Assembly (NCBI GenBank): GCA_012838235.1
Contig: DUPQ01000009.1
Location: 29,681-93,680 of the forward strand
Direction of reading: 5' to 3'
Source of the DNA: Clostridiaceae bacterium
GTDB lineage: Bacteria > Bacillota > Clostridia > DUPQ01
Length of the DNA stretch: 64,000 bases
Positions 1 to 64,000 of this stretch are shown here, piece after piece. The number at the start of each line of letters is the position of its first letter. The first letter of the stretch is position 1. The position numbers and the translations under genes are program-made. Below the pieces are notes generated by a model. That model ran no database searches and had not been told where the DNA came from. It worked only from the letters and a program-made list of their open reading frames with translations.

Positions 1-386
1 TTTTCTCTCTTTGTGTCCTTCTTCAGATTGGCTTTTATGAACTTGTCCATAAAAGCAACATCATCTATCTTTCCTTCCTCAATCAGACGGTGAATACAAC
101 TGTCTACCGCTTTAGGCCCGAATCCTTTGTTCTCAAGGTATAACCTCATACGATTTTCCGTTTTTTTTCCGTTTAAAAGATAAGCAACCGCCTTTTTATA
201 GCATTGCATCGCTTCGGTTTTATCTTTAATATCCTCAATAAAAGCATTTGATAATGTTTCTTTGTCGTAGATACAATATTTGAAATATGTTTCTTCATCA
301 ATAAAAAGTTGTGTATTATCGGATAAAGTAAGGATATAGTCTTTTTTTAATACTTCTCTTTTTACGATGCTCAATTCATCATTCAT
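1..386 (-). CDS. recX: RecX-family regulator of RecA (3' end outside window)
   Basis: The ORF track misses this gene because it runs off the left edge. The minus strand reads [17 protein letters not shown] from an ATG at 384-386 and stays open for 128 codons to position 1. It includes a helical stretch ([20 protein letters not shown], then [17 protein letters not shown]) typical of the RecX three-helix repeats. RecX proteins bind RecA filaments and modulate strand exchange. The start overlaps the recA stop by 8 bases, so the two are co-transcribed and probably translationally coupled. RecX directly downstream of recA is the common arrangement, which supports the call although the C-terminal half is not visible. 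Confidence 0.85.
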
Positions 387-1398
387 CTGCAGCTTCTGTC
401 GGTTGTTCGGGCGTTTTATGCGCTTCAAATGCTGCCCTTATCAGCTTCTCAATCTCTTCGGCTATCTTGGGGTTCTGCACAAGGTAGTCTTTGGCATTCT
501 CCCGTCCCTGACCTATCCGCTGATCTTTATATGAATACCATGATCCGGCTTTATCCACTACTCCGCAGTCCACTCCGACATCAATTAAGCATCCTTCTTT
601 GGATATTCCGTGTCCGTAAATAATATCAAACTCCGCTGTCTTGAAAGGAGGAGCAATTTTGTTTTTAGCAATTTTGGCCCTTGTTTTACTTCCGATGATG
701 TTATCACCCAATTTTATGTTGTCAGCTTTTCTGACCTCTATTCTGACGCTGGAATAAAACTTCAATGCTCTTCCGCCCGGAGTAACTTCGGGATTACCGA
801 ACATTATGCCTACTTTTTCTCGCAATTGGTTGATAAATATGGTTGTGGTTTTGGATTTTGCAACGACAGCTGTGAGTTTTCTTAACGCCTGACTCATCAA
901 TCTGGCCTGCAGTCCTACATGAGCGTCTCCCATTTCGCCGTCTATCTCGGCTTTAGGAACCAGAGCAGCTACCGAGTCTATTACAATTACATCCAATGCT
1001 CCGCTTCTTACCAGAGCTTCACATATCTCCAAAGCCTGCTCGCCTGTATCCGGTTGGCTGACTATAAGTTCGTCTATGTTAACTCCCAGTTTTTTTGCAT
1101 ATATGGGATCCAAAGCATGTTCCGCATCAATAAATGCAGCTTCGCCGCCTCCCTTTTGTGCCTCTGCAATAATATGCAGAGCAACGGTGGTTTTACCGGA
1201 AGATTCCGGTCCGTATATTTCAATTATTCTGCCTCTTGGCACACCGCCGATACCCAATGCTATATCCAAGGATATTGCACCTGTCGGTATAGATTCCACT
1301 GTCATCGCCGTATTTTGACCCAGTCTCATAACAGCTCCCTTACCGTATGCTTTTTCAATCCCGGCCAGTGACGCTTCCAATGCTTTCTTTTTATCCAT
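379..1398 (-). CDS. recA: Recombinase RecA
   Basis: Cytoplasmic ATP-dependent strand-exchange protein for homologous recombination and the SOS coprotease function. The Walker A GPESSGKT is at about residue 63, Walker B is [13 protein letters not shown], and the loop region [30 protein letters not shown] is intact. Length is 339 aa, normal for the family. I shortened the ORF-track start (1416, a TTG giving MKKEHI) to the ATG at 1398 ([21 protein letters not shown]), because AAGGAG sits about six bases before that ATG and lies inside the longer reading. It has its own promoter in the 87-bp gap after murJ. I see no GAAC-N4-GTTC type LexA box there. Confidence 0.97.
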
Positions 1399-1436
1399 AA
1401 TATGCTCCTTTTTCAATCTTTTTTGAATATACCAAT

Positions 1437-1465
1437 ATTATATATCATCTTAAAAATACATACAA
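1437..1465 (-). promoter_or_regulatory. recA promoter
   Basis: On the minus strand TTGTAT (1460-1465), a 17-base spacer and TATAAT (1437-1442) precede the recA ribosome site by about 30 bases. The -10 is perfect and the -35 matches 4 of 6. No LexA-type dyad is visible between it and the start codon. Confidence 0.65.
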
Positions 1466-1485
1466 GGAATATTTTTTCGTAATTG

Positions 1486-3096
1486 CTAATTATTACCAAT
1501 TATGCTCTTAAATTTTGCTCTTACCATATCTATCAGTTCGCGTGCCTGATCGGCTTTCATCAGATATGTAAGGAGCATATATATTCCGGCACCTATACCA
1601 ATCTCAATAAGTATCCATAGAAATTGCTTTATCTTACCCAATTGAATAATTGCCGTTCCGAATATTGCCGGCATAAGAGATATATCCAATAAATATATTG
1701 CTGCGCCCATCATTACCGCACTCATTAATGACTTTAAAATAGTGGGTATATTATCGCGAAAAGTGTATCCTTTAATCCTTGTTTTGAAAAGTAGTCCCAG
1801 AAATACAAGATTGAGTACGGAGGATAGAGAATATGCTACGGGCACACTGAAAATTCCGGCATCGGTCAGTTTCAACAGTAAATAAGCAATGAGGTAATTG
1901 AACACAACACCGATTAAACTTCCCCAGAAAGGAATAATGGAATTTTTGGTGGAAAAATATACTCTGTTAACTATTGTTATAATACACTGCATAACCAATG
2001 CCAGAGAGTAGCCTATCAATAAATTGGCTGCTAATGTAATACCTTCCTGTTCTATCGTTCCGTAATTGAAAAGTACCTGTATTAACGGTTTACTGAGCAC
2101 CGACAATCCTACCGCTGAAGGTATGGCCAGGAATATAACCAACCTTAAGGAGGTATTAATCTTATAGACCACCTCACTTTTCTTATCGGCATCGTAAACC
2201 GCAGCTAATGAAGGCAGCATGGCAATACCTATCGCCTGCGCAATAATACCCAGCGGCATCTGCCATGTCTTGTTGACCAATTCCAGAGCGGTAACCGAGC
2301 CTACATCAAAGAATGCGGTAAAATATCTGGATATTATGAGACTTATCTGCCCCAGCATGGATGTCAGCAATGAAGGTATCGCAAGCGCTATCAACAGTTT
2401 GAAATCCGGCTCTTTATATGCGATTACGGTTGTGTAATTATTCTTGAAATGCTTGAAGGTAAATGCGAACTGGAAAAGAAAATAGAGCCCGGCACATATT
2501 ACAATACCCAGTACTACTTTTTTTACTCCGTAATTATCCGCAACATTATCATTGCTGAATAATGCTATGCTTATAATGCAGGCTAAATTATATAGGCAAG
2601 GTCCGAATGCCGGTATTATAAACTCATTGTATGAGTTCATTATTCCGTTACAAAGCCCGGCAAGCATCATAAAAAAGGCTATAGGCATCAGAATCTTGGT
2701 CAACTGTACCGTTAATTCCAGTGTTTCCGCATCATATCCGGGAACCAGCATGTTTACCAGCGGTTTTGCGAATATAACACATAATATTACTACGACAAAC
2801 ATTATAATGGAGACCAGATTCATGAAAGAACTTACGGATCTCCAGCCTTTCTTTTCTTCTCCTTTTGCCACATAACCTGCCAGAACGGGAATAAGAGAGG
2901 AAGCTATGGCTCCGCCTATCAACATGGAATACATCAAATCGGGAACCTGAAAAGCCGCGTTGTATGCATCGGTAACTCTGGAAAGCCCTCCCATTTTCAC
3001 GGGAATAAGGGCTGTTCTCACAAATCCCATTATTCTGCTCAACAGGACCGAAGCCATTATAAGGAAAACAGTACTTTTAAATCTTATCTCTTTCAA
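1486..3096 (-). CDS. murJ: Lipid II flippase MurJ (MviN family)
   Basis: Polytopic inner membrane protein of the MOP exporter superfamily, which flips lipid II for peptidoglycan synthesis. The 536-aa product begins with the family N-terminus (KSTVFLIMASVLLSRIMGFVRTALI, then TDAYNAAFQVPDLMYSMLIGGAIASSLIPVLAGY) and continues through about 14 hydrophobic segments, as expected. The start is TTG at 3096. The only nearby ATG leads to a short ORF, and AAAGG sits seven bases before the TTG. It follows the cinA stop by three bases, so it is in the same transcript. Placing murJ between cinA and recA interrupts the usual cinA-recA neighbourhood. Confidence 0.93.
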   Translation of the reverse strand: MKEIRFKSTVFLIMASVLLSRIMGFVRTALIPVKMGGLSRVTDAYNAAFQVPDLMYSMLIGGAIASSLIPVLAGYVAKGEEKKGWRSVSSFMNLVSIIMFVVVILCVIFAKPLVNMLVPGYDAETLELTVQLTKILMPIAFFMMLAGLCNGIMNSYNEFIIPAFGPCLYNLACIISIALFSNDNVADNYGVKKVVLGIVICAGLYFLFQFAFTFKHFKNNYTTVIAYKEPDFKLLIALAIPSLLTSMLGQISLIISRYFTAFFDVGSVTALELVNKTWQMPLGIIAQAIGIAMLPSLAAVYDADKKSEVVYKINTSLRLVIFLAIPSAVGLSVLSKPLIQVLFNYGTIEQEGITLAANLLIGYSLALVMQCIITIVNRVYFSTKNSIIPFWGSLIGVVFNYLIAYLLLKLTDAGIFSVPVAYSLSSVLNLVFLGLLFKTRIKGYTFRDNIPTILKSLMSAVMMGAAIYLLDISLMPAIFGTAIIQLGKIKQFLWILIEIGIGAGIYMLLTYLMKADQARELIDMVRAKFKSIIGNN

Positions 3097-3099
3097 ATC

Positions 3100-4368
3100 T
3101 CATCCTTTCGAAAGTGCATACAAGCGCAATATATTAAGTGCATTAAGGCAGGAAAAATATCTTACCTTATCTCTGTCTCCGCTGAAAGTGTATTCATAAG
3201 ACAATGTTTCCTGCTCGGTACTTATCCCGATATACACACGGCCTACCGGTTTATCCGCAACGGCTCCGGAAGGTCCCGCAATGCCGGTTATGGAAATACC
3301 GACTTCTGTATTATACAGCAGCCGTACACCTTGTGCCATCTCTTTAGCTGTTTGCTCGCTGACCGCTCCGTATTTTTTCAATGTATTACCGCTGACTTTT
3401 AACACGGATTGTTTAATCTCGTTTGAATAGGCCACAACCGAACCTAAAAACACCTTTGATATTCCGGGAACATCGGTCAATAATTCGGATAACATCCCTC
3501 CCGTACATGATTCGGCAAAAGATACGGTAATATTCTTACTCATAAGCAAGTTTGCAGTAACGACCTTGAGTTCAACATCTTTATCGGAATAAATATACTC
3601 CCCTAACCTTTCGTGCAATATATCCAGTATCGGTTTAAGAATTAAATCGGGATCCTGCTTGCCCTTCTCATACCGCGCGGTAACTCTCAGCATTACCTCT
3701 CCTTTTTTCGCATAAGGGGCGATGGTCGGATTGGTCTGAGTTGATACAATATCGGAAATAACCGATTCCATAGCCGATTCCCCTATGCCGAACATACGAA
3801 GATATACCGATTTCAAACCTTCCTGTATCTTACTCTTAAAATAATCAACGACATAATTATCAAACATGGGTTGCAGTTCCCAAGGAGGACCGGGAAGCAA
3901 TATTATTGTTTTATCCGCTCCCTCAACAAAATGAGAAATAATGCATCCCGGAGCCGTTCCGTTATTATTGGGCAATATTAAACAACCCTCGGGATAGTAT
4001 GCCAGTTTCTCATTGCTTGCCGCCATTATATTTATTTTCCTGTTATGCCTTATTGTATTGAAGTATTCTTTTACATTCTCCAGAATTTCCGGATGAAAAA
4101 CCAATTTCAGTCCCAGAACCTCAGCCACAGTCTCTTTTGTTATATCGTCCTGAGTAGGTCCCAAACCGCCCGTAAGCACTACAACATCCGCTCTTTTCAG
4201 CGCAATGTTAATACATTCAGCCAATCTCCCCCGATTGTCACCTACAACGGTATGATAATATACATACACGCCGCATTCGGGAAATCTCTTTGACATGTAA
4301 CTTGCATCGGTATTATCAATCTGCCCCATCAGCAGCTCCGTGCCTACCGCAATTATCTCCGCTTTCAT
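3100..4368 (-). CDS. cinA: CinA: competence/damage-inducible protein with NMN amidase domain
   Basis: 422 aa with the two-domain CinA layout. Residues 1 to about 170 are a MoaB/MogA-like domain (EIIAVGTELLMGQIDNTDASY, VVVLTGGLGPTQDDITKETVAE). Residues about 255-415 are the PncC-type nicotinamide-nucleotide amidase domain (SFAESCTGGMLSELLTDVPGIS, VGISITGIAGP). In the family it serves pyridine nucleotide salvage or repair, and is linked to recA and competence by gene order. The ATG overlaps the stop of the ACT gene (ATGA) and murJ follows by three bases, so all sit in one operon with paaK upstream. Confidence 0.95.
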   Translation of the reverse strand: MKAEIIAVGTELLMGQIDNTDASYMSKRFPECGVYVYYHTVVGDNRGRLAECINIALKRADVVVLTGGLGPTQDDITKETVAEVLGLKLVFHPEILENVKEYFNTIRHNRKINIMAASNEKLAYYPEGCLILPNNNGTAPGCIISHFVEGADKTIILLPGPPWELQPMFDNYVVDYFKSKIQEGLKSVYLRMFGIGESAMESVISDIVSTQTNPTIAPYAKKGEVMLRVTARYEKGKQDPDLILKPILDILHERLGEYIYSDKDVELKVVTANLLMSKNITVSFAESCTGGMLSELLTDVPGISKVFLGSVVAYSNEIKQSVLKVSGNTLKKYGAVSEQTAKEMAQGVRLLYNTEVGISITGIAGPSGAVADKPVGRVYIGISTEQETLSYEYTFSGDRDKVRYFSCLNALNILRLYALSKG

Positions 4369-4781
4369 AATTTTGCCGTATTCCTGAATCCGTTCTTTGT
4401 TAGTATCCTGACTGCCGTCTCAATATCATTAACTTTAAATATGACATGTGCGGTATCATCTTCTTTAGCCAAAAAAGCATAAATGTACTCCACCGATATT
4501 CCGTTCTTATGAAGCATTATCAGCGGACGTGCTATGCCTCCCGGCACATTATCGATATCTATCGCCAAAACATCGGTCACACTTACGGAAAAACCGTACT
4601 CCCTCAGTAATTTTTCCGTTTTCTCCGCATCATCGACAATAATTCTTAATATGCCGAAATCCGCTGTATCCGCAATGGTAAGTGCGTTGATATTAATATT
4701 TGCTCGGGCCAATATCGAAGTCACTTCGGCAAGTCTGCCTTCTTTGTTTTCCAGAAATATCGATATCTGTTTTACTAACAT
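4365..4781 (-). CDS. Tandem ACT-domain protein associated with PaaK
   Basis: 138 aa from the corrected start MLVKQISIFLENKEGRLAEV. It has two ACT modules (residues 1-65 and about 66-138), the first with the NKEGRLAEVTSILA signature of amino-acid-binding ACT domains. The ORF-track start at 4811 lies inside paaK. The ATG at 4781 has AAGGGGTG just upstream and falls after the paaK stop. ACT proteins like this often lie beside aryl-CoA ligases and probably sense an aromatic amino acid, but that role is inferred. No enzyme domain is visible. It overlaps cinA by four bases. Confidence 0.88.
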   Translation of the reverse strand: MLVKQISIFLENKEGRLAEVTSILARANININALTIADTADFGILRIIVDDAEKTEKLLREYGFSVSVTDVLAIDIDNVPGGIARPLIMLHKNGISVEYIYAFLAKEDDTAHVIFKVNDIETAVRILTKNGFRNTAKL

Positions 4782-4791
4782 TTCACACCCC

Positions 4792-6087
4792 TTAAATCTT
4801 TCTTCTGTCAATTATCCGTACAGCTTTTCCTTCACTTCTTTCAATTGATTTGGGTTCCGCTAATTTTACTTTGGCACTGATACCCAATACACTCTCAATT
4901 GCTCCGGTTATATTCCTTTCCAACATTTCAATTTTTCTTACTTCATCCGAGAAAAGATTTTCATTCATCTCCACCCGCACTTCCAGTGTATCCATCATGT
5001 TGATTCTGTCCACTACAATCTGATAATTGGGAGTAACACTGCTAAACTCCAATAATACACTCTCAATCTGCGAAGGAAATACATTTACTCCCCTTATTAT
5101 GAGCATATCGTCGGTTCTGCCCATTACACGTTCCATTTTAACCAATGTTCTTTTGCATCGGCAATCATCACGGAATAATTTAGTTATATCTTTTGTTCTG
5201 TACCTTATTAAAGGCATACCCTTTTTCTTTATGGTTGTAAAAACAATCTCGCCCTGCATACCTAATCCTAAAGGTTGCTGTGTTTCGGTATCCACTATTT
5301 CCGGAAGATAACAGTCTTCATTTATGTGTAAACCGTTCTGCGCACAACATTCCGATGCAACACCGGGACCGGTTATCTCGCTTAAGCCGTATATATCGTA
5401 AGCTTTTATGTTAAAAAGGCGTTCTATTTCCTTTCTCATATTCTCGCTCCACGGTTCCGCTCCGAAAAGTCCCGCCTTTAAAGAAATGTCATCAACGGTA
5501 ACACCCGCTTCGGTCATAACTTCGTATAAATGGAGCATATATGAAGGGGTGCAAGCTATAACCGTGGGTTTTAAATCAATGAGAAATTCCACCTGCCTTC
5601 TGCTGTTCCCGCCTGAAATAGGTATAACTGTGGCACCCAGTCTCTCCGCACCGTAATGTGTTCCCAGTCCCCCGGTAAACAAACCGTATCCGTAAGCCAC
5701 TTGAACAACATCATTTACATCAGTGCCTATTCTTGCAAAACACCTGGCCATCACATCCGCCCATGTATCGATATCTTCTTTTGTATAAGCAACAACTATT
5801 CTTTTTCCCGTTGTTCCCGAAGATGCATGAACCCTGACTATCTTATCCATGTCCACGGCTACCATACCGTAAGGATATGTTTCTATCAGATCGGCCTTTG
5901 TGGTAAAGGGAAGTTTATGTAAATCTTCATACCCTCTTATATCCCCGGGCAGCAGCCCTATAGATTCCATTTTTCTTCTGTAATATGCAACATTATCGTA
6001 AACATGTTTTACGGTTTCTACCAATCTTTTACCCTGTATTGTACGCATCTCATCAAGTGAAATACTCTCAACCCTGTCGCGGATCAT
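4792..6087 (-). CDS. paaK: Phenylacetate-CoA ligase (PaaK family)
   Basis: 431-aa adenylate-forming enzyme that activates an aryl acid with ATP and CoA. It shows the AMP-binding P-loop VRVHASSGTTGKRIVVAYT, the motif YDIYGLSEITGPGVASEC and the C-terminal domain entry RTDDMLIIRGVNVFPSQIESVLLE. Length is usual for PaaK. The ATG at 6087 follows CGGAGGA by nine bases. It leads the paaK-ACT-cinA-murJ transcript and has its own promoter. No aerobic phenylacetate genes (paaABCDE) are near. With iorAB in the same window, the likely job is interconverting aryl acids and aryl-CoAs in anaerobic aromatic amino acid metabolism. Substrate specificity cannot be read from sequence. Confidence 0.92.
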   Translation of the reverse strand: MIRDRVESISLDEMRTIQGKRLVETVKHVYDNVAYYRRKMESIGLLPGDIRGYEDLHKLPFTTKADLIETYPYGMVAVDMDKIVRVHASSGTTGKRIVVAYTKEDIDTWADVMARCFARIGTDVNDVVQVAYGYGLFTGGLGTHYGAERLGATVIPISGGNSRRQVEFLIDLKPTVIACTPSYMLHLYEVMTEAGVTVDDISLKAGLFGAEPWSENMRKEIERLFNIKAYDIYGLSEITGPGVASECCAQNGLHINEDCYLPEIVDTETQQPLGLGMQGEIVFTTIKKKGMPLIRYRTKDITKLFRDDCRCKRTLVKMERVMGRTDDMLIIRGVNVFPSQIESVLLEFSSVTPNYQIVVDRINMMDTLEVRVEMNENLFSDEVRKIEMLERNITGAIESVLGISAKVKLAEPKSIERSEGKAVRIIDRRKI

Positions 6088-6112
6088 AAAATGACGTCCT
6101 CCGTTTTATAGT

Positions 6113-6141
6113 ATTTTACTCTTATACAGATTAAAAATCAA
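6113..6141 (-). promoter_or_regulatory. paaK operon promoter
   Basis: Minus strand TTGATT (6136-6141), 17-base spacer, TAAAAT (6113-6118), ending about 25 bases before the paaK start. It lies back to back with the promoter of the plus-strand hydrolase. Confidence 0.55.
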
Positions 6142-6194
6142 TGAATAACTCCGTATTGCATTCAAGGGCTGCTCATACCTCATGAATAGAACTC

Positions 6195-6223
6195 TTGGTA
6201 ATTTTAAACATCTGTGATAATAT
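6195..6223 (+). promoter_or_regulatory. Promoter of the alpha/beta hydrolase gene
   Basis: TTGGTA (6195-6200), 17-base spacer, TAATAT (6218-6223), with a TGA directly before the -10 giving an extended -10. The gene starts at 6244. Confidence 0.5.
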
Positions 6224-6243
6224 AGTTGAGGGAGATTACAAAA

Positions 6244-7155
6244 ATGAACAAAGACTATTTTTCTATTATAGGTAAGAGCGGCGCCTTTTTTGTGTTTAAG
6301 CCGCATATAACGGATAATCCCGATTTTATACTGGTCGTAGCACCGGGATTGGCGGAGCATGCCGCAAGGTATGCAAGATTATCGGAGTTTATGAAGAATC
6401 ATAATGTACAGTTGTATTGTATAGACCATATCGGTCACGGTGTATATACCGAAAGTCTCGGCATTTGGCCTGTTGACGGATTTTTCGAGTGTGTAAGCAA
6501 TATGAACTCATTGGTGGAATATGTCCGCAAGCAACATCCCGATAAGAAAGTTATTCTTTTCGGACACAGCATGGGTTCTTTTATGACTCTGGCATATGCC
6601 GAGCGATATGCCTCCAACATTGACGGATGTATATTATCGGGAACCAATGACCAACAACCTTCTCTTGTACTGGGTGCCGGAAGGTTTATTGCCGCACTTC
6701 AGGAGTTGTTTATAGGGAGGAATAAACCGTCCGGGATTCTTAATGCATTGTCTTTCGGAGCATACAATTCACAGTTTAAACCCAATCGTACGGAATTCGA
6801 CTGGCTTTCAAGAAATGAATCGGAAGTGGACAAATATGTTGAGGATCCGTTATGCGGATATGTTCCGTCGGTCGGAATGTTTAAAGAACTGTTTAAGGGT
6901 TTGTCCGTTATTTACAAAAAAGAAAGCATAGCAGAAATCCCGAAAGAACTTCCGATACATTCATTCTGCGGCTCCGATGACCCCGTAGGAGGTAATTCCA
7001 AAGGACCGCTTGCTCTTGTTGCAAGGTTGCAGAATGCAGGCATTAAAAATGTAACATCACGTATATTTGAAGATATGCGTCATGAATGCCTTAACGAGCT
7101 TGGAAATGATGCCGTTATGAAGCATGTTTATGAAGTGTGTAAGGATATGATTTAA
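6244..7155 (+). CDS. Alpha/beta hydrolase, monoacylglycerol lipase / S33 aminopeptidase-like
   Basis: 303 aa from MNKDYFSIIGKSG, preferred over the track's TTG at 6226 because GGGAG lies nine bases upstream of this ATG. A lysophospholipase-type hydrolase: oxyanion/strand motif VVAPGLAEHAARY, nucleophile elbow VILFGHSMGSFMTLAY, acid SFCGSDDPVGG and catalytic His in EDMRHECLNE, so the triad is complete. No signal peptide is seen, so it is probably cytoplasmic and acts on lysolipids, monoacylglycerols or other esters. It is a single-gene unit with its own promoter, and ends one base from the stop of the convergent helD-like gene. Substrate unknown. Confidence 0.85.
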   Translation: MNKDYFSIIGKSGAFFVFKPHITDNPDFILVVAPGLAEHAARYARLSEFMKNHNVQLYCIDHIGHGVYTESLGIWPVDGFFECVSNMNSLVEYVRKQHPDKKVILFGHSMGSFMTLAYAERYASNIDGCILSGTNDQQPSLVLGAGRFIAALQELFIGRNKPSGILNALSFGAYNSQFKPNRTEFDWLSRNESEVDKYVEDPLCGYVPSVGMFKELFKGLSVIYKKESIAEIPKELPIHSFCGSDDPVGGNSKGPLALVARLQNAGIKNVTSRIFEDMRHECLNELGNDAVMKHVYEVCKDMI

Positions 7156-7156
7156 G

Positions 7157-9274
7157 TTAGTTTATTACGGTGAGTTCGTGAAGAGCTCTTGTACAGCAGG
7201 TATAGAAGAGGTGTAATTCCTCTTCTTTTTTAAACCTGTCATTTTGTGTATCCAGTACGATTACGGCATCAAACTCCAGCCCTTTTGTAAGATAAGACGG
7301 TATAAGCACCGCACCGTATGTATAGGTTGTACTCTTTTCGGTAACTCTGTTGATTTTCGCATCCTTGAGATAGGGTTGAAGTTTCTTGGCAAATGCCTCA
7401 GTTCTGGTTATAACGGCGAGGGAACGATGACCTGATGCTCTGTACTTCGATACTTTATTAATTACCGTATTTGCTATTACATCCAAGTCGGCAGTATTTA
7501 AGTTTAAAATCTCCGGTTGTTTCCCCTGCCTGTTAAAATATTTAATATCAAGATTGTCTTTCAGCATATCGTTACAGAATTTCGCAATCTGATATGTGGA
7601 ACGATAACTCTTATCCAGTTTTACCGATCTGGCACCTTTGAAAATATCCTTATCGTTGACTTTTTCCTGGTAGTGATTGATTTTCTGATTGATATCACCC
7701 AGTAAGGTCATATGACATTTTCCGAACAGTAATGATATGACAAGCTTTTCGATATAGGAATAATCCTGAAATTCATCGATTATTACATGCCTTATATCAC
7801 TGAAATTGTATTTATTACCCAATAGCAGTCGCAAATAGATTAACGGTGCAGTGTCCTCGGCATATATGTAACCGTCACGAAGTCTTTTCAAAAAATCCGA
7901 ACTTATCTTTGCCGAATAGCTGTGCGCCAGGAATTGAGCATAAATCATTTCAAAATCCGCCGATACCGACATATCGACAGCCTGATAAATCCTTTTGCAA
8001 CTATCTCTTAACTCTTTGAATCCTTTTGACATATCCAATTCATCGGCTTTAACTTTACGCACATATTCCAATCTTAAGTTTCGGATAACCGGGAATATCC
8101 GTTCATTAAGCACTATCCTTATCTTAGCCAGTCTGGTCATTACATCGTTAAAAGAATATTCGTTATAGAACAGGTCTTCAAACTCCCGTTTTGTAAAAAT
8201 CGTAATTCCGTCAACAATAAGGTCTTTAAAAGGAAAGTCACCTTCGGAGATAAGTTCCGTGTAACTCTTAAGTTTGTTTGCAAAATCTACTGAATACTTA
8301 AGTCTTAAAACATCAATATCAATATATTCGTTATCCAACAGCACATCTTCCAATTCCACATATTTGGATATAAGCACTCTTCTGTCGGATAAGATATGAT
8401 ATGCCAGATTTCTGAATGTAGACATCCTTATATTCTCTTCACCCAACTCCGGCAATACTTCCGATATATAGTCGTTAAATGTTTCATTGGGCGAGAATAT
8501 GATTATCTGGTTATTCTGCAATTCATTCTTATATTTATACATAAGCCAGGCGGCTCTGTGCATTGCTATGGAAGTCTTACCGCAACCTGCCGGTCCGTCC
8601 ACTATGATTGTACTGTAAGTGCTCCTTATGGCTTTATTCTGTTCTTTCTGTATGGTTTCCACAATATTACTCATCTTCGAGTCTTTGGACTTACTTAAGA
8701 TATCTTTTAAGATATCATCGTCAATCATTAACGAAGAATCGAACATAGCATGTATATTGTTATATAAAATGTCAAATTGTCGCTTTTTAGACATCTCACC
8801 GTAAATTCTACCGTCGGGAGCGTCATAATACACATTTCCCAATTCGTTTTCATAGAACAGGCTGCATATATTTGCTCTCCAGTCAAAAACCAGATACTGC
8901 CCTTCATCATCGGTCAGACTGAACTTTCCGATGTATATGTTCTCTACATCCTCTTCATTTTGTTCCTGAAAATCTATTCTGCCGAAATACATGCTTCTTT
9001 GAAGCAGATACATCCTTCTTACTTCTTTTTTAATTGTTTCGGTTTTGAAAAAGTCGTATTTGATGCTTTCCAGGTAAGGCATATTTTCTATGGCATCATG
9101 AAAATCCGCGGGATTTCGCTTTCCGCTTTCCCACATCATCTGATTACTTTTTCTTAAAGAATCAATACTTTGTTTTAAAGATACCTCAAGGTCCTCAATC
9201 CTTTTTGACAGCTTGGCATAGACCTCATTCAATCTATCCTGTTCGAATATCTTGTCCTTTTCAGTGATGCTCAT
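7157..9274 (-). CDS. helD: HelD-like RNA polymerase recycling ATPase / UvrD-type helicase
   Basis: 705-aa superfamily 1 protein. The N-terminus is a long coiled coil (residues about 1-60), followed by the HelD-type FDWRANICSLFYENE segment, Walker A VDGPAGCGKTSIAMHRAAWLMY (about 228), Walker B HVIIDEFQDYSYIEKLVIS and C-terminal SYLTKGLEFDAVIVLDTQ with TCCTRALHELTV. In Bacillus and mycobacteria HelD pulls stalled RNA polymerase off DNA; the coiled-coil N-terminus supports that over a repair helicase. The ATG at 9274 follows AAGGGGCG. A promoter lies about 40 bases upstream. Monocistronic, converging on the hydrolase gene. Confidence 0.85.
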   Translation of the reverse strand: MSITEKDKIFEQDRLNEVYAKLSKRIEDLEVSLKQSIDSLRKSNQMMWESGKRNPADFHDAIENMPYLESIKYDFFKTETIKKEVRRMYLLQRSMYFGRIDFQEQNEEDVENIYIGKFSLTDDEGQYLVFDWRANICSLFYENELGNVYYDAPDGRIYGEMSKKRQFDILYNNIHAMFDSSLMIDDDILKDILSKSKDSKMSNIVETIQKEQNKAIRSTYSTIIVDGPAGCGKTSIAMHRAAWLMYKYKNELQNNQIIIFSPNETFNDYISEVLPELGEENIRMSTFRNLAYHILSDRRVLISKYVELEDVLLDNEYIDIDVLRLKYSVDFANKLKSYTELISEGDFPFKDLIVDGITIFTKREFEDLFYNEYSFNDVMTRLAKIRIVLNERIFPVIRNLRLEYVRKVKADELDMSKGFKELRDSCKRIYQAVDMSVSADFEMIYAQFLAHSYSAKISSDFLKRLRDGYIYAEDTAPLIYLRLLLGNKYNFSDIRHVIIDEFQDYSYIEKLVISLLFGKCHMTLLGDINQKINHYQEKVNDKDIFKGARSVKLDKSYRSTYQIAKFCNDMLKDNLDIKYFNRQGKQPEILNLNTADLDVIANTVINKVSKYRASGHRSLAVITRTEAFAKKLQPYLKDAKINRVTEKSTTYTYGAVLIPSYLTKGLEFDAVIVLDTQNDRFKKEEELHLFYTCCTRALHELTVIN

Positions 9275-9313
9275 AAACGCCCCTTGCTAAAGATACAATA
9301 TGCATTAACCATA

Positions 9314-9342
9314 ATTATACCTTAGTTTTGCTCATATAGCAA
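9314..9342 (-). promoter_or_regulatory. Promoter of the helD-like gene
   Basis: Minus strand TTGCTA (9337-9342), 17-base spacer, TATAAT (9314-9319). It lies in the 90-bp gap between iorB and helD, so helD need not depend on the iorAB transcript. Confidence 0.6.
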
Positions 9343-9364
9343 ACGGGAAGTTTAACGGACAGAG

Positions 9365-9940
9365 TCAAACTGTGTAGTTGTATCCGGCTTCAAATGCCTT
9401 TATATTCATATCGATAAAAGCGGGTTTTGCAATCTTTTTCAAAGCTTCCAGCCATATTTCTTTTTCTATGTCGGAATCTCTTGCCATGCGACCTATCAGA
9501 ACCGAGTTTACCGTTCTTATAGAACCCGATTGTTCAGCCAATACCGAAGCATCCATGAAGATACAGTTATCTACCCTTCCGGTAAGCTCAGAAATAATAT
9601 CATCAGGGTATTGCATGGAAGATGTAATTACAGGCATAGGATCTATCTTTTGTGTATTACTTATGAGAATACCGCCTTTTTTAAGATAATGAGCCCACCT
9701 CAGAGCTTCCAGCTGTTCAAAAGCGATAAGTACATCGGCCTCTCCAACAGGTATTATGGGAGATATTACTTCTTCGCCGTAACGCACATATGTTATAACC
9801 GAACCGCCTCTTTGCGCCATACCGTGTACCTCGGAAACTTTTACATCAAAACCTTTCAGCGTGGCTGCTTCTCCTATTATTGTAGAAGCAAATAGTGTAC
9901 CCTGTCCGCCCACCCCTGCTATTACAATTGACTTAACCAT
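9365..9940 (-). CDS. iorB: Indolepyruvate:ferredoxin oxidoreductase beta subunit
   Basis: 191 aa from MVKSIVIAGVGGQGT. The track's longer form (9997) reads into iorA. The ATG at 9940 shares one base with the iorA stop (TAATG) and has AAAGGAGGAG upstream. The gamma-type pyruvate:ferredoxin oxidoreductase domain is plain: GVGGQGTLFASTIIGEAA, then SEVHGMAQRGGSVITYVRYG. With IorA it oxidatively decarboxylates aryl-pyruvates from aromatic amino acids to aryl-CoA, passing electrons to ferredoxin. Last gene of the symporter-iorA-iorB operon. Confidence 0.95.
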   Translation of the reverse strand: MVKSIVIAGVGGQGTLFASTIIGEAATLKGFDVKVSEVHGMAQRGGSVITYVRYGEEVISPIIPVGEADVLIAFEQLEALRWAHYLKKGGILISNTQKIDPMPVITSSMQYPDDIISELTGRVDNCIFMDASVLAEQSGSIRTVNSVLIGRMARDSDIEKEIWLEALKKIAKPAFIDMNIKAFEAGYNYTV

Positions 9941-11682
9941 TACTTCTCCTCCTTTTTCAAGGCACCGAATCTGCATACATTGACGCATAAACCGCACCCG
10001 TTACATAAGGATGTATCTATTTCTATCTTATTGTTTTTAAAAGATATTGCGGGACATCCCAGACTCATACACATTTTGCATTTAGTACACTTGTCTCTGT
10101 CTACGGTAACGCATCCTTTATATTTAACCGTTTTAAGCAATGCACACGGTCTTTGTGAGATTATCAGAGAAGGTTCCATTGCATTGACCTCCTCTTTTAT
10201 AACCCTCATCGCTTCTTCCACGTCAAAAGGATCGATTATTCTTACCCTCTCGATTCCGATACTCTTTGCCAACATAACCAGATCAATCTGTTTGGCGGGA
10301 TTATTGTGAATATCCAATCCGTTCAGAGGATTATTCTGATGTCCCGTCATACCGGTTATGGAATTATCCAATACTATAACGGTGCCTACCCCTTTGTTGT
10401 AGACTATGTCTATAAGGCCGGTAATACCCGAATGCACGAATGTGGAATCCCCTATCACACCCACGCACTTCTTCATATATTCATCCCCTCTTGCTTTATT
10501 GAAGCCGTGAAGTGATGTAATACCGCTTCCCATACATAAAGAAGTATCCATAGCGACAAGCGGCTGCAAAGTTGCCAAAGTATAACACCCTATATCTCCC
10601 GTTACCGTCAGTTTAAGTCTCTTTAAAATATGAAATATTCCTCTGTGAGGACATCCGGGGCACATTACGGGAGGTCTGCCGGGCACTTTGCTCATATCAT
10701 AGCCTTCCATGCAGTTATACGGCTTTTGACCGAATAACCTGTTTCTCAAAAGTTCCACCGAATATTCTCCGGTTACAGGCAGCAGTTGCTTCCCCGTCAC
10801 CTCTATACCGCATGCCTTACATGCCGTTTCAATTATCGGTTCCAACTCTTCTATAACATAAATCTTTTTAACCGATGAAGCAAATTTCTTTAATAACTCT
10901 TCAGATATGGGATAAGTAATACCTAATTTCAGATAAGATGCATCGGGCAGGGCTTCACGGGCATATTGGAAAGCTATTCCCGAAGATATGAAGCCTATAT
11001 CCTTATTCTTTATACAAATCTTATTCAATTCCGACAGAAAAGCGTATTCTTTTTGCTTAATGACCCTTTCTTCCACTATCTCATGCCGTACTTTAGCCAT
11101 TGCTGGCATCATGACATTCTTCTTCGGATTCTTTACATAATCTTTCAGCGGCACATCCACTCTATCCTCAAGAGTTGTCAGACTCCGGGAATGACTTACC
11201 CGCGTGGAAAGCCTCAGTAAAATCGGTGTATCAAAGCGTTCCGATAATTCAAATGCCTTCTTGGTAAAATCCTTGGCTTCCTGCGAGTCGGACGGCTCCA
11301 ACATCATAACCTTGGCTGCTTTGGCATAATGTCTTGAATCCTGTTCATTTTGTGATGAATGCATTCCCGGATCATCGGCTACCGCAATTACAAATCCGGC
11401 ATTGACTCCTATATAGGATGTTGTAAACAGCGGGTCGGATGCGACATTCAGTCCCACATGTTTCATAGCGCAAAAGGATCTTGCACCGGCTATTGCCGAA
11501 GATGCGGCTACTTCCAAAGCCACTTTTTCGTTAGGAGCCCATTCGGTATATATTTCATCATATTTTGATGTCGCTTCGGTTATCTCGGTACTGGGAGTAC
11601 CGGGATATGCCGATACCACTTTTACTCCGGCTTCATATAATCCTCTTGCTACCGCTTCATTCGCCAGTAACAACTTTTTCAT
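9940..11682 (-). CDS. iorA: Indolepyruvate:ferredoxin oxidoreductase alpha subunit
   Basis: 580 aa. The N-terminal pyrimidine-binding transketolase domain begins MKKLLLANEAVARGLYEAGVKVVSAYPGTPSTEI. The thiamine-diphosphate domain has VMCPGCPHRG, GDIGCYTLATLQP and GDSTFVHSGITGL. The C-terminus carries two 4Fe-4S motifs, CTKCKMCMSLGCP and CNGCGLCVNVC. The first cluster motif has two residues between its third and fourth cysteines, a ferredoxin variant known in this family. Cytoplasmic, oxygen-sensitive by family. The start overlaps the symporter gene by 26 bases and has GAGGAG seven bases upstream. Function needs IorB, encoded directly after. Confidence 0.96.
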   Translation of the reverse strand: MKKLLLANEAVARGLYEAGVKVVSAYPGTPSTEITEATSKYDEIYTEWAPNEKVALEVAASSAIAGARSFCAMKHVGLNVASDPLFTTSYIGVNAGFVIAVADDPGMHSSQNEQDSRHYAKAAKVMMLEPSDSQEAKDFTKKAFELSERFDTPILLRLSTRVSHSRSLTTLEDRVDVPLKDYVKNPKKNVMMPAMAKVRHEIVEERVIKQKEYAFLSELNKICIKNKDIGFISSGIAFQYAREALPDASYLKLGITYPISEELLKKFASSVKKIYVIEELEPIIETACKACGIEVTGKQLLPVTGEYSVELLRNRLFGQKPYNCMEGYDMSKVPGRPPVMCPGCPHRGIFHILKRLKLTVTGDIGCYTLATLQPLVAMDTSLCMGSGITSLHGFNKARGDEYMKKCVGVIGDSTFVHSGITGLIDIVYNKGVGTVIVLDNSITGMTGHQNNPLNGLDIHNNPAKQIDLVMLAKSIGIERVRIIDPFDVEEAMRVIKEEVNAMEPSLIISQRPCALLKTVKYKGCVTVDRDKCTKCKMCMSLGCPAISFKNNKIEIDTSLCNGCGLCVNVCRFGALKKEEK

Positions 11683-13132
11683 TTAAAATCTCCTCAACTG
11701 TAATGTTTTTCTTCCACGACAACCTTGAAACTATGAATGAAACGGCTACGGATGTTGCCATAGCTATACATCCTGCTACCGTGGAATATGTCATCCCTTT
11801 TATAATAACAAGTGTCATCATTACTGTAAAGCCGGAAAGCATACCGGCAAAAGCGGAAACTTTATCCGCTCTCCTGCTGTATATCCCTACAACATAAGGA
11901 CCTAAGAAGCATCCTGCCAGCGTTCCCCATGAGAGATTCATCAATGTTACTATTGCGTTATTATTCATAAGAGCCATTATTACCGATATCACTACAAAAA
12001 CACCGCAAAGTATTCGAAAAAGAGTAAGCTGACTCTTTTCACTCATATCCTTCTTTATGTATCCTTTGACCAGATCCACCGATATTGATGATGCGGATAC
12101 CAGCACCAGTGATGACAAAGTTGACATAGACGCAGCCAGTATAAGTACCATGAATATACCTAAAAAAGCATCGGGCAGTATCTTAACCAACATATTGGGT
12201 ACAATGGTATCTACAGAACCGTTCGGTATCTCGGAAAAGAAAAGTCGTCCGAACGAGCCGGTCAGGTATGCTCCTATACCTATAACCGCAGCAAAAACCG
12301 TAGCGATTATTGTTCCTTTCTTTATAGAAGATTCATCTTTTATTGCATAAAATTTATGCACCATCTGAGGCAGTCCCCAGACTCCGAAACTTGTTATCAA
12401 CACCAATGAAAGAAGTTTCCAGGGATCGGGACCTGTTATCGTGCCTAAACCTTCTTTAATATTGTTTAAAGAAGCCAATCCGTTGGCAAATCCGTTTACC
12501 TCGGGTGATTTTACAACATATACAACAATGATAACCGTACCTATAATCATTATTGTGCCCTGAATAAGGTTATTAAGTGCCGTTGCGATATATCCTCCGA
12601 GAACAAGATATATCAAAGTAAAAGCGGCCATTATAATAACGGTAATTGTAAATGCCTGCGAAACCGATACCGATGCGGGAAAGAGCTTGGAAAACAGGTA
12701 TCCCAGCCCTTTATAGACCGAAGCTGTATACGGAACCAGAAATATAAATGTCAGTACTGAAGTAAAAATCTTGAGAGCTTCCGAGTCATATCTTTTCTGA
12801 AAGAACTCCGGCATGGTCTTTGCGTCCAATTCTCTCGTTATGGATCGTGTTCTTTTTGCAAGCACTCTCCATGCCAGATAGCTGCCCGCAACCGCATTAC
12901 CTATACCAATCCAGACGGCGGAAGTACCCATTTCCCATCCTATACCACCGGCATAACCTATAAAGATAACCGCACTGAAATAGGAAGTTCCGTAAGCCAA
13001 AGCCGAGAGCCAAGCTCCCATTTTTCTTCCGCCCAACAAAAAATCGTCAATGTTCTTAATCTTTCTGACGCTGTAGATTCCCACAGCCACCTGTATAGCG
13101 ATAAATATAGCAATAATAATGATCTTAATCAT
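11657..13132 (-). CDS. Sodium/solute symporter (SSS family)
   Basis: 491-aa membrane protein with about 13 hydrophobic segments. SSS features are the N-terminal DDFLLGGRKMGAWLSALAYGTSYFSAVIFIGYAGG and the later AASMSTLSSLVLVSASSISVDLVKGYI, which contains the Ser/Thr-rich sodium-site segment. It imports a solute with Na+; substrate cannot be told from sequence. Its gene leads and overlaps iorA, so an aromatic amino acid, a keto acid or another organic acid is a reasonable inference. It has the best promoter in this part of the window (TTGACA/TATAAT), and GGGAGGACGG precedes the ATG. Confidence 0.9.
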   Translation of the reverse strand: MIKIIIIAIFIAIQVAVGIYSVRKIKNIDDFLLGGRKMGAWLSALAYGTSYFSAVIFIGYAGGIGWEMGTSAVWIGIGNAVAGSYLAWRVLAKRTRSITRELDAKTMPEFFQKRYDSEALKIFTSVLTFIFLVPYTASVYKGLGYLFSKLFPASVSVSQAFTITVIIMAAFTLIYLVLGGYIATALNNLIQGTIMIIGTVIIVVYVVKSPEVNGFANGLASLNNIKEGLGTITGPDPWKLLSLVLITSFGVWGLPQMVHKFYAIKDESSIKKGTIIATVFAAVIGIGAYLTGSFGRLFFSEIPNGSVDTIVPNMLVKILPDAFLGIFMVLILAASMSTLSSLVLVSASSISVDLVKGYIKKDMSEKSQLTLFRILCGVFVVISVIMALMNNNAIVTLMNLSWGTLAGCFLGPYVVGIYSRRADKVSAFAGMLSGFTVMMTLVIIKGMTYSTVAGCIAMATSVAVSFIVSRLSWKKNITVEEILNEKVVTGE

Positions 13133-13162
13133 ACTACCGTCCTCCCGTCCTACTTAAAGCAG

Positions 13163-13190
13163 ATTATACGAATATTTTCTTCACTGTCAA
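13163..13190 (-). promoter_or_regulatory. Promoter of the symporter-iorAB operon
   Basis: Minus strand TTGACA (13185-13190), 16-base spacer, TATAAT (13163-13168). Both hexamers are perfect, suggesting strong sigma-A transcription. No clear operator is visible around it. Confidence 0.8.
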
Positions 13191-13227
13191 CCTTTTTCTT
13201 TGATTATAGCAACAAAATTCGGTAAAT

Positions 13228-13614
13228 TTAACGATACATGGCCAATTCAATGCTGTCCATATACTGTCCCAACGACATGTTGAATTTCTGATAATCCGTA
13301 TTTCTGAATTCCTCATTTTGCGCCGGCAGCGCAACATTAACCGTCTGAAGTTGGTTATAGAAAGTTATCATGAGCGGAACTTTAATTATTGTGGATAACC
13401 CGCGGATTGTCATACTTCCGGCTTCTTCCAGTTTCATGATATCTTCTCCTGAAGTAACACTCACCGGTTTATCATCAACCAGAATCTCCGTTTTCTTAAA
13501 AAACCGGTAAGCCGTACCGACACCTTTTTGAATTTGTTCCCATCCTACCCTGTATGTCAGATTAAACGTTGCAGCCAACCATCCTTTATCTTCCGTTACA
13601 CCTAATAGCAGCAT
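13228..13614 (-). CDS. Unrecognised 128-aa protein downstream of pncB
   Basis: I do not recognise this protein. It starts MLLLGVTEDKGWLAATFNLTYRVGWEQIQKG, has AAGGAG seven bases before the ATG and lies 34 bases after pncB, so it is almost certainly translated from the same mRNA. It has no membrane segment, signal peptide or cysteine cluster. The sequence looks like a small mixed alpha/beta protein (a stretch ILVDDKPVSVTSGEDI of strand-like character, then a short helix near the C-terminus, QYMDSIELAMYR). Linkage to nicotinate salvage is positional only. Confidence 0.6.
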   Translation of the reverse strand: MLLLGVTEDKGWLAATFNLTYRVGWEQIQKGVGTAYRFFKKTEILVDDKPVSVTSGEDIMKLEEAGSMTIRGLSTIIKVPLMITFYNQLQTVNVALPAQNEEFRNTDYQKFNMSLGQYMDSIELAMYR

Positions 13615-13648
13615 AAGTTTTCTCCTTATAAACTAATTAATAAAAGTT

Positions 13649-15082
13649 TTATTCTCTGTTAAGCATCCTATACTTTATATCCCACAACTTCTGCGATAAA
13701 TCCACGTAGTAGTTATGAGGATTTTCAAAACGTTTAACTTCATCCCACTGTTCGTCAATCTGTTTTGCACAATATGCTCTTATCTCTTCAATGGAAGGAC
13801 GGTCATATACACATTCACCGTTTTTAAATACCGGTACCAATAATTCTTTTATAGTAAAATCTTCAAATGTCTTTCTCTTCCATGTGTAGTCGGGATCAAA
13901 TATGGTTAAAGGTTTGCTTGTATCGATAACTTCATCGTAAACGCATATTAAATCCGCTTCCGCCTTTAACATGTCTTTGCAATATATTCTGTATACCTTT
14001 TTAAAATGCGGTGTGGTAATCTTTGTGGGATTTTCACTAATCTTTATCTTGGGAATAACATTTCCCTTATCATCTTCCACTGCCACAAGTTTGTATACCC
14101 CGCCGAATACCGGATCGCTTTCCGAAGTTATAAGGCGCTCACCTACTCCGAAGGAATCCAATGTTGCTCCCTGATGAATAACATCCCTGATAATATACTC
14201 ATCCAGAGAATTGGATGCCGTTATCTTACATTCGGTCATTCCGGCTTCATCCAGCATCGCTCTGGCTTTCTTGGAAAGATATGTGATGTCTCCCGAGTCC
14301 AGTCTTATTGCACATTTCTTAATACCCAACTCTTTAAACACTTTAATGGCATTGGGTACACCGCTTTTAAGCACATTATATGTGTCTACCAGTAAAACAC
14401 AGTTATCGGGATAGGTTTTGGCATATATATAAAATGCTTCATATTCGGTATCAAACATCTGAACCCATGAATGAGCCATGGTTCCGCCTGCGGGTACGCC
14501 GTACATTTTGTCAGCCAATGTACAGGATGTACCGGCACATCCGCCTATATATGCCGCTCTTGCTCCCAGCACCGATGCAGCCGTTCCCTGAGCTCTTCTT
14601 GCTCCGAATTCCATTATAGGACGCCCTTTTGCCGAACGGACTATACGGTTGGATTTGGTTGCTATCAACGATTGATGATTGACAGTAAGAAGTATAAAGG
14701 TCTCTAAAATCTGTGCCTCAATTGTTTTTGCTCTTACCGTTATCAGCGGTTCGTTGGGGAAAACCACCGTGCCTTCGGGAACGGCATAGATATCACCGGT
14801 AAATTTAAAACCCTTAAGATATTTCAAAAAACCTTCATCAAAACATTTCTTGGAACGTAAAAAAGCTATATCTTCATCTGTAAACTCAAGATTCTGTATA
14901 TACTCTATAACCTGGTCCAATCCGCATGCAATGGCAAAACCGCCGTTATCGGGATTGTTTCTGTAAAACATATCAAAATAGCAATACTTATCCTTATACC
15001 CCGCTATATAATATCCGTTAGCCATTGTAAGCTCGTAATAATCGCAAAGCAATGTGTAGTTATTTACTATATCTTTATTCAT
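13649..15082 (-). CDS. pncB: Nicotinate phosphoribosyltransferase
   Basis: 477 aa, usual length for the family. It converts nicotinate and PRPP to nicotinate mononucleotide for NAD salvage. Recognisable parts are the N-terminus LLCDYYELTMANGYYIAG, MEFGARRAQGTAASVLGARAAYIGGCAGTSC, the phosphate-site region KKCAIRLDSGDITYLSKKAR and the glycine motif SFGVGERLITSESDPVFGGVYKL. The ATG at 15082 follows AGAGGT by five bases. It is transcribed from an extended -10 promoter just upstream, divergent from tRNA-Leu. The CinA amidase domain elsewhere in the window could supply nicotinate nucleotides to the same pathway. Confidence 0.96.
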   Translation of the reverse strand: MNKDIVNNYTLLCDYYELTMANGYYIAGYKDKYCYFDMFYRNNPDNGGFAIACGLDQVIEYIQNLEFTDEDIAFLRSKKCFDEGFLKYLKGFKFTGDIYAVPEGTVVFPNEPLITVRAKTIEAQILETFILLTVNHQSLIATKSNRIVRSAKGRPIMEFGARRAQGTAASVLGARAAYIGGCAGTSCTLADKMYGVPAGGTMAHSWVQMFDTEYEAFYIYAKTYPDNCVLLVDTYNVLKSGVPNAIKVFKELGIKKCAIRLDSGDITYLSKKARAMLDEAGMTECKITASNSLDEYIIRDVIHQGATLDSFGVGERLITSESDPVFGGVYKLVAVEDDKGNVIPKIKISENPTKITTPHFKKVYRIYCKDMLKAEADLICVYDEVIDTSKPLTIFDPDYTWKRKTFEDFTIKELLVPVFKNGECVYDRPSIEEIRAYCAKQIDEQWDEVKRFENPHNYYVDLSQKLWDIKYRMLNRE

Positions 15083-15123
15083 TTCTTACCTCTTTTCCGC
15101 CGAAATACCAACGACTTAATGAT

Positions 15124-15132
15124 ATTATAACA
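15124..15132 (-). promoter_or_regulatory. pncB extended -10 element
   Basis: Minus strand TGTTATAAT gives a perfect -10 (15124-15129) with the TG of an extended -10. No convincing -35 at 17 bases. The start codon is about 40 bases downstream. Confidence 0.45.
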
Positions 15133-15147
15133 TTTATAACAAACCTG

Positions 15148-15177
15148 TTGCGTAAATATTGCCTAATATGTTAATAT
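15148..15177 (+). promoter_or_regulatory. tRNA-Leu promoter
   Basis: TTGCGT (15148-15153) and TAATAT (15172-15177) with an 18-base spacer end 14 bases before the tRNA. Confidence 0.4.
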
Positions 15178-15190
15178 TACAAAAGTATCA

Positions 15191-15276
15191 GCCGGCGTGG
15201 TGGAATGGCAGACGCACCGGACTCAAAATCCGGTATAGGAGACTATGTGTGGGTTCAAGTCCCACCGCCGGTACCA
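15191..15276 (+). tRNA. tRNA-Leu, anticodon CAA
   Basis: 86-nt class II tRNA with an encoded CCA end. Acceptor arms GCCGGCG and CGCCGGT (a G-U pair at the end), Leu-type D-arm GGTGGAATGGCAGACGC, anticodon stem CCGGA/TCCGG around loop CTCAAAA (anticodon CAA, reads UUG), long variable arm, and T-arm GTGGGTTCAAGTCCCAC. A terminator follows at once, so it is transcribed alone. I found no repeat of its 3' end nearby that would mark an integrated element. Confidence 0.95.
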
Positions 15277-15281
15277 GGCAA

Positions 15282-15317
15282 GAGGGTCTTTAAGTATATT
15301 TAGACCCTCATTTTTTT
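15282..15317 (+). terminator. Rho-independent terminator of tRNA-Leu
   Basis: Perfect 8-bp stem GAGGGTCT / AGACCCTC around a 12-base AT-rich loop, followed by A and seven T. It starts six bases after the tRNA CCA. Confidence 0.92.
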
Positions 15318-15441
15318 AAATTTCAAACTTTTCAAAATATGTTTTTTACAATTAAGTTAATTTTATGTTCCCATCATCAACATTTTTGGTTGATAAAAAT
15401 GTGTTATACATAACATTTTTCTAACTTATGGCCTAAAAGTA

Positions 15442-15471
15442 TTGATTTTTCTGTATATTCAGGAGTATAAT
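15442..15471 (+). promoter_or_regulatory. Promoter of the DUF4143 ATPase gene
   Basis: TTGATT (15442-15447), 18-base spacer, TATAAT (15466-15471), 20 bases before the start codon. The rest of the 15318-15480 gap is AT-rich, with no ORF or repeat that I can see. Confidence 0.6.
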
Positions 15472-15491
15472 GATTATCGAGGTTGAATACT

Positions 15492-16787
15492 ATGAAAAGA
15501 ATGATAGAAGATAAATTAAACAAATGGAAAGTTTCCGGTTCAAGAAAGCCTTTGTTACTTATGGGTGCAAGACAGGTAGGAAAAACTTATTCATGTTTAG
15601 AGTTCGGAAAAAATAATTATCAAAATGTCGTATACCTGAATTTTGAAGGTGATATGAGACTGCTTCATGATATTTTCAGAGAAGACCTGGAACCTGCACG
15701 AATTGTGCAAGAACTTAGTTATTATTCCAAACAAGCTATAATACCTGAGAAAACCCTGATAATTTTTGACGAAATACAAGCATGTGAAATGGCACTCAAT
15801 TCTTTAAAATATTTTTGTGAAAATGCTCCACAGTACAATATTATTGCTGCCGCCAGTCTGCTTGGTATTGCGATAAATCGTGGCAAATATTCATTTCCGG
15901 TAGGAAAAGTTGATATGGTTACTATGTATCCGATGTCATTTGATGAGTTTTTATATGCATGCGGGAAAGATCTTTTGCTGGAAAAAATAAAGGAATCATT
16001 TTCGTCATTTAAACCGCTTTCGGCAGTATATCATGAGGAAGCATTAAGCCTTTATCACAGCTATCTCGTGATTGGCGGTTATCCGGCAGTAGTTAAAACA
16101 TATCTTGAGAAAAATGATTTTAATGTAGTTAAAGCTCAACAAGCCAATATTGCCAACGCATATATTGCAGACATGGCAAAATACTCAACCCCGAATATTA
16201 CTATAAAAAGTACGGATATTTTCAATACCTTACCTGCACAACTTGCAAAGGAAAACACAAAATTCCGGTACAATATTATTAAAAGTTCTGCCAGGGCTAA
16301 AGACTATGAGCTTAGCTTACAATGGTTAAAAGCTGCAAATGTGGTGCTGGAAAGTATTAAAGCTACGGAAGCAAAACATCCTTTATCCGTTTATCAGGAA
16401 ATTGATTCGTTTAAAATATATTACTCCGATGTAGGACTGCTCTCCTATAAAGCGGGAATTCAACCTCAAGATGTGATATCAAATATATCTTCGCATAGAG
16501 CACGCGGTATGCTCGCCGAAAATTATGTTGCTCAACAATTGGTTGCTGCCGGATATCCGCTGAATTATTGGCAGTCAAGCGGAACAGCGGAAATAGATTT
16601 CATAATTCGTATAGATGATTCAATTATTCCGATAGAGGTAAAATCAGCAGATAATGTAAGGTCCAGAAGTTTGTCTGTTTTTGCAGATAAGTACAATCCG
16701 GATTATGCTATCAGGTTTTCGACAAAAAACTTCGGATATGAGAACAGTATTAAATCTATCCCGTTATATGCAGTTTTTTGTCTATAA
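15492..16787 (+). CDS. AAA ATPase of the DUF4143 family
   Basis: 431 aa from MKRMIEDKLNKWK, three residues into the track ORF, with GAGGTTG upstream. The N-terminal AAA_14 domain has Walker A LLLMGARQVGKTYSC and Walker B LIIFDEIQACEMAL with sensor-like region IIAAASLLGIAI (usually GSLLG, here ASLLG). The C-terminal DUF4143 half ends in a nuclease-like TAEIDFIIRIDDSIIPIEVKSADN, the D-ExK core of PD-(D/E)XK folds. Function is not established for these families, which are widespread accessory genes in Clostridia and Bacteroidetes. It is a lone gene with its own promoter behind the tRNA. Confidence 0.85.
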   Translation: MKRMIEDKLNKWKVSGSRKPLLLMGARQVGKTYSCLEFGKNNYQNVVYLNFEGDMRLLHDIFREDLEPARIVQELSYYSKQAIIPEKTLIIFDEIQACEMALNSLKYFCENAPQYNIIAAASLLGIAINRGKYSFPVGKVDMVTMYPMSFDEFLYACGKDLLLEKIKESFSSFKPLSAVYHEEALSLYHSYLVIGGYPAVVKTYLEKNDFNVVKAQQANIANAYIADMAKYSTPNITIKSTDIFNTLPAQLAKENTKFRYNIIKSSARAKDYELSLQWLKAANVVLESIKATEAKHPLSVYQEIDSFKIYYSDVGLLSYKAGIQPQDVISNISSHRARGMLAENYVAQQLVAAGYPLNYWQSSGTAEIDFIIRIDDSIIPIEVKSADNVRSRSLSVFADKYNPDYAIRFSTKNFGYENSIKSIPLYAVFCL

Positions 16788-16922
16788 AGCAGACCTTATA
16801 AATTTATATTTCTGATTGCTGGCAAAATATCTCATATGCAGAAAGCAGCTATATCTTTTGACTGCTCCGTTATTCTTTGCCTATTTGATTTAATGTATAA
16901 TAATTATTCCACAAACTGAATA

Positions 16923-16931
16923 TGATATAAT
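16923..16931 (+). promoter_or_regulatory. Extended -10 promoter of the C69 hydrolase gene
   Basis: TGATATAAT (perfect -10 at 16926-16931 plus TG) lies 28 bases before the start codon. Only a poor -35 (TTATTC) is present. Confidence 0.5.
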
Positions 16932-16959
16932 ATAGCGGTACAGAGTTAGGAGAATTGAT

Positions 16960-18177
16960 ATGTGTGATACTATGTGGAAGTCCTTTGAAAAAGGCGGAAT
17001 TTTTGCAAAAAACAGCGACAGATCTTGTAACGAGATTAATCTGGTACAGTTTATTCCCGGCGGGAAAACGGGTGGTCAACCCGTCAAGTGTACATATATA
17101 ACAGTCCCGCAGGAAGAAAAGAAATATTCTGTCCTTCTGGTTCGCCCTCATTGGATGTGGGGAGCCGAAATGGGCATTAACGAGTGCGGTGTTGCTATCG
17201 GAAACGAAGCGCTTTTTACCAAATCAAAAGGTAAAAGGACAGAGCGATTACTGGGAATGGATATTCTAAGGATTGCATTGGAAAGAGCAAAAAATGCAAA
17301 AGAAGGTATAGAGGAAATAAAAAAAGCATTAACTGCGTTCGGTCAGGGAGGTAACTGTACCTTTGATAAGACGTTTTATTACGACAACAGTTTTCTGGTT
17401 GCGGATAAAAAAGAGGCATACATTTTAGAGTCTTCGGGACTTGAGTACAAGACAAAGAAGCTGGAAGGTTACGGTAATATTTCCAACCGTATCACTATTG
17501 AAGAGGATGATTTTGCAAAAAAACATACTAACAATCTCATTACTCATTTTGCCGGTTCAATGAAGAGACAGAACTGTGCCTGCAATGCCATAAAAGATGC
17601 AAAGGGTATAAGGGATGTATTTGGCGCATTAAGAGCACATGATACAGATGACAGGCACAAACTATACACAAAAGGAAGTGTTTCCTCTGTTTGTATGCAC
17701 CAGAGTTTTCTCGGAGATCATACAACCGGAAGTATGGTAGTAGATTTCAGAGAAGATATCCCGGTCATCTGGGTAACAGGCTCCTCTACCCCCTGCTTAT
17801 CGGTATTCAAACCTGTCTTCTTCGGGCATATTAATCCCCCGGTTTTCTTAGATGAAAAAGATAGCCTGAATTATTGGTTAAAAAGAGAGTACTTAAACAG
17901 AGCAATATTCGCAGGCTTAACGAATGCCGATTCCCATATCAAGCAGGTAAAAGAGATAGAAGAAGATTTTATATCAGGCTATGAGTCCTTGCTGAAGAAA
18001 GGGGCAACAGTAGAACAATTTGCCGATTTTTCAAAGAAGTGCTCGGAGAAAGAAGAGACTTTCATAAACAGCTACTCAAAAATCATAGAGACCGTGAAAA
18101 ACCGTACCGTGCAACTTCCCGGAATGTGGGGAAAAAAGACAAAAAGACTTATTGAGCAAAATCATATGAAATATTAA
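16960..18177 (+). CDS. Peptidase C69-family Ntn hydrolase (dipeptidase/secernin-like)
   Basis: 405 aa. The second residue is cysteine (MCDTMWKSFEKGGIFAKNSDRSCNE), the typical start of C69 proteins, in which removal of Met exposes the catalytic N-terminal Cys. The family motif FAKNSDR is intact, and later segments (MGINECGVAIGNEALFT, SVCMHQSFLGDHTTGSMVVDF) match secernin/dipeptidase relatives. It lacks a signal peptide, so it probably cleaves dipeptides or amides in the cytoplasm. TTAGGAG lies seven bases before the ATG, which fixes the start. Single gene between the ATPase and the convergent DUF3021 gene. Exact substrate unknown. Confidence 0.85.
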   Translation: MCDTMWKSFEKGGIFAKNSDRSCNEINLVQFIPGGKTGGQPVKCTYITVPQEEKKYSVLLVRPHWMWGAEMGINECGVAIGNEALFTKSKGKRTERLLGMDILRIALERAKNAKEGIEEIKKALTAFGQGGNCTFDKTFYYDNSFLVADKKEAYILESSGLEYKTKKLEGYGNISNRITIEEDDFAKKHTNNLITHFAGSMKRQNCACNAIKDAKGIRDVFGALRAHDTDDRHKLYTKGSVSSVCMHQSFLGDHTTGSMVVDFREDIPVIWVTGSSTPCLSVFKPVFFGHINPPVFLDEKDSLNYWLKREYLNRAIFAGLTNADSHIKQVKEIEEDFISGYESLLKKGATVEQFADFSKKCSEKEETFINSYSKIIETVKNRTVQLPGMWGKKTKRLIEQNHMKY

Positions 18178-18275
18178 TAAAGCCACTTTCCGAATCGGTC
18201 AGTTTGGCTCTATAAAAACAGCGTAATCTTTATGACCACGCCGCTTCTTTTTGCTTATTCTTTATTCAGTTATTT

Positions 18276-18746
18276 TTACTCGGTACTTAGTTTTTCTACA
18301 TCCTTGACTTTTTCATTGATCTTTTTAATCTTACTCTTCCAAATAAAATACTGTATCAGCCAGGTAACGATAAAAATTCCTAAAAATATCGCAATGTAAG
18401 ATATAACTCCTCCTACGGTGTTGGGCATCCATTTTGCAACATAAGAAATAGGAAACATAACTAAGCATATAACGGCAAAATAGATACCTGTCTGCTTTGC
18501 AAGACTCCAGGTTTCTATTTCCCATATGACGGAAGACATTGCAAATCCTGCTCCCAGTATTCCCGACAAAACTGTCTGTAATATAACGGCATTGAGTTCA
18601 CTGCCCACTTTTTCCACCAATTCCGGTTTTGCAAAATGGAACATTCCGTCTCCTGCATATAGCGAAACAAGTATGGAAACTATATAGCCTATTGCAATAC
18701 CCAGAGGAAAACCGAGCAAACCGCGATTAATAATCTTCTTTTTCAT
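18276..18746 (-). CDS. DUF3021 membrane protein
   Basis: 156 aa with four predicted membrane segments (GLLGFPLGIAIGYIVSILVSLY; LNAVILQTVLSGILGAGFAM; TGIYFAVICLVMFPISYVA; VISYIAIFLGIFIVTWLIQYF) and a charged C-terminal tail. DUF3021 proteins are typically encoded directly after a LytTR DNA-binding protein and are thought to act as its membrane-bound partner or inhibitor. Here it follows that gene by nine bases. GAGGTGA precedes the ATG. No enzyme motif. In the family the pair often autoregulates itself. Confidence 0.85.
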   Translation of the reverse strand: MKKKIINRGLLGFPLGIAIGYIVSILVSLYAGDGMFHFAKPELVEKVGSELNAVILQTVLSGILGAGFAMSSVIWEIETWSLAKQTGIYFAVICLVMFPISYVAKWMPNTVGGVISYIAIFLGIFIVTWLIQYFIWKSKIKKINEKVKDVEKLSTE

Positions 18747-18755
18747 TTTATCACC

Positions 18756-19196
18756 TCATATTCCTAATAATTGTTTTATTCTGGCGACAAATCGCCTTGA
18801 TACATATGTAACCGTTCCGTTGGAAAGTATTACACAAATTGTTCCTGCCAGACTTAAGTCAAAACCTTTTACTTTTTTCAGATTGATAATATCCGAGTTG
18901 GATATTCGCACAAAGTTATTATTGTCCAGCCTCTCTTCTATTTCATAAAGTCTGAGACGGAGCGTATACTCCCCGTGAGTTGTTTCGGCAAATACCTTAC
19001 CGCCTGAAGCATATATACGGTAAATATCGGAAAGCTCCAACACCTTAACAATCTCCTCTTTGAATCCGGCAATTATCTGCGGTTGCTGTTCCGAAAGTTT
19101 TTTAATGACTTCATTAATCTCTTCTGTCATCTTATCCGTTACAACGATAATCTTCGGTTCTTTACAGTCTTCGTCTATCTTTATTTCTATCTGCAT
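18756..19196 (-). CDS. LytTR-domain transcriptional regulator
   Basis: 146-aa protein without a receiver domain. An N-terminal region of about 45 residues (MQIEIKIDEDCKEPKIIVVTDKMTEEINEVIKKL) precedes a LytTR domain with VLELSDIYRIYASGGKVFAET, RLRLYEIEERLDNNNFVRISNSDIINLKKVKGFDLS and TVTYVSRRFVARIKQLLGI. This matches the LytTR-DUF3021 operon type rather than a response regulator, so activity is probably set by the membrane partner. The start is strong (GGGAGGGGTGATTAATG). A dyad likely to be its own operator lies about 55-100 bases upstream. Confidence 0.9.
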   Translation of the reverse strand: MQIEIKIDEDCKEPKIIVVTDKMTEEINEVIKKLSEQQPQIIAGFKEEIVKVLELSDIYRIYASGGKVFAETTHGEYTLRLRLYEIEERLDNNNFVRISNSDIINLKKVKGFDLSLAGTICVILSNGTVTYVSRRFVARIKQLLGI

Positions 19197-19224
19197 TAAT
19201 CACCCCTCCCTTCTCCGCAGTTAC

Positions 19225-19253
19225 AATATACTAAAGCAAAAAAACGATTTCCA
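19225..19253 (-). promoter_or_regulatory. LytTR-DUF3021 promoter
   Basis: Minus strand TGGAAA (19248-19253), 17-base spacer, TATATT (19225-19230). The -35 is far from consensus, which fits a promoter that needs an activator. Confidence 0.5.
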
Positions 19254-19294
19254 CCGATTCCTGACAGGTGGTCGTTTTACGACCATAAGTGGTA
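19251..19294. promoter_or_regulatory. Dyad operator upstream of the LytTR gene
   Basis: The site reads CCACCGATTCCTG, then GGTCGTTTTACGACC (perfect 5-bp arms, 5-base centre), then ATAAGTGGT. CCAC half-sites thus face each other across a central inverted repeat. It abuts the -35 of the LytTR promoter, a position suited to autoregulation. Assignment to the LytTR protein is by position only. Confidence 0.5.
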
Positions 19295-19312
19295 TTTAGT
19301 ATAAGGAAAATG

Positions 19313-20290
19313 CTAATATTTAACTATTGAATGACCGAAAACATCGGCACTTATCTTAAGGAATTCCTGACACATGACATCAATTGCTTCTCTTCTGTGT
19401 CCTGCTCCTACCGGGTCGGAATACCATTTGGCCATAAATCCGCCCTTTTTACTTCCCAGTGCATGAAACATGGTATGGCAATATCTTCTTATCTCATCCA
19501 AAGAACCTTTAACAAATATATTCTGTATATCCACCGGGCAGAAAAAAGTAATCCTGTCTTTGTATTTCCCCAGATATTCCAGTCCCATATTCTGCTGCTG
19601 ATCCATCTGAATGCAATCCAGACCGGCATCTATCAAATCGTCAAGAATACTCCTTATATCCCCGCAACTGTGAAGAATTGTATACATATTATTATCATGA
19701 GCCGCTTTATATATCCTCTTGTATCTCGGCTTCCATATCTCTCTCCATTTGTCGGGAGAAATCATTAAAGAGTTCTGTAATCCCCAATCATCGGCGAATA
19801 TGAGCGAATCGACGCCGTAACTGGCAAACCGTTCCACAATATGCACATTCATATCGGTTAAGATATCAATAAGCTGACACAAATAATCGGTATTCTCATA
19901 TATATCAATCCAGGTATTTTCCAATCCTCTCAGAAAGTGAACTCGTTCGTAAATGGAAATTCCCACACCCATGGTGAATTTATCTTTGTGGTTTTCAATA
20001 TTCTCCTTTACGCCTTCCCATCTTCTATCCTCCGTTACATCGGGTATATGCATGCTTTCAAAGTCATCCCAGCTTTTAAGAGGAAATTCCTTAACTTCTC
20101 CCAGTTTGGATATACCGATATTATCCCATACGGCATTCCATTCATCTTTGCCTTTTGAGGGTCTGTAATCGGGATTTGCCCTCATATTGATAAACTTGAA
20201 ATCCGTTCCGTATTCCGGCGGAAAATCCACTGCCAGCCTGTCCGGATATTTAAACTGTAAAGTCGCTTTAACTACCTCTTTTGAATTCAT
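19313..20290 (-). CDS. Uroporphyrinogen decarboxylase-like (UroD/MtaA/CmuA family) protein
   Basis: About 325 aa from MNSKEVVKATLQFKYPDRLAVDFPPEYGTD. The track start at 20341 adds a hydrophobic stretch without a ribosome site, whereas GAGGGTG lies before the ATGATG at 20293-20290. It has the TIM-barrel family pattern (RGLENTWIDIYENTDYLCQLIDILTDMNVHIVERFASYGVDSLIFADDWGLQNSLMISPDKWREIWKPRYKRIYKAAHDNN, then ILHSCGDIRSILDDLIDAGLDCIQMDQ). His-x-Cys in LHSCGDI recalls the zinc ligands of methyltransferases of this group, so a methyl-transfer role is possible. No corrinoid protein or heme genes are adjacent, so true heme synthesis is unlikely. Confidence 0.8.
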   Translation of the reverse strand: MNSKEVVKATLQFKYPDRLAVDFPPEYGTDFKFINMRANPDYRPSKGKDEWNAVWDNIGISKLGEVKEFPLKSWDDFESMHIPDVTEDRRWEGVKENIENHKDKFTMGVGISIYERVHFLRGLENTWIDIYENTDYLCQLIDILTDMNVHIVERFASYGVDSLIFADDWGLQNSLMISPDKWREIWKPRYKRIYKAAHDNNMYTILHSCGDIRSILDDLIDAGLDCIQMDQQQNMGLEYLGKYKDRITFFCPVDIQNIFVKGSLDEIRRYCHTMFHALGSKKGGFMAKWYSDPVGAGHRREAIDVMCQEFLKISADVFGHSIVKY

Positions 20291-20370
20291 CATTTCCATC
20301 ACCCTCATTAAAATTATATTCATTTTCATTACGAACCACAATATCCGCTATATATTCTGCCTGATTCAGG

Positions 20371-20376
20371 TATAAT
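20371..20376 (+). promoter_or_regulatory. Possible -10 of the PP-loop ATPase gene
   Basis: A perfect TATAAT 33 bases before the start codon, without a good -35 at 16-18 bases. Confidence 0.35.
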
Positions 20377-20408
20377 GTATCTGTAATATCAAATCAGCGA
20401 GGACACAC

Positions 20409-21833
20409 ATGATTCCCGTACTGGAAAACAGATGGATTTTAAAAGATAATATATTAAAATACTACGGCTTACGTAAAAAGCCGTATACATTTAAAAATAC
20501 GGTAAACATATCGGCTTCCACTGCGAAAATAATACAGTCTTTTGACGGAATAAGACATTTGTCGGAGTGTAAGATAAATAGTCAGATAAAGCAATTGATT
20601 AAGAAAAAGATAATTGTCGATGTACATTCCAAAAGAACCGTCCCCGATACTATAGATAATGCATTTTTCTGCAAAAACTGCTGTTCAAACGATTATGTGA
20701 TACCCGGTATAGAGTTTGATGACAACGGATTATGCCCCGTTTGTACCAATATGCCTTCGTTTAAGAATATAAAAGATGTCTTACCCGTAGTTAACACCAT
20801 AGAACACAATGAAAAGGCAAAATATGATGTCGCTCTTTTCTATACCGGAGGTAAAGACTCCACTTTTCTTTTATACTATTTTGCAGATGTGTTAAAACTG
20901 AAGGTGCTTGCTCTTACATGGGATATTCCTTTCATGTCGGATAATGCAATTAAAAGTATGAATAATGCAAAAGAAATATTCACAGATACCGACTTTATTT
21001 CCAAAGCATTGAATGATGAAGAACAAGCGGCCATATACAAGAAATCCTATGAACTTATGAAAAATGTATGTATATGTCCCTTTGCAGCCTATCCCCTGTT
21101 TTTGAAAGAATTGAGAGATTCGGGTGTAAAGTATGTGGTTTCGGGAAACGAACCGGCTCAACCCATAAATCTCATATTCAACAACTTATCACCAAAAACT
21201 TTCTATAACCCGTTATTTCAGATGCTATTTCGGGTTATATATAACATGGTGAGAATTTTTAAAGGATTGAAGCCGCTAAAAAAAGGTCGGATGGAAATGC
21301 TTCTGCTTTTGGAAACATTGGCCTTCGGGCAACCTCGGTTTATATCCGCTAAAACAGTAAGAAATCCTATGATAAGAAACATACATCAAGCATTGAAAGA
21401 GGCGGATGTTCTGATTACTTCATTTCGGAAAGAGGTTGAACAAGCCTCACTTGACGGCAACATACCTGCCCTTATTCATATCGATTTTAACGATGTAATT
21501 AAAGGTTGTATGAATAATATTTTATCCGACGGATATGTATGGAAGGATATAAAGGCATTACTCAAAGATAAAGCCGGATGGATTGATTCGGAAAATACAG
21601 ATTCAGGACTTCATACCAGCTGTAAAATAGAGCGGTGTAAGGATTTTTCACAGTATCAGTCTTTCAAAGCCATGGAAAGCGATATCATACCTTTCTCCGC
21701 ACTGGAATTATCCGTTGCCGTTAATTTAGGTTCTTTGACACGAGAAGATGCAATAAAGGAAATCAGGCACAATTCCGGATTTACCGATGTTGCACCTTGT
21801 GAAACCGGGATAATGACTAAATCGTTTATGTAA
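20409..21833 (+). CDS. PP-loop ATPase with PqqD-like N-terminus and CxxC zinc motifs
   Basis: 474 aa, not assigned to a named family. Residues 1-80 (NRWILKDNILKYYGLRKKPY, IIQSFDGIRHLSECKINSQIKQLIKKKIIVDVHS) resemble the small winged-helix PqqD/RiPP-recognition fold in layout. Then comes CKNC...GIEFDDNGLCPVC, the paired CxxC spacing seen in N-acetyl-sugar amidotransferases (WbpG/PseA-like). The PP-loop is YDVALFYTGGKDSTFLLYYF, with Thr replacing the usual first Ser. The middle has another cysteine cluster (VCICPFAAYP). It should adenylate or amidate a carboxyl or carbonyl group; substrate unknown. GAGGA sits five bases before the ATG. Its 3' end overlaps the convergent EFR1 gene by eight bases. 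Confidence 0.7.
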   Translation: MIPVLENRWILKDNILKYYGLRKKPYTFKNTVNISASTAKIIQSFDGIRHLSECKINSQIKQLIKKKIIVDVHSKRTVPDTIDNAFFCKNCCSNDYVIPGIEFDDNGLCPVCTNMPSFKNIKDVLPVVNTIEHNEKAKYDVALFYTGGKDSTFLLYYFADVLKLKVLALTWDIPFMSDNAIKSMNNAKEIFTDTDFISKALNDEEQAAIYKKSYELMKNVCICPFAAYPLFLKELRDSGVKYVVSGNEPAQPINLIFNNLSPKTFYNPLFQMLFRVIYNMVRIFKGLKPLKKGRMEMLLLLETLAFGQPRFISAKTVRNPMIRNIHQALKEADVLITSFRKEVEQASLDGNIPALIHIDFNDVIKGCMNNILSDGYVWKDIKALLKDKAGWIDSENTDSGLHTSCKIERCKDFSQYQSFKAMESDIIPFSALELSVAVNLGSLTREDAIKEIRHNSGFTDVAPCETGIMTKSFM

Positions 21834-22608
21834 TATCTATAAGTTTTCCTAAGTTTTTTACTCCCTTGGATACAATGGATTTTGCTATGGGATTATTGAA
21901 AGTGCAGAGTCTTGCACCAAATTCACATACCTTGACACAAGCTGCACATCTTATGCATTGTTTAACCGAAATACTTAAGTCTTTATCAATTGCATCGGTC
22001 GGACATGCCGTTATGCATTTATTGCACCGTACACACTTATTCTTATCTACGCGAGGTATCTTTATTGAAACTTTTCCTAAAAACTTCTGACCGAAAAGTT
22101 CCGCTACCGCAAACTGCCCCTTTATATCAACATGCTTTTTATTCTTCACATTGTAAATAACTTTTTTTAAGAAATTCTCCAATTCAACGGAATAATCGTA
22201 GTATATACCGTAATCTTTAAAGGCACTTGAATAGGAATGTTCGGCAGGTATAGCAGCAGCTCCGTATATCGATATACCTTTTTCCTTTAAAATATGGTTT
22301 GCCTGAGATAAAGCGTTACCTATAGTAACGGAACCGTATGTAGCTACGATAGCACCATTTTCCGCATTGATTTTAAGATGTTTAAGATATTCCGCATACG
22401 CATCGGGAATGGACTGATTATATACCGGAAAAGCTATGACAAACAAATCATATGCGATATCCACCGCCTGTCTTCTCTCTCTTATTGCACGTCTTGTAAC
22501 ATCAAATATATCTACCGCATATCCGTTGTTTCTCAGTGTTTTAGCCATATCTTCACACAAGTTATATGTGTTCCTTGTCGGTGAAAAACAGTTAATCAGG
22601 CATCTCAT
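21826..22608 (-). CDS. EFR1-family flavodoxin-ferredoxin protein
   Basis: 260 aa. The N-terminal half is flavodoxin-like, beginning CLINCFSPTRNTYNLCEDMAKTLRNNGY, where SPTRNT is the FMN-phosphate loop. The C-terminal part holds two 4Fe-4S motifs (CVRCNKCITACPTDAI and CIRCAACVKVCEFGA). The architecture is that of EFR1-type proteins, which are thought to move electrons between flavin and ferredoxin pools in anaerobes. Its ATG overlaps the methyltransferase stop (ATGA), so they form an operon. Physiological partner unknown. Confidence 0.88.
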   Translation of the reverse strand: MRCLINCFSPTRNTYNLCEDMAKTLRNNGYAVDIFDVTRRAIRERRQAVDIAYDLFVIAFPVYNQSIPDAYAEYLKHLKINAENGAIVATYGSVTIGNALSQANHILKEKGISIYGAAAIPAEHSYSSAFKDYGIYYDYSVELENFLKKVIYNVKNKKHVDIKGQFAVAELFGQKFLGKVSIKIPRVDKNKCVRCNKCITACPTDAIDKDLSISVKQCIRCAACVKVCEFGARLCTFNNPIAKSIVSKGVKNLGKLIDIT

Positions 22609-23705
22609 ATAGTATCTCCTTCAAAATCCGTTACTGAAAACATTGTCTTCAAACGATTATACTCCTCTTTTGCATTTTCATCCGGTTTACCGGTATATAT
22701 TGCTCTGATAAGAACATTCTTCATTGTATGTTCAACAGGTGCAAACTCCACCATATCCGTACTGTAACCTTTGGATTTCAAAGCCAGAACTCTTAATGTA
22801 TTTGTCAGCATTTCGGTAAACCTGTCTTTCTGTAAACCGTTATGAAAGCATAGGTTTAAGTTGTTCATTATCTATCTGCTTAAATAACTGATGCTGACAG
22901 CACGGAACCGATATGATGAGTTTTGCCTTGTTCCTTACAGCACTGCTCAAAAAGATATCAGTTGCTATATCACATGCATGAAGTCCTACCGCTATATCCA
23001 AGTAATCGTCATATGCCTTAATATCGCCGGATATGAAAGTTAAATCTGTCATACCGTATTTTTCAGCAATATCATTAAGATTACTATAACATCACTCTTT
23101 AAATCTATACCTGTTATATTGGTATTCATATGTTTAATATTATGCAAATAAAAGTGTAATGCAAAAGTCAGATAACCTTTACCGCAACAAAAATCCACAA
23201 CCTTAAGTTGCTTATTATCAAATGACAGTTTTTCAAATGCGTGGTCGAATATCTGCAAAAAACTGTTAATCTGCACAAATTTTCTGCGCCCTTTGTCGGT
23301 AACAACACCGTTTATATCAGATATCCCCAGATAATAAAGAAACGGTGCATCGGTTCCGTCTTTTATGATATGGTTCTTCTGTTTATCATGACTTGTATTT
23401 ACAACTGACTTTGTAGGCTTATGATTTTTTATGATAAGTTCGTTTTTCCTGTTTCTGAATACAACTATGTCGTTCTGTTTGGTAAAGATAGTACATTCTT
23501 TGAAATTAGTCGTAATAAGCTTATATATATGCTCAAATAGATTACTTCCATCAAAATTGATATGAAAAGCTTTATTATCGGAAAAATACTCCAGTTGAAA
23601 GCCGTCATTCACTCTTCTTATTCCGGCTTTACTCATATCCGCAGTTGCTTTTCCGAATGAGACCTGTAGAATATCCTTATGTTTTATATCAGACAAAATA
23701 TCCAT
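22605..23705 (-). pseudogene. Class I SAM-dependent methyltransferase, broken by two frameshifts
   Basis: Three track ORFs (23049-23705, 22840-23052, 22605-22868) are successive pieces of one protein of about 366 aa. Piece one has the SAM site VVDFCCGKGYLTFALHFYL and ends after GIDLKSDVI. Piece two continues from NLNDIAEKYGMTDLTFISGD, then LHACDIATDIFLSS and SVPCCQHQLFKQI. Piece three resumes HNGLQKDRFTEMLTNTLRVLALKSKGY and ends near EHTMKNVLIRAI. One base is missing near 23080-23092 and one extra T lies in the TTT near 22843-22847, so frame one is restored after the second. The family is a predicted RNA or small-molecule methyltransferase with HACD and PCCQH motifs. Either a decaying gene or two sequencing indels. 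Confidence 0.85.
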
Positions 23706-23740
23706 ATACGAATTATACCATCTTTTAACTTATGATTATA

Positions 23741-23749
23741 TGATAAAAT
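23741..23749 (+). promoter_or_regulatory. Extended -10 of ridA
   Basis: TGATAAAAT (TG plus TAAAAT) lies 41 bases before the ridA start codon. The -35 region is poor. Confidence 0.35.
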
Positions 23750-23790
23750 AGGGGTACTGAATTATATAGATTATTTAAAGGCGGTATGTT

Positions 23791-24168
23791 ATGACAAAGA
23801 AGATTATAAAAGTAGAAGGATGCCCTCAGGCAATTGGGCCCTATTCTCAGGCGGTAAGAGCGGATAATTTGCTTTTTGTATCAGGCAATCTCCCTGTTGA
23901 TCCTGCCACGGGAAAGATTCCGGAAGGAGTGGAAAAGCAGACCCATACGGTGCTTGGAAACATAGCAACCTTATTAAAAGGTGCAGGTCTGGATATGAGC
24001 GATATTATTAAGACAACATTGTTTATTAAAGATATGAATGATTTTTCCGTCATAAATGCAATATATGCCGAATATTTCACATCCGACTACCCTGCCCGTT
24101 CCACTGTGGAAGTGGCAAGGCTTCCCAAGGATGCTTTGATAGAAATAGAGTGTATAGCTAAATATTGA
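23791..24168 (+). CDS. ridA: RidA family reactive intermediate deaminase
   Basis: 125 aa, the standard length. RidA hydrolyses 2-aminoacrylate and other enamine/imine intermediates to keto acids plus ammonia, protecting PLP enzymes. Family marks: VEGCPQAIGPYSQAVRADNLLFVSGNLPVDPATG, then NDFSVINAIYAEYFTSDYPARSTVEVARLPKDALIEIECIA, containing the arginine (PARSTV) that binds the carboxylate and the glutamate (IEIECIA). AAAGGCGG precedes the ATG. It stops directly against the stop of the convergent nucleoside kinase, with no bases between them. Confidence 0.95.
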   Translation: MTKKIIKVEGCPQAIGPYSQAVRADNLLFVSGNLPVDPATGKIPEGVEKQTHTVLGNIATLLKGAGLDMSDIIKTTLFIKDMNDFSVINAIYAEYFTSDYPARSTVEVARLPKDALIEIECIAKY

Positions 24169-25656
24169 TTAATGGAAGCAGGAGCCCCCTATAAACTCCC
24201 TTAATATGGAACTGGGAGGTACCGCTGCGGAATCAATCTTTTCAAATGCCGACAGTATATCCAACAGTCTTTTCGCCTCATCATATGCCGGGTCATCTTT
24301 CTTGACTTTCTTCAATATAGGTTCCGCGAATACTCTTAACAATCCGTGTTCGTACATCAATGCACTGTTGAATATCACATCGGCCTGTTCCTGGAACGGG
24401 AAAATATACTTATCCTCACCCGATCTGACCGATTCCCACATATTCAATGTACGGGATGCCGAGGAATTCCTGTATTCGTAATCCCTGGTTAATCTGCGTA
24501 TGAGTCTTGTATCAGTAGTGGCAAATCTGTTGTGACTGTCTATATTAATAGTAGTTAATGCGCTGATATATATTTTGTAAATATATTTCTCCTCGATTCC
24601 TTTTGTCATGACCGGATTAAGTCCGTGTATACCTTCTATGATAAGAACCTCCGAATCGCTCAATGAAAGCGGTATAAGTTCCTCTTTCCTGGACGCCGTA
24701 TTAAAATCAAAAACAGGTATCATTGTGTGTCCTTTTTTTGAAAGTTCTTTCATATTATCCTGAAACATGCATATGTCCAGAGCATCTACCGATTCAAGAT
24801 CCACTTTGCCCGTTTCATCGGGCACCATATCCGCTCTGTTAATATAGTAATTATCCAGTGATATTATCTTTGCTTTAACTCCGTGAACAATCAGATGAAT
24901 CTTAAGCCTGTTGGCAAAGGTGGTCTTTCCGCTGCTGGAAGGACCGGCTATCATGACGAATTTTTTATGCTTTTCGCTTATCTCACGGGAAATCTGTCCT
25001 AATTTGATATCCTGAAGAGCTTCCGTAGCAAGTATTATATCGTTAACCGAACCGCTTCTTACTACCCTGTTTAAGCTGGTTACATCGGGAATGCCCAGTA
25101 CATCTCCCCACCTGTTAAACTCACCGAATACCGCTGCCAGTTTATTCTGTTCCGTATACTGCGGTAACTCATACGGTTTATGACGTGTCGGATAGAAATA
25201 GATAAAACCCGGTTCATATGCCCTTATATCAAACAAATCCACATATGATGTTCTTTCGGCCACTTTGGAATAGAAGATGGATATAAAGCCGTCCAGATTG
25301 TATATGAGTACTTTGGGGTTATTGACATATTCCAATGACTCGGCAATGTCATATATCTTACGTTCCCTAAAAATCTCAATGGCTTTTTGTCTTGTGCAGT
25401 GTAATTCCTTAATCGGTACATCCTTATCGATATATTCCCGAACACCTTTTTTAATGGCTTCCACATGCTCATTATTTATCTTTATATCCTCAACCGTACA
25501 GAAACTTCCTTTATTTATCGAATACTCAATCTTTACTTTTCTGTGAGGAAAAATATCATTAAGAACTTTCAGAAGAATAAGTTGAAGAGTATTACGGTAT
25601 GTACGTATACCCGGAATTGTGGTTATATCAATTTTACGGTCAAACTTCCTGTCCAC
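24169..25656 (-). CDS. Nucleoside kinase (uridine kinase-like) with ThrRS-like N-terminal region
   Basis: 495 aa. The C-terminal half is a P-loop kinase of the uridine kinase/phosphoribulokinase class: Walker A MIAGPSSSGKTTFANRLKIHL, LDNYYINRADMVPDETGKVDLESVDALD, then IIEGIHGLNPVMT and RLIRRLTRDYEYR. The N-terminal 200 residues resemble the TGS/second additional domains of threonyl-tRNA synthetase (HCTRQKAIEIF, FDIRAYEPGFIYFYP). Such fusions are common in Clostridia. Translation starts at GTG 25656, after AAGGTGAT, inside the last 17 bases of the DUF1461 gene. It should phosphorylate uridine/cytidine for pyrimidine salvage; the N-terminal role is unknown. Last gene of the long cysE-to-kinase run. 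Confidence 0.85.
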   Translation of the reverse strand: MDRKFDRKIDITTIPGIRTYRNTLQLILLKVLNDIFPHRKVKIEYSINKGSFCTVEDIKINNEHVEAIKKGVREYIDKDVPIKELHCTRQKAIEIFRERKIYDIAESLEYVNNPKVLIYNLDGFISIFYSKVAERTSYVDLFDIRAYEPGFIYFYPTRHKPYELPQYTEQNKLAAVFGEFNRWGDVLGIPDVTSLNRVVRSGSVNDIILATEALQDIKLGQISREISEKHKKFVMIAGPSSSGKTTFANRLKIHLIVHGVKAKIISLDNYYINRADMVPDETGKVDLESVDALDICMFQDNMKELSKKGHTMIPVFDFNTASRKEELIPLSLSDSEVLIIEGIHGLNPVMTKGIEEKYIYKIYISALTTINIDSHNRFATTDTRLIRRLTRDYEYRNSSASRTLNMWESVRSGEDKYIFPFQEQADVIFNSALMYEHGLLRVFAEPILKKVKKDDPAYDEAKRLLDILSAFEKIDSAAVPPSSILREFIGGSCFH

Positions 25657-26344
25657 TCTTTATCACCTTCCTCATCAGTTTTACTCCACCAATGGTAGCA
25701 AACATTCCTAAAAATAGCAAACCGAAACAGAGACTGACATAATAGGATATTGACACAAAGAAGTCCAAAGACATTATATTTACCAACAAATCGGTATAGG
25801 GATCCAACAGATACAAATCATTTGTAAAGAGAATCTCATGGAACAACATCCAGAAACTGTGGAAATCCACTATCATATAGAAGATAAGCATTATAAACAG
25901 CAGTACGGTTATTACCATGGTTATCATTACGGTTTTTAAGAAAATCGATCTCATTGTATCCATATCCATGAGAAATCCCGCAATAACTATGATTGCAAGT
26001 AAACATATCATTATCACTAAAACCCACTCGGAAACAGTAAAAAGGTTAAGAACATCCACCATATGTGTTTTTTCCCGTTCATTGAATATCTCTCTTTTAA
26101 CTCCTTCCTGTATGTCATATATAACGAGGTCTTTTCTGTCCCCTTTCATGTATTTTATAATCTCATGGGTAATATCATCCAACTCCTCCTGAGTCATAAG
26201 AACAAACGGGGCTATTTCATGTTTAATCTGTAATTTCCTGTAAAGCTTCTCATTAAAAGCCACATACCGTATCGAACTTAACAGGAACACAAAACACAAT
26301 ATTATTGCAAAAACTACAGCCATTATCCTTATAGCAATTCTCAT
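25640..26344 (-). CDS. TIGR01906/DUF1461 integral membrane protein
   Basis: 234 aa with four membrane segments (IMAVVFAIILCFVFLLSSI; WVLVIMICLLAIIVIAGFL; MVITVLLFIMLIFYMIV; ISYYVSLCFGLLFLGMF). The segment FNEREKTHMVDVLNLFTVSEW between the first two is the conserved HM-DV motif of this family. Role unknown in the literature I know; the family occurs in Firmicutes. The start ATG overlaps the GH2 stop (ATGA) and its end overlaps the kinase by 17 bases, so translation of all three is probably coupled. Confidence 0.8.
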   Translation of the reverse strand: MRIAIRIMAVVFAIILCFVFLLSSIRYVAFNEKLYRKLQIKHEIAPFVLMTQEELDDITHEIIKYMKGDRKDLVIYDIQEGVKREIFNEREKTHMVDVLNLFTVSEWVLVIMICLLAIIVIAGFLMDMDTMRSIFLKTVMITMVITVLLFIMLIFYMIVDFHSFWMLFHEILFTNDLYLLDPYTDLLVNIMSLDFFVSISYYVSLCFGLLFLGMFATIGGVKLMRKVIKSGQEV

Positions 26345-29300
26345 AACAATCCCCTCACCACATCATAAAGTATCTTATCCGAAACCGGATTAACTCCTAC
26401 TCTGCCTTTTAAATTCAAAGTTGTAAATATTCCGTCCTCATTATGCATAAGTACCGGTCTTTTTTCTTTACGACCTTCAGCCGATTCACCGAAGGCGGGT
26501 TTTTTATAGTTAAAGACATACATCTTCTCTACCTTATCACACTGTATGAAATATTCCGCAACAAAATTAATCTTATCGGTATCGGAGTCATACAGGAAAG
26601 ATAAATCATCCCATCTATAACCCGGTAAAAGGCTTTGATTGATCGGACAATATGTGGCTTTCCACATCCTTCTGTCGCTCATCTCATAAGTGTGTCGGTT
26701 AAACTTAAAATTCTCCAGACAGGAATTCAGAATAAATAAGATTGGTTTATTTATGCTTTTTTTGATCGCTTCCGCTTCCTTTAAATGTTTTTTATCGGAA
26801 ATAATTATAATATCTGCCGTTTCTTTATCTGCCTGCTTAAAAGCGGGGCTTGTATTTACAACCTGTTTCGCAAGCATTCCTAAAGGATAGGCATTGATAC
26901 TTTCATAATTATTTTCGAAGATATCAAAATTATACACATCGGTATCAATTACCTTGCCCTGATGCTCCATAAATACCGCTAAAGAAAATGCTTCTCTTTC
27001 CTTTACGGCAATATCCGATGTGTCAATGCGTATTTTTCCGACGGGAACTGATTTACAACCTTTTGCGGAAGTATTCAATTTGTAAGTTTTCAAGGGGTTT
27101 TTGTGTCGGTCATATAACACAGCTGTTATTGTCATATCGCTGTAATCAACGGCGGTATCGTTTAAAATCCAGCATTCCGCATTCAATACATCGTTTGTAT
27201 AACATGTTCTTCTGTCACATCGCAAATTGACTTTAAGAGGGATCAGGGCCTCTTTAAAAGCGAAATATGCAGGTTTCGGCACTCTGTCCACACCCACAAC
27301 GGTCTTCATCCACCCCGAAGGATAAGCGTCAATCAGAAGGTGCAATGCGGTCTGAACCACATAATCGCTTCTTCTCCTTAATGCCAGAGTCATAATACTT
27401 GCAGCTTTTGCCTGATGGAGTTGACTGAAATATATCCAGTCTTTTATATTATCCTGCTCATAGAACCAGTCACCATGCATGGAATTGGTCTGTGCTCTTA
27501 CTATCCTGTCCGGTATCCAGCAGTCTTCTTCATTCTTCGGAAGCCATTCTTTCGGGTATCTTTCTTTCATAAGGTCAAGATTATCCAAACCCTCGGATCC
27601 GTACTCTCCGCATGCCGTTTTCCAATCTTTTCTTATAGCGGGCAGATAACCTCTGTATAAATCTCCTATCGGTAGAGCATGATTTGTATACCACATGTTA
27701 TAGCAGTGGAAATCGGATAAGCCTTCAAAGGTAGGAGGATCGTAATCCCCTTCCACCCTTTTAATTACTCTGTAAGGATTTTCCTGCTTTATTACTCTGT
27801 CACATATCTCAAACCAATTCTCCAGTTCCGCTCTGTTAAGATTTATTTGCTGATTGTCCGATTTGAACTGATCGGTAGGCTCATTTATGTAGGAAACCAT
27901 TATTACGCTCGGATGTCTCCTAACATGCCTTTCCATCTCGCCTACCTGTCTTACCGCTTCATAAAACTGGCTTCTTGCAAGCTGACCGAATAACGGAAAA
28001 TCCGCCTGTACCATCATTCCCAGCATATCACAGTATTCATATATTTCCGATTGCACCGGTCGCTGCGTAATCCTGTAATAATTCATATTGCAGTATTTGG
28101 CTATAAGGATGTCCTCTATGAGCTGCTCATAATCATCATTCATTACGCATAACTGCAAATGGCCCATCTCATTTGCACCTCTTAACAGAATCTCGGCATT
28201 GTTAAGATAAAGCGTTCCGTACGGTTTATTCACGGTATCCATATGGAATTTACGCATTCCGAAATTCTGCTCATATTGATCGGAATTGTCCGATTCTATT
28301 ATCACGGTATATAGATACGGAGTAAAACTGTGCCATAATCTGGGGTTTTCTATTTTGATGTCAAAATGGTAGTGGTTTTCCCCTTCATGTATTTTTCTTT
28401 GAAACTCACCTTTATATCTGAAGCAATCGTCAAAATTAAACGGTTCAACAGAAATATTTATCTTAACATCTTTCTTATACCTATCAACATTTTTAACTAC
28501 CACTTTTATCTTTGCCGTTTGATTGTCTATATCCGGATAAACACAGGCATCAAAAATAAATGTACTTTCTCTTTTTTCAATATATACCTTATCAAAAATA
28601 CCGCCTCCGGGGGGACAATGATGCCATCCGTCCTTCGGGTCATCCCAACCGATACCGGTTGCGGCATATATCTTTTTACCCAATCTGCCGTTTTCCCCTA
28701 ACATGGTGATATCGTTTTCCACTCTTACTACAAGAACATTTCCCTTCTCTTTAAGATATTCCGTAATGTCTTCTTCAAACGCATAGAAGAAACCTTCATG
28801 CGACAGTACATGTCGGCTGTTGACATATACCCCGGTAATATAGTCGGAACCTTTGAATACGATATAGTCTCTTAAGTTGTCTTTTTTGTAATCAAATTCC
28901 GTCCGGTAATATGTTACCCATTTACCCGTAGGACCGTGGTAATGAGGTATTGTTATGCTTTCCCATATACCCCTTCCTTCCAAAACGGCTGAGAAATCGT
29001 CAATATCCTCCCGTGTCTCAAAACGGAAATCGAAATTCTTAAACTCCAGTCTCGCTCTTTTTATTGCATGTTTACTTCTTCTTTTCAAAAAAGGTGCGTA
29101 TTGCGCTTTTAATTGCTCAAGACCTTCATAGTAATTCTTTAATTGCTGCTCGTACGATTGCTCCTCGGGAAAAGAATATTTATCTTTTATTTTATCAATC
29201 ACTTTGCCTTCATTGTTATCTTTACAAATATCATTGTCTTTAACAATATTGACACACTCAAACAAAACATCCGGTACCGGTACCGGTTGCTTTGCTTCCA

Positions 29301-29364
29301 TATATTCTTTTCTTTGTTCTATCTTTGTATCGGCGATTGCCGCAAACAAATCAATACTGTTCAA
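26341..29364 (-). CDS. Glycoside hydrolase family 2 protein
   Basis: 1007 aa, cytoplasmic by absence of a signal peptide. After about 95 helical residues there is a jelly-roll sugar-binding domain (GRGIWESITIPHYHGPTGKWVTYYRTEF), an Ig-like domain, then the TIM barrel with acid/base Glu in HPSVIMVSYINEPTD (about 495) and a candidate nucleophile Glu in TACGEYGSEGLDN (about 585). The last 250 residues (after PKPAYFAFKEAL) are further beta domains ending in an unidentified domain (ADIIIISDKKHLKEAEAIKKSI). It may release beta-linked galactose, glucuronate or mannose; specificity is unclear. The start is TTG at 29364, AGAGG six bases before it; the nearby ATG meets a stop at once. It lies in the gal run, so a galactosidase role is attractive but unproven. 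Confidence 0.85.
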   Translation of the reverse strand: MNSIDLFAAIADTKIEQRKEYMEAKQPVPVPDVLFECVNIVKDNDICKDNNEGKVIDKIKDKYSFPEEQSYEQQLKNYYEGLEQLKAQYAPFLKRRSKHAIKRARLEFKNFDFRFETREDIDDFSAVLEGRGIWESITIPHYHGPTGKWVTYYRTEFDYKKDNLRDYIVFKGSDYITGVYVNSRHVLSHEGFFYAFEEDITEYLKEKGNVLVVRVENDITMLGENGRLGKKIYAATGIGWDDPKDGWHHCPPGGGIFDKVYIEKRESTFIFDACVYPDIDNQTAKIKVVVKNVDRYKKDVKINISVEPFNFDDCFRYKGEFQRKIHEGENHYHFDIKIENPRLWHSFTPYLYTVIIESDNSDQYEQNFGMRKFHMDTVNKPYGTLYLNNAEILLRGANEMGHLQLCVMNDDYEQLIEDILIAKYCNMNYYRITQRPVQSEIYEYCDMLGMMVQADFPLFGQLARSQFYEAVRQVGEMERHVRRHPSVIMVSYINEPTDQFKSDNQQINLNRAELENWFEICDRVIKQENPYRVIKRVEGDYDPPTFEGLSDFHCYNMWYTNHALPIGDLYRGYLPAIRKDWKTACGEYGSEGLDNLDLMKERYPKEWLPKNEEDCWIPDRIVRAQTNSMHGDWFYEQDNIKDWIYFSQLHQAKAASIMTLALRRRSDYVVQTALHLLIDAYPSGWMKTVVGVDRVPKPAYFAFKEALIPLKVNLRCDRRTCYTNDVLNAECWILNDTAVDYSDMTITAVLYDRHKNPLKTYKLNTSAKGCKSVPVGKIRIDTSDIAVKEREAFSLAVFMEHQGKVIDTDVYNFDIFENNYESINAYPLGMLAKQVVNTSPAFKQADKETADIIIISDKKHLKEAEAIKKSINKPILFILNSCLENFKFNRHTYEMSDRRMWKATYCPINQSLLPGYRWDDLSFLYDSDTDKINFVAEYFIQCDKVEKMYVFNYKKPAFGESAEGRKEKRPVLMHNEDGIFTTLNLKGRVGVNPVSDKILYDVVRGLL

Positions 29365-29376
29365 AGCATACCTCTG

Positions 29377-30693
29377 CTATCTTCCTAATTTCTTTCGGAC
29401 AGCGGCAAGTCCGTCTTTTGCATAAATTGCAAGATTGGAAGCGGGATATTCGTCTATTACCTTCTTAAAAAGTTCTTCGGCTTTTACATAGTCTTCTATT
29501 CCCGCATATGCCTTTGCACTGTGATATATCAAACCTTCTCTGTTTGCCTTGGCAAATTCCGAAAGGCTGTCCTCAACAAATGTATATCCTTTTATAGCAA
29601 TGTTATATTCACCTATCTCGAAGGCGCATTTGGACATTTTATAAACGGCATCGTAGACCATATTGGAATAGAGATTGTCCTTCTCCCATACTTTAACCGA
29701 GTCATAGTCGGGATAACTCTGCCATATATCATAAAAATTACTGTATGCTTCCTTGTATTTCAAATCCTGATACAGTTTGTTGCCGGAATTATATAGAGAA
29801 ATTGCTATATTAGCTTTACATTGGGCAACGGTTTCATTGTACATAGCATAGTCCGCATCGGAGAACTCCGCTTTTGCCGTATCAATCTCATTAAGAACGA
29901 CTAAGGCTTCATCATATTTTTGTGAAACCGAAAGATATTTCCCCTGATACAATCTTTTCTGTTGCAGAAGAATTTCCGATTGATGTTTGTATTTATTGGT
30001 ATCGGAATCGGAATTGTTCAGAGTATCTTCCAGTCTTTTTATCCTGTCTTCATATTGCAGAACGGTTGCCTGATACAATGCCGACTGTTCATGCTTTTCC
30101 TGTGTGAGCTGGGTTATTTTACTGCCGAGATCCGGTTGCGCCGCAATATAATCATCGTGTTTCTTCTTCATGATAAGAATTGCCGCTACCAGTATTAAAA
30201 TAACTACAATAAGTCCTATGATAATGTACATCTGCATTTTAATGAACTTAAGAGGAGTCATTTTACCTTTACTTTTTGCTGCATATGCGGATTTCTTTTT
30301 AACTGAAGGTCTTCTTGTGAACAGCGATTGAAAGAAAGTTTTTATTGATACTTTACCGCCGCTTTTTTCTTTGGTTGCTTTTTTACCTTTGGACTTATCT
30401 TTATCCTCTGTTTTATCCAAGGCTTCCTTCATTTTGTCGCCTAAGGATTTGTCGCTTCCTAAGGAATTTATCTTATCCAGAAGAATCTTTGCTTTCTCAA
30501 ATGTCGGGTCCAGTTTAACCACTCTGGAAAGCTTTATCCTGGCCACATCTATGTTGTACTGACTTATATTATCAATAGCACTGTTATATAACTCACCCAC
30601 ATAAGCATCATCCTCGCTTAACTTCACATTGTCTTTACTCAATGCGTTGAAATCAATCTTTTCCAGATACTTTTGCAGTTCATTAATATCCAT
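29377..30693 (-). CDS. Membrane-anchored TPR protein
   Basis: 438 aa. Residues 1-90 hold an N-terminal TPR-like helical region (SAIDNISQYNIDVARIKLSRVVKLDPTFEKAKILLDKI). A Lys/Ser-rich linker follows, then a single membrane segment at about 152-175 (MYIIIGLIVVILILVAAILIM), a coiled coil (QLTQEKHEQSALYQATVLQYEDRIKRLEDTLNNS) and outside TPR repeats near the C-terminus (KEAYSNFYDIWQSYPDYDS; DYVKAEELFKKVIDEYPASNLAIYAKDGLAAV). No enzymatic motif. It abuts folC with no gap (TAG-ATG). Likely a scaffold at the membrane, perhaps in cell envelope work; partner unknown. Confidence 0.75.
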   Translation of the reverse strand: MDINELQKYLEKIDFNALSKDNVKLSEDDAYVGELYNSAIDNISQYNIDVARIKLSRVVKLDPTFEKAKILLDKINSLGSDKSLGDKMKEALDKTEDKDKSKGKKATKEKSGGKVSIKTFFQSLFTRRPSVKKKSAYAAKSKGKMTPLKFIKMQMYIIIGLIVVILILVAAILIMKKKHDDYIAAQPDLGSKITQLTQEKHEQSALYQATVLQYEDRIKRLEDTLNNSDSDTNKYKHQSEILLQQKRLYQGKYLSVSQKYDEALVVLNEIDTAKAEFSDADYAMYNETVAQCKANIAISLYNSGNKLYQDLKYKEAYSNFYDIWQSYPDYDSVKVWEKDNLYSNMVYDAVYKMSKCAFEIGEYNIAIKGYTFVEDSLSEFAKANREGLIYHSAKAYAGIEDYVKAEELFKKVIDEYPASNLAIYAKDGLAAVRKKLGR

Positions 30694-31974
30694 CTACAGC
30701 CCCGTTCTCCTGACGTAATTCTTTACATCCGCTATATAATACAAAGATCCGAATGTGCAAATAACGGTATTATTGTCGGCATTGGCTACCGCATAATCCA
30801 GTCCGTCTTCTATCTTATCAAAAGAATAAGTATTTTTACAGTATTTTTGCATGGTTTGTTGCAATATATCCAATTCTAAAGCCCTGTTACATTGCGTTCT
30901 TATAGCAATGCCCATATCCGCCAAGGGAAATATATCTTCAATCATTTTTTCATATTCTTTGTTCTTCATCACGCCCATTATCAATATCTTTTTCTTATCG
31001 GGAAAGTATTTGATAAGAGTATTTTTCAAACTCCTTACGGCTTCGGGATTATGTGAACCGTCACAGATAATCAAGGGGTTTTTCGATAATACTTCCAGTC
31101 TACCGGGCCATTTTGCATTAAAAAGTCCTTTTCTTATTGCCTCCTCCGAGACCTTCAACTTCGAAGCCTCAACGGCTTTAATAGCGGTGCAGGCATTTTT
31201 CACCTGGTAATCACCGAACATATTTATTCGCAAATCGGTATAACCCTCAAAATCGAATGTATAGCCGAAATCGGAATATCTGATATTTGATATATTTTCA
31301 AAATTCACAACAAAATAAGGTGCTCCCTTTCTTTCCGCCTGTGCCTCTATCACATCATATGTGCACGGCTCATTGTCTCCGTATACCACAACCGGGGATG
31401 CGGGTTTGATTATGCCTGCTTTTTCAAATGCTATTTTCTGCAATGTATCGCCCAACACACCCATATGGTCTTTCTCAATGGTGCATATGACGGTAACTAA
31501 CGGTGATTTGATGACATTGGTGGCATCCAGCCGACCTCCCAACCCTACTTCCAAAACTACCGTATTACAGCGTTTCTGTTTAAAATAAAGCATTGCAACC
31601 GCGGTATTTATCTCAAACTCAGTAGGATGATTGTACCCCTGCTCCAGCATCATATCAATACAGTCCTTAACCTTCTGTACATGAGCTACCAGGCTTCTGT
31701 TATCGATATTTTTAAAATCCACCTGCATTCTTTCGCCGAACTTCTCGATATACGGGGAGATGAACAAACCTGTTCTGTATCCGGCCGCATGTAACATATG
31801 AGCAATATAGTTGCATGTGGAGCCTTTTCCGTTGGTTCCGCCCACATGAATGAATTTCAAATCATTTTGAGGGTTGTCCAGTAAATCCAGCAGTTTTGTT
31901 ATATTGATAAGCCCCAGTTTGGAACCGAATTTGCCTACCGAGTGTATGTATTTTATTGCTTCCTCATAGTTCAT
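30694..31974 (-). CDS. folC: Bifunctional folylpolyglutamate/dihydrofolate synthase
   Basis: 426 aa Mur-ligase-type enzyme. The N-terminus has KFIHVGGTNGKGSTCNYIAHML (ATP P-loop), then FISPYIEKFGERMQVD, VVLEVGLGGRLDATNVI, ICTIEKDHMGVLGDTLQKIAFEKAGIIK and C-terminal WPGRLEVLSKNPLIICDGSHNPEAVRSL. It adds glutamate to folates, keeping them in the cell, and may also make dihydrofolate from dihydropteroate. The start follows secA by three bases. No other folate genes are adjacent. Confidence 0.95.
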   Translation of the reverse strand: MNYEEAIKYIHSVGKFGSKLGLINITKLLDLLDNPQNDLKFIHVGGTNGKGSTCNYIAHMLHAAGYRTGLFISPYIEKFGERMQVDFKNIDNRSLVAHVQKVKDCIDMMLEQGYNHPTEFEINTAVAMLYFKQKRCNTVVLEVGLGGRLDATNVIKSPLVTVICTIEKDHMGVLGDTLQKIAFEKAGIIKPASPVVVYGDNEPCTYDVIEAQAERKGAPYFVVNFENISNIRYSDFGYTFDFEGYTDLRINMFGDYQVKNACTAIKAVEASKLKVSEEAIRKGLFNAKWPGRLEVLSKNPLIICDGSHNPEAVRSLKNTLIKYFPDKKKILIMGVMKNKEYEKMIEDIFPLADMGIAIRTQCNRALELDILQQTMQKYCKNTYSFDKIEDGLDYAVANADNNTVICTFGSLYYIADVKNYVRRTGL

Positions 31975-31977
31975 ATA

Positions 31978-34749
31978 TTACGCTCCGCAACACTTCTTAT
32001 ATTTCTTTCCGCTTCCGCAGGGACAGGGGTCGTTACGACCGACTTTTGTATTGGAGGAAACGGCAGGTTTCCGTACATCATCCGGAGCCGTCTGCGCATT
32101 TATTCTTATCTTGCTCTCTTCATTCTTTACTTCGGTCTGTTTATGAACGGAAAATATTTTTTTCAGTGCTTCCTCCTGTATGCTGTTGGTCATTTCCTCG
32201 AACATCATATATCCTTCAAACTTATACTCCATAACCGGGTCTTTCTGCCCGAAAGCTCTCAATCCTATCCCCGAACGCAACTGATCCATTGCGTCGATAT
32301 GATCCATCCAGTGTATATCCACCGTCCGAAGCAGTATAATTCTTTCCAGCTCCCTCATAAGGGAGGGACTCAGTTCCGCCTCTTTGTCGTCATAATCCTT
32401 ACTGTATGAGTCTATAAGCATCTGACGGAAGGATTTTTCATTGTAGTCGGCATCGGCGGTATTGCCTTTCAACAACGGGTTATATTGTTTGGGCAGCATT
32501 TCGTTTAATCTGTCGGAAATTGCCTGCATATTCCAATCGTTTGACCTGTTGCTCTGACAGTAATCATCTGTCAGTCTGGTAAGTACCGACTCTAACATCT
32601 TCAGATAACTGCCTTTCATATCGGTACCGTCAAGTACCTGCCTTCTCTGACTGTAAATAAGGTTCCTCTGAGTATTCATTACGTCGTCATACTGAATAAC
32701 CGTCTTACGTCTCTGGAAGTTGACACCTTCTATTCTCTTCTGTGCCGTTTCAATGGTATTGGTTATTATCTTGGCTTCAATGGGTATGTCATCGGGAACA
32801 TTCAGTACATTCATCATATTGGCCAATCTGTCCTGTGCAAAAAGACGCATCAGATCATCTTCCAGCGACAGATAGAATCTGCTCATACCGGGATCGCCCT
32901 GACGCCCCGCTCTACCTCTTAACTGGTTGTCAATTCTTCTGGATTCATGCCGCTCGGTAGCAAGTATATACAGGCCGCCTTTTTCCAGCACTCTCTTTCT
33001 GTCTTCTTCAATAAGTTTCTTGAAGTCGGCCTCATACTGACGGTAAAGGTTCCTTGCCTCTATAACCGCCTCATCGTCGGTCTCATTAAAACTGTCTGCT
33101 TGCAGTAAAATATTTTCATCAAATATCTCTTTTTTAAGTTTCTGCATAGCCATATATCCCGCATTACCTCCGAGAACAATGTCCGTTCCTCTGCCCGCCA
33201 TGTTGGTAGCTATGGTTACCGCTCCGGGTTTTCCGGCTTGAGCCACAATTTCCGCTTCTCTTTCATGATGCTTGGCATTGAGTACTTCATGCTTTATTCC
33301 CCTTCTTCTCAGCATAAGACTGAGTTCTTCCGACTTTTCAATGGATATGGTTCCTATCAAAACCGGCTGCTGTCTTTGAGAACACTCTATTATATCGGCC
33401 ACAATGGCATCTAATTTGGCTTTTCTGGTGGTATAGACCACATCGGGATAATCTTCCCTTATTACCGGTTTATTGGTCGGAATAGCGATTACATCAAGTT
33501 TGTATATCTCCCGGAATTCCTCCTCTTCGGTCAATGCCGTTCCGGTCATACCGGAAAGCTTACCGTACATACGGAAAAAGTTCTGGAAGGTTATTGTGGC
33601 AAGAGTCTTGTTTTCCCTTTCCACCTTGACATTTTCCTTTGCTTCTATTGCCTGATGAAGTCCCTCGGAATATCTTCTTCCGAACATCATTCTGCCGGTA
33701 AACTCGTCTATTATTATAATCTGGTTATCCTTTACCACATAATCCACATCGCGGGTCATTATGCTCTGTGCTTTTATTGCATTATTTATATGATGCAAAA
33801 GACCGGTATTCTCATACGATGTCAGATTTTCCACATTGAAATATCGTTCGGCTTTCTCCACTCCCTTGGGTGTAAGCGATGCCGTCCGGTTTTTTTCATC
33901 CACAATATAGTCGGGTTTGTCGGGAGCATACTCATCCTCTTCTTCCTGACCGGTCAACTCCATTATTCTTTGCAGTTTGCCGCCGCTGTCTTCTTCAATA
34001 ACCACTTTCTTTTTAAGTGTCTTGGCAAAATTATCCGCACGTTTGTACAAATTGGAAGACTGTTCTCCCGCTCCGGATATGATAAGAGGTGTTCTTGCTT
34101 CGTCAATTAAAATACTGTCCACTTCGTCGACAATGGCAAAGTGAAGATCCCTTTGCACCAGCTCTTCTTTTCTTGTGACCATGTTGTCTCTTAAGTAGTC
34201 GAATCCCAACTCGTTGTTCGTGCAGTATGTTATATCGGAATTATATGCGTTTTCTCTTTGTTCCTTGGTAAGGCCGTAGACAATCAAGCCGACTGACAGT
34301 CCCAAGAAGTTATACAGTTTTCCCATCCATTCGCTGTCTCTTTTAGCCAGGTAGTCGTTCACCGTAACTACATGAACACCTTTGCCCGAAAGAGCATTCA
34401 GATAAACCGGCAGCGTAGCGACAAGTGTCTTTCCTTCTCCGGTTTTCATTTCCGCAATTCTGCCCTGATGCAGTACTATTCCTCCTATCAACTGTACTTT
34501 ATACGGGGTCATATGCAGTACTCTGGTCGAAGCTTCTCTGCATACCGCAAATGCTTCCACAAGAATATCGTCCAATGTCTCTCCGTCTTCCAGACGTTGC
34601 TTAAAAAGATTAGTATATGCCCGAAGTTGTGCATCGGTCTTACCCTTCATTTCATCGGCCAGAGCCTCTATATCTTCCACAAGCGGCAGTATTTTCTTAA
34701 TCTCTCTGTCGCTGTATGTACCGAAAATCTTATCCAGTATTCTACCCAT
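31978..34749 (-). CDS. secA: Protein translocase ATPase SecA
   Basis: 923 aa, full length. Motor of the Sec pathway, peripheral at the membrane. Motifs in order: [19 protein letters not shown] (Walker A), [40 protein letters not shown] (DEAD box), the preprotein crosslinking part, [49 protein letters not shown], and the C-terminal zinc motif [21 protein letters not shown]. The ATG lies inside the last eight bases of the yerC-like gene. Genes for SecYEG are not in the window. Confidence 0.98.
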
Positions 34750-35038
34750 TAATTTCTCCTAATCTTTTCAAAACGGTTGTATACCCTTCCGCTCCGTAGT
34801 TCAAGCATTTGGCAACTCTGCTTATTGTAGCAGCCGAGGCCCCGGTCTTTACTGAAATATCGGCATATGTATGCTTGTTATCCAACATCTTTGCAACACA
34901 AAGCCGCTGAGCCATTGCTTTAATCTCCGCAACGGTGCATAAATCCTCGAAAAAGATGTAGCATTCGTCTTTGTTTTTCAAAGAAAGTATTGCATCAAAT
35001 AAATAGTCGGTCTCTTTTGATTTAAGTTTCTTATTCAT
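34742..35038 (-). CDS. YerC/YecD-type TrpR-family DNA-binding protein
   Basis: 98-aa helix-turn-helix protein. The TrpR fold signature is clear: [58 protein letters not shown], with the HTH at [20 protein letters not shown]. Such proteins are widely conserved in Firmicutes, with poorly known targets. GAGGTGA precedes the start by nine bases. It sits nine bases after galE and overlaps secA. Since no gal repressor is seen, it may regulate its own operon, but that is inference. Confidence 0.88.
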
Positions 35039-35047
35039 TTTTAGTTT

Positions 35048-36049
35048 TCACCTCATTTTCTTTCGAAACTCCCAAGCCGTGGCTATAATATCCTCTATGT
35101 CCGTAAACTCGGGTACCCATCCCAATTCCTTCTTTATCTTTTCGCTGGACGCAATAAGTACAGCAGGGTCTCCTTGTCGTCTTTTTGTTATTTCCGTCTT
35201 TATATCCGCACCGGTAACATGCTTTACCGCATCAATTATCTGATTTACCGAAAAACCCTTTTCGCTTCCCAGGTTATATATCATGCTAATACCGGAATTC
35301 TCGCTCTTCCTTTCCAAGTTAATAGAATCATTTATCATCTTTTCTAATGCCAGAAGATGTGCCGTCGCCAGATCGCTGACATGGATATAGTCTCTTATGC
35401 AGGTTCCGTCAAAGGTATCGTAATCATCTCCGAATACCAGAAGTTTATCTATTTTTCCCAACGCTACATCTAAAGCAATGGGTATAAGGTGTGTTTCCAC
35501 AGCCCTTTTCTCCCCTATCCTGCCGCTTACGTGGCTTCCCGCTGCATTAAAGTATCTCAATGCCGCATAATTTATACCGTAAGCCTTTGAAGCCCATTTG
35601 AGCATTCTTTCCACCGCCAGTTTGGTTTCACCGTATGCGTTTGTGGGAAAGGTGTCGGCAGTTTCTTTTATGGGAGAAGGGCTTTCCCCGTATACCGCGG
35701 CACTGGAGGAAAACACTATATTATTTATACCGTACATATCCATATACTTTAGTATCTGCAATGTCCCGGCCACATTGTTCTCATAATATTTCAGAGGATG
35801 TGCCATGCTTTCGCCTACCAGTGAATATGCTGCAAAATGTATTATTCCTTCTATCTCATTCTCTTTAAACAGCTTTGCCATGGCTTTTTCGTCTTTAATA
35901 TCCGTCTGATAAAACTTATTTGCAAGCACCGCTTCTTTATTACCGGTAGATAAATCATCAACAACTACCACCTCATAGCCTTTTTCCAACAAATGCAGTA
36001 CCATATGCGAGCCTATATAACCTGCTCCTCCGGTTACTAAAATACTCAT
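35048..36049 (-). CDS. galE: UDP-glucose 4-epimerase
   Basis: 333 aa short-chain dehydrogenase fold. NAD site ILVTGGAGYIGSHMVLHLLEKGY, VVVDDLSTGN, the Ser in VFSSSAAVYGES, the catalytic Tyr-x3-Lys in TNAYGETKLAVERML, then ALRYFNAAGSHVSGRIGE and FGDDYDTFDGTCIRDYIHVSDLATAH. It interconverts UDP-glucose and UDP-galactose. The ATG follows the galK stop with no intervening base, and AAGGAG in the end of galK is its ribosome site. With galK and galT this completes the Leloir set. Confidence 0.96.
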   Translation of the reverse strand: MSILVTGGAGYIGSHMVLHLLEKGYEVVVVDDLSTGNKEAVLANKFYQTDIKDEKAMAKLFKENEIEGIIHFAAYSLVGESMAHPLKYYENNVAGTLQILKYMDMYGINNIVFSSSAAVYGESPSPIKETADTFPTNAYGETKLAVERMLKWASKAYGINYAALRYFNAAGSHVSGRIGEKRAVETHLIPIALDVALGKIDKLLVFGDDYDTFDGTCIRDYIHVSDLATAHLLALEKMINDSINLERKSENSGISMIYNLGSEKGFSVNQIIDAVKHVTGADIKTEITKRRQGDPAVLIASSEKIKKELGWVPEFTDIEDIIATAWEFRKKMR

Positions 36050-37213
36050 CTATATCTCCTTAACCCCGTCGGAAATTTCGCAGATATAGAAAGATGCGTT
36101 GTATCCGATAACTTCCTGATAAACTCTGCCTATATCTTCAATAAAATCCTTTACCGATTGCTTCTTCACAATGGAAACCGTACAGCCGCCGAAACCCGCT
36201 CCCGTCATTCTGGAACCTAATACATCTTTCTGCATCCATGCACTTTCCACAAGCACATCCAGTTCCTTACACGATACCTCATAAAGATCACGTAAAGAAA
36301 TATGTGACAGATTGAGGTATTTACAGAAAGAATATATGTCGCCTTTCTTTAATGCTTTGACACTGTCCAAAACCCGTAAATTTTCACATACCGCATGCTC
36401 CGCTCTCTTTCTGCAATCGGCATCGGTAATATCGTCTGCACAGGATAAAAACTCCTTATAGGTAAAATCACATAAATTCAACTTGTCGGGAAACTTCTTC
36501 TGCATATCGGCCAACGCCTGTTCACACTCCGCTCTTCTTTTGTTGTACATTGACGAACCCAACGACCGCTTTTTATTGGTGTTGGATATAACTATCGAAT
36601 AGTCGTCAAGTTTTATAGGTATATACTCATATTCCAATGAATTACAATCCAGCAGCATGGCATGGTCTTTTAACCCCATTGCCGAAGCAAACTGGTCCAT
36701 TATACCGCATTTCACGCCGACATACTCATGTTCCGCCTTCTGACACAACAGGGCTATGTCCATCTTGTCCGTTTTATGGCCGTAAAGTTGCAACATTGCA
36801 TATGCAGTCACAACCTCAATCGCGGCAGATGAGGATAAACCGCTTCCTAAAGGCACCTTGTCGTCAAATATGAACTCCGCACCTTTTACTTTAATGCCTT
36901 TCTTTAAAATCTGATCAATGACTCCGAGCTGATAATTGCCCCATTTCAAGTCTTTATACTGTTCAAGACTATTCATGTCCGCTTCCACTACATAACCCAA
37001 ATCGGTAGCATACAGTTTTATTATGTCATCTTTCCTTTTTCTTACAGCAACAGTGGATACTTTATCTATTGCCGCGGGAAAAACATATCCTCCGTTGTAA
37101 TCGATATGTTCCCCTATTAAATTGACTCTTCCGGGCGCCTGAAAGTATCTGATACTCTCCTCGGAACTGCCGTATACATTATTCAAAATATTTGCCAACT
37201 CTTCTTTTATCAT
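36050..37213 (-). CDS. galK: Galactokinase
   Basis: 387 aa GHMP kinase that phosphorylates galactose at C1. N-terminal signature APGRVNLIGEHIDYNGGYVFPAAID, ATP-site motif VPLGSGLSSSAAIEVVTAYAM, the catalytic-Asp region KCGIMDQFASAMGLKDHAMLLDC and the C-terminal GSRMTGAGFGGCTVSIVKK. All key motifs are intact. AAAGGTGA overlaps the galT end and precedes the ATG. Confidence 0.96.
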   Translation of the reverse strand: MIKEELANILNNVYGSSEESIRYFQAPGRVNLIGEHIDYNGGYVFPAAIDKVSTVAVRKRKDDIIKLYATDLGYVVEADMNSLEQYKDLKWGNYQLGVIDQILKKGIKVKGAEFIFDDKVPLGSGLSSSAAIEVVTAYAMLQLYGHKTDKMDIALLCQKAEHEYVGVKCGIMDQFASAMGLKDHAMLLDCNSLEYEYIPIKLDDYSIVISNTNKKRSLGSSMYNKRRAECEQALADMQKKFPDKLNLCDFTYKEFLSCADDITDADCRKRAEHAVCENLRVLDSVKALKKGDIYSFCKYLNLSHISLRDLYEVSCKELDVLVESAWMQKDVLGSRMTGAGFGGCTVSIVKKQSVKDFIEDIGRVYQEVIGYNASFYICEISDGVKEI

Positions 37214-37216
37214 AAA

Positions 37217-38206
37217 CTATTCACCTTTTGTATTTCCTTTTCCCGTTACAAATCTTCTATATGCCGCTCTCAACTCTTCCGCTTTCTCCTCCACAGAAGT
37301 GGGATTGCAGTGTGCCCATGCTCCGGTCTCGCTGGATGCATTGTACTTTATTTTATCTCTCGCTCTCATCGGAGGGAAAAACTCCACATGAAAATGATAA
37401 TAGTCATAGTGCTCACCCGTATTTACCGGTGCCTGATGCATACACATCATATACGGGAATGTAAATCCGAAAAGACTGTCCAACGTACCTGCAGCAATCT
37501 TTAAAGTCTTAGCAAAGTCCGATGATTCCTTTTCGGTAAATTGAGTAATATATTGTATATGTCTTTTGGAAGAAATATATATACCGTACGGATATTCGGT
37601 AAAAAACGGAAGATAAACTATGAAACTGTCGTTCTGGAATATAACCCGTTGAGCAAAACTTATTTCTTCTCCGTTCATGTCGCATATGAGACATCTGCCG
37701 GTATTATCGGCATGTTCTTTGCAAGATTGCAATTCCAGCTCCAACTTCTTGGGTATAAAAGGATAACCGTAAATCTGCCCGTGAGGATGCGGCATGGTAA
37801 CTCCTACAGCCTCTCCCCTGTTTTCGAATATGAAAACATACTTTATCAACTTATCGGAAGATATCTCGATAAACCGCTGCTTCCAAAGTTTTACCAGTTC
37901 ATTCAGATGCAAATCGTCCAATTCGGGTAATGTCGCATGGTGATCGGAAGAATACAGTATAACTTCACATTTACCGTACAACGGTGCGGTTTTATACAAA
38001 TCCGTTGCCACATTATCGGGAATCGGAGGATTTTGAGACAGTGCGGGAAAATCATTGTCATATTTCATGACAATATAGTCTTTCGGTACCTTTTCACTGC
38101 CTTTACAGAAAGGACACCAGTTTTTGGGCATCTGCGGTCTGTTTTGTCTGTGCGATGCCACCATTACCCAGTCTTTTATCAAAGGATGCCATCTTAATTC
38201 AGCCAT
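37217..38206 (-). CDS. galT: Galactose-1-phosphate uridylyltransferase
   Basis: 329 aa, GalT of the HIT superfamily. It exchanges UMP between UDP-glucose and galactose-1-phosphate. N-terminus LRWHPLIKDWVMVASHRQNRPQMPKNWCPFCKGSEK carries the first zinc cysteines (WCPFC). The active-site His lies in TMPHPHGQIYGYPFIPKKLE, and a second CLIC motif follows (TGRCLICDM). The C-terminal HFHVEFFPPMR completes the fold. No signs of damage. It follows cysE by three bases. Confidence 0.96.
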   Translation of the reverse strand: MAELRWHPLIKDWVMVASHRQNRPQMPKNWCPFCKGSEKVPKDYIVMKYDNDFPALSQNPPIPDNVATDLYKTAPLYGKCEVILYSSDHHATLPELDDLHLNELVKLWKQRFIEISSDKLIKYVFIFENRGEAVGVTMPHPHGQIYGYPFIPKKLELELQSCKEHADNTGRCLICDMNGEEISFAQRVIFQNDSFIVYLPFFTEYPYGIYISSKRHIQYITQFTEKESSDFAKTLKIAAGTLDSLFGFTFPYMMCMHQAPVNTGEHYDYYHFHVEFFPPMRARDKIKYNASSETGAWAHCNPTSVEEKAEELRAAYRRFVTGKGNTKGE

Positions 38207-38209
38207 AAT

Positions 38210-39112
38210 CTATTTGTCACTCCCTAAGTTATAGTAAATTTTGGAATACGGCGGAACCGACTCCATAAGCCATACCGACGCACCAATTACCGAATCATGC
38301 CCTATTACCGTATCCCCGCCCAATATTGTTGCATGTGAGTATATAACCACATTGTCTTCTATTTTAGGGTGTCGCTTTATACCTTTAACGGGATTGCCGT
38401 TTGCGTCCAACTTAAAGCTTTTTGCACCTAAAGTAACACCCTGATATATCTTTACATTATCCCCTATTTCCGTAGTCTCTCCTATTACTATACCGGTACC
38501 GTGGTCCATGAAGAAATGCTCTCCTATACTGGCTCCCGGGTGAATATCTATGCCGGTAACTCTGTGACCGTACTCGTTCATCATTCTGGGAATTAAAGGC
38601 ACTTTGAGTTTATATAACTCGTGAGCTATTCTGTGAATGCTCATCATCTCCAGTGACGGATAGCTTAATAATATCTCCTCAAAACTCTGAGCTGCGGGGT
38701 CACCCACATATGCGGCATGAATATCGGTCTGTAACTTTCTTCGTATTTTTGGCATTTTATCCAGGAAGGTAATAATAATTTCATCAAGATTAATCGGGCA
38801 ATTGTCGCAGTCCTTGTCACACTTGTAACTGAATACACTCTCTAAAATCTCTCTTAACTCAATTGCGGCTTCCCTTAAGTTGTTGCCTATAAGCATATCC
38901 ACATTGGCTTTGCTTATGGAGCATTTTTCATACACCCCGGGAAACAGAGCCGAGCGTAAAAGAAACAGTATATTCTTTACCCGCTCTTTCCCCGCCAGAG
39001 ATATTGTGTTTTCACGTAAATAATAGTCGTCATTGAGTGCTTCCAGTTGTGATGCTATTTCCGGAAGCTCATTATTAATCCATTCACCAAGTTTGTTGCC
39101 TTTTTTGTCCAT
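38210..39112 (-). CDS. cysE: Serine O-acetyltransferase (EpsC-type)
   Basis: 300 aa from MDKKGNKLGEWINNELPEIA. The track start at 39136 lies before GGAGGAG, the ribosome site for the ATG at 39112. The N-terminal 180 residues are helical with a cysteine group (CDKDCDNCPINLDEI). The C-terminal left-handed beta-helix carries IDIHPGASIGEHFFMDHGTGIVIGETTEIGDNVKIYQGVTLGAKSF and GVTLGAKS..HPKIEDNVVIYSHATILGG, the trimeric acetyltransferase hexapeptide pattern of serine acetyltransferase. It makes O-acetylserine for cysteine synthesis. It leads the cysE-gal-sec run, with a -10 box 20 bases upstream. No cysK is adjacent. Confidence 0.9.
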   Translation of the reverse strand: MDKKGNKLGEWINNELPEIASQLEALNDDYYLRENTISLAGKERVKNILFLLRSALFPGVYEKCSISKANVDMLIGNNLREAAIELREILESVFSYKCDKDCDNCPINLDEIIITFLDKMPKIRRKLQTDIHAAYVGDPAAQSFEEILLSYPSLEMMSIHRIAHELYKLKVPLIPRMMNEYGHRVTGIDIHPGASIGEHFFMDHGTGIVIGETTEIGDNVKIYQGVTLGAKSFKLDANGNPVKGIKRHPKIEDNVVIYSHATILGGDTVIGHDSVIGASVWLMESVPPYSKIYYNLGSDK

Positions 39113-39138
39113 TTCTCCTCCGCTAATCAGCAACATAC

Positions 39139-39144
39139 ATTATA
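39139..39144 (-). promoter_or_regulatory. -10 element of the cysE-gal-secA run
   Basis: Minus strand TATAAT 26 bases before the cysE ATG, with a short leader. No good -35 hexamer lies 16-18 bases upstream. It is the only promoter I can see for the ten genes that follow, though internal promoters are likely. Confidence 0.45.
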
Positions 39145-39220
39145 CAACAATTAGAAGATAAATAATTAACAAAAGAAGAAATAATGCACCGATTCATCAC
39201 TTCAGTTGACTGAATTAACT

Positions 39221-39291
39221 CAAGGCACTTTAAAAAAGGCTTAATATAGGGTATAATAGTAAATGAATTTACTAATCCGTTCGGATAGTAC
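39221..39291 (+). repeat. Promoter/leader repeat, copy 1
   Basis: 71-bp segment including TATAAT (39252-39257) and a short dyad ATCCG-TT-CGGAT (39275-39286). It aligns along its length with 40614-40683. It ends about 30 bases before the first lipoprotein start. Upstream the ATGAACTTTT tandem present at copy 2 is not intact here. Confidence 0.75.
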
Positions 39292-39320
39292 GAAAGTTAT
39301 CAAATACGGGAGAAACTGTT

Positions 39321-40556
39321 ATGAACAAAAAACTATACTTAGCGGTAGCTGTTTTGCTGATACTGTCCTTTATATTATGCTCCTGCCGTAAAGAAGCCCA
39401 AATAGTTCCGGCACCGACGGAAACCGAAGATACCGGCTTGGTTATACTGCAACCGGACTTGTCTCTTCCGGATGAGTATTACACATCCATGAATCAGGGA
39501 GCTAAAATATGGCATTGCTATCTCAATACTCCCTACGGCAAATATCATAATGTAGAAGGTTTCATTCACTATTCCCAATACGGAAATACGAAATTTATGA
39601 CATTATGTCAAAAAGAAAATTGTCCGCATAAGTACGATGATTGTGATGCATATGTCGGAAAAAACACTCAGATAGGTTATTATCATGGAAATATATATTT
39701 TGTGCAAAGAGCGGGCAATATGTTAATGACACTTTACAAAATGAATATGGACGGAACCGAACGTCAGACCGTAAAAGCAATTATTACCGATATACAACTT
39801 TCCATCAAGGAAATGCACGGTTTCTTTCACTCGGGTTATTACTATTTTGTATTGACCGACGATCAATACATGGGGTCCCGGTTCAACACCGATAAAAACC
39901 TCTATCGCATCAGATTGGACGACGATTCTCCGTATGAATCGGTTTTCTGCCATGATATAATTCCGATGGCTTACCGATTTACTTTAGTCGACAATAATGT
40001 ATTCTTCTATGTCCGGACGGGAACCTACACTGAAGGTACCAAAAACCCGGAAAACTTTGCTGTAGATTTTGAACTGTATAAGCTATCTCTTACAGACAAT
40101 GAATTATGTTTATTGACGGACAACTGGTCGGATTTTACCAACTGCTATTTCGATTCGGAGAACGGATACTGCTATAAACATAATGACGGTTTCTATGTAT
40201 TGAACCTTGCCACAAAGGAGAAGACCAAAGTTGCCGATTCCGCAATTAAAGGCGGTTGGGGAACGGTTGCTCACTTCTATCCCGACAACATTTATGTTAT
40301 TGCTTTTAAAAAGACCAAGAATAACAGAGGTCATGACAGATATTATGACGACCAGACTTTGTATATACTTGATTGGGAGTATAACATTGTGAATATTTAC
40401 AATAATCCGACTTCAAGTACGGAAGCGGGATTCTTAATTGATGATACCGGTAACTGTATTGTACTGTCTACCGATTCACATAAACCGCCCGATTATTTCA
40501 TATATAAATCGGATTTCGGAATGAAAAGTCTTAAATTGTATGAGATTACACATTGA
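39321..40556 (+). CDS. Secreted lipoprotein with conserved C/H motif, copy 1
   Basis: 411 aa. The signal peptide MNKKLYLAVAVLLILSFILCSC ends in a lipobox, predicting a lipid-anchored protein outside the membrane. A Pro-rich spacer follows (PAPTETEDTG), then a beta-rich body with repeated Tyr/Asp/Gly strands (YKMNMDGTERQTVKA, YRIRLDDDSPYESVF, YKLSLTDNELCLLTD) suggesting a propeller-like fold. A striking motif LCQKENCPHKYDDCDAY holds three Cys and one His. I recognise no enzyme family; related lipoproteins occur in gut Clostridia. It is about half identical to the next gene, so it is a tandem duplicate. The ATG follows ACGGGAG. Confidence 0.75.
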   Translation: MNKKLYLAVAVLLILSFILCSCRKEAQIVPAPTETEDTGLVILQPDLSLPDEYYTSMNQGAKIWHCYLNTPYGKYHNVEGFIHYSQYGNTKFMTLCQKENCPHKYDDCDAYVGKNTQIGYYHGNIYFVQRAGNMLMTLYKMNMDGTERQTVKAIITDIQLSIKEMHGFFHSGYYYFVLTDDQYMGSRFNTDKNLYRIRLDDDSPYESVFCHDIIPMAYRFTLVDNNVFFYVRTGTYTEGTKNPENFAVDFELYKLSLTDNELCLLTDNWSDFTNCYFDSENGYCYKHNDGFYVLNLATKEKTKVADSAIKGGWGTVAHFYPDNIYVIAFKKTKNNRGHDRYYDDQTLYILDWEYNIVNIYNNPTSSTEAGFLIDDTGNCIVLSTDSHKPPDYFIYKSDFGMKSLKLYEITH

Positions 40557-40589
40557 TTGCTGATTATATGCCTTCCTTTATATCGAAAT

Positions 40590-40610
40590 ATGAACTTTTA
40601 ATGAACTTTT
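40590..40610 (+). promoter_or_regulatory. 11-bp-period direct repeat, likely response-regulator site (lipoprotein 2)
   Basis: ATGAACTTTT occurs at 40590-40599 and again at 40601-40610, a perfect 10-bp repeat with one intervening base (A). It lies just upstream of the -35 region for the TATAAT at 40635. The identical tandem (52741-52761) precedes the ABC operon. The layout is that of PhoB/OmpR-type boxes. No such regulator is encoded in the window. Confidence 0.7.
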
Positions 40611-40613
40611 ACC

Positions 40614-40683
40614 CAAAGCACTTCAAACGAGCTTTATAATAAGTATAATAATAAGTGAATTGGTTAATCCGCTCGGATTGTAC
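40614..40683 (+). repeat. Promoter/leader repeat, copy 2
   Basis: 70-bp segment matching 39221-39291, with TATAAT at 40635-40640 and 40644-40649 and the dyad ATCCG-CT-CGGAT (40667-40678). The shared 5' region shows that the whole transcription unit, not only the coding part, was duplicated. Confidence 0.75.
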
Positions 40684-40709
40684 ATATTTCAATACAAGGA
40701 GATTTTATC

Positions 40710-41984
40710 ATGAATAAAAAACTATACTTAACGGTAGCTGTTTTGCTGATATTATGTTTTGTGCTGTCATCCTGCCGAAACGAAACACAAATCAGTTTTA
40801 CACCGACAAATACAGTTGAATCGGATTTAGTTATACTGCAACCGGATTTATCCTTACCGGATGAGTATTATACATCCATGAACCAGGGAGCACGGGTATG
40901 GCATTCCTATCTGAATACCCCCTACGGTAAATATCATTATGTTGACGGTTTTATTCTCTATTCGCAATACGGAAATTCAAAGTTTGTTAAATTATGTACA
41001 AAAGCCGAATGTACCCATACGGATGATGATTGTGATGCATACCTCGGGAAAATTGATCAAATAGTTCCCACAAACGAAAAAACTATTCAGTTAGGTTATT
41101 ATGAAAATAACATATATTATGTTGAGAGATCAAAAAAGAACGGTTTAGATTGGAATCTTATCAAAATGAATATGGACGGTACGGAACGTCAACTTGTAAA
41201 AACTTTTGCGACCGTGTCGCTGACACAAGGAAAAAGATGCTTAGGGTTTTTTCATTCCGGTTATTACTATTTTGTAATGATTAACGCAGGACAGGAAATG
41301 GGCTCGAAGTACAACACCGACAACAATTTCTATCGTGTTAAATTGGATGATTATTCGGAATATGAGTCGGTTATCAGTCATGATGTAATACCCGAAGCTT
41401 GCATGTTTACGCTTGTCGGTGACAATGTATTCTTTTATGTCAGAACAGGTCCCTACAATGAAAACTATAAACTGTACGATGAGAACCCCGCCGAGTATGA
41501 ACTGTATATGCTCTCTCTTACGGATAAGAATATGCGTTTATTGACGGATAAGTGGGCGGACTACAGAAACTCTCATTTCGATTGGGAAAACGCATACTGC
41601 TACAAACATAATGACGGTTTCTATGAATTGAATCTTACGTCTGAACAGATGAACAAAGTTGCCGATTTTAAGATTGAAGATGCTTGGGGTTCTCTTGCAT
41701 ATTTCTATCCCGACTATAATTACATCATTGCTTTTGCAAAGACCTCTGACAGCAGAGGCTATCCCAGATACTTTGACAGTCAGACTTTGTATATACTTGA
41801 CAAGCAATATCACATATTGAACTCTTGCATTATTGATGCTTTGAAACTGGATACAGGATGCTTTATTGATGATACCGGAATCTCCGTTTTACTGGCATCC
41901 TCCGCTCACAAGCCCATAGATTTCTTTATATACAAGTCGGATATCGGGACGGACAATGTTAAATTGAATGAAATAACGGATTGA
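40710..41984 (+). CDS. Secreted lipoprotein with conserved C/H motif, copy 2
   Basis: 424 aa. Leader MNKKLYLTVAVLLILCFVLSSC with a clean lipobox (VLSSC), then the same architecture as the previous gene: LVILQPDLSLPDEYYTSMNQGA is nearly identical in both. The Cys/His motif is conserved as LCTKAECTHTDDDCDAY. It is slightly longer, with an insertion after DAYLGK (QIVPTNEKT). AAGGAG lies nine bases before the ATG. It converges on the ABC operon with a 52-bp gap. Function unknown; it could be a sensor or substrate-binding accessory of that ABC system, inferred only from the shared operator and location. Confidence 0.75.
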   Translation: MNKKLYLTVAVLLILCFVLSSCRNETQISFTPTNTVESDLVILQPDLSLPDEYYTSMNQGARVWHSYLNTPYGKYHYVDGFILYSQYGNSKFVKLCTKAECTHTDDDCDAYLGKIDQIVPTNEKTIQLGYYENNIYYVERSKKNGLDWNLIKMNMDGTERQLVKTFATVSLTQGKRCLGFFHSGYYYFVMINAGQEMGSKYNTDNNFYRVKLDDYSEYESVISHDVIPEACMFTLVGDNVFFYVRTGPYNENYKLYDENPAEYELYMLSLTDKNMRLLTDKWADYRNSHFDWENAYCYKHNDGFYELNLTSEQMNKVADFKIEDAWGSLAYFYPDYNYIIAFAKTSDSRGYPRYFDSQTLYILDKQYHILNSCIIDALKLDTGCFIDDTGISVLLASSAHKPIDFFIYKSDIGTDNVKLNEITD

Positions 41985-42036
41985 TTGTTCGGAAAGATAA
42001 ATTAAACTTTATACCGTCAGTTCAGCGGTAATATTA

Positions 42037-44874
42037 TCAGTCCTCACCCAGTTTAAGTGCCTGATCCGCTTTAAGTTTGGATGTAAATCTCAAAATTACC
42101 GATAAACCGATTGTCAGTGCCGCACCTGTGATAATGTAAACCCTGTTATAATCCACAACCTCCCGGTAGGCATAAAAAGGAAGAAAATTACTGCTGAAAG
42201 TGGACATTCTTTCAAACAAGGGAACAAATAACTTACTTGCTATGCCGCCTATTAATATGCCCGCTAAAACCGATACAAAGGAAATCATGAGCTGCTCGTA
42301 GAATATCATCCTGTACAGTTCATGTTTCTTCATACCCATTGCACGGAGAATACCGAACTGTAATACCCTCTGTCGCACCGATATAATCCAGAATATAATA
42401 AAACCTATACAGCATATAAGCATGGATATAAGAAAATCCAATGTAAGTATTCCGTTTATTCCGTTCAGAACCGATCCTCTCTTTGCCTGTGTTGCTTCAT
42501 AATCGGTAAAAGAATTTGTGCCTATTGATTCGTCAAAGGACATCCTTGTTTTCATATCTTCCAGAACCTCATTATCGCTGACGCCTTCTTTTTTATCCAC
42601 CAGCACCTTCCCGTTCTGCCTAAAATGCCTCATCGAAGAGTATTTGTTCTGCGTCATAATAATAAAATTATCTACCGTCATTGTAGGCCAATAATCCACA
42701 ACCGCAACAACAAGCACGTCTTTCACGGGAATCTCCTGCACTTCCCGAAACGCTCTGTTTGTGTAGGTAAAATCGAAATATTGTCCTGCTTTAACGTTAT
42801 AAAGCTGTGAAATACTACGCGATATGATTATCCCCTTAGGATATGTTGACAAAATATTCAATATGTGATTTAAGGGTACGCCTTCATTCAAATCTTTTCT
42901 TATCTTTACAACCCTGCCGAAATCACCCGGTTCAATACCCATAAAAGTTACCGATTGATTCGAAGGTCTTAAAGTGGTATTGTGATAGTAATAGACGGTA
43001 TAGTTCTCAATCAAATCGGAATTACAGTATTTATGGGCCTGTTTACTTAGACCCGGTCCTCTGTTGTCCGCAAAATAATACCCGTTCAAAATGAAATCAT
43101 ATTCAAGAACCGAGGGCACGAAAGATATATCGGCACCTATGGAATGCTTCAGATTGTCTTTAAGATTCTCATTAAGCGTTCTTCCCGCATTTGCATTGAA
43201 TATACCGATACCTATTGCCAGTATGAGGAAAATCATAATAAACTGCTTGTAATTCCCTCCCCTTGCCACATGAGTAAATGCGGCATAGGAAGCGGGTTTC
43301 CATCGCTCCTTTCCTATCCTGAAAATCAATTCCACCAAATACGGAAACAGCCTTATAAACAACAAACCCGTACCCAGCACAAAAAATGTCACCGCTACGA
43401 ATAAAGTAAAATCCACCGAGGTAATCTGTGCAAACTGTATATACTCCTTCACCGATTCATAATCGAAAAGGAAATATATGGCGATACCGATAAGAATGAC
43501 ATCTAAAAATATAATCTGCCAGAAGGACTTTTTTGATTGTTCGGCAATATTCTGCTTATGTTGCACAATGGTGAATTTTGACGCTCTGTATGCCGGTACC
43601 AGTATCAGTATAAGATATGTTGTAGCACATATTGCGGCATACAATAACGCGGCAGAAGTTAAGGTAGCATCAATTGCCGTCCTGTTTACAAATTCCATAA
43701 ATCCGTTTGCCGCCCCCAACAGACGACATAAAAATCGCGCAATTAAAATTCCCAGAACATATGAAATAACGGAGATGACTATACCTTGTGCCAAGTATAT
43801 CAAGAAAATCTGACTTCTGCTTGCACCTCTGCTGGCTAAAACGGAAATTTCCGCCTTCTCCCTTTCCATCATTAACCTGGATATCATCACAACATATATA
43901 CCGACCATCAATATTACAGGCAACAGCAGTAAGATGTACAGTCTTTGCATTGCTTTAACATCTTCACTGTATTTTTCCAAAAGCGTCATATAACTGTTTG
44001 AAGAGGACAGCATAACCTTTGAGTCGGCATCATATGAATCCAGAACCTTGGTAGCGGCTATTATCCTGTCACTGTGCCGAAGTTTAACGGTTGTATAATC
44101 AAATGCGCAAAACCAATTGGCCGATTGCAAGGTTATCTCCTCATTACCTATCATTTCCAGCATCTTATCGTAATCTATCAGGAATGTTTTGTCGGACAAT
44201 GTGTAAAATGCAGCCGATTCATCGGTATTTTCCACTACTCCGACAATTACTATTTTTACAAGCAAATCAATGTCCGTCATTTTATTGTAGACATATAGAG
44301 TATCACCTACCGAAATGCGATTCATTATAGTGGAGTTTTTTGTAATAACCGCCTCCACTACTCCTTCTTCCGTATCCGTACTGTACATGCGCCCTCCGAC
44401 AAGTTTAATCATATCCGGTACTTTTGCAAAAGAAGTTATTGTAAAACTCGATTTTATTGTAAGATTCCTTGTATAAAGTTTTTCTCCTCTGGCAATCATA
44501 TCCTGTTTGATTTCATAATTTCGTTTATCAAAAACGGGATAGGAAACCGTGGATATACTTTTATAATCGAATATATTTTTTGCAGGTATGTTTGCAACAT
44601 ATCGGTCATAAAATTTGCTGTCAAGATCGTTAAATGTTTTTATCGAATCACTTTTTTTCATACCCAGAAAACTTGCATTTAAATATGCCTTAAACGGAAA
44701 AGAATCAAACTCTTCCTGCAGTTTTTTAAATTCCTCGGACAACTGCAAATTATATAAACCGGTAGTATACATGGGAATTGCGGCAACGACCGCAACAGCG
44801 AATGCACAGCCTATTATGAGGCAGATGACCAACCATTTATTATTCCATATTTTTCTGAATATAAGTCTCAGCAT
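42037..44874 (-). CDS. FtsX-like ABC permease, second copy
   Basis: 945-aa membrane protein. N-terminal membrane segment LVICLIIGCAFAVAVVAAIP, a large outside domain to about residue 310, three membrane segments (LYILLLLPVILMVGIYVVMI etc.), a second central hydrophobic set, another outside domain, and C-terminal segments with RQRVLQFGILRAMGMKKHELYRMIFYEQLMISFVSVLAGI, the FtsX/MacB coupling signature. It starts MLRLIFRKIWNNKW, nearly the same as its paralogue at 48835-51669. It is last in the operon, 68 bases after the third adaptor. Together with the ATPases it would expel or mechanically move a substrate rather than import one. Confidence 0.88.
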   Translation of the reverse strand: MLRLIFRKIWNNKWLVICLIIGCAFAVAVVAAIPMYTTGLYNLQLSEEFKKLQEEFDSFPFKAYLNASFLGMKKSDSIKTFNDLDSKFYDRYVANIPAKNIFDYKSISTVSYPVFDKRNYEIKQDMIARGEKLYTRNLTIKSSFTITSFAKVPDMIKLVGGRMYSTDTEEGVVEAVITKNSTIMNRISVGDTLYVYNKMTDIDLLVKIVIVGVVENTDESAAFYTLSDKTFLIDYDKMLEMIGNEEITLQSANWFCAFDYTTVKLRHSDRIIAATKVLDSYDADSKVMLSSSNSYMTLLEKYSEDVKAMQRLYILLLLPVILMVGIYVVMISRLMMEREKAEISVLASRGASRSQIFLIYLAQGIVISVISYVLGILIARFLCRLLGAANGFMEFVNRTAIDATLTSAALLYAAICATTYLILILVPAYRASKFTIVQHKQNIAEQSKKSFWQIIFLDVILIGIAIYFLFDYESVKEYIQFAQITSVDFTLFVAVTFFVLGTGLLFIRLFPYLVELIFRIGKERWKPASYAAFTHVARGGNYKQFIMIFLILAIGIGIFNANAGRTLNENLKDNLKHSIGADISFVPSVLEYDFILNGYYFADNRGPGLSKQAHKYCNSDLIENYTVYYYHNTTLRPSNQSVTFMGIEPGDFGRVVKIRKDLNEGVPLNHILNILSTYPKGIIISRSISQLYNVKAGQYFDFTYTNRAFREVQEIPVKDVLVVAVVDYWPTMTVDNFIIMTQNKYSSMRHFRQNGKVLVDKKEGVSDNEVLEDMKTRMSFDESIGTNSFTDYEATQAKRGSVLNGINGILTLDFLISMLICCIGFIIFWIISVRQRVLQFGILRAMGMKKHELYRMIFYEQLMISFVSVLAGILIGGIASKLFVPLFERMSTFSSNFLPFYAYREVVDYNRVYIITGAALTIGLSVILRFTSKLKADQALKLGED

Positions 44875-44942
44875 TTATTTCTACCCGATATAATTATTTA
44901 CTGTAATCTATTGAGTATAATAATATGTAAAAACTTCCAAAA

Positions 44943-46031
44943 TCACTCAAATGACGAACCGGTTATTATAAGATCGTCTTCATACAATCCGTCCAATACA
45001 AGGTATGCGGTGCCGTTTAATACTTTATTGCCGACTATAAGAGTGCGGGGTACCTTTCTGCCGTTTTCCAGAACATAGGTAAAGTCTTTACCCTCGGATG
45101 TCTTCCTGACATATGATACCGGTACTACAATGACATCATCATATTTCGCCAGTGTCATATCATAGAACAGAGCATATTTTATCAGTTCGCCGTAATCAAC
45201 ACCTTCTTCTTTTATAAACTCAAGGTATACAAAAGCAGTTTTTATTTTTGAACCGGCAAGTTCGGTTGTTCTGGTGAATATTGATTTAATTATCATATTA
45301 TGGATTTTCCCGTCTTTATCATATATCTGAAGAGTATCACCTGATTTATATCCGAGTTCTTCAAAATAAGGATATCCGGCAGCTGTTATCTGTAAACTGA
45401 CACTGTAATTATCGGGAGTAATATAATATGTTACCGAATACACCTTGTATTGATTATTGAATTCATCTTTCTCATTTTTGTATGTCGTTACAACTTTGTT
45501 AACCGTTCCGCTGTAAGGTGCCTTAAACTGAAGCGTCTCCAGTTTTTCCAATGCTTTGTCATAATTAAACTGTGCAAGCTCCATATCCGATAAAGCCAAC
45601 TGCATATCATAGTATCCCTCACCGGTATTGAGATACTTTCTGTAAAGTTCTTCATATAACAATTGTTTCAGTTCCAAATCTTCCAGTTTAAGACGCAAAT
45701 CATACTCTAAAGTTTTATCGCTTTTGACAGCAAGAACATCCCCTTCTTTCACAACAGTATTCTGTTCGGATACCAGAAGTGTTGCCGACTCGAAATCGGA
45801 ATAGGAAAATACTATGCCTCTGCTTCCTCCTAAACTCTGAGCATCCAAATTGATTCTTTCGTAATCATGTATATCCTGTTTTTCCACCTTTAAAGTGGTA
45901 AATACCTCTTTCGGTATATCAAAAACAGGTATTTCATAAGTAACCGCTTGGGTAGCACACGATGTAAGAATAGCTGTGAAAACTATTATTATAATAATTG
46001 AAATTAAAAGGTTTGTTCTCTTTTCTATCAT
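44943..46031 (-). CDS. HlyD-like lipoprotein adaptor, third copy
   Basis: 362 aa with leader MIEKRTNLLISIIIIIVFTAILTSC (lipobox LTSC). The body has a lipoyl-like/hairpin layout: VVKEGDVLAVKSDKT, a coiled-coil hairpin (LEDLELKQLLYEELYRKYLNTG, QLALSDMELAQFNYDKALEKLETLQFKAPYSGTVNKV) and C-terminal barrel-type domains ending VLENGRKVPRTLIVGNKVLNGTAYLVLDGLYEDDLII. This is a periplasmic-adaptor type used here by a cell with a single membrane. The ATG overlaps the preceding adaptor stop (ATGA). It probably links the permease at 42037 to its function. Confidence 0.85.
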   Translation of the reverse strand: MIEKRTNLLISIIIIIVFTAILTSCATQAVTYEIPVFDIPKEVFTTLKVEKQDIHDYERINLDAQSLGGSRGIVFSYSDFESATLLVSEQNTVVKEGDVLAVKSDKTLEYDLRLKLEDLELKQLLYEELYRKYLNTGEGYYDMQLALSDMELAQFNYDKALEKLETLQFKAPYSGTVNKVVTTYKNEKDEFNNQYKVYSVTYYITPDNYSVSLQITAAGYPYFEELGYKSGDTLQIYDKDGKIHNMIIKSIFTRTTELAGSKIKTAFVYLEFIKEEGVDYGELIKYALFYDMTLAKYDDVIVVPVSYVRKTSEGKDFTYVLENGRKVPRTLIVGNKVLNGTAYLVLDGLYEDDLIITGSSFE

Positions 46032-47152
46032 CTTAATACTACCTTATCCCCTTCTTCCAACCCTTCTAATACTTCGTAATAAGCATCAAAAATATCGCCG
46101 ATCTTAATTCGGACACGCTCTATAGTCTCATCCGGTAATATCTTATAGACCTGATATACAAACGGTTCCTCCGGGTCGTCCGTTTTTTCCATATCTACTG
46201 CACTTCTGGAAACAATCAATACATCGTACGCTTCTCTTCTTATCAATTTACCGGTAAACTCCTGATAGAACACCACATCTTCGGGAAGTTTGTTATCGTT
46301 AAGCTCCAATGCCAGATATAAGTAGGCTCCGCCGCTGAAATAACTCAAATCATTTACATACTCTTTTTTAAACGTCATATTGCTCATGCTGACACGGCCG
46401 GAATATGTCCTATCCGATTGCTCGTCATATAATTCCATTCCGGTGCCTTCGAAACACAGCGTAAAGGGGTATGCGGCATATTCATTCTGTTCTCGTGCAT
46501 ATGTCAACAGGATACCGTCTTCAATTTTGCATATATGAAAAACCAGTGTCTGCACTTCATCCGTGGAAACCGTATCTCCCTCTATTTTGGCTATGTAACC
46601 GTCAACCGGTGCTCTCAATGTATATTTGTCCGGTATGGCATTAAAGGAGTCCAGAGCGTTTTTTGCAACCGCATAGGCTTTTTGAAGGTTTTGCAGAGTC
46701 TGCTCGTTAATCTTTCCCTGCTGATACTGGATATATGCATTCTCATATCGTATTTCCGCTCTTCTTTTATTCCAATTGACTTGAAACTCCGCATCTTTGT
46801 TTACTTCATATACATACTCTACTAAAATATCGCCTTCCATGACATAGTCGTTGGGTTCAACATACAGCTTTTGTATCTTAGCCCGGGCTATTTCGCTTTG
46901 CACTATTGTAGTTTTTTTCGGATTGTTCACATATACTAATCGTCTTCCGAATTCTTCACCTAAGTCAAATCCCTCAAATACATCGGTTTTTCTTACTTCA
47001 AAACTATCCAATTCCACCTTTTTTTGCTCAATCAGCTCCGGCTGTACGGCATGATATCTGCCTTCCAACGGATAGAAATATGTGCAACCTGTAAGAAATG
47101 AAAGCATTACGGCGGCAATAATAAACAGGATAATAAATGATTTATTCTTCAT
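46028..47152 (-). CDS. HlyD-like lipoprotein adaptor, second copy
   Basis: 374 aa from MKNKSFIILFIIAAVMLSFLTGC, a signal peptide with lipobox LTGC. The track start at 47236 reads 28 residues into the ATPase; the ATG at 47152 has GGAGGAG six bases upstream. Lipoyl-type half motifs (KLYVEPNDYVMEGDILVEYVYEVN and YTLRAPVDGYIAKIEGDTVSTDE) flank a helical hairpin (RRAEIRYENAYIQYQQGKINEQTLQNLQKAYAVAKNALDSF). The end, RIKIGDIFDAYYEVLEGLEEGDKVVL, is the usual adaptor C-terminus. Second of three adaptors, which differ strongly from one another. Confidence 0.85.
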   Translation of the reverse strand: MKNKSFIILFIIAAVMLSFLTGCTYFYPLEGRYHAVQPELIEQKKVELDSFEVRKTDVFEGFDLGEEFGRRLVYVNNPKKTTIVQSEIARAKIQKLYVEPNDYVMEGDILVEYVYEVNKDAEFQVNWNKRRAEIRYENAYIQYQQGKINEQTLQNLQKAYAVAKNALDSFNAIPDKYTLRAPVDGYIAKIEGDTVSTDEVQTLVFHICKIEDGILLTYAREQNEYAAYPFTLCFEGTGMELYDEQSDRTYSGRVSMSNMTFKKEYVNDLSYFSGGAYLYLALELNDNKLPEDVVFYQEFTGKLIRREAYDVLIVSRSAVDMEKTDDPEEPFVYQVYKILPDETIERVRIKIGDIFDAYYEVLEGLEEGDKVVLR

Positions 47153-48164
47153 CTTTCTCCTCCGTATATATAACAATCTTTTCTTCTTCCATCTTAATTC
47201 GCACTTTACTGTTGTTGGGAATCTTGGCAAGTTCAAGATATTCTTCGGGTATTTTTAAGCGTCCCTGCCTGTCTACTACAATCATTTCCTCATGAGTTTC
47301 CGACTCTTCCACTCCGGTCATTCTGTCTAATTCCATTATCTGTTCTTTATAGGATTTTTTCTTGATATACTCGCTTCCCGTTCTTCCGTCTTCAATTGTA
47401 ACTACCCTGTCCACATTCTTTGATATTGCTCTGTCATGTGTGACTATAATGATGGTAACTCCGTATTCCGTATTCAGTTTTCGGAAAATATTGTATATCA
47501 ATGCCGCAGTAGCGGTATCCACCGCTCCGGTAGGTTCATCAGCAAGTAATATTTTAGGGTCGTTTGCCATTGCTATGGCTATGGCTACTCTTTGCTGTTC
47601 TCCTCCGGAAAGCTGTGACAAACGGTTTTTCATTCTGTCTTTAAGTCCCATTAAATCTAAAAGTTCAGCGGCACGCTTTTTGGCATCCTTCCTGCCTGCA
47701 AGTATCATGGGTATCTCCACATTATGAATGGCCGGCAAATAAGGTATAAGGTTTCTTGCGTTGTTCTGCCACACGAAACCTACCTTCTCCTTCTTATATC
47801 TCAGCAGTTCCGACTTTTTCATTCTTAACAGATTTTCACCGTCCACTATCAGCGTTCCCGCGGAAGGCACGTCCAGACCTCCTATTAAGTTCATCAGAGT
47901 GGATTTACCGCTTCCGCTGTTACCTATTATTGCCATCATCTCGCCTTTTTTTATCTCCAGTTCCAGCCCCTGCAGAGCAACCACTTCGGTATCCTTGGAT
48001 TTATAAATCTTTACCAACCCGTCGCAAAAAATGATATGATCGGGTGTGTAACCCGGTATTTCCGACTCATCCTGACCGTAGAAATTCTTGGTCTCCATCT
48101 CGTCAGAATCGGTTTTGTGTTTTTTAAAGACGGTATTAAAGAATGATTTTATCTTTTTAATCAT
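47142..48164 (-). CDS. ABC ATPase with AbrB-like C-terminal domain
   Basis: 340 aa, longer than the usual 225-250 for this class. An N-terminal basic helix (MIKKIKSFFNTVFKKHK) and linker of about 45 residues precede a MacB/LolD-type ATPase: Walker A IIGNSGSGKSTLMNLIGG, signature RLSQLSGGEQQRVAIAIAM, Walker B PKILLADEPTGAVDTATA, H-loop IIIVTHD. After about residue 285 there is MIVVDRQGRLKIPEEYLELAKIPNNSKVRIKMEEEKIVIY, which matches the swapped-hairpin AbrB/MazE fold by pattern. Whether it binds DNA, or only dimerises the ATPase, is unknown. The ATG overlaps the first ATPase stop (ATGA). Confidence 0.88.
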   Translation of the reverse strand: MIKKIKSFFNTVFKKHKTDSDEMETKNFYGQDESEIPGYTPDHIIFCDGLVKIYKSKDTEVVALQGLELEIKKGEMMAIIGNSGSGKSTLMNLIGGLDVPSAGTLIVDGENLLRMKKSELLRYKKEKVGFVWQNNARNLIPYLPAIHNVEIPMILAGRKDAKKRAAELLDLMGLKDRMKNRLSQLSGGEQQRVAIAIAMANDPKILLADEPTGAVDTATAALIYNIFRKLNTEYGVTIIIVTHDRAISKNVDRVVTIEDGRTGSEYIKKKSYKEQIMELDRMTGVEESETHEEMIVVDRQGRLKIPEEYLELAKIPNNSKVRIKMEEEKIVIYTEEKDEE

Positions 48165-48835
48165 TTCACTACCCTCCCGTCTTCCAGCCTTATAACATTA
48201 TCGGCAAGCTCAATCATACTCGGATCATGCGTTGTCATTATTATTGTCAGTTTTTCTTCATCCACAAGATGCCGAAACAGTCGAACTATTCTCAAACCTG
48301 TCTTTGTATCCAACTCCGCGGTCGGTTCATCGGCAAATATTAATTCCGGCCTTGCAACTATTGAGCGTGCAATGGCAACTCTTTGCTGCTCTCCTCCCGA
48401 AAGCTGGTGCGGTTTATGTTTCATTCTTCTTTCCAGACCGACAAATGTCAATGCTTCCTTAACCAGCCTGTCCCGTTTCTTGGGATGCACCCCCGCCATA
48501 CGAAGACCGAACTCGACATTCTCATATGCATTGAGTACGGATATTAAAGCTACCGACTGGAAAACGAATCCCATGCTCTTTCTTCTTATTTCATCCCGCT
48601 TATTCTCGCTTAAATCGGAAATCTCCCTGTCATGAAAGAATATCTGTCCCGAAGTAGGCCTGTCCAATGCACCGGCTATATTCATAAGCGTTGTTTTACC
48701 CGACCCCGACCTGCCTGCAAGCATTGTAAGCGTACCGGGTTGTATGGATACATTTACATCCACAAGAGCATGTACTGTCTGGCTTCCCTGCTTAAAATCT
48801 CTGCATATATCCACGGTTCTCAATAATACAGCCAT
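48161..48835 (-). CDS. ABC transporter ATPase, MacB/LolD type
   Basis: 224 aa, a minimal ATPase. Walker A TMLAGRSGSGKTTLMNIAGALDRP, Q-loop FVFQSVALISVLNAYENVEF, signature HQLSGGEQQRVAIARSIVARP, Walker B LIFADEPTAELDTKTG, H-loop IIMTTHDPSMIELADNVIRLEDGRVV. All catalytic residues are present. Its start shares one base with the stop of the FtsX-like gene upstream (TGATG). Two ATPases and two permeases in one operon suggest a heterodimeric machine or two related complexes. Confidence 0.92.
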   Translation of the reverse strand: MAVLLRTVDICRDFKQGSQTVHALVDVNVSIQPGTLTMLAGRSGSGKTTLMNIAGALDRPTSGQIFFHDREISDLSENKRDEIRRKSMGFVFQSVALISVLNAYENVEFGLRMAGVHPKKRDRLVKEALTFVGLERRMKHKPHQLSGGEQQRVAIARSIVARPELIFADEPTAELDTKTGLRIVRLFRHLVDEEKLTIIMTTHDPSMIELADNVIRLEDGRVVK

Positions 48836-51669
48836 CAGTCTTCTCCTAACTTCAGTGCCTGATCTATCTTTAATTTGGATATGAACCTTATAAGCACCGA
48901 TAATCCGATAATTAACGATACACCCGTTATAACATAAATCCTTATGTAATCAATTCCGTCTCTGTAAGTGGCAAAAGGAAGGTATTGATTGCTTAATGTC
49001 GACATTCTCTCAAATAAAGGAACAAACAGCTGACTGGCAACACCGCCTATCACAATACCCGCAATAACCGATACGAAAGAAATCATCAGCTGTTCATAGA
49101 ATATCATTCTGTATAATTCCCCTTTGTTCATTCCCATTGCACGGAAAATACCGAATTGCAATACTCTCTGTCTGACCGATATAATCCAGAAAATTATAAA
49201 ACCGATACAGCACACTATCATGGATATTAAGAAATCCAGTGTCAATATTCCGTTCATTCCGTTCAGAATGGAATTCTTCTTAGCCAACGTTACATTATAG
49301 TCGGTGAAATTTATACTGTCTATGGTTTCTTCCGGTCCCATTTTTCCTTTTATATCCGCCAGAACCTGACTGTCCAAAACACCGTCTTTTTTATCTATCA
49401 ATATCCTGCCTCTTGTATCAAAATCCTTCATTACGAAATAGTTGTCACGTGTCATGACAATAAAGCGTTCGTCTGTCATTGCCGGCCAGTAATCCACTAC
49501 CGCCACCACAAGGGCATTCTCTACTAAATTTTCGACAGTCACACCTTCTATAACAGACGTATACACATAATTCATAAACTGTCCCTCTTTCACCCCGTAT
49601 TCGTTTGCGAGCGATCTGGATATTATCATGCCCTGAGGGTAAGAGGACAGAGTATTCAATATGTGATTAATGGGAATACCTTCATTCAAATCTTTCCGTA
49701 ATTTTACAACATTGCCGAATTCGTACGGCTCAATCCCCATAAATACTATAGGTTCTCTTGAAGGCCTGGTTTCGGTCTTGTAATAATAATATGTAGTGTA
49801 ATTTTCAACGAAATCGGAATTACAGTATAACCGCGCAAAAGACATAAGAGCTGCACCTTTAATGGGTTTGTAATCGAAAGTTCCCTTATCATTGAGTACA
49901 ATCAGGGTAGGTACAAAAGATGCGTCCGCACCTATTTCATAACGGATATTATCTTCCAGATTCTCATTAAGAGTCCTACCGGAATTGGCATTGAAAATAC
50001 CCACGCCTATCGTAAGAATGAGGAAAATCATTATAAAATGCTTGTAGTTACCGCCGCGGGAAACATGCATTAATGCATTGTATGATGCCGGTTTCCAATG
50101 CCTCTTTCCTATGATAAACACAAGTTCCGTCAGATAAGGGAACAACCTGATAAACAATAACCCCAATCCCAATATAAACATGGTTACCGCCAGGAACAAT
50201 GTAAAATCCACCTGTGCCGATTGCACATCCTGGATATATTTGCTCATTTGTTCATAATCATAAAGGAAATATAGCGAGACACCAATCAGAATGACATCCA
50301 AGAACATAATCTGCCAGAAAGATCTCCTGGATTGGTCTGCTATGCTCTGCTTGAGCTGAACAATTGTATACTTTGATGCTTTGTATGCAGGTACCAGAAT
50401 CATTATGAGATATATCAGAGCACATACTACGGCATACAACAGAGAAGTGCTTTCAAACCTGACTTCAATTGCCGTTCTGTTGACAAATTCCATGAATCCG
50501 TTTGCCGCTCCGAGAAGATGACACAGCAATCGCGCAAGCAATATACCTAAAACAAAGGAAACTACCGCTATGACAATACCCTGTCCCAGATAGATAAGAA
50601 AAATCTGATTTCTGCTTGCACCTCTGCTCGCCAAAGTGGCTATTTCCGATTTTTCCCTGTCCATCATCAACCGAGAAATCATGACAACATACATCCCTAT
50701 CATCAAAATGACCGGTATTATCAGAAGCAGAAACATCTTCTGCATAGTCTGCATGTCACGATTATAGTTGCTTATAATGGAAATATAGTTGTTCGATGTA
50801 TTTATAATTACGCCCGTAACACTGCTGGATGTGGATAAAGCCTGCGTAGCCTGTGAGATATCATTGGCATATCTTAAGCGGACGGTGGTATAGTCAAAAG
50901 CTGCAAACCAGTTTGCCTGATTTAAAGTAATCCGTGATTCTTTTAACATTTCCTGCATAATGTCAAAATCTATAATAAAAGCTCTTTCCGCAACAGAGAA
51001 AAAGGAAGCCGAAGATTCATTTACCTTTACTATGCCTACAATTTTAATTTTTGCTATAAAATCATCATCGTCGGGCTTGTTGTAGACAAAATAGTAATCG
51101 CCTACCGACATCCGATATAAAGCGGCGGCATATTCGGATATTACCGCCTCAATCACTCCTTCTTCGGTACCCGTCTGCATAATGCGTCCGCCCACAACAT
51201 CAAAAACAGTCTCTGCATCTACAACGGAAGTAAGACAAAAATCCGTCTTTATCGTAAAGTTTCTATATGACGGCTTTTCTTCCTTCAAAAGATTATCCTG
51301 TTTTATCCTGTAATTGTTCTGATCCAGGACGGAATAAGTTTTGGTGGCAACACTGTTGCAGTCCTTCATAACTTCAACCGGCATATTAGCCATGTATTTG
51401 TTATAGAAAGTGTTATCAAGATTTTCGTATACTCGCTTGGAGGTATCGCTTCCCAGTCCGAAAAATGTCACATTGTATGATGCTTTAAACGGAAAAGTAT
51501 CAAATTGCACCTGCTCTTTTTTAAATTCGTTTACCAACATTGTGTTGTACATACCCGAAGCATACATGGGAATTGCCGCAGCTACCCCGATGGCAAATGC
51601 ACACCCTATGATAAGACAGATAACCATCCATTTATTATTCAAAATTTTTCTGAATATGAGTCTCAGCAT
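48835..51669 (-). CDS. FtsX-like ABC permease, first copy
   Basis: 944 aa, same domain order as the copy at 42037-44874 and obviously paralogous to it (MLRLIFRKILNNKWMVICLIIGCAFAIGVAAAIPMYASGMYN; later RQRVLQFGIFRAMGMNKGELYRMIFYEQLMISFVSVIAG). Between the membrane sets are two large outer domains of about 250 and 220 residues, typical of mechanotransmitting type VII permeases, but with the central six-helix insertion of longer family members. It follows the first adaptor by one base, so the two are coupled. Substrate unknown. Confidence 0.9.
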   Translation of the reverse strand: MLRLIFRKILNNKWMVICLIIGCAFAIGVAAAIPMYASGMYNTMLVNEFKKEQVQFDTFPFKASYNVTFFGLGSDTSKRVYENLDNTFYNKYMANMPVEVMKDCNSVATKTYSVLDQNNYRIKQDNLLKEEKPSYRNFTIKTDFCLTSVVDAETVFDVVGGRIMQTGTEEGVIEAVISEYAAALYRMSVGDYYFVYNKPDDDDFIAKIKIVGIVKVNESSASFFSVAERAFIIDFDIMQEMLKESRITLNQANWFAAFDYTTVRLRYANDISQATQALSTSSSVTGVIINTSNNYISIISNYNRDMQTMQKMFLLLIIPVILMIGMYVVMISRLMMDREKSEIATLASRGASRNQIFLIYLGQGIVIAVVSFVLGILLARLLCHLLGAANGFMEFVNRTAIEVRFESTSLLYAVVCALIYLIMILVPAYKASKYTIVQLKQSIADQSRRSFWQIMFLDVILIGVSLYFLYDYEQMSKYIQDVQSAQVDFTLFLAVTMFILGLGLLFIRLFPYLTELVFIIGKRHWKPASYNALMHVSRGGNYKHFIMIFLILTIGVGIFNANSGRTLNENLEDNIRYEIGADASFVPTLIVLNDKGTFDYKPIKGAALMSFARLYCNSDFVENYTTYYYYKTETRPSREPIVFMGIEPYEFGNVVKLRKDLNEGIPINHILNTLSSYPQGMIISRSLANEYGVKEGQFMNYVYTSVIEGVTVENLVENALVVAVVDYWPAMTDERFIVMTRDNYFVMKDFDTRGRILIDKKDGVLDSQVLADIKGKMGPEETIDSINFTDYNVTLAKKNSILNGMNGILTLDFLISMIVCCIGFIIFWIISVRQRVLQFGIFRAMGMNKGELYRMIFYEQLMISFVSVIAGIVIGGVASQLFVPLFERMSTLSNQYLPFATYRDGIDYIRIYVITGVSLIIGLSVLIRFISKLKIDQALKLGED

Positions 51670-51670
51670 A

Positions 51671-52672
51671 TTAATTGGTCCCCGTTATAATCATAGTATC
51701 CTCATCAATACCTTGCCCGGGAAGTATTTCCACTTCCGAAGATGAAGCCAATCCTATGTTTATTTCCATATTCGTGGGGGTATTATCTTTTAATACCCTT
51801 ACCGCAGCTGTTTTCTGATCTCTAATAGTAACAGCATATTTCGGGAGTTTGAGTACATCATAAACTTCATCAATTATTACTTTGATTTGCACTACTTCTC
51901 CCGCAGTTACCGCATCCATATCATCCAATCCGAACGAAAGATTTGTTCCCTCGGATGTTAACACATATCCGTCATATTCAATTTCTTTACTGACAATTAT
52001 CACACTCGCTCCGGGCTTCAATTTAGAGGCATTGGCAGCGGATGCGGTACCGCTGATGCTCTTATATTGTCCCGTTGCAATAGAACAGAATCTTATAGTC
52101 TTACCGATAGGAGTACCTTTTGCAATATCATTGGTAAAGGAACGAATATTTACTATAAAGCCCGATTGTGATGCCCGAAGCTCCTTATTGGTCATGTAAG
52201 TATAAAGGTCGTCATACTTCTCTTTTGCATGATTATAAGCAATTTCCGCCCTTCTGAACTGATACTCGGTGGCGGCATTCTTCACATACAGGTCCTGTAC
52301 CCTTATAAACTCGTTCAAGGCATTTAAATAAGTGTTCTCCACCTGCTCTCTGTCTTCGCGGTCGGACAGTACGGCTATCAACTGTCCTTTCTCTACATAC
52401 TGTTCGTTTTCCACAAACAATTCTTCCAGATATCCGTCTACCGAAAAAAACTGATCCTGCAGGTTCTCATACCTGTTAGCAACATTACAAAGAATGGTTA
52501 TGGAGTTTACAATATCTCCTTTTGTGGGATTTATAGTCTTATACTCCACGGGAGCCGTTGAGGGAACAGGCAATAACAGCATCTCATCTTCCTTGGGGAA
52601 GATTGACATACAACCTGTCAAACAAATCAATAATATTATCAGTAGTATGGAAATATATGCTTTTTTAATCAT
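51671..52672 (-). CDS. HlyD-like lipoprotein adaptor, first copy
   Basis: 333 aa. Leader MIKKAYISILLIILLICLTGC (lipobox LTGC). Adaptor features: LFVENEQYVEKGQLIAVLSDREDREQVENTYLNALNEFIRVQDLYVKNAATEYQFRRAEIAYNHAKEKY is a helical hairpin entering from a half lipoyl motif; LRASQSGFIVNIRSFTNDIAKGTPI is its other half; the C-terminus LKLPKYAVTIRDQKTAAVRVL, then VEILPGQGIDEDTMIITG completes the barrel domains. First gene of the seven-gene ABC operon, 13-20 bases after the predicted transcription start. Confidence 0.85.
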   Translation of the reverse strand: MIKKAYISILLIILLICLTGCMSIFPKEDEMLLLPVPSTAPVEYKTINPTKGDIVNSITILCNVANRYENLQDQFFSVDGYLEELFVENEQYVEKGQLIAVLSDREDREQVENTYLNALNEFIRVQDLYVKNAATEYQFRRAEIAYNHAKEKYDDLYTYMTNKELRASQSGFIVNIRSFTNDIAKGTPIGKTIRFCSIATGQYKSISGTASAANASKLKPGASVIIVSKEIEYDGYVLTSEGTNLSFGLDDMDAVTAGEVVQIKVIIDEVYDVLKLPKYAVTIRDQKTAAVRVLKDNTPTNMEINIGLASSSEVEILPGQGIDEDTMIITGTN

Positions 52673-52691
52673 TTGAAATCCTTATGTAGGC

Positions 52692-52697
52692 ATTATA
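52692..52697 (-). promoter_or_regulatory. -10 element of the adaptor/FtsX/ATPase operon
   Basis: Minus strand TATAAT, about 20 bases before the first start codon. The -35 at 17 bases is TTTTAA, very poor, which fits dependence on an activator such as one binding the repeats at 52741-52761 (about -56 to -76). Confidence 0.6.
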
Positions 52698-52740
52698 GCC
52701 CATTAACATATCAATTAAAAGCATTTTACTGCAAAACATT

Positions 52741-52761
52741 ATGAACTTTTCATGAACTTTT
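52741..52761. promoter_or_regulatory. 11-bp-period direct repeat, likely response-regulator site (ABC operon)
   Basis: ATGAACTTTT at 52741-52750 and 52752-52761, separated by one C. The same tandem occurs at 40590-40610 before the second lipoprotein. In the direction of the operon it reads AAAAGTTCATGAAAAGTTCAT, upstream of the weak promoter. The downstream gap 52762-52804 shows nothing else. Confidence 0.72.
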
Positions 52762-52804
52762 TATAAATCTTTTCAAAAACCGCAGGAAATATCACAATAA
52801 TCTG

Positions 52805-53539
52805 TTAATATTCCTGAAGTATTTCAGCCGTCACTGTATTTGCAAAATAAGTTGAAGCCTCCATGAGATATTGTCTCAAATCCGAATATGGCGGGAAGTG
52901 TGTCAGTATAAGCCTTTTTACATTCAGTTCGGCTGCCAGCATGCCGCATTCTTTTGCACAAAGATGAGCGGCATTTGTTTTGCTCTTCTGCTTTGCAAGC
53001 AAAGCCGAATCAATCAGTAAAGTATCGACACCGCAAGCAAAATCCTTTAAATCTTCCGGTTGCGCCAAATCGGATGAATAAACAAAATGATTATTAATCT
53101 TTACGGCATATGTTTCCACGGGATGTGTGGTTTGCTTAAAGTTTAGGATAAAAGAGTCTCTCTCTATTACCGATGATTCGTCGATATATATAAGGTTAAA
53201 CTCATCACATTTCAATATAGATGCTACATTTTCCGGCTCTTTCGGCAAATATATATCCATTTTTCTCCCTTTCACCTGAAGAGCATATCTCAAGACCAAC
53301 AAATCCGACATATGATCAAAATGAAGATGGGTTATTACAACAAAAGATATATCTTCAATGTCGAATTTCTTTTGGAAATTTGCAAGACAACCGCTTCCCA
53401 AATCCAAAATTACAAGACCTTTACTGTCTAAAGTCTTATTTCCGCTTCTGCAATCTTTATTATTCTCTACTACATATCCCGAACAGGCTCCGTCTTTTGC
53501 AGGGAAAGGTCCGTTATTTCCCAGAACGGTTAATTTCAT
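52805..53539 (-). CDS. MBL-fold metallo-hydrolase (RNase Z-like)
   Basis: 244 aa. Start MKLTVLGNNGPFPAKDGACSGYVVE is typical of RNase Z/phosphonate-type MBL proteins. Zinc site: ITHLHFDHMSDL, then a His in TTHPVETYAV, an Asp in FVYSSDLAQP, and His in LILTHFPPYSD; all ligand positions appear to be present. AHLCAKECGMLAAELNVKRLILTHF is the family C-terminal helix. Cytoplasmic; substrate unknown, and at 244 aa without an exosite arm it is unlikely to be tRNase Z. The ATG lies within the last 26 bases of murG, so it is in the dcw transcript. Confidence 0.85.
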   Translation of the reverse strand: MKLTVLGNNGPFPAKDGACSGYVVENNKDCRSGNKTLDSKGLVILDLGSGCLANFQKKFDIEDISFVVITHLHFDHMSDLLVLRYALQVKGRKMDIYLPKEPENVASILKCDEFNLIYIDESSVIERDSFILNFKQTTHPVETYAVKINNHFVYSSDLAQPEDLKDFACGVDTLLIDSALLAKQKSKTNAAHLCAKECGMLAAELNVKRLILTHFPPYSDLRQYLMEASTYFANTVTAEILQEY

Positions 53540-54611
53540 TTACAACCTCCGAAAACTCTTCATAAACTCTCTGATTGGCATCACGTATACCCAGCGAATA
53601 GGCGTTTTCCGACAGGGCGATAAGTTTCTCTTTATCACCTAAAAGATTCATAATCTTATCGTAAAGAACCTTGGAATTAAATTCACTGTTATCGTATATA
53701 ATCTCACAGGCATTCGCTTCATATATCTGCTCGGCATTTTTCTCCTGTGCGTTATCCGGCACAAAAGGAGAAGGTATTATTATCGAAGGCATACCCATGG
53801 CAAGCACTTCGCTTATTGTGGTCGCACCTCCTCTGGTTACCATAAGGTCGGCGGAAGCGTATACGGTATTGCGGTCGTATATATAATCGTGAACGGTTAC
53901 ATTCTTAAGTGTTTTGGTTATCTTTCCCGTAACCTCTTCATAGTGCCTTTTACCGGGAGCGAAAATCAACTTAAAATCCGTCTCCTTCATATATTCATTA
54001 ATCATACCTGTAACGGCATTGTTAATGGTCATGGCTCCCTGGCTGCCTCCTATTATCACAACGGTTTTCATACCATCGGCAGGCTGATACTTGTCAAAGT
54101 CGGAAAATGATTCATCTATCAGATTGCCGGTAAGTACGGTCTTTTTTGCTTTACTTAAGGATTTAAGTGCCGACTCGAAACTAACCATGGCAACATCCGC
54201 ACGTCTTGCCAGCATCCTGTTTGTAATACCGGGATATGCATTCTGTTCATGAATAAGTATCTTGGCTTTGTATAAGGAAGAAATGTATATTGCGGGACCG
54301 GACACAAATCCTCCGGTACCTATAGCAATATCCGGCTTAAATCTTTTTATTATCTTACCGGCCTGGAATAATCCTTTAATTAGAACAAAGAGTGTTTTTA
54401 TTGACCTTAATCCGAAAGGACGTTTGAAACCCTCTATTTCTATGAACTCTATATCAAATCCCTCTCTGGGTACCAGATCTTTTTCCAACCCTTTTTCCGA
54501 TCCGATAAACAGTATCTTATACCCGGGATGATTATTTTTTATCTTCTTTGCTATGGACAGTGCGGGATTTATGTGTCCTGCCGATCCGCCGCCGGCTATC
54601 AGTATATTCAT
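53514..54611 (-). CDS. murG: UDP-GlcNAc:lipid I transferase MurG
   Basis: 365 aa GT28 glycosyltransferase at the inner face of the membrane; it makes lipid II from lipid I. N-terminus MNILIAGGGSAGHINPALSIAKKI (family GGTGGH loop, here GGGSAGH), the GTGGFVSGPAIYISSL segment, ILIHEQNAYPGITNRMLAR, and the C-terminal TRGGATTISEVLAMGMPSIIIPSPFVPDNAQEKNAEQI nucleotide-sugar site. The ATG overlaps the ftsW stop (ATGA). Confidence 0.96.
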   Translation of the reverse strand: MNILIAGGGSAGHINPALSIAKKIKNNHPGYKILFIGSEKGLEKDLVPREGFDIEFIEIEGFKRPFGLRSIKTLFVLIKGLFQAGKIIKRFKPDIAIGTGGFVSGPAIYISSLYKAKILIHEQNAYPGITNRMLARRADVAMVSFESALKSLSKAKKTVLTGNLIDESFSDFDKYQPADGMKTVVIIGGSQGAMTINNAVTGMINEYMKETDFKLIFAPGKRHYEEVTGKITKTLKNVTVHDYIYDRNTVYASADLMVTRGGATTISEVLAMGMPSIIIPSPFVPDNAQEKNAEQIYEANACEIIYDNSEFNSKVLYDKIMNLLGDKEKLIALSENAYSLGIRDANQRVYEEFSEVVNEINRSGK

Positions 54612-55726
54612 GCCGTAAGTCGCTCCTTTTTTATGGGTTGTCTGGAGATATTAATTAAAATTCCTATCTCTATCAAAAACGTTACCAGACTGGTACCGCC
54701 TGCGCTGAAAAACGGTAACGGTATTCCCGTATTGGGTACCAGACCGGTCACAACGGCTATATTCAAAGCCGCCTGTACAAATATCAATGCGGTAATTCCG
54801 GTGGCAAGCAGTGTTCCGAATAAATCTTCGCAAAAGATTGCAATTCTGATACCTCTCCAGAGCAGCATACAGAATAAGGCTATTACGAGAAAAACACCTG
54901 CATATCCCAATTCTTCCGCCAGAATGGAAAAAATGAAGTCATTCTGCGGTTCCGGAATATAAAGGAATTTCTGTGTACTCTTTCCCAGCCCCACTCCGAA
55001 CAGACCGCCCGATGCAATGGCATACAGTGACTGGATAACCTGATAACCGCTGTCGGTAGGATATGCGAAAGGATCCAGCCAGGTCATTATTCTGTCTTTC
55101 ATATAGTTGACGGTAAAGGCACCGATAATTGCAAGAGCAACAACCGGAGCAACAGTCAGTATCAGATATTTGAGCTTTGTTCCTCCGGCATAAATCATAA
55201 TGAAACCTATTAAAATGACGATAATAGCGGCACTTAAGTGCGGTTGCAGGAAAATAATGACGGCGGATGCCAAAGTTATTGCCAGTGTTGTAAAATATCC
55301 GGCTAAAGGTTTCTCTTTTTCCTTAAAGTCCACAATAATTTTTGACAGGAATATTATAAAAGCCAGTTTATACAGTTCCGAAGGTTGGAATTCAAACCCC
55401 GCAATGCTTATCCACCTTCTTGCATCGTTGTGTTCCACGCCTATTCCCGGTACAAAAGTCAGCAGCAAAAGCACCAATCCGCCCGCGATAATAACCCAGG
55501 AGAATTTCTTATACAATTTGTAGTTTATAAAAGAAACACCCATCATTGCCACTATACCTATCAATGCGGCAATCATCTGGTCTTTAATGAAAAAGTATAT
55601 GTCACCGAATTGACTCTTTGCATACGGTGCGGAAGCGCTGAAAATCATAAGAAGGCCCAGAGCCGTCAGTGCCAGAGGAAATAGCAATATCAGAAAGTCC
55701 GCTTTTTTCTTTTCACCGTTTTTCAA
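54608..55726 (-). CDS. ftsW: FtsW/RodA/SpoVE-family peptidoglycan polymerase
   Basis: 372 aa from a TTG start (reading MKNGEKKKADFLILLFPLALT). The track start at 55756 lies inside mraY with no ribosome site, while AGGAG sits seven bases before the TTG at 55726. Ten membrane segments, the SEDS motifs DARRWISIAGFEFQPSELYKLAFIIFLSKI, YAGGTKLKYL and GLVPNTGIPLPFFSAGGTSLVTFLIEIGI. It polymerises lipid II at the septum with the partner penicillin-binding protein encoded upstream. It follows mraY by ten bases, where murD usually lies. A sporulation role (SpoVE) cannot be excluded by sequence. Confidence 0.92.
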   Translation of the reverse strand: MKNGEKKKADFLILLFPLALTALGLLMIFSASAPYAKSQFGDIYFFIKDQMIAALIGIVAMMGVSFINYKLYKKFSWVIIAGGLVLLLLTFVPGIGVEHNDARRWISIAGFEFQPSELYKLAFIIFLSKIIVDFKEKEKPLAGYFTTLAITLASAVIIFLQPHLSAAIIVILIGFIMIYAGGTKLKYLILTVAPVVALAIIGAFTVNYMKDRIMTWLDPFAYPTDSGYQVIQSLYAIASGGLFGVGLGKSTQKFLYIPEPQNDFIFSILAEELGYAGVFLVIALFCMLLWRGIRIAIFCEDLFGTLLATGITALIFVQAALNIAVVTGLVPNTGIPLPFFSAGGTSLVTFLIEIGILINISRQPIKKERLTA

Positions 55727-55736
55727 ATTACCGCTC

Positions 55737-56690
55737 CTATATTGCCAAAAATGCAATTATACCGCCTGCAAGTGTTACCGCACTGAACACTATTACTATT
55801 TTATTCTCACTCCAATGCTTCAACTCGAAATGGTGATGAATGGGAGCCATAAGAAATATTCTTTTTTTTGTCCGTTTATAATGCATCACCTGAATAACCG
55901 AAGATAAAATTTCTATTACGTATATGCAACCTATAAACAATACTATCCACGGTATTCTCAGATTTACGGAAATTGCCGTTACCGCTGCCCCCAAAGCCAG
56001 AGAGCCGGTATCTCCCATCAACAGTTTCGCAGGATAAATATTGAATATAAGGTAACCGACCATAGCCCCTACTATAATCAGCGACATGTATGTCATATCG
56101 GTATCGTCAAACACAATTTTTGACGCAATCGCAAAGAAAACGAATACAACTGCGGTAACCGATCCGCAAAGTCCGTCCACCCCGTCGGTAAAATTAACCG
56201 CATTTATGACTGCATTGTAGAAAAGTACTATAAAAATCACATAAATCCATCCCGGTAGAACAAAAGTCTTCCCGGCATTTGTAAAGGGAATGATTATCTC
56301 CGAACCTATCTTGGAAAAATATACTATATATATGCCGTAAGCTGCGGATATCAGTATAAAGAGCAGTGTTTTGTATAAAGGTTTCAGACCGTCTTTATTT
56401 TTTCTCTTTATCTTCAGAAAATCATCCAGAAAACCCACCAGAGCGGACAGTAATATCAGACCGCATGTGACTAATACAACCGGATTGTTCCATCCGAGAA
56501 ACAACATACACCCTATTATGGGAAATATAAATATTATTCCGCCCATAGTAGGCGTGCCGGCTTTTTTAAGGTGATCTTTAGGTCCGTCATCTCTGACTAC
56601 CTGCCCTATTTTAAGCCGCTTTAAAACAGGTAGCAGCACTATTCCCAATATAACCGTTAATATGAAAGATGCGCTTATTGCAATTATCAT
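55737..56690 (-). CDS. mraY: Phospho-MurNAc-pentapeptide transferase MraY
   Basis: 317 aa membrane enzyme that joins UDP-MurNAc-pentapeptide to undecaprenyl phosphate, producing lipid I. Motifs: GPKDHLKKAGTPTMGGIIFIFPI, the catalytic Asp pair GFLDDFLKIKRKNKDGL, NAVNFTDGVDGLCGSVTAV, IYPAKLLMGDTGSLALGAAV and the MAPIHHHFELKHWSE tail. About ten membrane segments. Complete. Starts ATGA-overlapping murF. Confidence 0.97.
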   Translation of the reverse strand: MIIAISASFILTVILGIVLLPVLKRLKIGQVVRDDGPKDHLKKAGTPTMGGIIFIFPIIGCMLFLGWNNPVVLVTCGLILLSALVGFLDDFLKIKRKNKDGLKPLYKTLLFILISAAYGIYIVYFSKIGSEIIIPFTNAGKTFVLPGWIYVIFIVLFYNAVINAVNFTDGVDGLCGSVTAVVFVFFAIASKIVFDDTDMTYMSLIIVGAMVGYLIFNIYPAKLLMGDTGSLALGAAVTAISVNLRIPWIVLFIGCIYVIEILSSVIQVMHYKRTKKRIFLMAPIHHHFELKHWSENKIVIVFSAVTLAGGIIAFLAI

Positions 56691-58042
56691 ACAAAATCTC
56701 CTTCAAAAACTTCCAATATCTTCTCCATCGACGATCCTCTCGAACCTTTAACCAAAATAGTATCGCCCTTACATATTATATCCATAATGTGCTTTTTTGC
56801 CTGCGGAATATCGGGAAATACATGAATACTCTTTTCTTCCATTCCGAAATCCGTTGCACCTTTTTTGTAGCAGTCCGCATTTTTACCTACCGCAATCAGT
56901 ACATCTATTTTGTTGTACGCAAGATATTCTCCTGTTCTTTCATGCATCATTTCTTCAAAATCACCCAGTTCCAGCATATCTCCCAGCACGGCAACCTTTC
57001 TGCCTCTATAGTTCTTCAGTATGTCTATTGCCATCCTCATGGAGTCATAATTGGCATTATACGCATCATTGATAACAGTGTATCCGTCAATCTCGCTTAT
57101 CTGTGTCCGCATTACCTGATTAGTACATGCTCCTATGGCTTGTGCCGCCTTTTTTCTGTCAGCCTTCAGAATATCCGCCACCGCAAAAGCCAATAATGCG
57201 TTAACGATATTGTGAATACCCGGTATGGATAATTTAATTTTTGTATCCGTTACCGAAAATGTATATGTATTATCTGCGTTCTTGACAATATTCCTCGCCC
57301 TGTAATCCAGGTCGTCGGCAAGTATTCCCACCCGTATCACCTTATACTTATGATTGTTTTTAACCCTCCGCAGCATATCATCATCCGCATTTACTATAAG
57401 GTAACCGTTATCCATATACTCCAGTACTTCGGTTTTGGCCTTAAAGATATTCTCCCTGCTTCCCAGATTACCTATATGGCTGGTACCTATATTGGTTATT
57501 ACCGCTATATCCGGCAATACTACGGAGGACAGTTGCCTTATCTCACCCGCATTATTCATTCCCATCTCGATAACGGCAGCCTTTGAATCTTCCCCTACGG
57601 AAAATACCGTTAACGGAACACCGGTCTGATTGTTAAGATTGCCCTTTGTATAATCGGTTTTGAAAGAGGCGGCCAAAGCCGCTCCGGTATAATCCTTGGT
57701 TGTGGTTTTACCGTTACTGCCCGTAACTGCGATAAAGGGTATATCCAAAGACCGCCTGTAGAATCTTGCCAGATCCTGTAATGCCGTAACCGTATCTTCA
57801 ACATAGATTATGTTATCTCCGGCATATTTATCTTTCCTTGAACAGACGGCTGCAGCCGCTTTTTTTTCCAAAGCTTTATTGACAAAATTATGACCGTCAA
57901 AATTCTCGCCCTTTATGGCGAAGAATATTTCTCCGGGCTGTATGGTTCTCGAGTCTATGGAAACACCGGTAACAACGGTCTTTTTGTCGGTTTTCAACCC
58001 GGTTGCAAACAAATCATATATTCTTCCTAACTCTATTCTCAT
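56687..58042 (-). CDS. murF: UDP-MurNAc-tripeptide--D-Ala-D-Ala ligase MurF
   Basis: 451 aa Mur ligase. N-terminus VVTGVSIDSRTIQPGEIFFAIKGENFDGHNFVNKAL, ATP-binding FIAVTGSNGKTTTKDYTGAAL, then NQTGVPLTVFSVGEDSKAAVIEMGMNNAGEIRQL, GTSHIGNLGSRENI, NDAYNANYDSMRMAIDIL and VAVLGDMLELGDFEEMMHE. It adds D-Ala-D-Ala to the stem peptide in the cytoplasm. All motifs are intact. Coupled to murE by ATGA overlap. Confidence 0.96.
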   Translation of the reverse strand: MRIELGRIYDLFATGLKTDKKTVVTGVSIDSRTIQPGEIFFAIKGENFDGHNFVNKALEKKAAAAVCSRKDKYAGDNIIYVEDTVTALQDLARFYRRSLDIPFIAVTGSNGKTTTKDYTGAALAASFKTDYTKGNLNNQTGVPLTVFSVGEDSKAAVIEMGMNNAGEIRQLSSVVLPDIAVITNIGTSHIGNLGSRENIFKAKTEVLEYMDNGYLIVNADDDMLRRVKNNHKYKVIRVGILADDLDYRARNIVKNADNTYTFSVTDTKIKLSIPGIHNIVNALLAFAVADILKADRKKAAQAIGACTNQVMRTQISEIDGYTVINDAYNANYDSMRMAIDILKNYRGRKVAVLGDMLELGDFEEMMHERTGEYLAYNKIDVLIAVGKNADCYKKGATDFGMEEKSIHVFPDIPQAKKHIMDIICKGDTILVKGSRGSSMEKILEVFEGDFV

Positions 58043-59532
58043 ATATCCCCTTTCAGTACCTTTTGTATTATTTCTCTTTCGTCATAATGTGTTTTTTTAC
58101 CCATAATATCCATATAAGTCTCATGCCCTTTACCGGCAAGTATTATGAGGTCGTCCTTTTTTGCGTTACGAAGCGCATAAGAAATAGCCTCCGTCCTGTC
58201 GGTTATACATATATATTCGCCGTCGGTCTCTTTAATACCTTCTTCAATCATGGATATTATATCATCCGGCTTCTCGGTTCTGGAATTATCCGATGTTATT
58301 ATGGAAAAGTCGGCATTTTTCCCCGCTATCTTTCCCATCATGGGTCTCATGGACTTATCTCTGTCACCGCCGCAACCGAACAGACATATTATCCGTCCCG
58401 ATGTCCTGGTTTCCCGCACCGCAATGAGCAGTTTCTCCAGACTGTCCGGAGTGTGAGCATAATCTATCATTACGGTAAAATCTTTACCTGTATCGACTTT
58501 TTCGCATCGTCCTTTTACTACAACATCGGAGAGCCCTTGTTTTATATATTTTACATCAATATCGTTGAGAAGACATGCGGTAACGGCAAACAGGCTGTTA
58601 TATATATTAAATCTTCCCGGCATATCCAAGCCTATTTCCAACTCCATACCTAAACCTCGGTAAATAAAACTGCTGCCGTCATTCCGGTACAGTATATTAT
58701 CCGCAGTTATATCCGCAGTTTCCTCGATGCCTATAGTATATATCCTCTGCCTATCCTTGTTATAACCTTCACTGCTTTTGTACTCTTCGGTAGCCTTTCT
58801 GACATGCAAATCGTCGTAATTTACAATCATTACGTCACTTGCCGAAAATATCCGTTTCTTGGAGTTATAGTAGTCGGAAAAATCCGGATGTTCCCTGTCG
58901 GTAATATGTGCCTGAGTAAGATTGGTATACATGCCTATCTTATACCGTAATCCGTATACCCTGTTTTGTTTCAACGCTATGGAGGAAACTTCCATTACAC
59001 AATTGTTAACACTTTCTTCATTTAACTTACTGAAAATATCATTTAATTCATATGCCGAAGGCGTTGTCTGCGATATGGCTGTTTCCTTGTCTTTATAGAC
59101 CGCTCCCACGGTCCCTATAACCGCACATGCCATCCTTGCTTTGTCAAATATGTTCTTAATCATATAGGAAATGGTGGATTTGCCTTTGGTTCCGGTTATT
59201 CCGATAAGATTGAGAGCATTTGCGGGATAATTGAAGTAATATGCAGAAGCTTTTGCTAAAAATATTCTGGCATCATCAGTCGCAATAACCGATACATCGG
59301 GATACTTATCCGCATAATATTCAAAATCTTTGGTTACAACTATGGCAACCGCACCGTTCGAAACGGCATTACCTATATATTTATGCCCGTCATCGTCTAC
59401 ACCGTCTATGGCTATAAACAGATGACCTGGCTTTGTTTTTCTGGAATCAAAGGATATGTCGGTAATATCCGTATTTTTTGAGCCTGAAATCCTTATACAA
59501 CCCGTTACTTTCAATAAATCTTTCAGCAGCAT
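58039..59532 (-). CDS. murE: UDP-MurNAc-L-Ala-D-Glu--amino acid ligase MurE
   Basis: About 497 aa from MLLKDLLKVTGCIRISG; GAGGT lies right before this ATG, better than the track's ATG five codons earlier. ATP site NLIGITGTKGKSTISYMIKNIF (the family GTNGKTT with Lys-Gly variation), TTPSAYELNDIF, NCVMEVSSIALKQNRV and IDYAHTPDSLEKLLIAV. The substrate loop reads GGDRDKSMRPMMGKI then TSDNSRTEKPDDII; the DNxR motif (DNSR) points to diaminopimelate-type ligases, the expected amino acid in Clostridia. Cytoplasmic, third step of stem peptide building. Confidence 0.93.
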   Translation of the reverse strand: MLLKDLLKVTGCIRISGSKNTDITDISFDSRKTKPGHLFIAIDGVDDDGHKYIGNAVSNGAVAIVVTKDFEYYADKYPDVSVIATDDARIFLAKASAYYFNYPANALNLIGITGTKGKSTISYMIKNIFDKARMACAVIGTVGAVYKDKETAISQTTPSAYELNDIFSKLNEESVNNCVMEVSSIALKQNRVYGLRYKIGMYTNLTQAHITDREHPDFSDYYNSKKRIFSASDVMIVNYDDLHVRKATEEYKSSEGYNKDRQRIYTIGIEETADITADNILYRNDGSSFIYRGLGMELEIGLDMPGRFNIYNSLFAVTACLLNDIDVKYIKQGLSDVVVKGRCEKVDTGKDFTVMIDYAHTPDSLEKLLIAVRETRTSGRIICLFGCGGDRDKSMRPMMGKIAGKNADFSIITSDNSRTEKPDDIISMIEEGIKETDGEYICITDRTEAISYALRNAKKDDLIILAGKGHETYMDIMGKKTHYDEREIIQKVLKGDI

Positions 59533-59553
59533 TGTTACCTCAATCATCCTTTC

Positions 59554-61767
59554 TTAATCCGGGTAATCGGTAAACCGGAAAGTTATATTCACAATAGTGC
59601 CCTTTTCCACATATGTTCCGGCAGGATACTGAACGCTTATACACTCTCCGTCTCCGTCGGAATTGATGTTCAATCCCAAATCCTTCAATGCTTTAACAAC
59701 ATACGATTTATCCTTACCTACCAGATACGGCATCTTGACCGTCATCTTGTTATCGGGAACGTAGGTATATAATATTATAACCCCGTCTTTGGCTATAACG
59801 GTACCGCTTTCGGGAAATTGATACATAATAGTGACATCTTCACCTGCCGTACTGCCTTCAATCTCATAATTCAAGCCGTAACTCTTTATTTTCTTAGCGG
59901 CTTTTTCCACATTATACCCGTTTAAATTGGGAACGTATACCGGAGTTTTCTCCTTACCCGCCGTTCCTTGCTTTTCTACGGACAATTCTTCCAATGCCTG
60001 CTCGAAGATAAGTTTTGCATAGGGAGCGGCAACCTGACTGCCGTAGTAGGAATCACCCTGTGGGTTGAATACAATAAGCAGCACCGTTATAACGGGATTA
60101 TCCGCAGGAGCAAATCCGATAAAAGAAGACACATATACGCCCTCTACCGTCGTCTCACTGGTTCCCGTCTTACCGGCTATCCTGTAACCGTCAACATAAG
60201 CATTCTTTCCTCCGCCCTCCGATACCACTCCTTGCAGAATCTTTCTCATTTCATCGGATGTTTCTTCGGATATGACCTGTCGCACTACCTGTGGCTCAAA
60301 GTCGTAAATTATATTCCCCTGCTTGTCCGCTATAGCATCGGTAAGACCGGGTTTAATAAGATAACCGCCGTTTGCAATCGCGTTATATGCCGCTACCATC
60401 TGTATGGGTGTTATCTGAAATCGCTGACCGAAGGAAGCAACCGACATATCCAGTTTTGTGGGCTCGCTGTGAAATATGCTCTGCCCTTCTCCCATAAGCT
60501 CTATTCCCGAAGGATCTCTGAATCCGAATGATTCTATATACTCATAAAACCTCTTTATACCTATAAGGTGAGATACTTTTACAAAAACCGGATTGCAGGA
60601 ATTGTATACGGCTTGTAAGAATGTTTCTTTGCCGTGAGGATATTGCTTTGCCCAACAGTGAATTGTGGCTCCGTAAACCGTAACGGGAAAATCATCCACC
60701 ATCGTATCCTGTTGAACTATATCCTCTTCCAGTGCCATTGCAGTAGTTACGGACTTGAATGTGGAACCGGGCTCATATGTGTCCATGATAGCCTTATTGC
60801 GCCATACGGTGCTGTACAACAGGTCTACATCACTTTTCCTCAAACCGGTCCATCCGTCTATCGTGTAGCCTTCGGGCAGTGCTCTGGGGTTATTCAGATC
60901 CATTCCCGGTTCGGAGACCATAGCCAATATTTCCGATGTTTTACAGTCGGAAACTATACATACCGCACCGCCTTCGGCTTTATTGTCTTCTATAGCCTGT
61001 TTAACCACATTCTCGGCAATTTTCTGAATATCGGTATTTATGGTGGTTATTACATCATAACCGTCTACCGCTTCTATTCTGGATTCAAATGCAAAAGGAA
61101 GCTCGGTTCCGGCAACATCCAGTTCGGTAAGTATTTTACCGTCGGTTCCTCTAAGATAGTTGTCCAAAGATAACTCCAGACCGTATAATCCCTGATTGTC
61201 ATCACCGGTAAACCCGATGACATGAGCGGCAAGAGAACCGAACGGATAATATCTTTTACTGTCCTGATGTATGTATATTCCCGAAACCTTATGCTCTTTT
61301 ATAAAGGCTTTTAACAAATCGGACGTGCTACGCTCCACCTTGGACGCTATAAGCTGATAATGGTTGTCCATATTCAACTTATTCAGCACATTCTCATAAT
61401 CCAGTTCCAGAACCGAACTGAGTTGCTGTGCAACTTCCTCCACCGTTATATTCTTATTCTTACGTACTTCAATAGGGCTTACGGAAATTGTATCTACGCT
61501 TACGGATATTGCCAGCACATTACCCGAACTGTCATAAATAGTGCCTCTTTCGGCTTTTATGGTTCTGTCCCGGTTTTGCTGCTCGTATGCCTTGACCCGC
61601 AACTCATTGGCCCACACGAATTGTATATATCCCGTATAGCCCGCGATAATCATTGCTATTAAAATAAAGACCGCCATAAGTATCAACAGCCTTTTTCTTG
61701 TCAATGTATTGTTTGATGTATTTTCGATATTCTCAGGTTTCTTTTCTTTTTCTTTTTTTTTATCCAT
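59554..61767 (-). CDS. Class B penicillin-binding protein with PASTA domains (SpoVD/FtsI type)
   Basis: 737 aa. A lysine-rich cytoplasmic head, one membrane segment (RLLILMAVFILIAMIIAGYTGYIQFV), a dimerisation domain with KAERGTIYDSSGNVLA, then the transpeptidase domain: YEPGSTFKSVTTAMAL (active-site Ser, about 337), YNSCNPVFVKVS and AGKTGTSETTVEG (about 534). Two C-terminal PASTA domains begin VYVPNLNGYNVEKAAKKI and VKMPYLVGKDKSYVVKAL. It crosslinks septal peptidoglycan together with FtsW. PASTA domains plus position behind ftsL match SpoVD/PBP2B relatives; I cannot say which function it serves here. No other class B PBP is in the window. Confidence 0.92.
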   Translation of the reverse strand: MDKKKEKEKKPENIENTSNNTLTRKRLLILMAVFILIAMIIAGYTGYIQFVWANELRVKAYEQQNRDRTIKAERGTIYDSSGNVLAISVSVDTISVSPIEVRKNKNITVEEVAQQLSSVLELDYENVLNKLNMDNHYQLIASKVERSTSDLLKAFIKEHKVSGIYIHQDSKRYYPFGSLAAHVIGFTGDDNQGLYGLELSLDNYLRGTDGKILTELDVAGTELPFAFESRIEAVDGYDVITTINTDIQKIAENVVKQAIEDNKAEGGAVCIVSDCKTSEILAMVSEPGMDLNNPRALPEGYTIDGWTGLRKSDVDLLYSTVWRNKAIMDTYEPGSTFKSVTTAMALEEDIVQQDTMVDDFPVTVYGATIHCWAKQYPHGKETFLQAVYNSCNPVFVKVSHLIGIKRFYEYIESFGFRDPSGIELMGEGQSIFHSEPTKLDMSVASFGQRFQITPIQMVAAYNAIANGGYLIKPGLTDAIADKQGNIIYDFEPQVVRQVISEETSDEMRKILQGVVSEGGGKNAYVDGYRIAGKTGTSETTVEGVYVSSFIGFAPADNPVITVLLIVFNPQGDSYYGSQVAAPYAKLIFEQALEELSVEKQGTAGKEKTPVYVPNLNGYNVEKAAKKIKSYGLNYEIEGSTAGEDVTIMYQFPESGTVIAKDGVIILYTYVPDNKMTVKMPYLVGKDKSYVVKALKDLGLNINSDGDGECISVQYPAGTYVEKGTIVNITFRFTDYPD

Positions 61768-61779
61768 TCATTTACCGAT

Positions 61780-62208
61780 TCAATCCTTCTTCGAACCTAT
61801 GAAAATATCCGATATGTTTTCTGCAGTATGTTTTATCTTTTCCCAAACCGCACGTCCATAGGAATAGAAGTCTTCCTTTTCCGAAGACTGATATCGGTCC
61901 GACATATCGGGATGAATAAGTATCCGCTGATCGGCTCTCGGCTTATTCATGTCCAGTTTGGTTTCCGCAATATTCTTTATATCATCTATATTGTATTGTC
62001 TGTCGAGATCCGCATAGATAGCGGAATTGACTGCAGTCTTTTCACGTAATTGATTGTTTAATGACGTAATATCATAGTTCAGATTAATCATTTCGCCGTA
62101 TCGGTAAATGATTATAAACAGAGCAATAAATACCAGTACAAGCAGTACTACCGAATTAAATCTGTTAAATATTCTCTTTTCATCATTTCTCTCAATTTCC
62201 ATGTTCAT
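61780..62208 (-). CDS. ftsL: FtsL/DivIC-like septum formation protein
   Basis: About 142 aa from MNMEIERNDEKRIFNRF. The track start at 62244 runs in frame through a strong hairpin and has no ribosome site; a start at 62208 or 62202 is my choice, with weak support. Layout: short charged head, one membrane segment (SVVLLVLVFIALFIIIYRYG) and an extracellular leucine-zipper-like coiled coil (NYDITSLNNQLREKTAVNSAIYADLDRQYNIDDIKNIAETKLDM). That is the FtsL/DivIC type. It bridges FtsQ/DivIB to the PBP-FtsW pair in family models. Position between rsmH and pbp is the FtsL slot. Confidence 0.82.
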   Translation of the reverse strand: MNMEIERNDEKRIFNRFNSVVLLVLVFIALFIIIYRYGEMINLNYDITSLNNQLREKTAVNSAIYADLDRQYNIDDIKNIAETKLDMNKPRADQRILIHPDMSDRYQSSEKEDFYSYGRAVWEKIKHTAENISDIFIGSKKD

Positions 62209-62225
62209 CCAATAATTTCTCGGGT

Positions 62226-62272
62226 TAAAACCCGCCGGTTGCAAAAGGGGGAATTTTTACAACCGGCTTCCG
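62226..62272 (-). promoter_or_regulatory. Strong hairpin between rsmH and ftsL
   Basis: On the transcript, arms GCCGGTTGTAAAA and TTTTGCAACCGGC pair over 13 positions (one G-U) around an 8-base C-rich loop. A second small hairpin (CGGGTT-TT-AACCCG) follows directly, ending about 15 bases before the ftsL ATG. There is no T-run right after the first stem, so it is not a standard terminator; attenuation, mRNA processing or start-site masking are possibilities. Confidence 0.7.
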
Positions 62273-62336
62273 TCTTTAGTGTTTTTAAATTTCTTGAGTG
62301 CTTTTACGCTTCTTTAGCGTTTTATCTTTAGTGTGT
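62273..62336. repeat. Three TCTTTAGYGTKT repeats in the rsmH-ftsL gap
   Basis: Near-identical 12-mers at 62273, 62311 and 62325 (plus-strand reading: tctttagtgttt, tctttagcgttt, tctttagtgtgt). The middle copy also forms part of a small dyad ACGCT-TCTTT-AGCGT (62306-62320). The rsmH-ftsL gap is not otherwise coding. Confidence 0.55.
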
Positions 62337-62340
62337 ATCT

Positions 62341-63285
62341 TTAAGTTCTCTCTAAGACTCTTAGCTTGGAACTTCTGGATCTGTAGTTGCTTTCCGTCTC
62401 TTCCGTTTTCGGAACCATCGGTTTCTTTAATACCAGCTTATGTTGTGCTTTCTTATTGCAGACACATACCGGAAAGGACTTGGGGCATGTGCAGGGGTTA
62501 ACCAATTCATTGAAAGTATCTTTTACTATCCTGTCTTCCAACGAATGAAATGTGATAACCGCAAGCCTGCCGTTTTTCTTCAGTGCAAATGCAGCTTTGG
62601 GAAGCACTTCCTTCAGAACATTCAGTTCATCGTTAACTTCAATTCTGATGGCCTGAAATGTTTTTCTTGCAGGATGCTTACCGGCGAATCGCTCTTTCGG
62701 CGGATATGCTTGTTTAATGATATCCGTCAGCATTCCGGTAGTGGTTATCCTGTTTTCTTTTCTTTTGTGTACTATAGCTTCCGCTATTCTTCTTGAGTGC
62801 TTTTCTTCTCCGTATTCATAAAAAATACGGACAAGTTCATCTTTAGTGTAATCATTAACCACATACTCTGCGGTTTTTTCTTTTGTCTGATCCATTCTCA
62901 TATCCAACGGTCCGTCATTATGATAAGAGAATCCTCTTTCCCGGTTGTCCAGTTGATACGATGAAACTCCCAAATCAATCAGTATTCCATCGGCTCCTTC
63001 AGGACAATATTGCTCTATTACTTTGTCAATGTTCACGAAATTCTCCTGCAGTACTATGAATTTCGTTTTTCTTTTGTACTTTGCTAATTTATCTTTTGTA
63101 ACCTTACAGGCTTCGATGTCCTGATCACAAGCTATCAGTAATCCTTCATCGCCTAATCTTTCGTATATCCTTACCGAATGACCGCCACCTCCGGCCGTGC
63201 AATCAATGTAAGTTCCTCTTTTGTCAATATTCATATATTCAATACATTCATCGGCCATTACCGACTCATGTGAATATTCTTTCAT
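62341..63285 (-). CDS. rsmH: 16S rRNA (cytosine1402-N4)-methyltransferase RsmH
   Basis: 314 aa, full length. SAM-binding start YIDCTAGGGGHSVRIYERLGDEGLLIACDQD, then DGILIDLGVSSYQLDNRERGFSYHNDGPLDMRMDQTK, SRRIAEAIVHKRKENRITTTGML, FAGKHPARKTFQAIRIEVNDELNVL and RLAVITFHSLEDRIVKDTF. C-terminal KPMVPKTEETESNYRSRSSKLRVLERT is typical. It methylates C1402 in the ribosomal P-site. The start shares one base with the mraZ stop (TAATG). Confidence 0.97.
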   Translation of the reverse strand: MKEYSHESVMADECIEYMNIDKRGTYIDCTAGGGGHSVRIYERLGDEGLLIACDQDIEACKVTKDKLAKYKRKTKFIVLQENFVNIDKVIEQYCPEGADGILIDLGVSSYQLDNRERGFSYHNDGPLDMRMDQTKEKTAEYVVNDYTKDELVRIFYEYGEEKHSRRIAEAIVHKRKENRITTTGMLTDIIKQAYPPKERFAGKHPARKTFQAIRIEVNDELNVLKEVLPKAAFALKKNGRLAVITFHSLEDRIVKDTFNELVNPCTCPKSFPVCVCNKKAQHKLVLKKPMVPKTEETESNYRSRSSKLRVLERT

Positions 63286-63755
63286 TACGCTAACGGTATT
63301 TCTTCCAGGATAGCCGCAACATTATCGGCATTCTCCAGAGCAACTTGTTCGGATATCTCCGAATCATCGGGATGTGCGGCATGGTAGGATTCCTTATTCC
63401 ATATCTCCACCCTGTTGTTATACCCCAACAATACCGCCTCTTTACCTAAATTGGCATAATTTCTAAGCTCAATGGGAATCAACACTCTGTTCTGGCTGTC
63501 CAGTTCAGTATCCTTACCGCTTGCCGACAATAAACGGACATAAACGGCTTTGTGCCTGTCCCTGGCAGCAATCTTTGCTGCAGCCTCGATAATATTTTCC
63601 CAGTCTTTTCTCGTGTATAAATATAGGATTTTCAATGTGCTGTCTACGCTTTTTGCAATAACGAACTTATCTCCGAGAACCTCACGCATGGAAACAGGAA
63701 GAATAACCCTCCCCTTATCATCCACTCTATGCGTAAATTCTCCATACATTGCCAT
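63285..63755 (-). CDS. mraZ: Transcriptional regulator MraZ
   Basis: 156 aa. Double AbrB-like repeat: YGEFTHRVDDKGRVILPVSMREVLGDKFVIAKS and ELDSQNRVLIPIELRNYANLGKEAVLLGYNNRVEIWNKE, with DDKGR and DSQNR at the two half-sites. MraZ binds repeats in front of its own operon and controls division and cell wall genes. The start may be 63755 or the next Met (63749), as no strong ribosome site is present. Its C-terminal tail is helical. The array of boxes listed below lies 10-47 bases before the start, as expected for autoregulation. Confidence 0.95.
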   Translation of the reverse strand: MAMYGEFTHRVDDKGRVILPVSMREVLGDKFVIAKSVDSTLKILYLYTRKDWENIIEAAAKIAARDRHKAVYVRLLSASGKDTELDSQNRVLIPIELRNYANLGKEAVLLGYNNRVEIWNKESYHAAHPDDSEISEQVALENADNVAAILEEIPLA

Positions 63756-63764
63756 AGTTTTTCA

Positions 63765-63802
63765 ACACTTTCCGCCATTTCGGCACCACTTCCACACCAC
63801 TT
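63765..63802 (-). promoter_or_regulatory. MraZ-box array
   Basis: In the mraZ leader the transcript strand reads AAGTGG (63797-63802), AAGTGG (63786-63791), AAATGG (63775-63780), and AAGTGT (63765-63770). The first three are 11 bases apart and the last 10. This matches the known multi-repeat MraZ operator type and lies right after the -10, so bound MraZ would block transcription. Confidence 0.75.
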
Positions 63803-63808
63803 GCCCCC

Positions 63809-63837
63809 ATTATATACATCAAAAACAGATGTGTCAA
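63809..63837 (-). promoter_or_regulatory. Promoter of the mraZ division/cell wall operon
   Basis: Minus strand TTGACA (63832-63837), exactly 17 bases, TATAAT (63809-63814). Both hexamers are consensus. Confidence 0.9.
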
Positions 63838-63875
63838 CACCTTTTTTAAACATTTTGTAAAAAAAAAGAAAAACC

Positions 63876-63904
63876 TTGAGTGCAAAGTTAAATTCCAGTA
63901 TAAA
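63876..63904 (+). promoter_or_regulatory. Divergent promoter for the gene starting at 63998
   Basis: TTGAGT (63876-63881), 17-base spacer, TATAAA (63899-63904). It would give a leader of about 85 bases. Confidence 0.45.
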
Positions 63905-63997
63905 GGAGCGGCACTGGATTTTAATCTTACGGGAAGATTTATGGACTTTTCTGTTATACAATTATCAAACCGGCAGTCACAAGAGAGGAGGTCAAAC

Positions 63998-64000
63998 ATG
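63998..64000 (+). CDS. Start codon of a divergent gene that leaves the window
   Basis: The window ends GAGAGGAGGTCAAACATG: an ideal ribosome site six bases before an ATG at 63998. Only the first codon is visible, so nothing can be said about the product. Confidence 0.5.

Follow-up and report, generated by a model that had tools for sequence, protein, structure and literature searches.

Two predicted lipoprotein genes, lying in tandem in the 64,000-nt stretch of DNA analysed here (the window), descend from one gene that was copied together with its promoter, leader dyad and ribosome-binding site (RBS) in this lineage, and the second copy shares with the adjacent ABC-exporter operon the same 18 operator bases, which the first copy lacks. 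Copy 1 (39321–40556) and copy 2 (40710–41984) are intact open reading frames on the plus strand, of 411 and 424 amino acids, and their products are 60% identical. Read by eye, each begins with a hydrophobic signal followed by a lipobox cysteine (L-x-SC, residues 19 to 22), as expected of a lipoprotein, and the lipobox is conserved across the family. The two proteins are predicted to be extracytoplasmic, lipid-anchored beta-propellers belonging to a Clostridia family distantly related to Pfam DUF5050. A search for a close homologue on a plasmid found none, and no PHROGs or NCBIfam name scored above its cut-off for the lipoproteins or for the small exported proteins encoded near their relatives.

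The upstream regions of the two genes have the same layout. The copy-1 promoter and leader (39221–39320, plus strand) contain a -35-like TTTAAA (39229–39234), a -10 TATAAT (39252–39257), the dyad ATCCGTTCGGAT (39275–39286) and the RBS GGGAG (39308–39312). The copy-2 promoter and leader (40614–40709, plus strand) contain a -35-like TTCAAA (40622–40627), the same TATAAT (40644–40649), the dyad ATCCGCTCGGAT (40667–40678) and the RBS AAGGAG (40696–40701). The two dyads have the common form ATCCG-N2-CGGAT, with TT in the middle in copy 1 and CT in copy 2. The regions can be aligned from just 5' of the -35 element through the RBS, with a local alignment score of 81, compared with 20.7 +/- 3.6 (maximum, 38) for 1,000 dinucleotide shuffles and no more than 34 when 620 further window segments were scored. 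An earlier note on this DNA had proposed, from the TATAAT and the ATCCG/CGGAT dyad in both upstream blocks, that a full unit was duplicated with its promoter and leader; both elements are indeed present in both blocks, and the alignment score and the tree bear this proposal out. In the tree the two copies are sisters (support, 100/99), and as a pair they are sister to single genes of the related species G001 and G003, which makes the duplication specific to this lineage, after its split from G001 and G003. The pair has a dN of 0.27, a dS of 1.15 and a third-position identity of 58%, and so is old and has been under purifying selection.

The dyad with its flanks (AATCCGNTCGGATNGTAC) has exact matches genome-wide only at the two window copies. 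As a candidate for a wider regulon in the genus it was rejected: beyond the window copies there was one match, with two mismatches, in G001, which we take to be due to chance. A hairpin in the leader RNA was likewise rejected, because folding of the dyad RNA is no better than that of shuffled sequences; if the dyad matters, it is therefore more likely to act as a DNA site.

Copy 2 is preceded by a direct repeat with an 11-bp period, the tandem operator TGAACTTTTAATGAACTTTTA (40591–40611, plus strand; TGAACTTTTAATGAACTTTT at 40591–40610), which lies 11 nt upstream of the copy-2 -35 element. Upstream of copy 1 there is no recognisable counterpart, the best register nearby having 8 mismatches over the 18 positions. 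The earlier note's statement that the intact tandem operator is confined to copy 2 gave no coordinates; it holds if the operator meant is TGAACTTTTAATGAACTTTTA, with which we equated it, copy 1 having at least 8 mismatches in 18. The pattern TGAACTTTTNATGAACTTTT, in which 18 bases are fixed and one A is shared, is matched exactly at three places in the 2.25-Mb assembly, whereas a Markov model built from the window predicts about 1.8e-4, and a reversed control pattern has no match at up to 3 mismatches. The three sites are that of copy 2, one at window position 52742 and one at position 2499 of contig C1. The second of these, TGAACTTTTCATGAACTTTTT (52742–52762, plus strand), lies upstream of the minus-strand exporter operon in the orientation opposite to transcription, and it has no conserved counterpart in G001, G002 or G003. 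The C1 site precedes an operon with a weak match to a MacB-like permease (20.7 bits; cut-off, 27), and its gap to the -35 element is identical to that at copy 2 (11 nt). A related site, AGAACTTTTTGTGAACTTTG, is found 10 nt before the -35 element of a heparinase-like gene and is kept in G001 and G003; as a side observation, a conserved direct-repeat site with a promoter precedes the heparinase II/III-like gene in three species (L134 position 2615, on contig C37 of this assembly; L080; and L082). Two-mismatch matches to the operator in more distant genomes were discarded, their context being inconsistent and the control counts similar.

The 11-bp period of the repeat points to a regulator of the OmpR/PhoB type, and the copy-2 operator, a direct repeat of about this period at a promoter, has the form of such a site. 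The assembly encodes 11 OmpR-type regulators above the Pfam cut-off, none of which adjoins the pair. Like OmpR/PhoB boxes and the HssR box, the operator consists of two half-sites, with a period of 11 bp, immediately 5' of a promoter. The HssR box is a direct repeat upstream of hrtAB, which encodes an FtsX/MacB-type exporter, and one copy of the operator similarly precedes an ABC-exporter operon; the likeness to the HssR box is tentative, the sequence of its repeat not having been found in the open literature searched. Unlike HssR- and PhoB-type boxes, the operator has the half-site TGAACTTTT, and its orientation varies between targets. A Pho box was considered and rejected: in L132, no site before pstS of the pst operon scored above 13 bits with a position weight matrix. 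An operator-like site at position 2158 of L131 (contig C46 of this assembly), upstream of a gene for a small exported protein and an adjacent OmpR-type regulator/kinase pair, scores 17.5 bits, too weak for us to make a claim for this candidate operon.

Convergent with the pair lies the exporter operon (42037–52672, minus strand). It encodes permease B (42037–44874) and permease A (48835–51669), both of the FtsX type and 60% identical to each other; between them two adaptor-like lipoproteins (44943–47236) and two ATPases (47142–48164 and 48161–48835); and, beyond permease A, a third adaptor-like lipoprotein (51671–52672). G001 and G003 have the same exporter, with neither the pair lipoproteins nor permease B at the locus; there the exporter precedes an S41-peptidase gene (the family was tested in G001), which in G001 is followed by cysE. 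Given these absences, the simplest reading is that the pair was inserted in this lineage.

An AlphaFold2 model of the fold is all-beta (pLDDT, 76.6; pTM, 0.77) and matches propellers in the PDB, and there are sequence matches to the Pizza and LRP6 propellers. The fold is accordingly that of a beta-propeller. Its distant relative is DUF5050 (PF16472), a beta-propeller family of unknown function on which we found little literature. Family proteins share the propeller fold with DUF5050. Copies 1 and 2 themselves fall outside the Pfam model, giving no match at all, and so do not reach its gathering cut-off; 2 of the 14 relatives in one alignment (A6) match it, and the L040 and G045 homologues pass the cut-off. 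One DUF5050 propeller is TsgL, which belongs to T7SSg, a variant of type VII secretion (PMC11217815). In our fullest survey, which took in 149 genomes of one taxonomic family, 39 had a homologue, and a broad search of the phylum for homologues added almost nothing. The assembly itself holds nine family genes, one of which is frameshifted as assembled (L037, 2958–4140, on contig C43) and may be a pseudogene or reflect an assembly error. Another is split between the end of C43 and the start of C54, which implies that these contigs adjoin.

Both copies carry the motif C96-x4-C101-x-H103-x4-C108, encoded at 39606–39644 in copy 1 and at 40995–41033 in copy 2. The form C-x4-C-x-H-x(4-6)-C is invariant in 7 paralogues from this genome and in a set of 18 homologues, and in 14 diverged homologues (15 to 21% identity to the reference row) the motif supplies four of the seven invariant columns. 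In a survey of homologue loci, taking at each locus the motif-bearing open reading frame nearest the match, C-x4-C-x-H-x(n)-C was present at 35 of 35, with n from 4 to 13. An invariant C-x4-C-x-H-x(n)-C early in the propeller is the hallmark of the family. The earlier note had suggested that the motif could bind a metal or form disulfides, and had held that cysteines not conserved in homologues would refute it; the motif is kept throughout the 35 loci and both multiple alignments. Between its two options, the conserved set of three cysteines and one histidine, with no fourth conserved cysteine, favours a metal site over disulfides, and we infer that the motif fits metal binding better. Disulfides bracing the first blade seem quite improbable to us: an extracytoplasmic location would suit them, and some members have extra cysteines, but the number of conserved cysteines besides that of the lipobox is odd (three), there is no other conserved cysteine position and the histidine is as invariant as the cysteines. 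The CCHC zinc knuckle has the spacing C-x2-C-x4-H-x4-C; the lipoprotein motif has the same set of ligands within about 13 residues, but with a different spacing and order (C-x4-C-x-H-x4..13-C) and inside a propeller.

The relatives often keep particular genomic company. A same-strand open reading frame with a Walker A motif lies within about 1.5 kb at 25 of the 35 homologue loci (one of the 25, L143, being a doubtful open reading frame), compared with 18 of 124 control genes, a rough control drawn from the fetched segments. At two loci in G001 and in several genomes of other families, the lipoprotein gene adjoins genes for an ATPase of the ABC type (GLLGPNGAGKST) and for a long permease, and at these ABC-2-type loci a small exported open reading frame often lies upstream of the lipoprotein gene. 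In G001, locus L034 (2720–14975) contains seven family genes in tandem, six of them preceded by a gene for a small exported protein (about 130 amino acids), and the array is followed by an ABC ATPase gene and a long permease-like open reading frame. At L139 (G104) and L140 (G228), family lipoproteins are encoded beside AgrB, regulator/kinase-like and ABC-2-type transporter genes. LanI is a lantibiotic immunity lipoprotein that works with the ABC-2 transporter LanFEG, and the relatives similarly encode a surface lipoprotein beside an ABC-2-type ATPase and permease. Unlike LanI, the family protein is a propeller of about 400 amino acids with a CCHC motif, and unlike those of LanFEG, the relatives' ATPases score below the cut-off for the lantibiotic-protection model. 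The window pair is flanked by neither an ABC-2 ATPase and permease nor a small exported protein, the neighbouring exporter being of the FtsX/adaptor type, and the other family loci that were read in this genome, some of them cut off by the end of a contig, showed no adjacent ABC-2 ATPase and permease either. The pair looks like an orphaned, expanded branch of the family.

A joint account of the copied propeller lipoproteins, the operator common to copy 2 and the exporter, the metal motif and an accessory or sensor role for the exporter seems to us, by a small measure, probable. A response regulator of the OmpR/PhoB type would bind the operator, just upstream of a weak -35 element, as a head-to-tail dimer, so that copy 2 and the exporter would be induced jointly and copy 1 expressed independently of the exporter; that the two promoters respond differently, as the earlier note suggested, is a prediction from their sequences. 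The C/H motif would bind a metal ion, for instance zinc, in a structural role, and the propeller may serve as a surface accessory or sensor of an ABC exporter, the role that the relatives probably play for their adjacent ABC-2 systems. Against this account, the neighbouring exporter is of another type and stands without the lipoproteins in G001 and G003, the exporter-side operator is reversed relative to transcription and unconserved, and there is no adjacent regulator. Ordinary expansion of paralogues, with an old tandem duplicate whose promoters drifted neutrally and a repeat whose sharing with the ABC operon has no functional meaning, would accord with this lack of conservation in relatives, with the nine family genes of the assembly, one of them frameshifted, and with the seven in tandem in G001. 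We nevertheless consider it unlikely, because the three exact 18-base matches far exceed expectation and all precede genes or operons, and two of the sites share their spacing to the -35 element.

A further possibility, which we regard as rather doubtful, is that the family belongs to a bacteriocin or peptide immunity and export module, the lipoprotein binding a peptide outside the cell and the window pair being a remnant or a free-standing protection protein. The order of small exported open reading frame, lipoprotein and ABC-2 system in G001, G035, G104 and further loci speaks for such a module, as do the AgrB genes beside the lipoprotein in two genomes, a weak match (20.8 bits; cut-off, 40) of one small exported protein to the JUQZ model of bacteriocins and the matches of neighbouring ATPases to lantibiotic-protection models, below cut-off. 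Against it, all matches to bacteriocin models are below the curated cut-offs, most of the small exported proteins match nothing, and nothing of this kind lies beside the window pair. Elements of these readings could be combined: the CCHC propeller lipoproteins would be metal-binding, outer-face partners of a distinct ABC-2 system for small exported, bacteriocin-like proteins; here the lipoproteins would have multiplied and parted from their transporter, one duplicate being recruited with the FtsX-type exporter into a response-regulator regulon. We put this combination forward only as a conjecture that is more probably wrong than right by a wide measure.

Overall, the upstream alignment, the copy-2 operator and the shared motif confirm the paired-lipoprotein observation of the earlier note, and of its interpretation the duplication, the operator confined to copy 2 and the conservation of the motif stand, the disulfide option being disfavoured. 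Two points are new here: the operator recurs, both before the neighbouring exporter and before a distant operon, and the CCHC motif is invariant in a family whose genes frequently accompany those for ABC-2 transporters. This Clostridia lipoprotein family, with its CCHC motif and its genes often next to those for ABC-2 transporters and small exported proteins, has apparently not been described before, and the pair offers a testable case of duplicates with the same promoter core, only one of which shares an upstream control site with an exporter.
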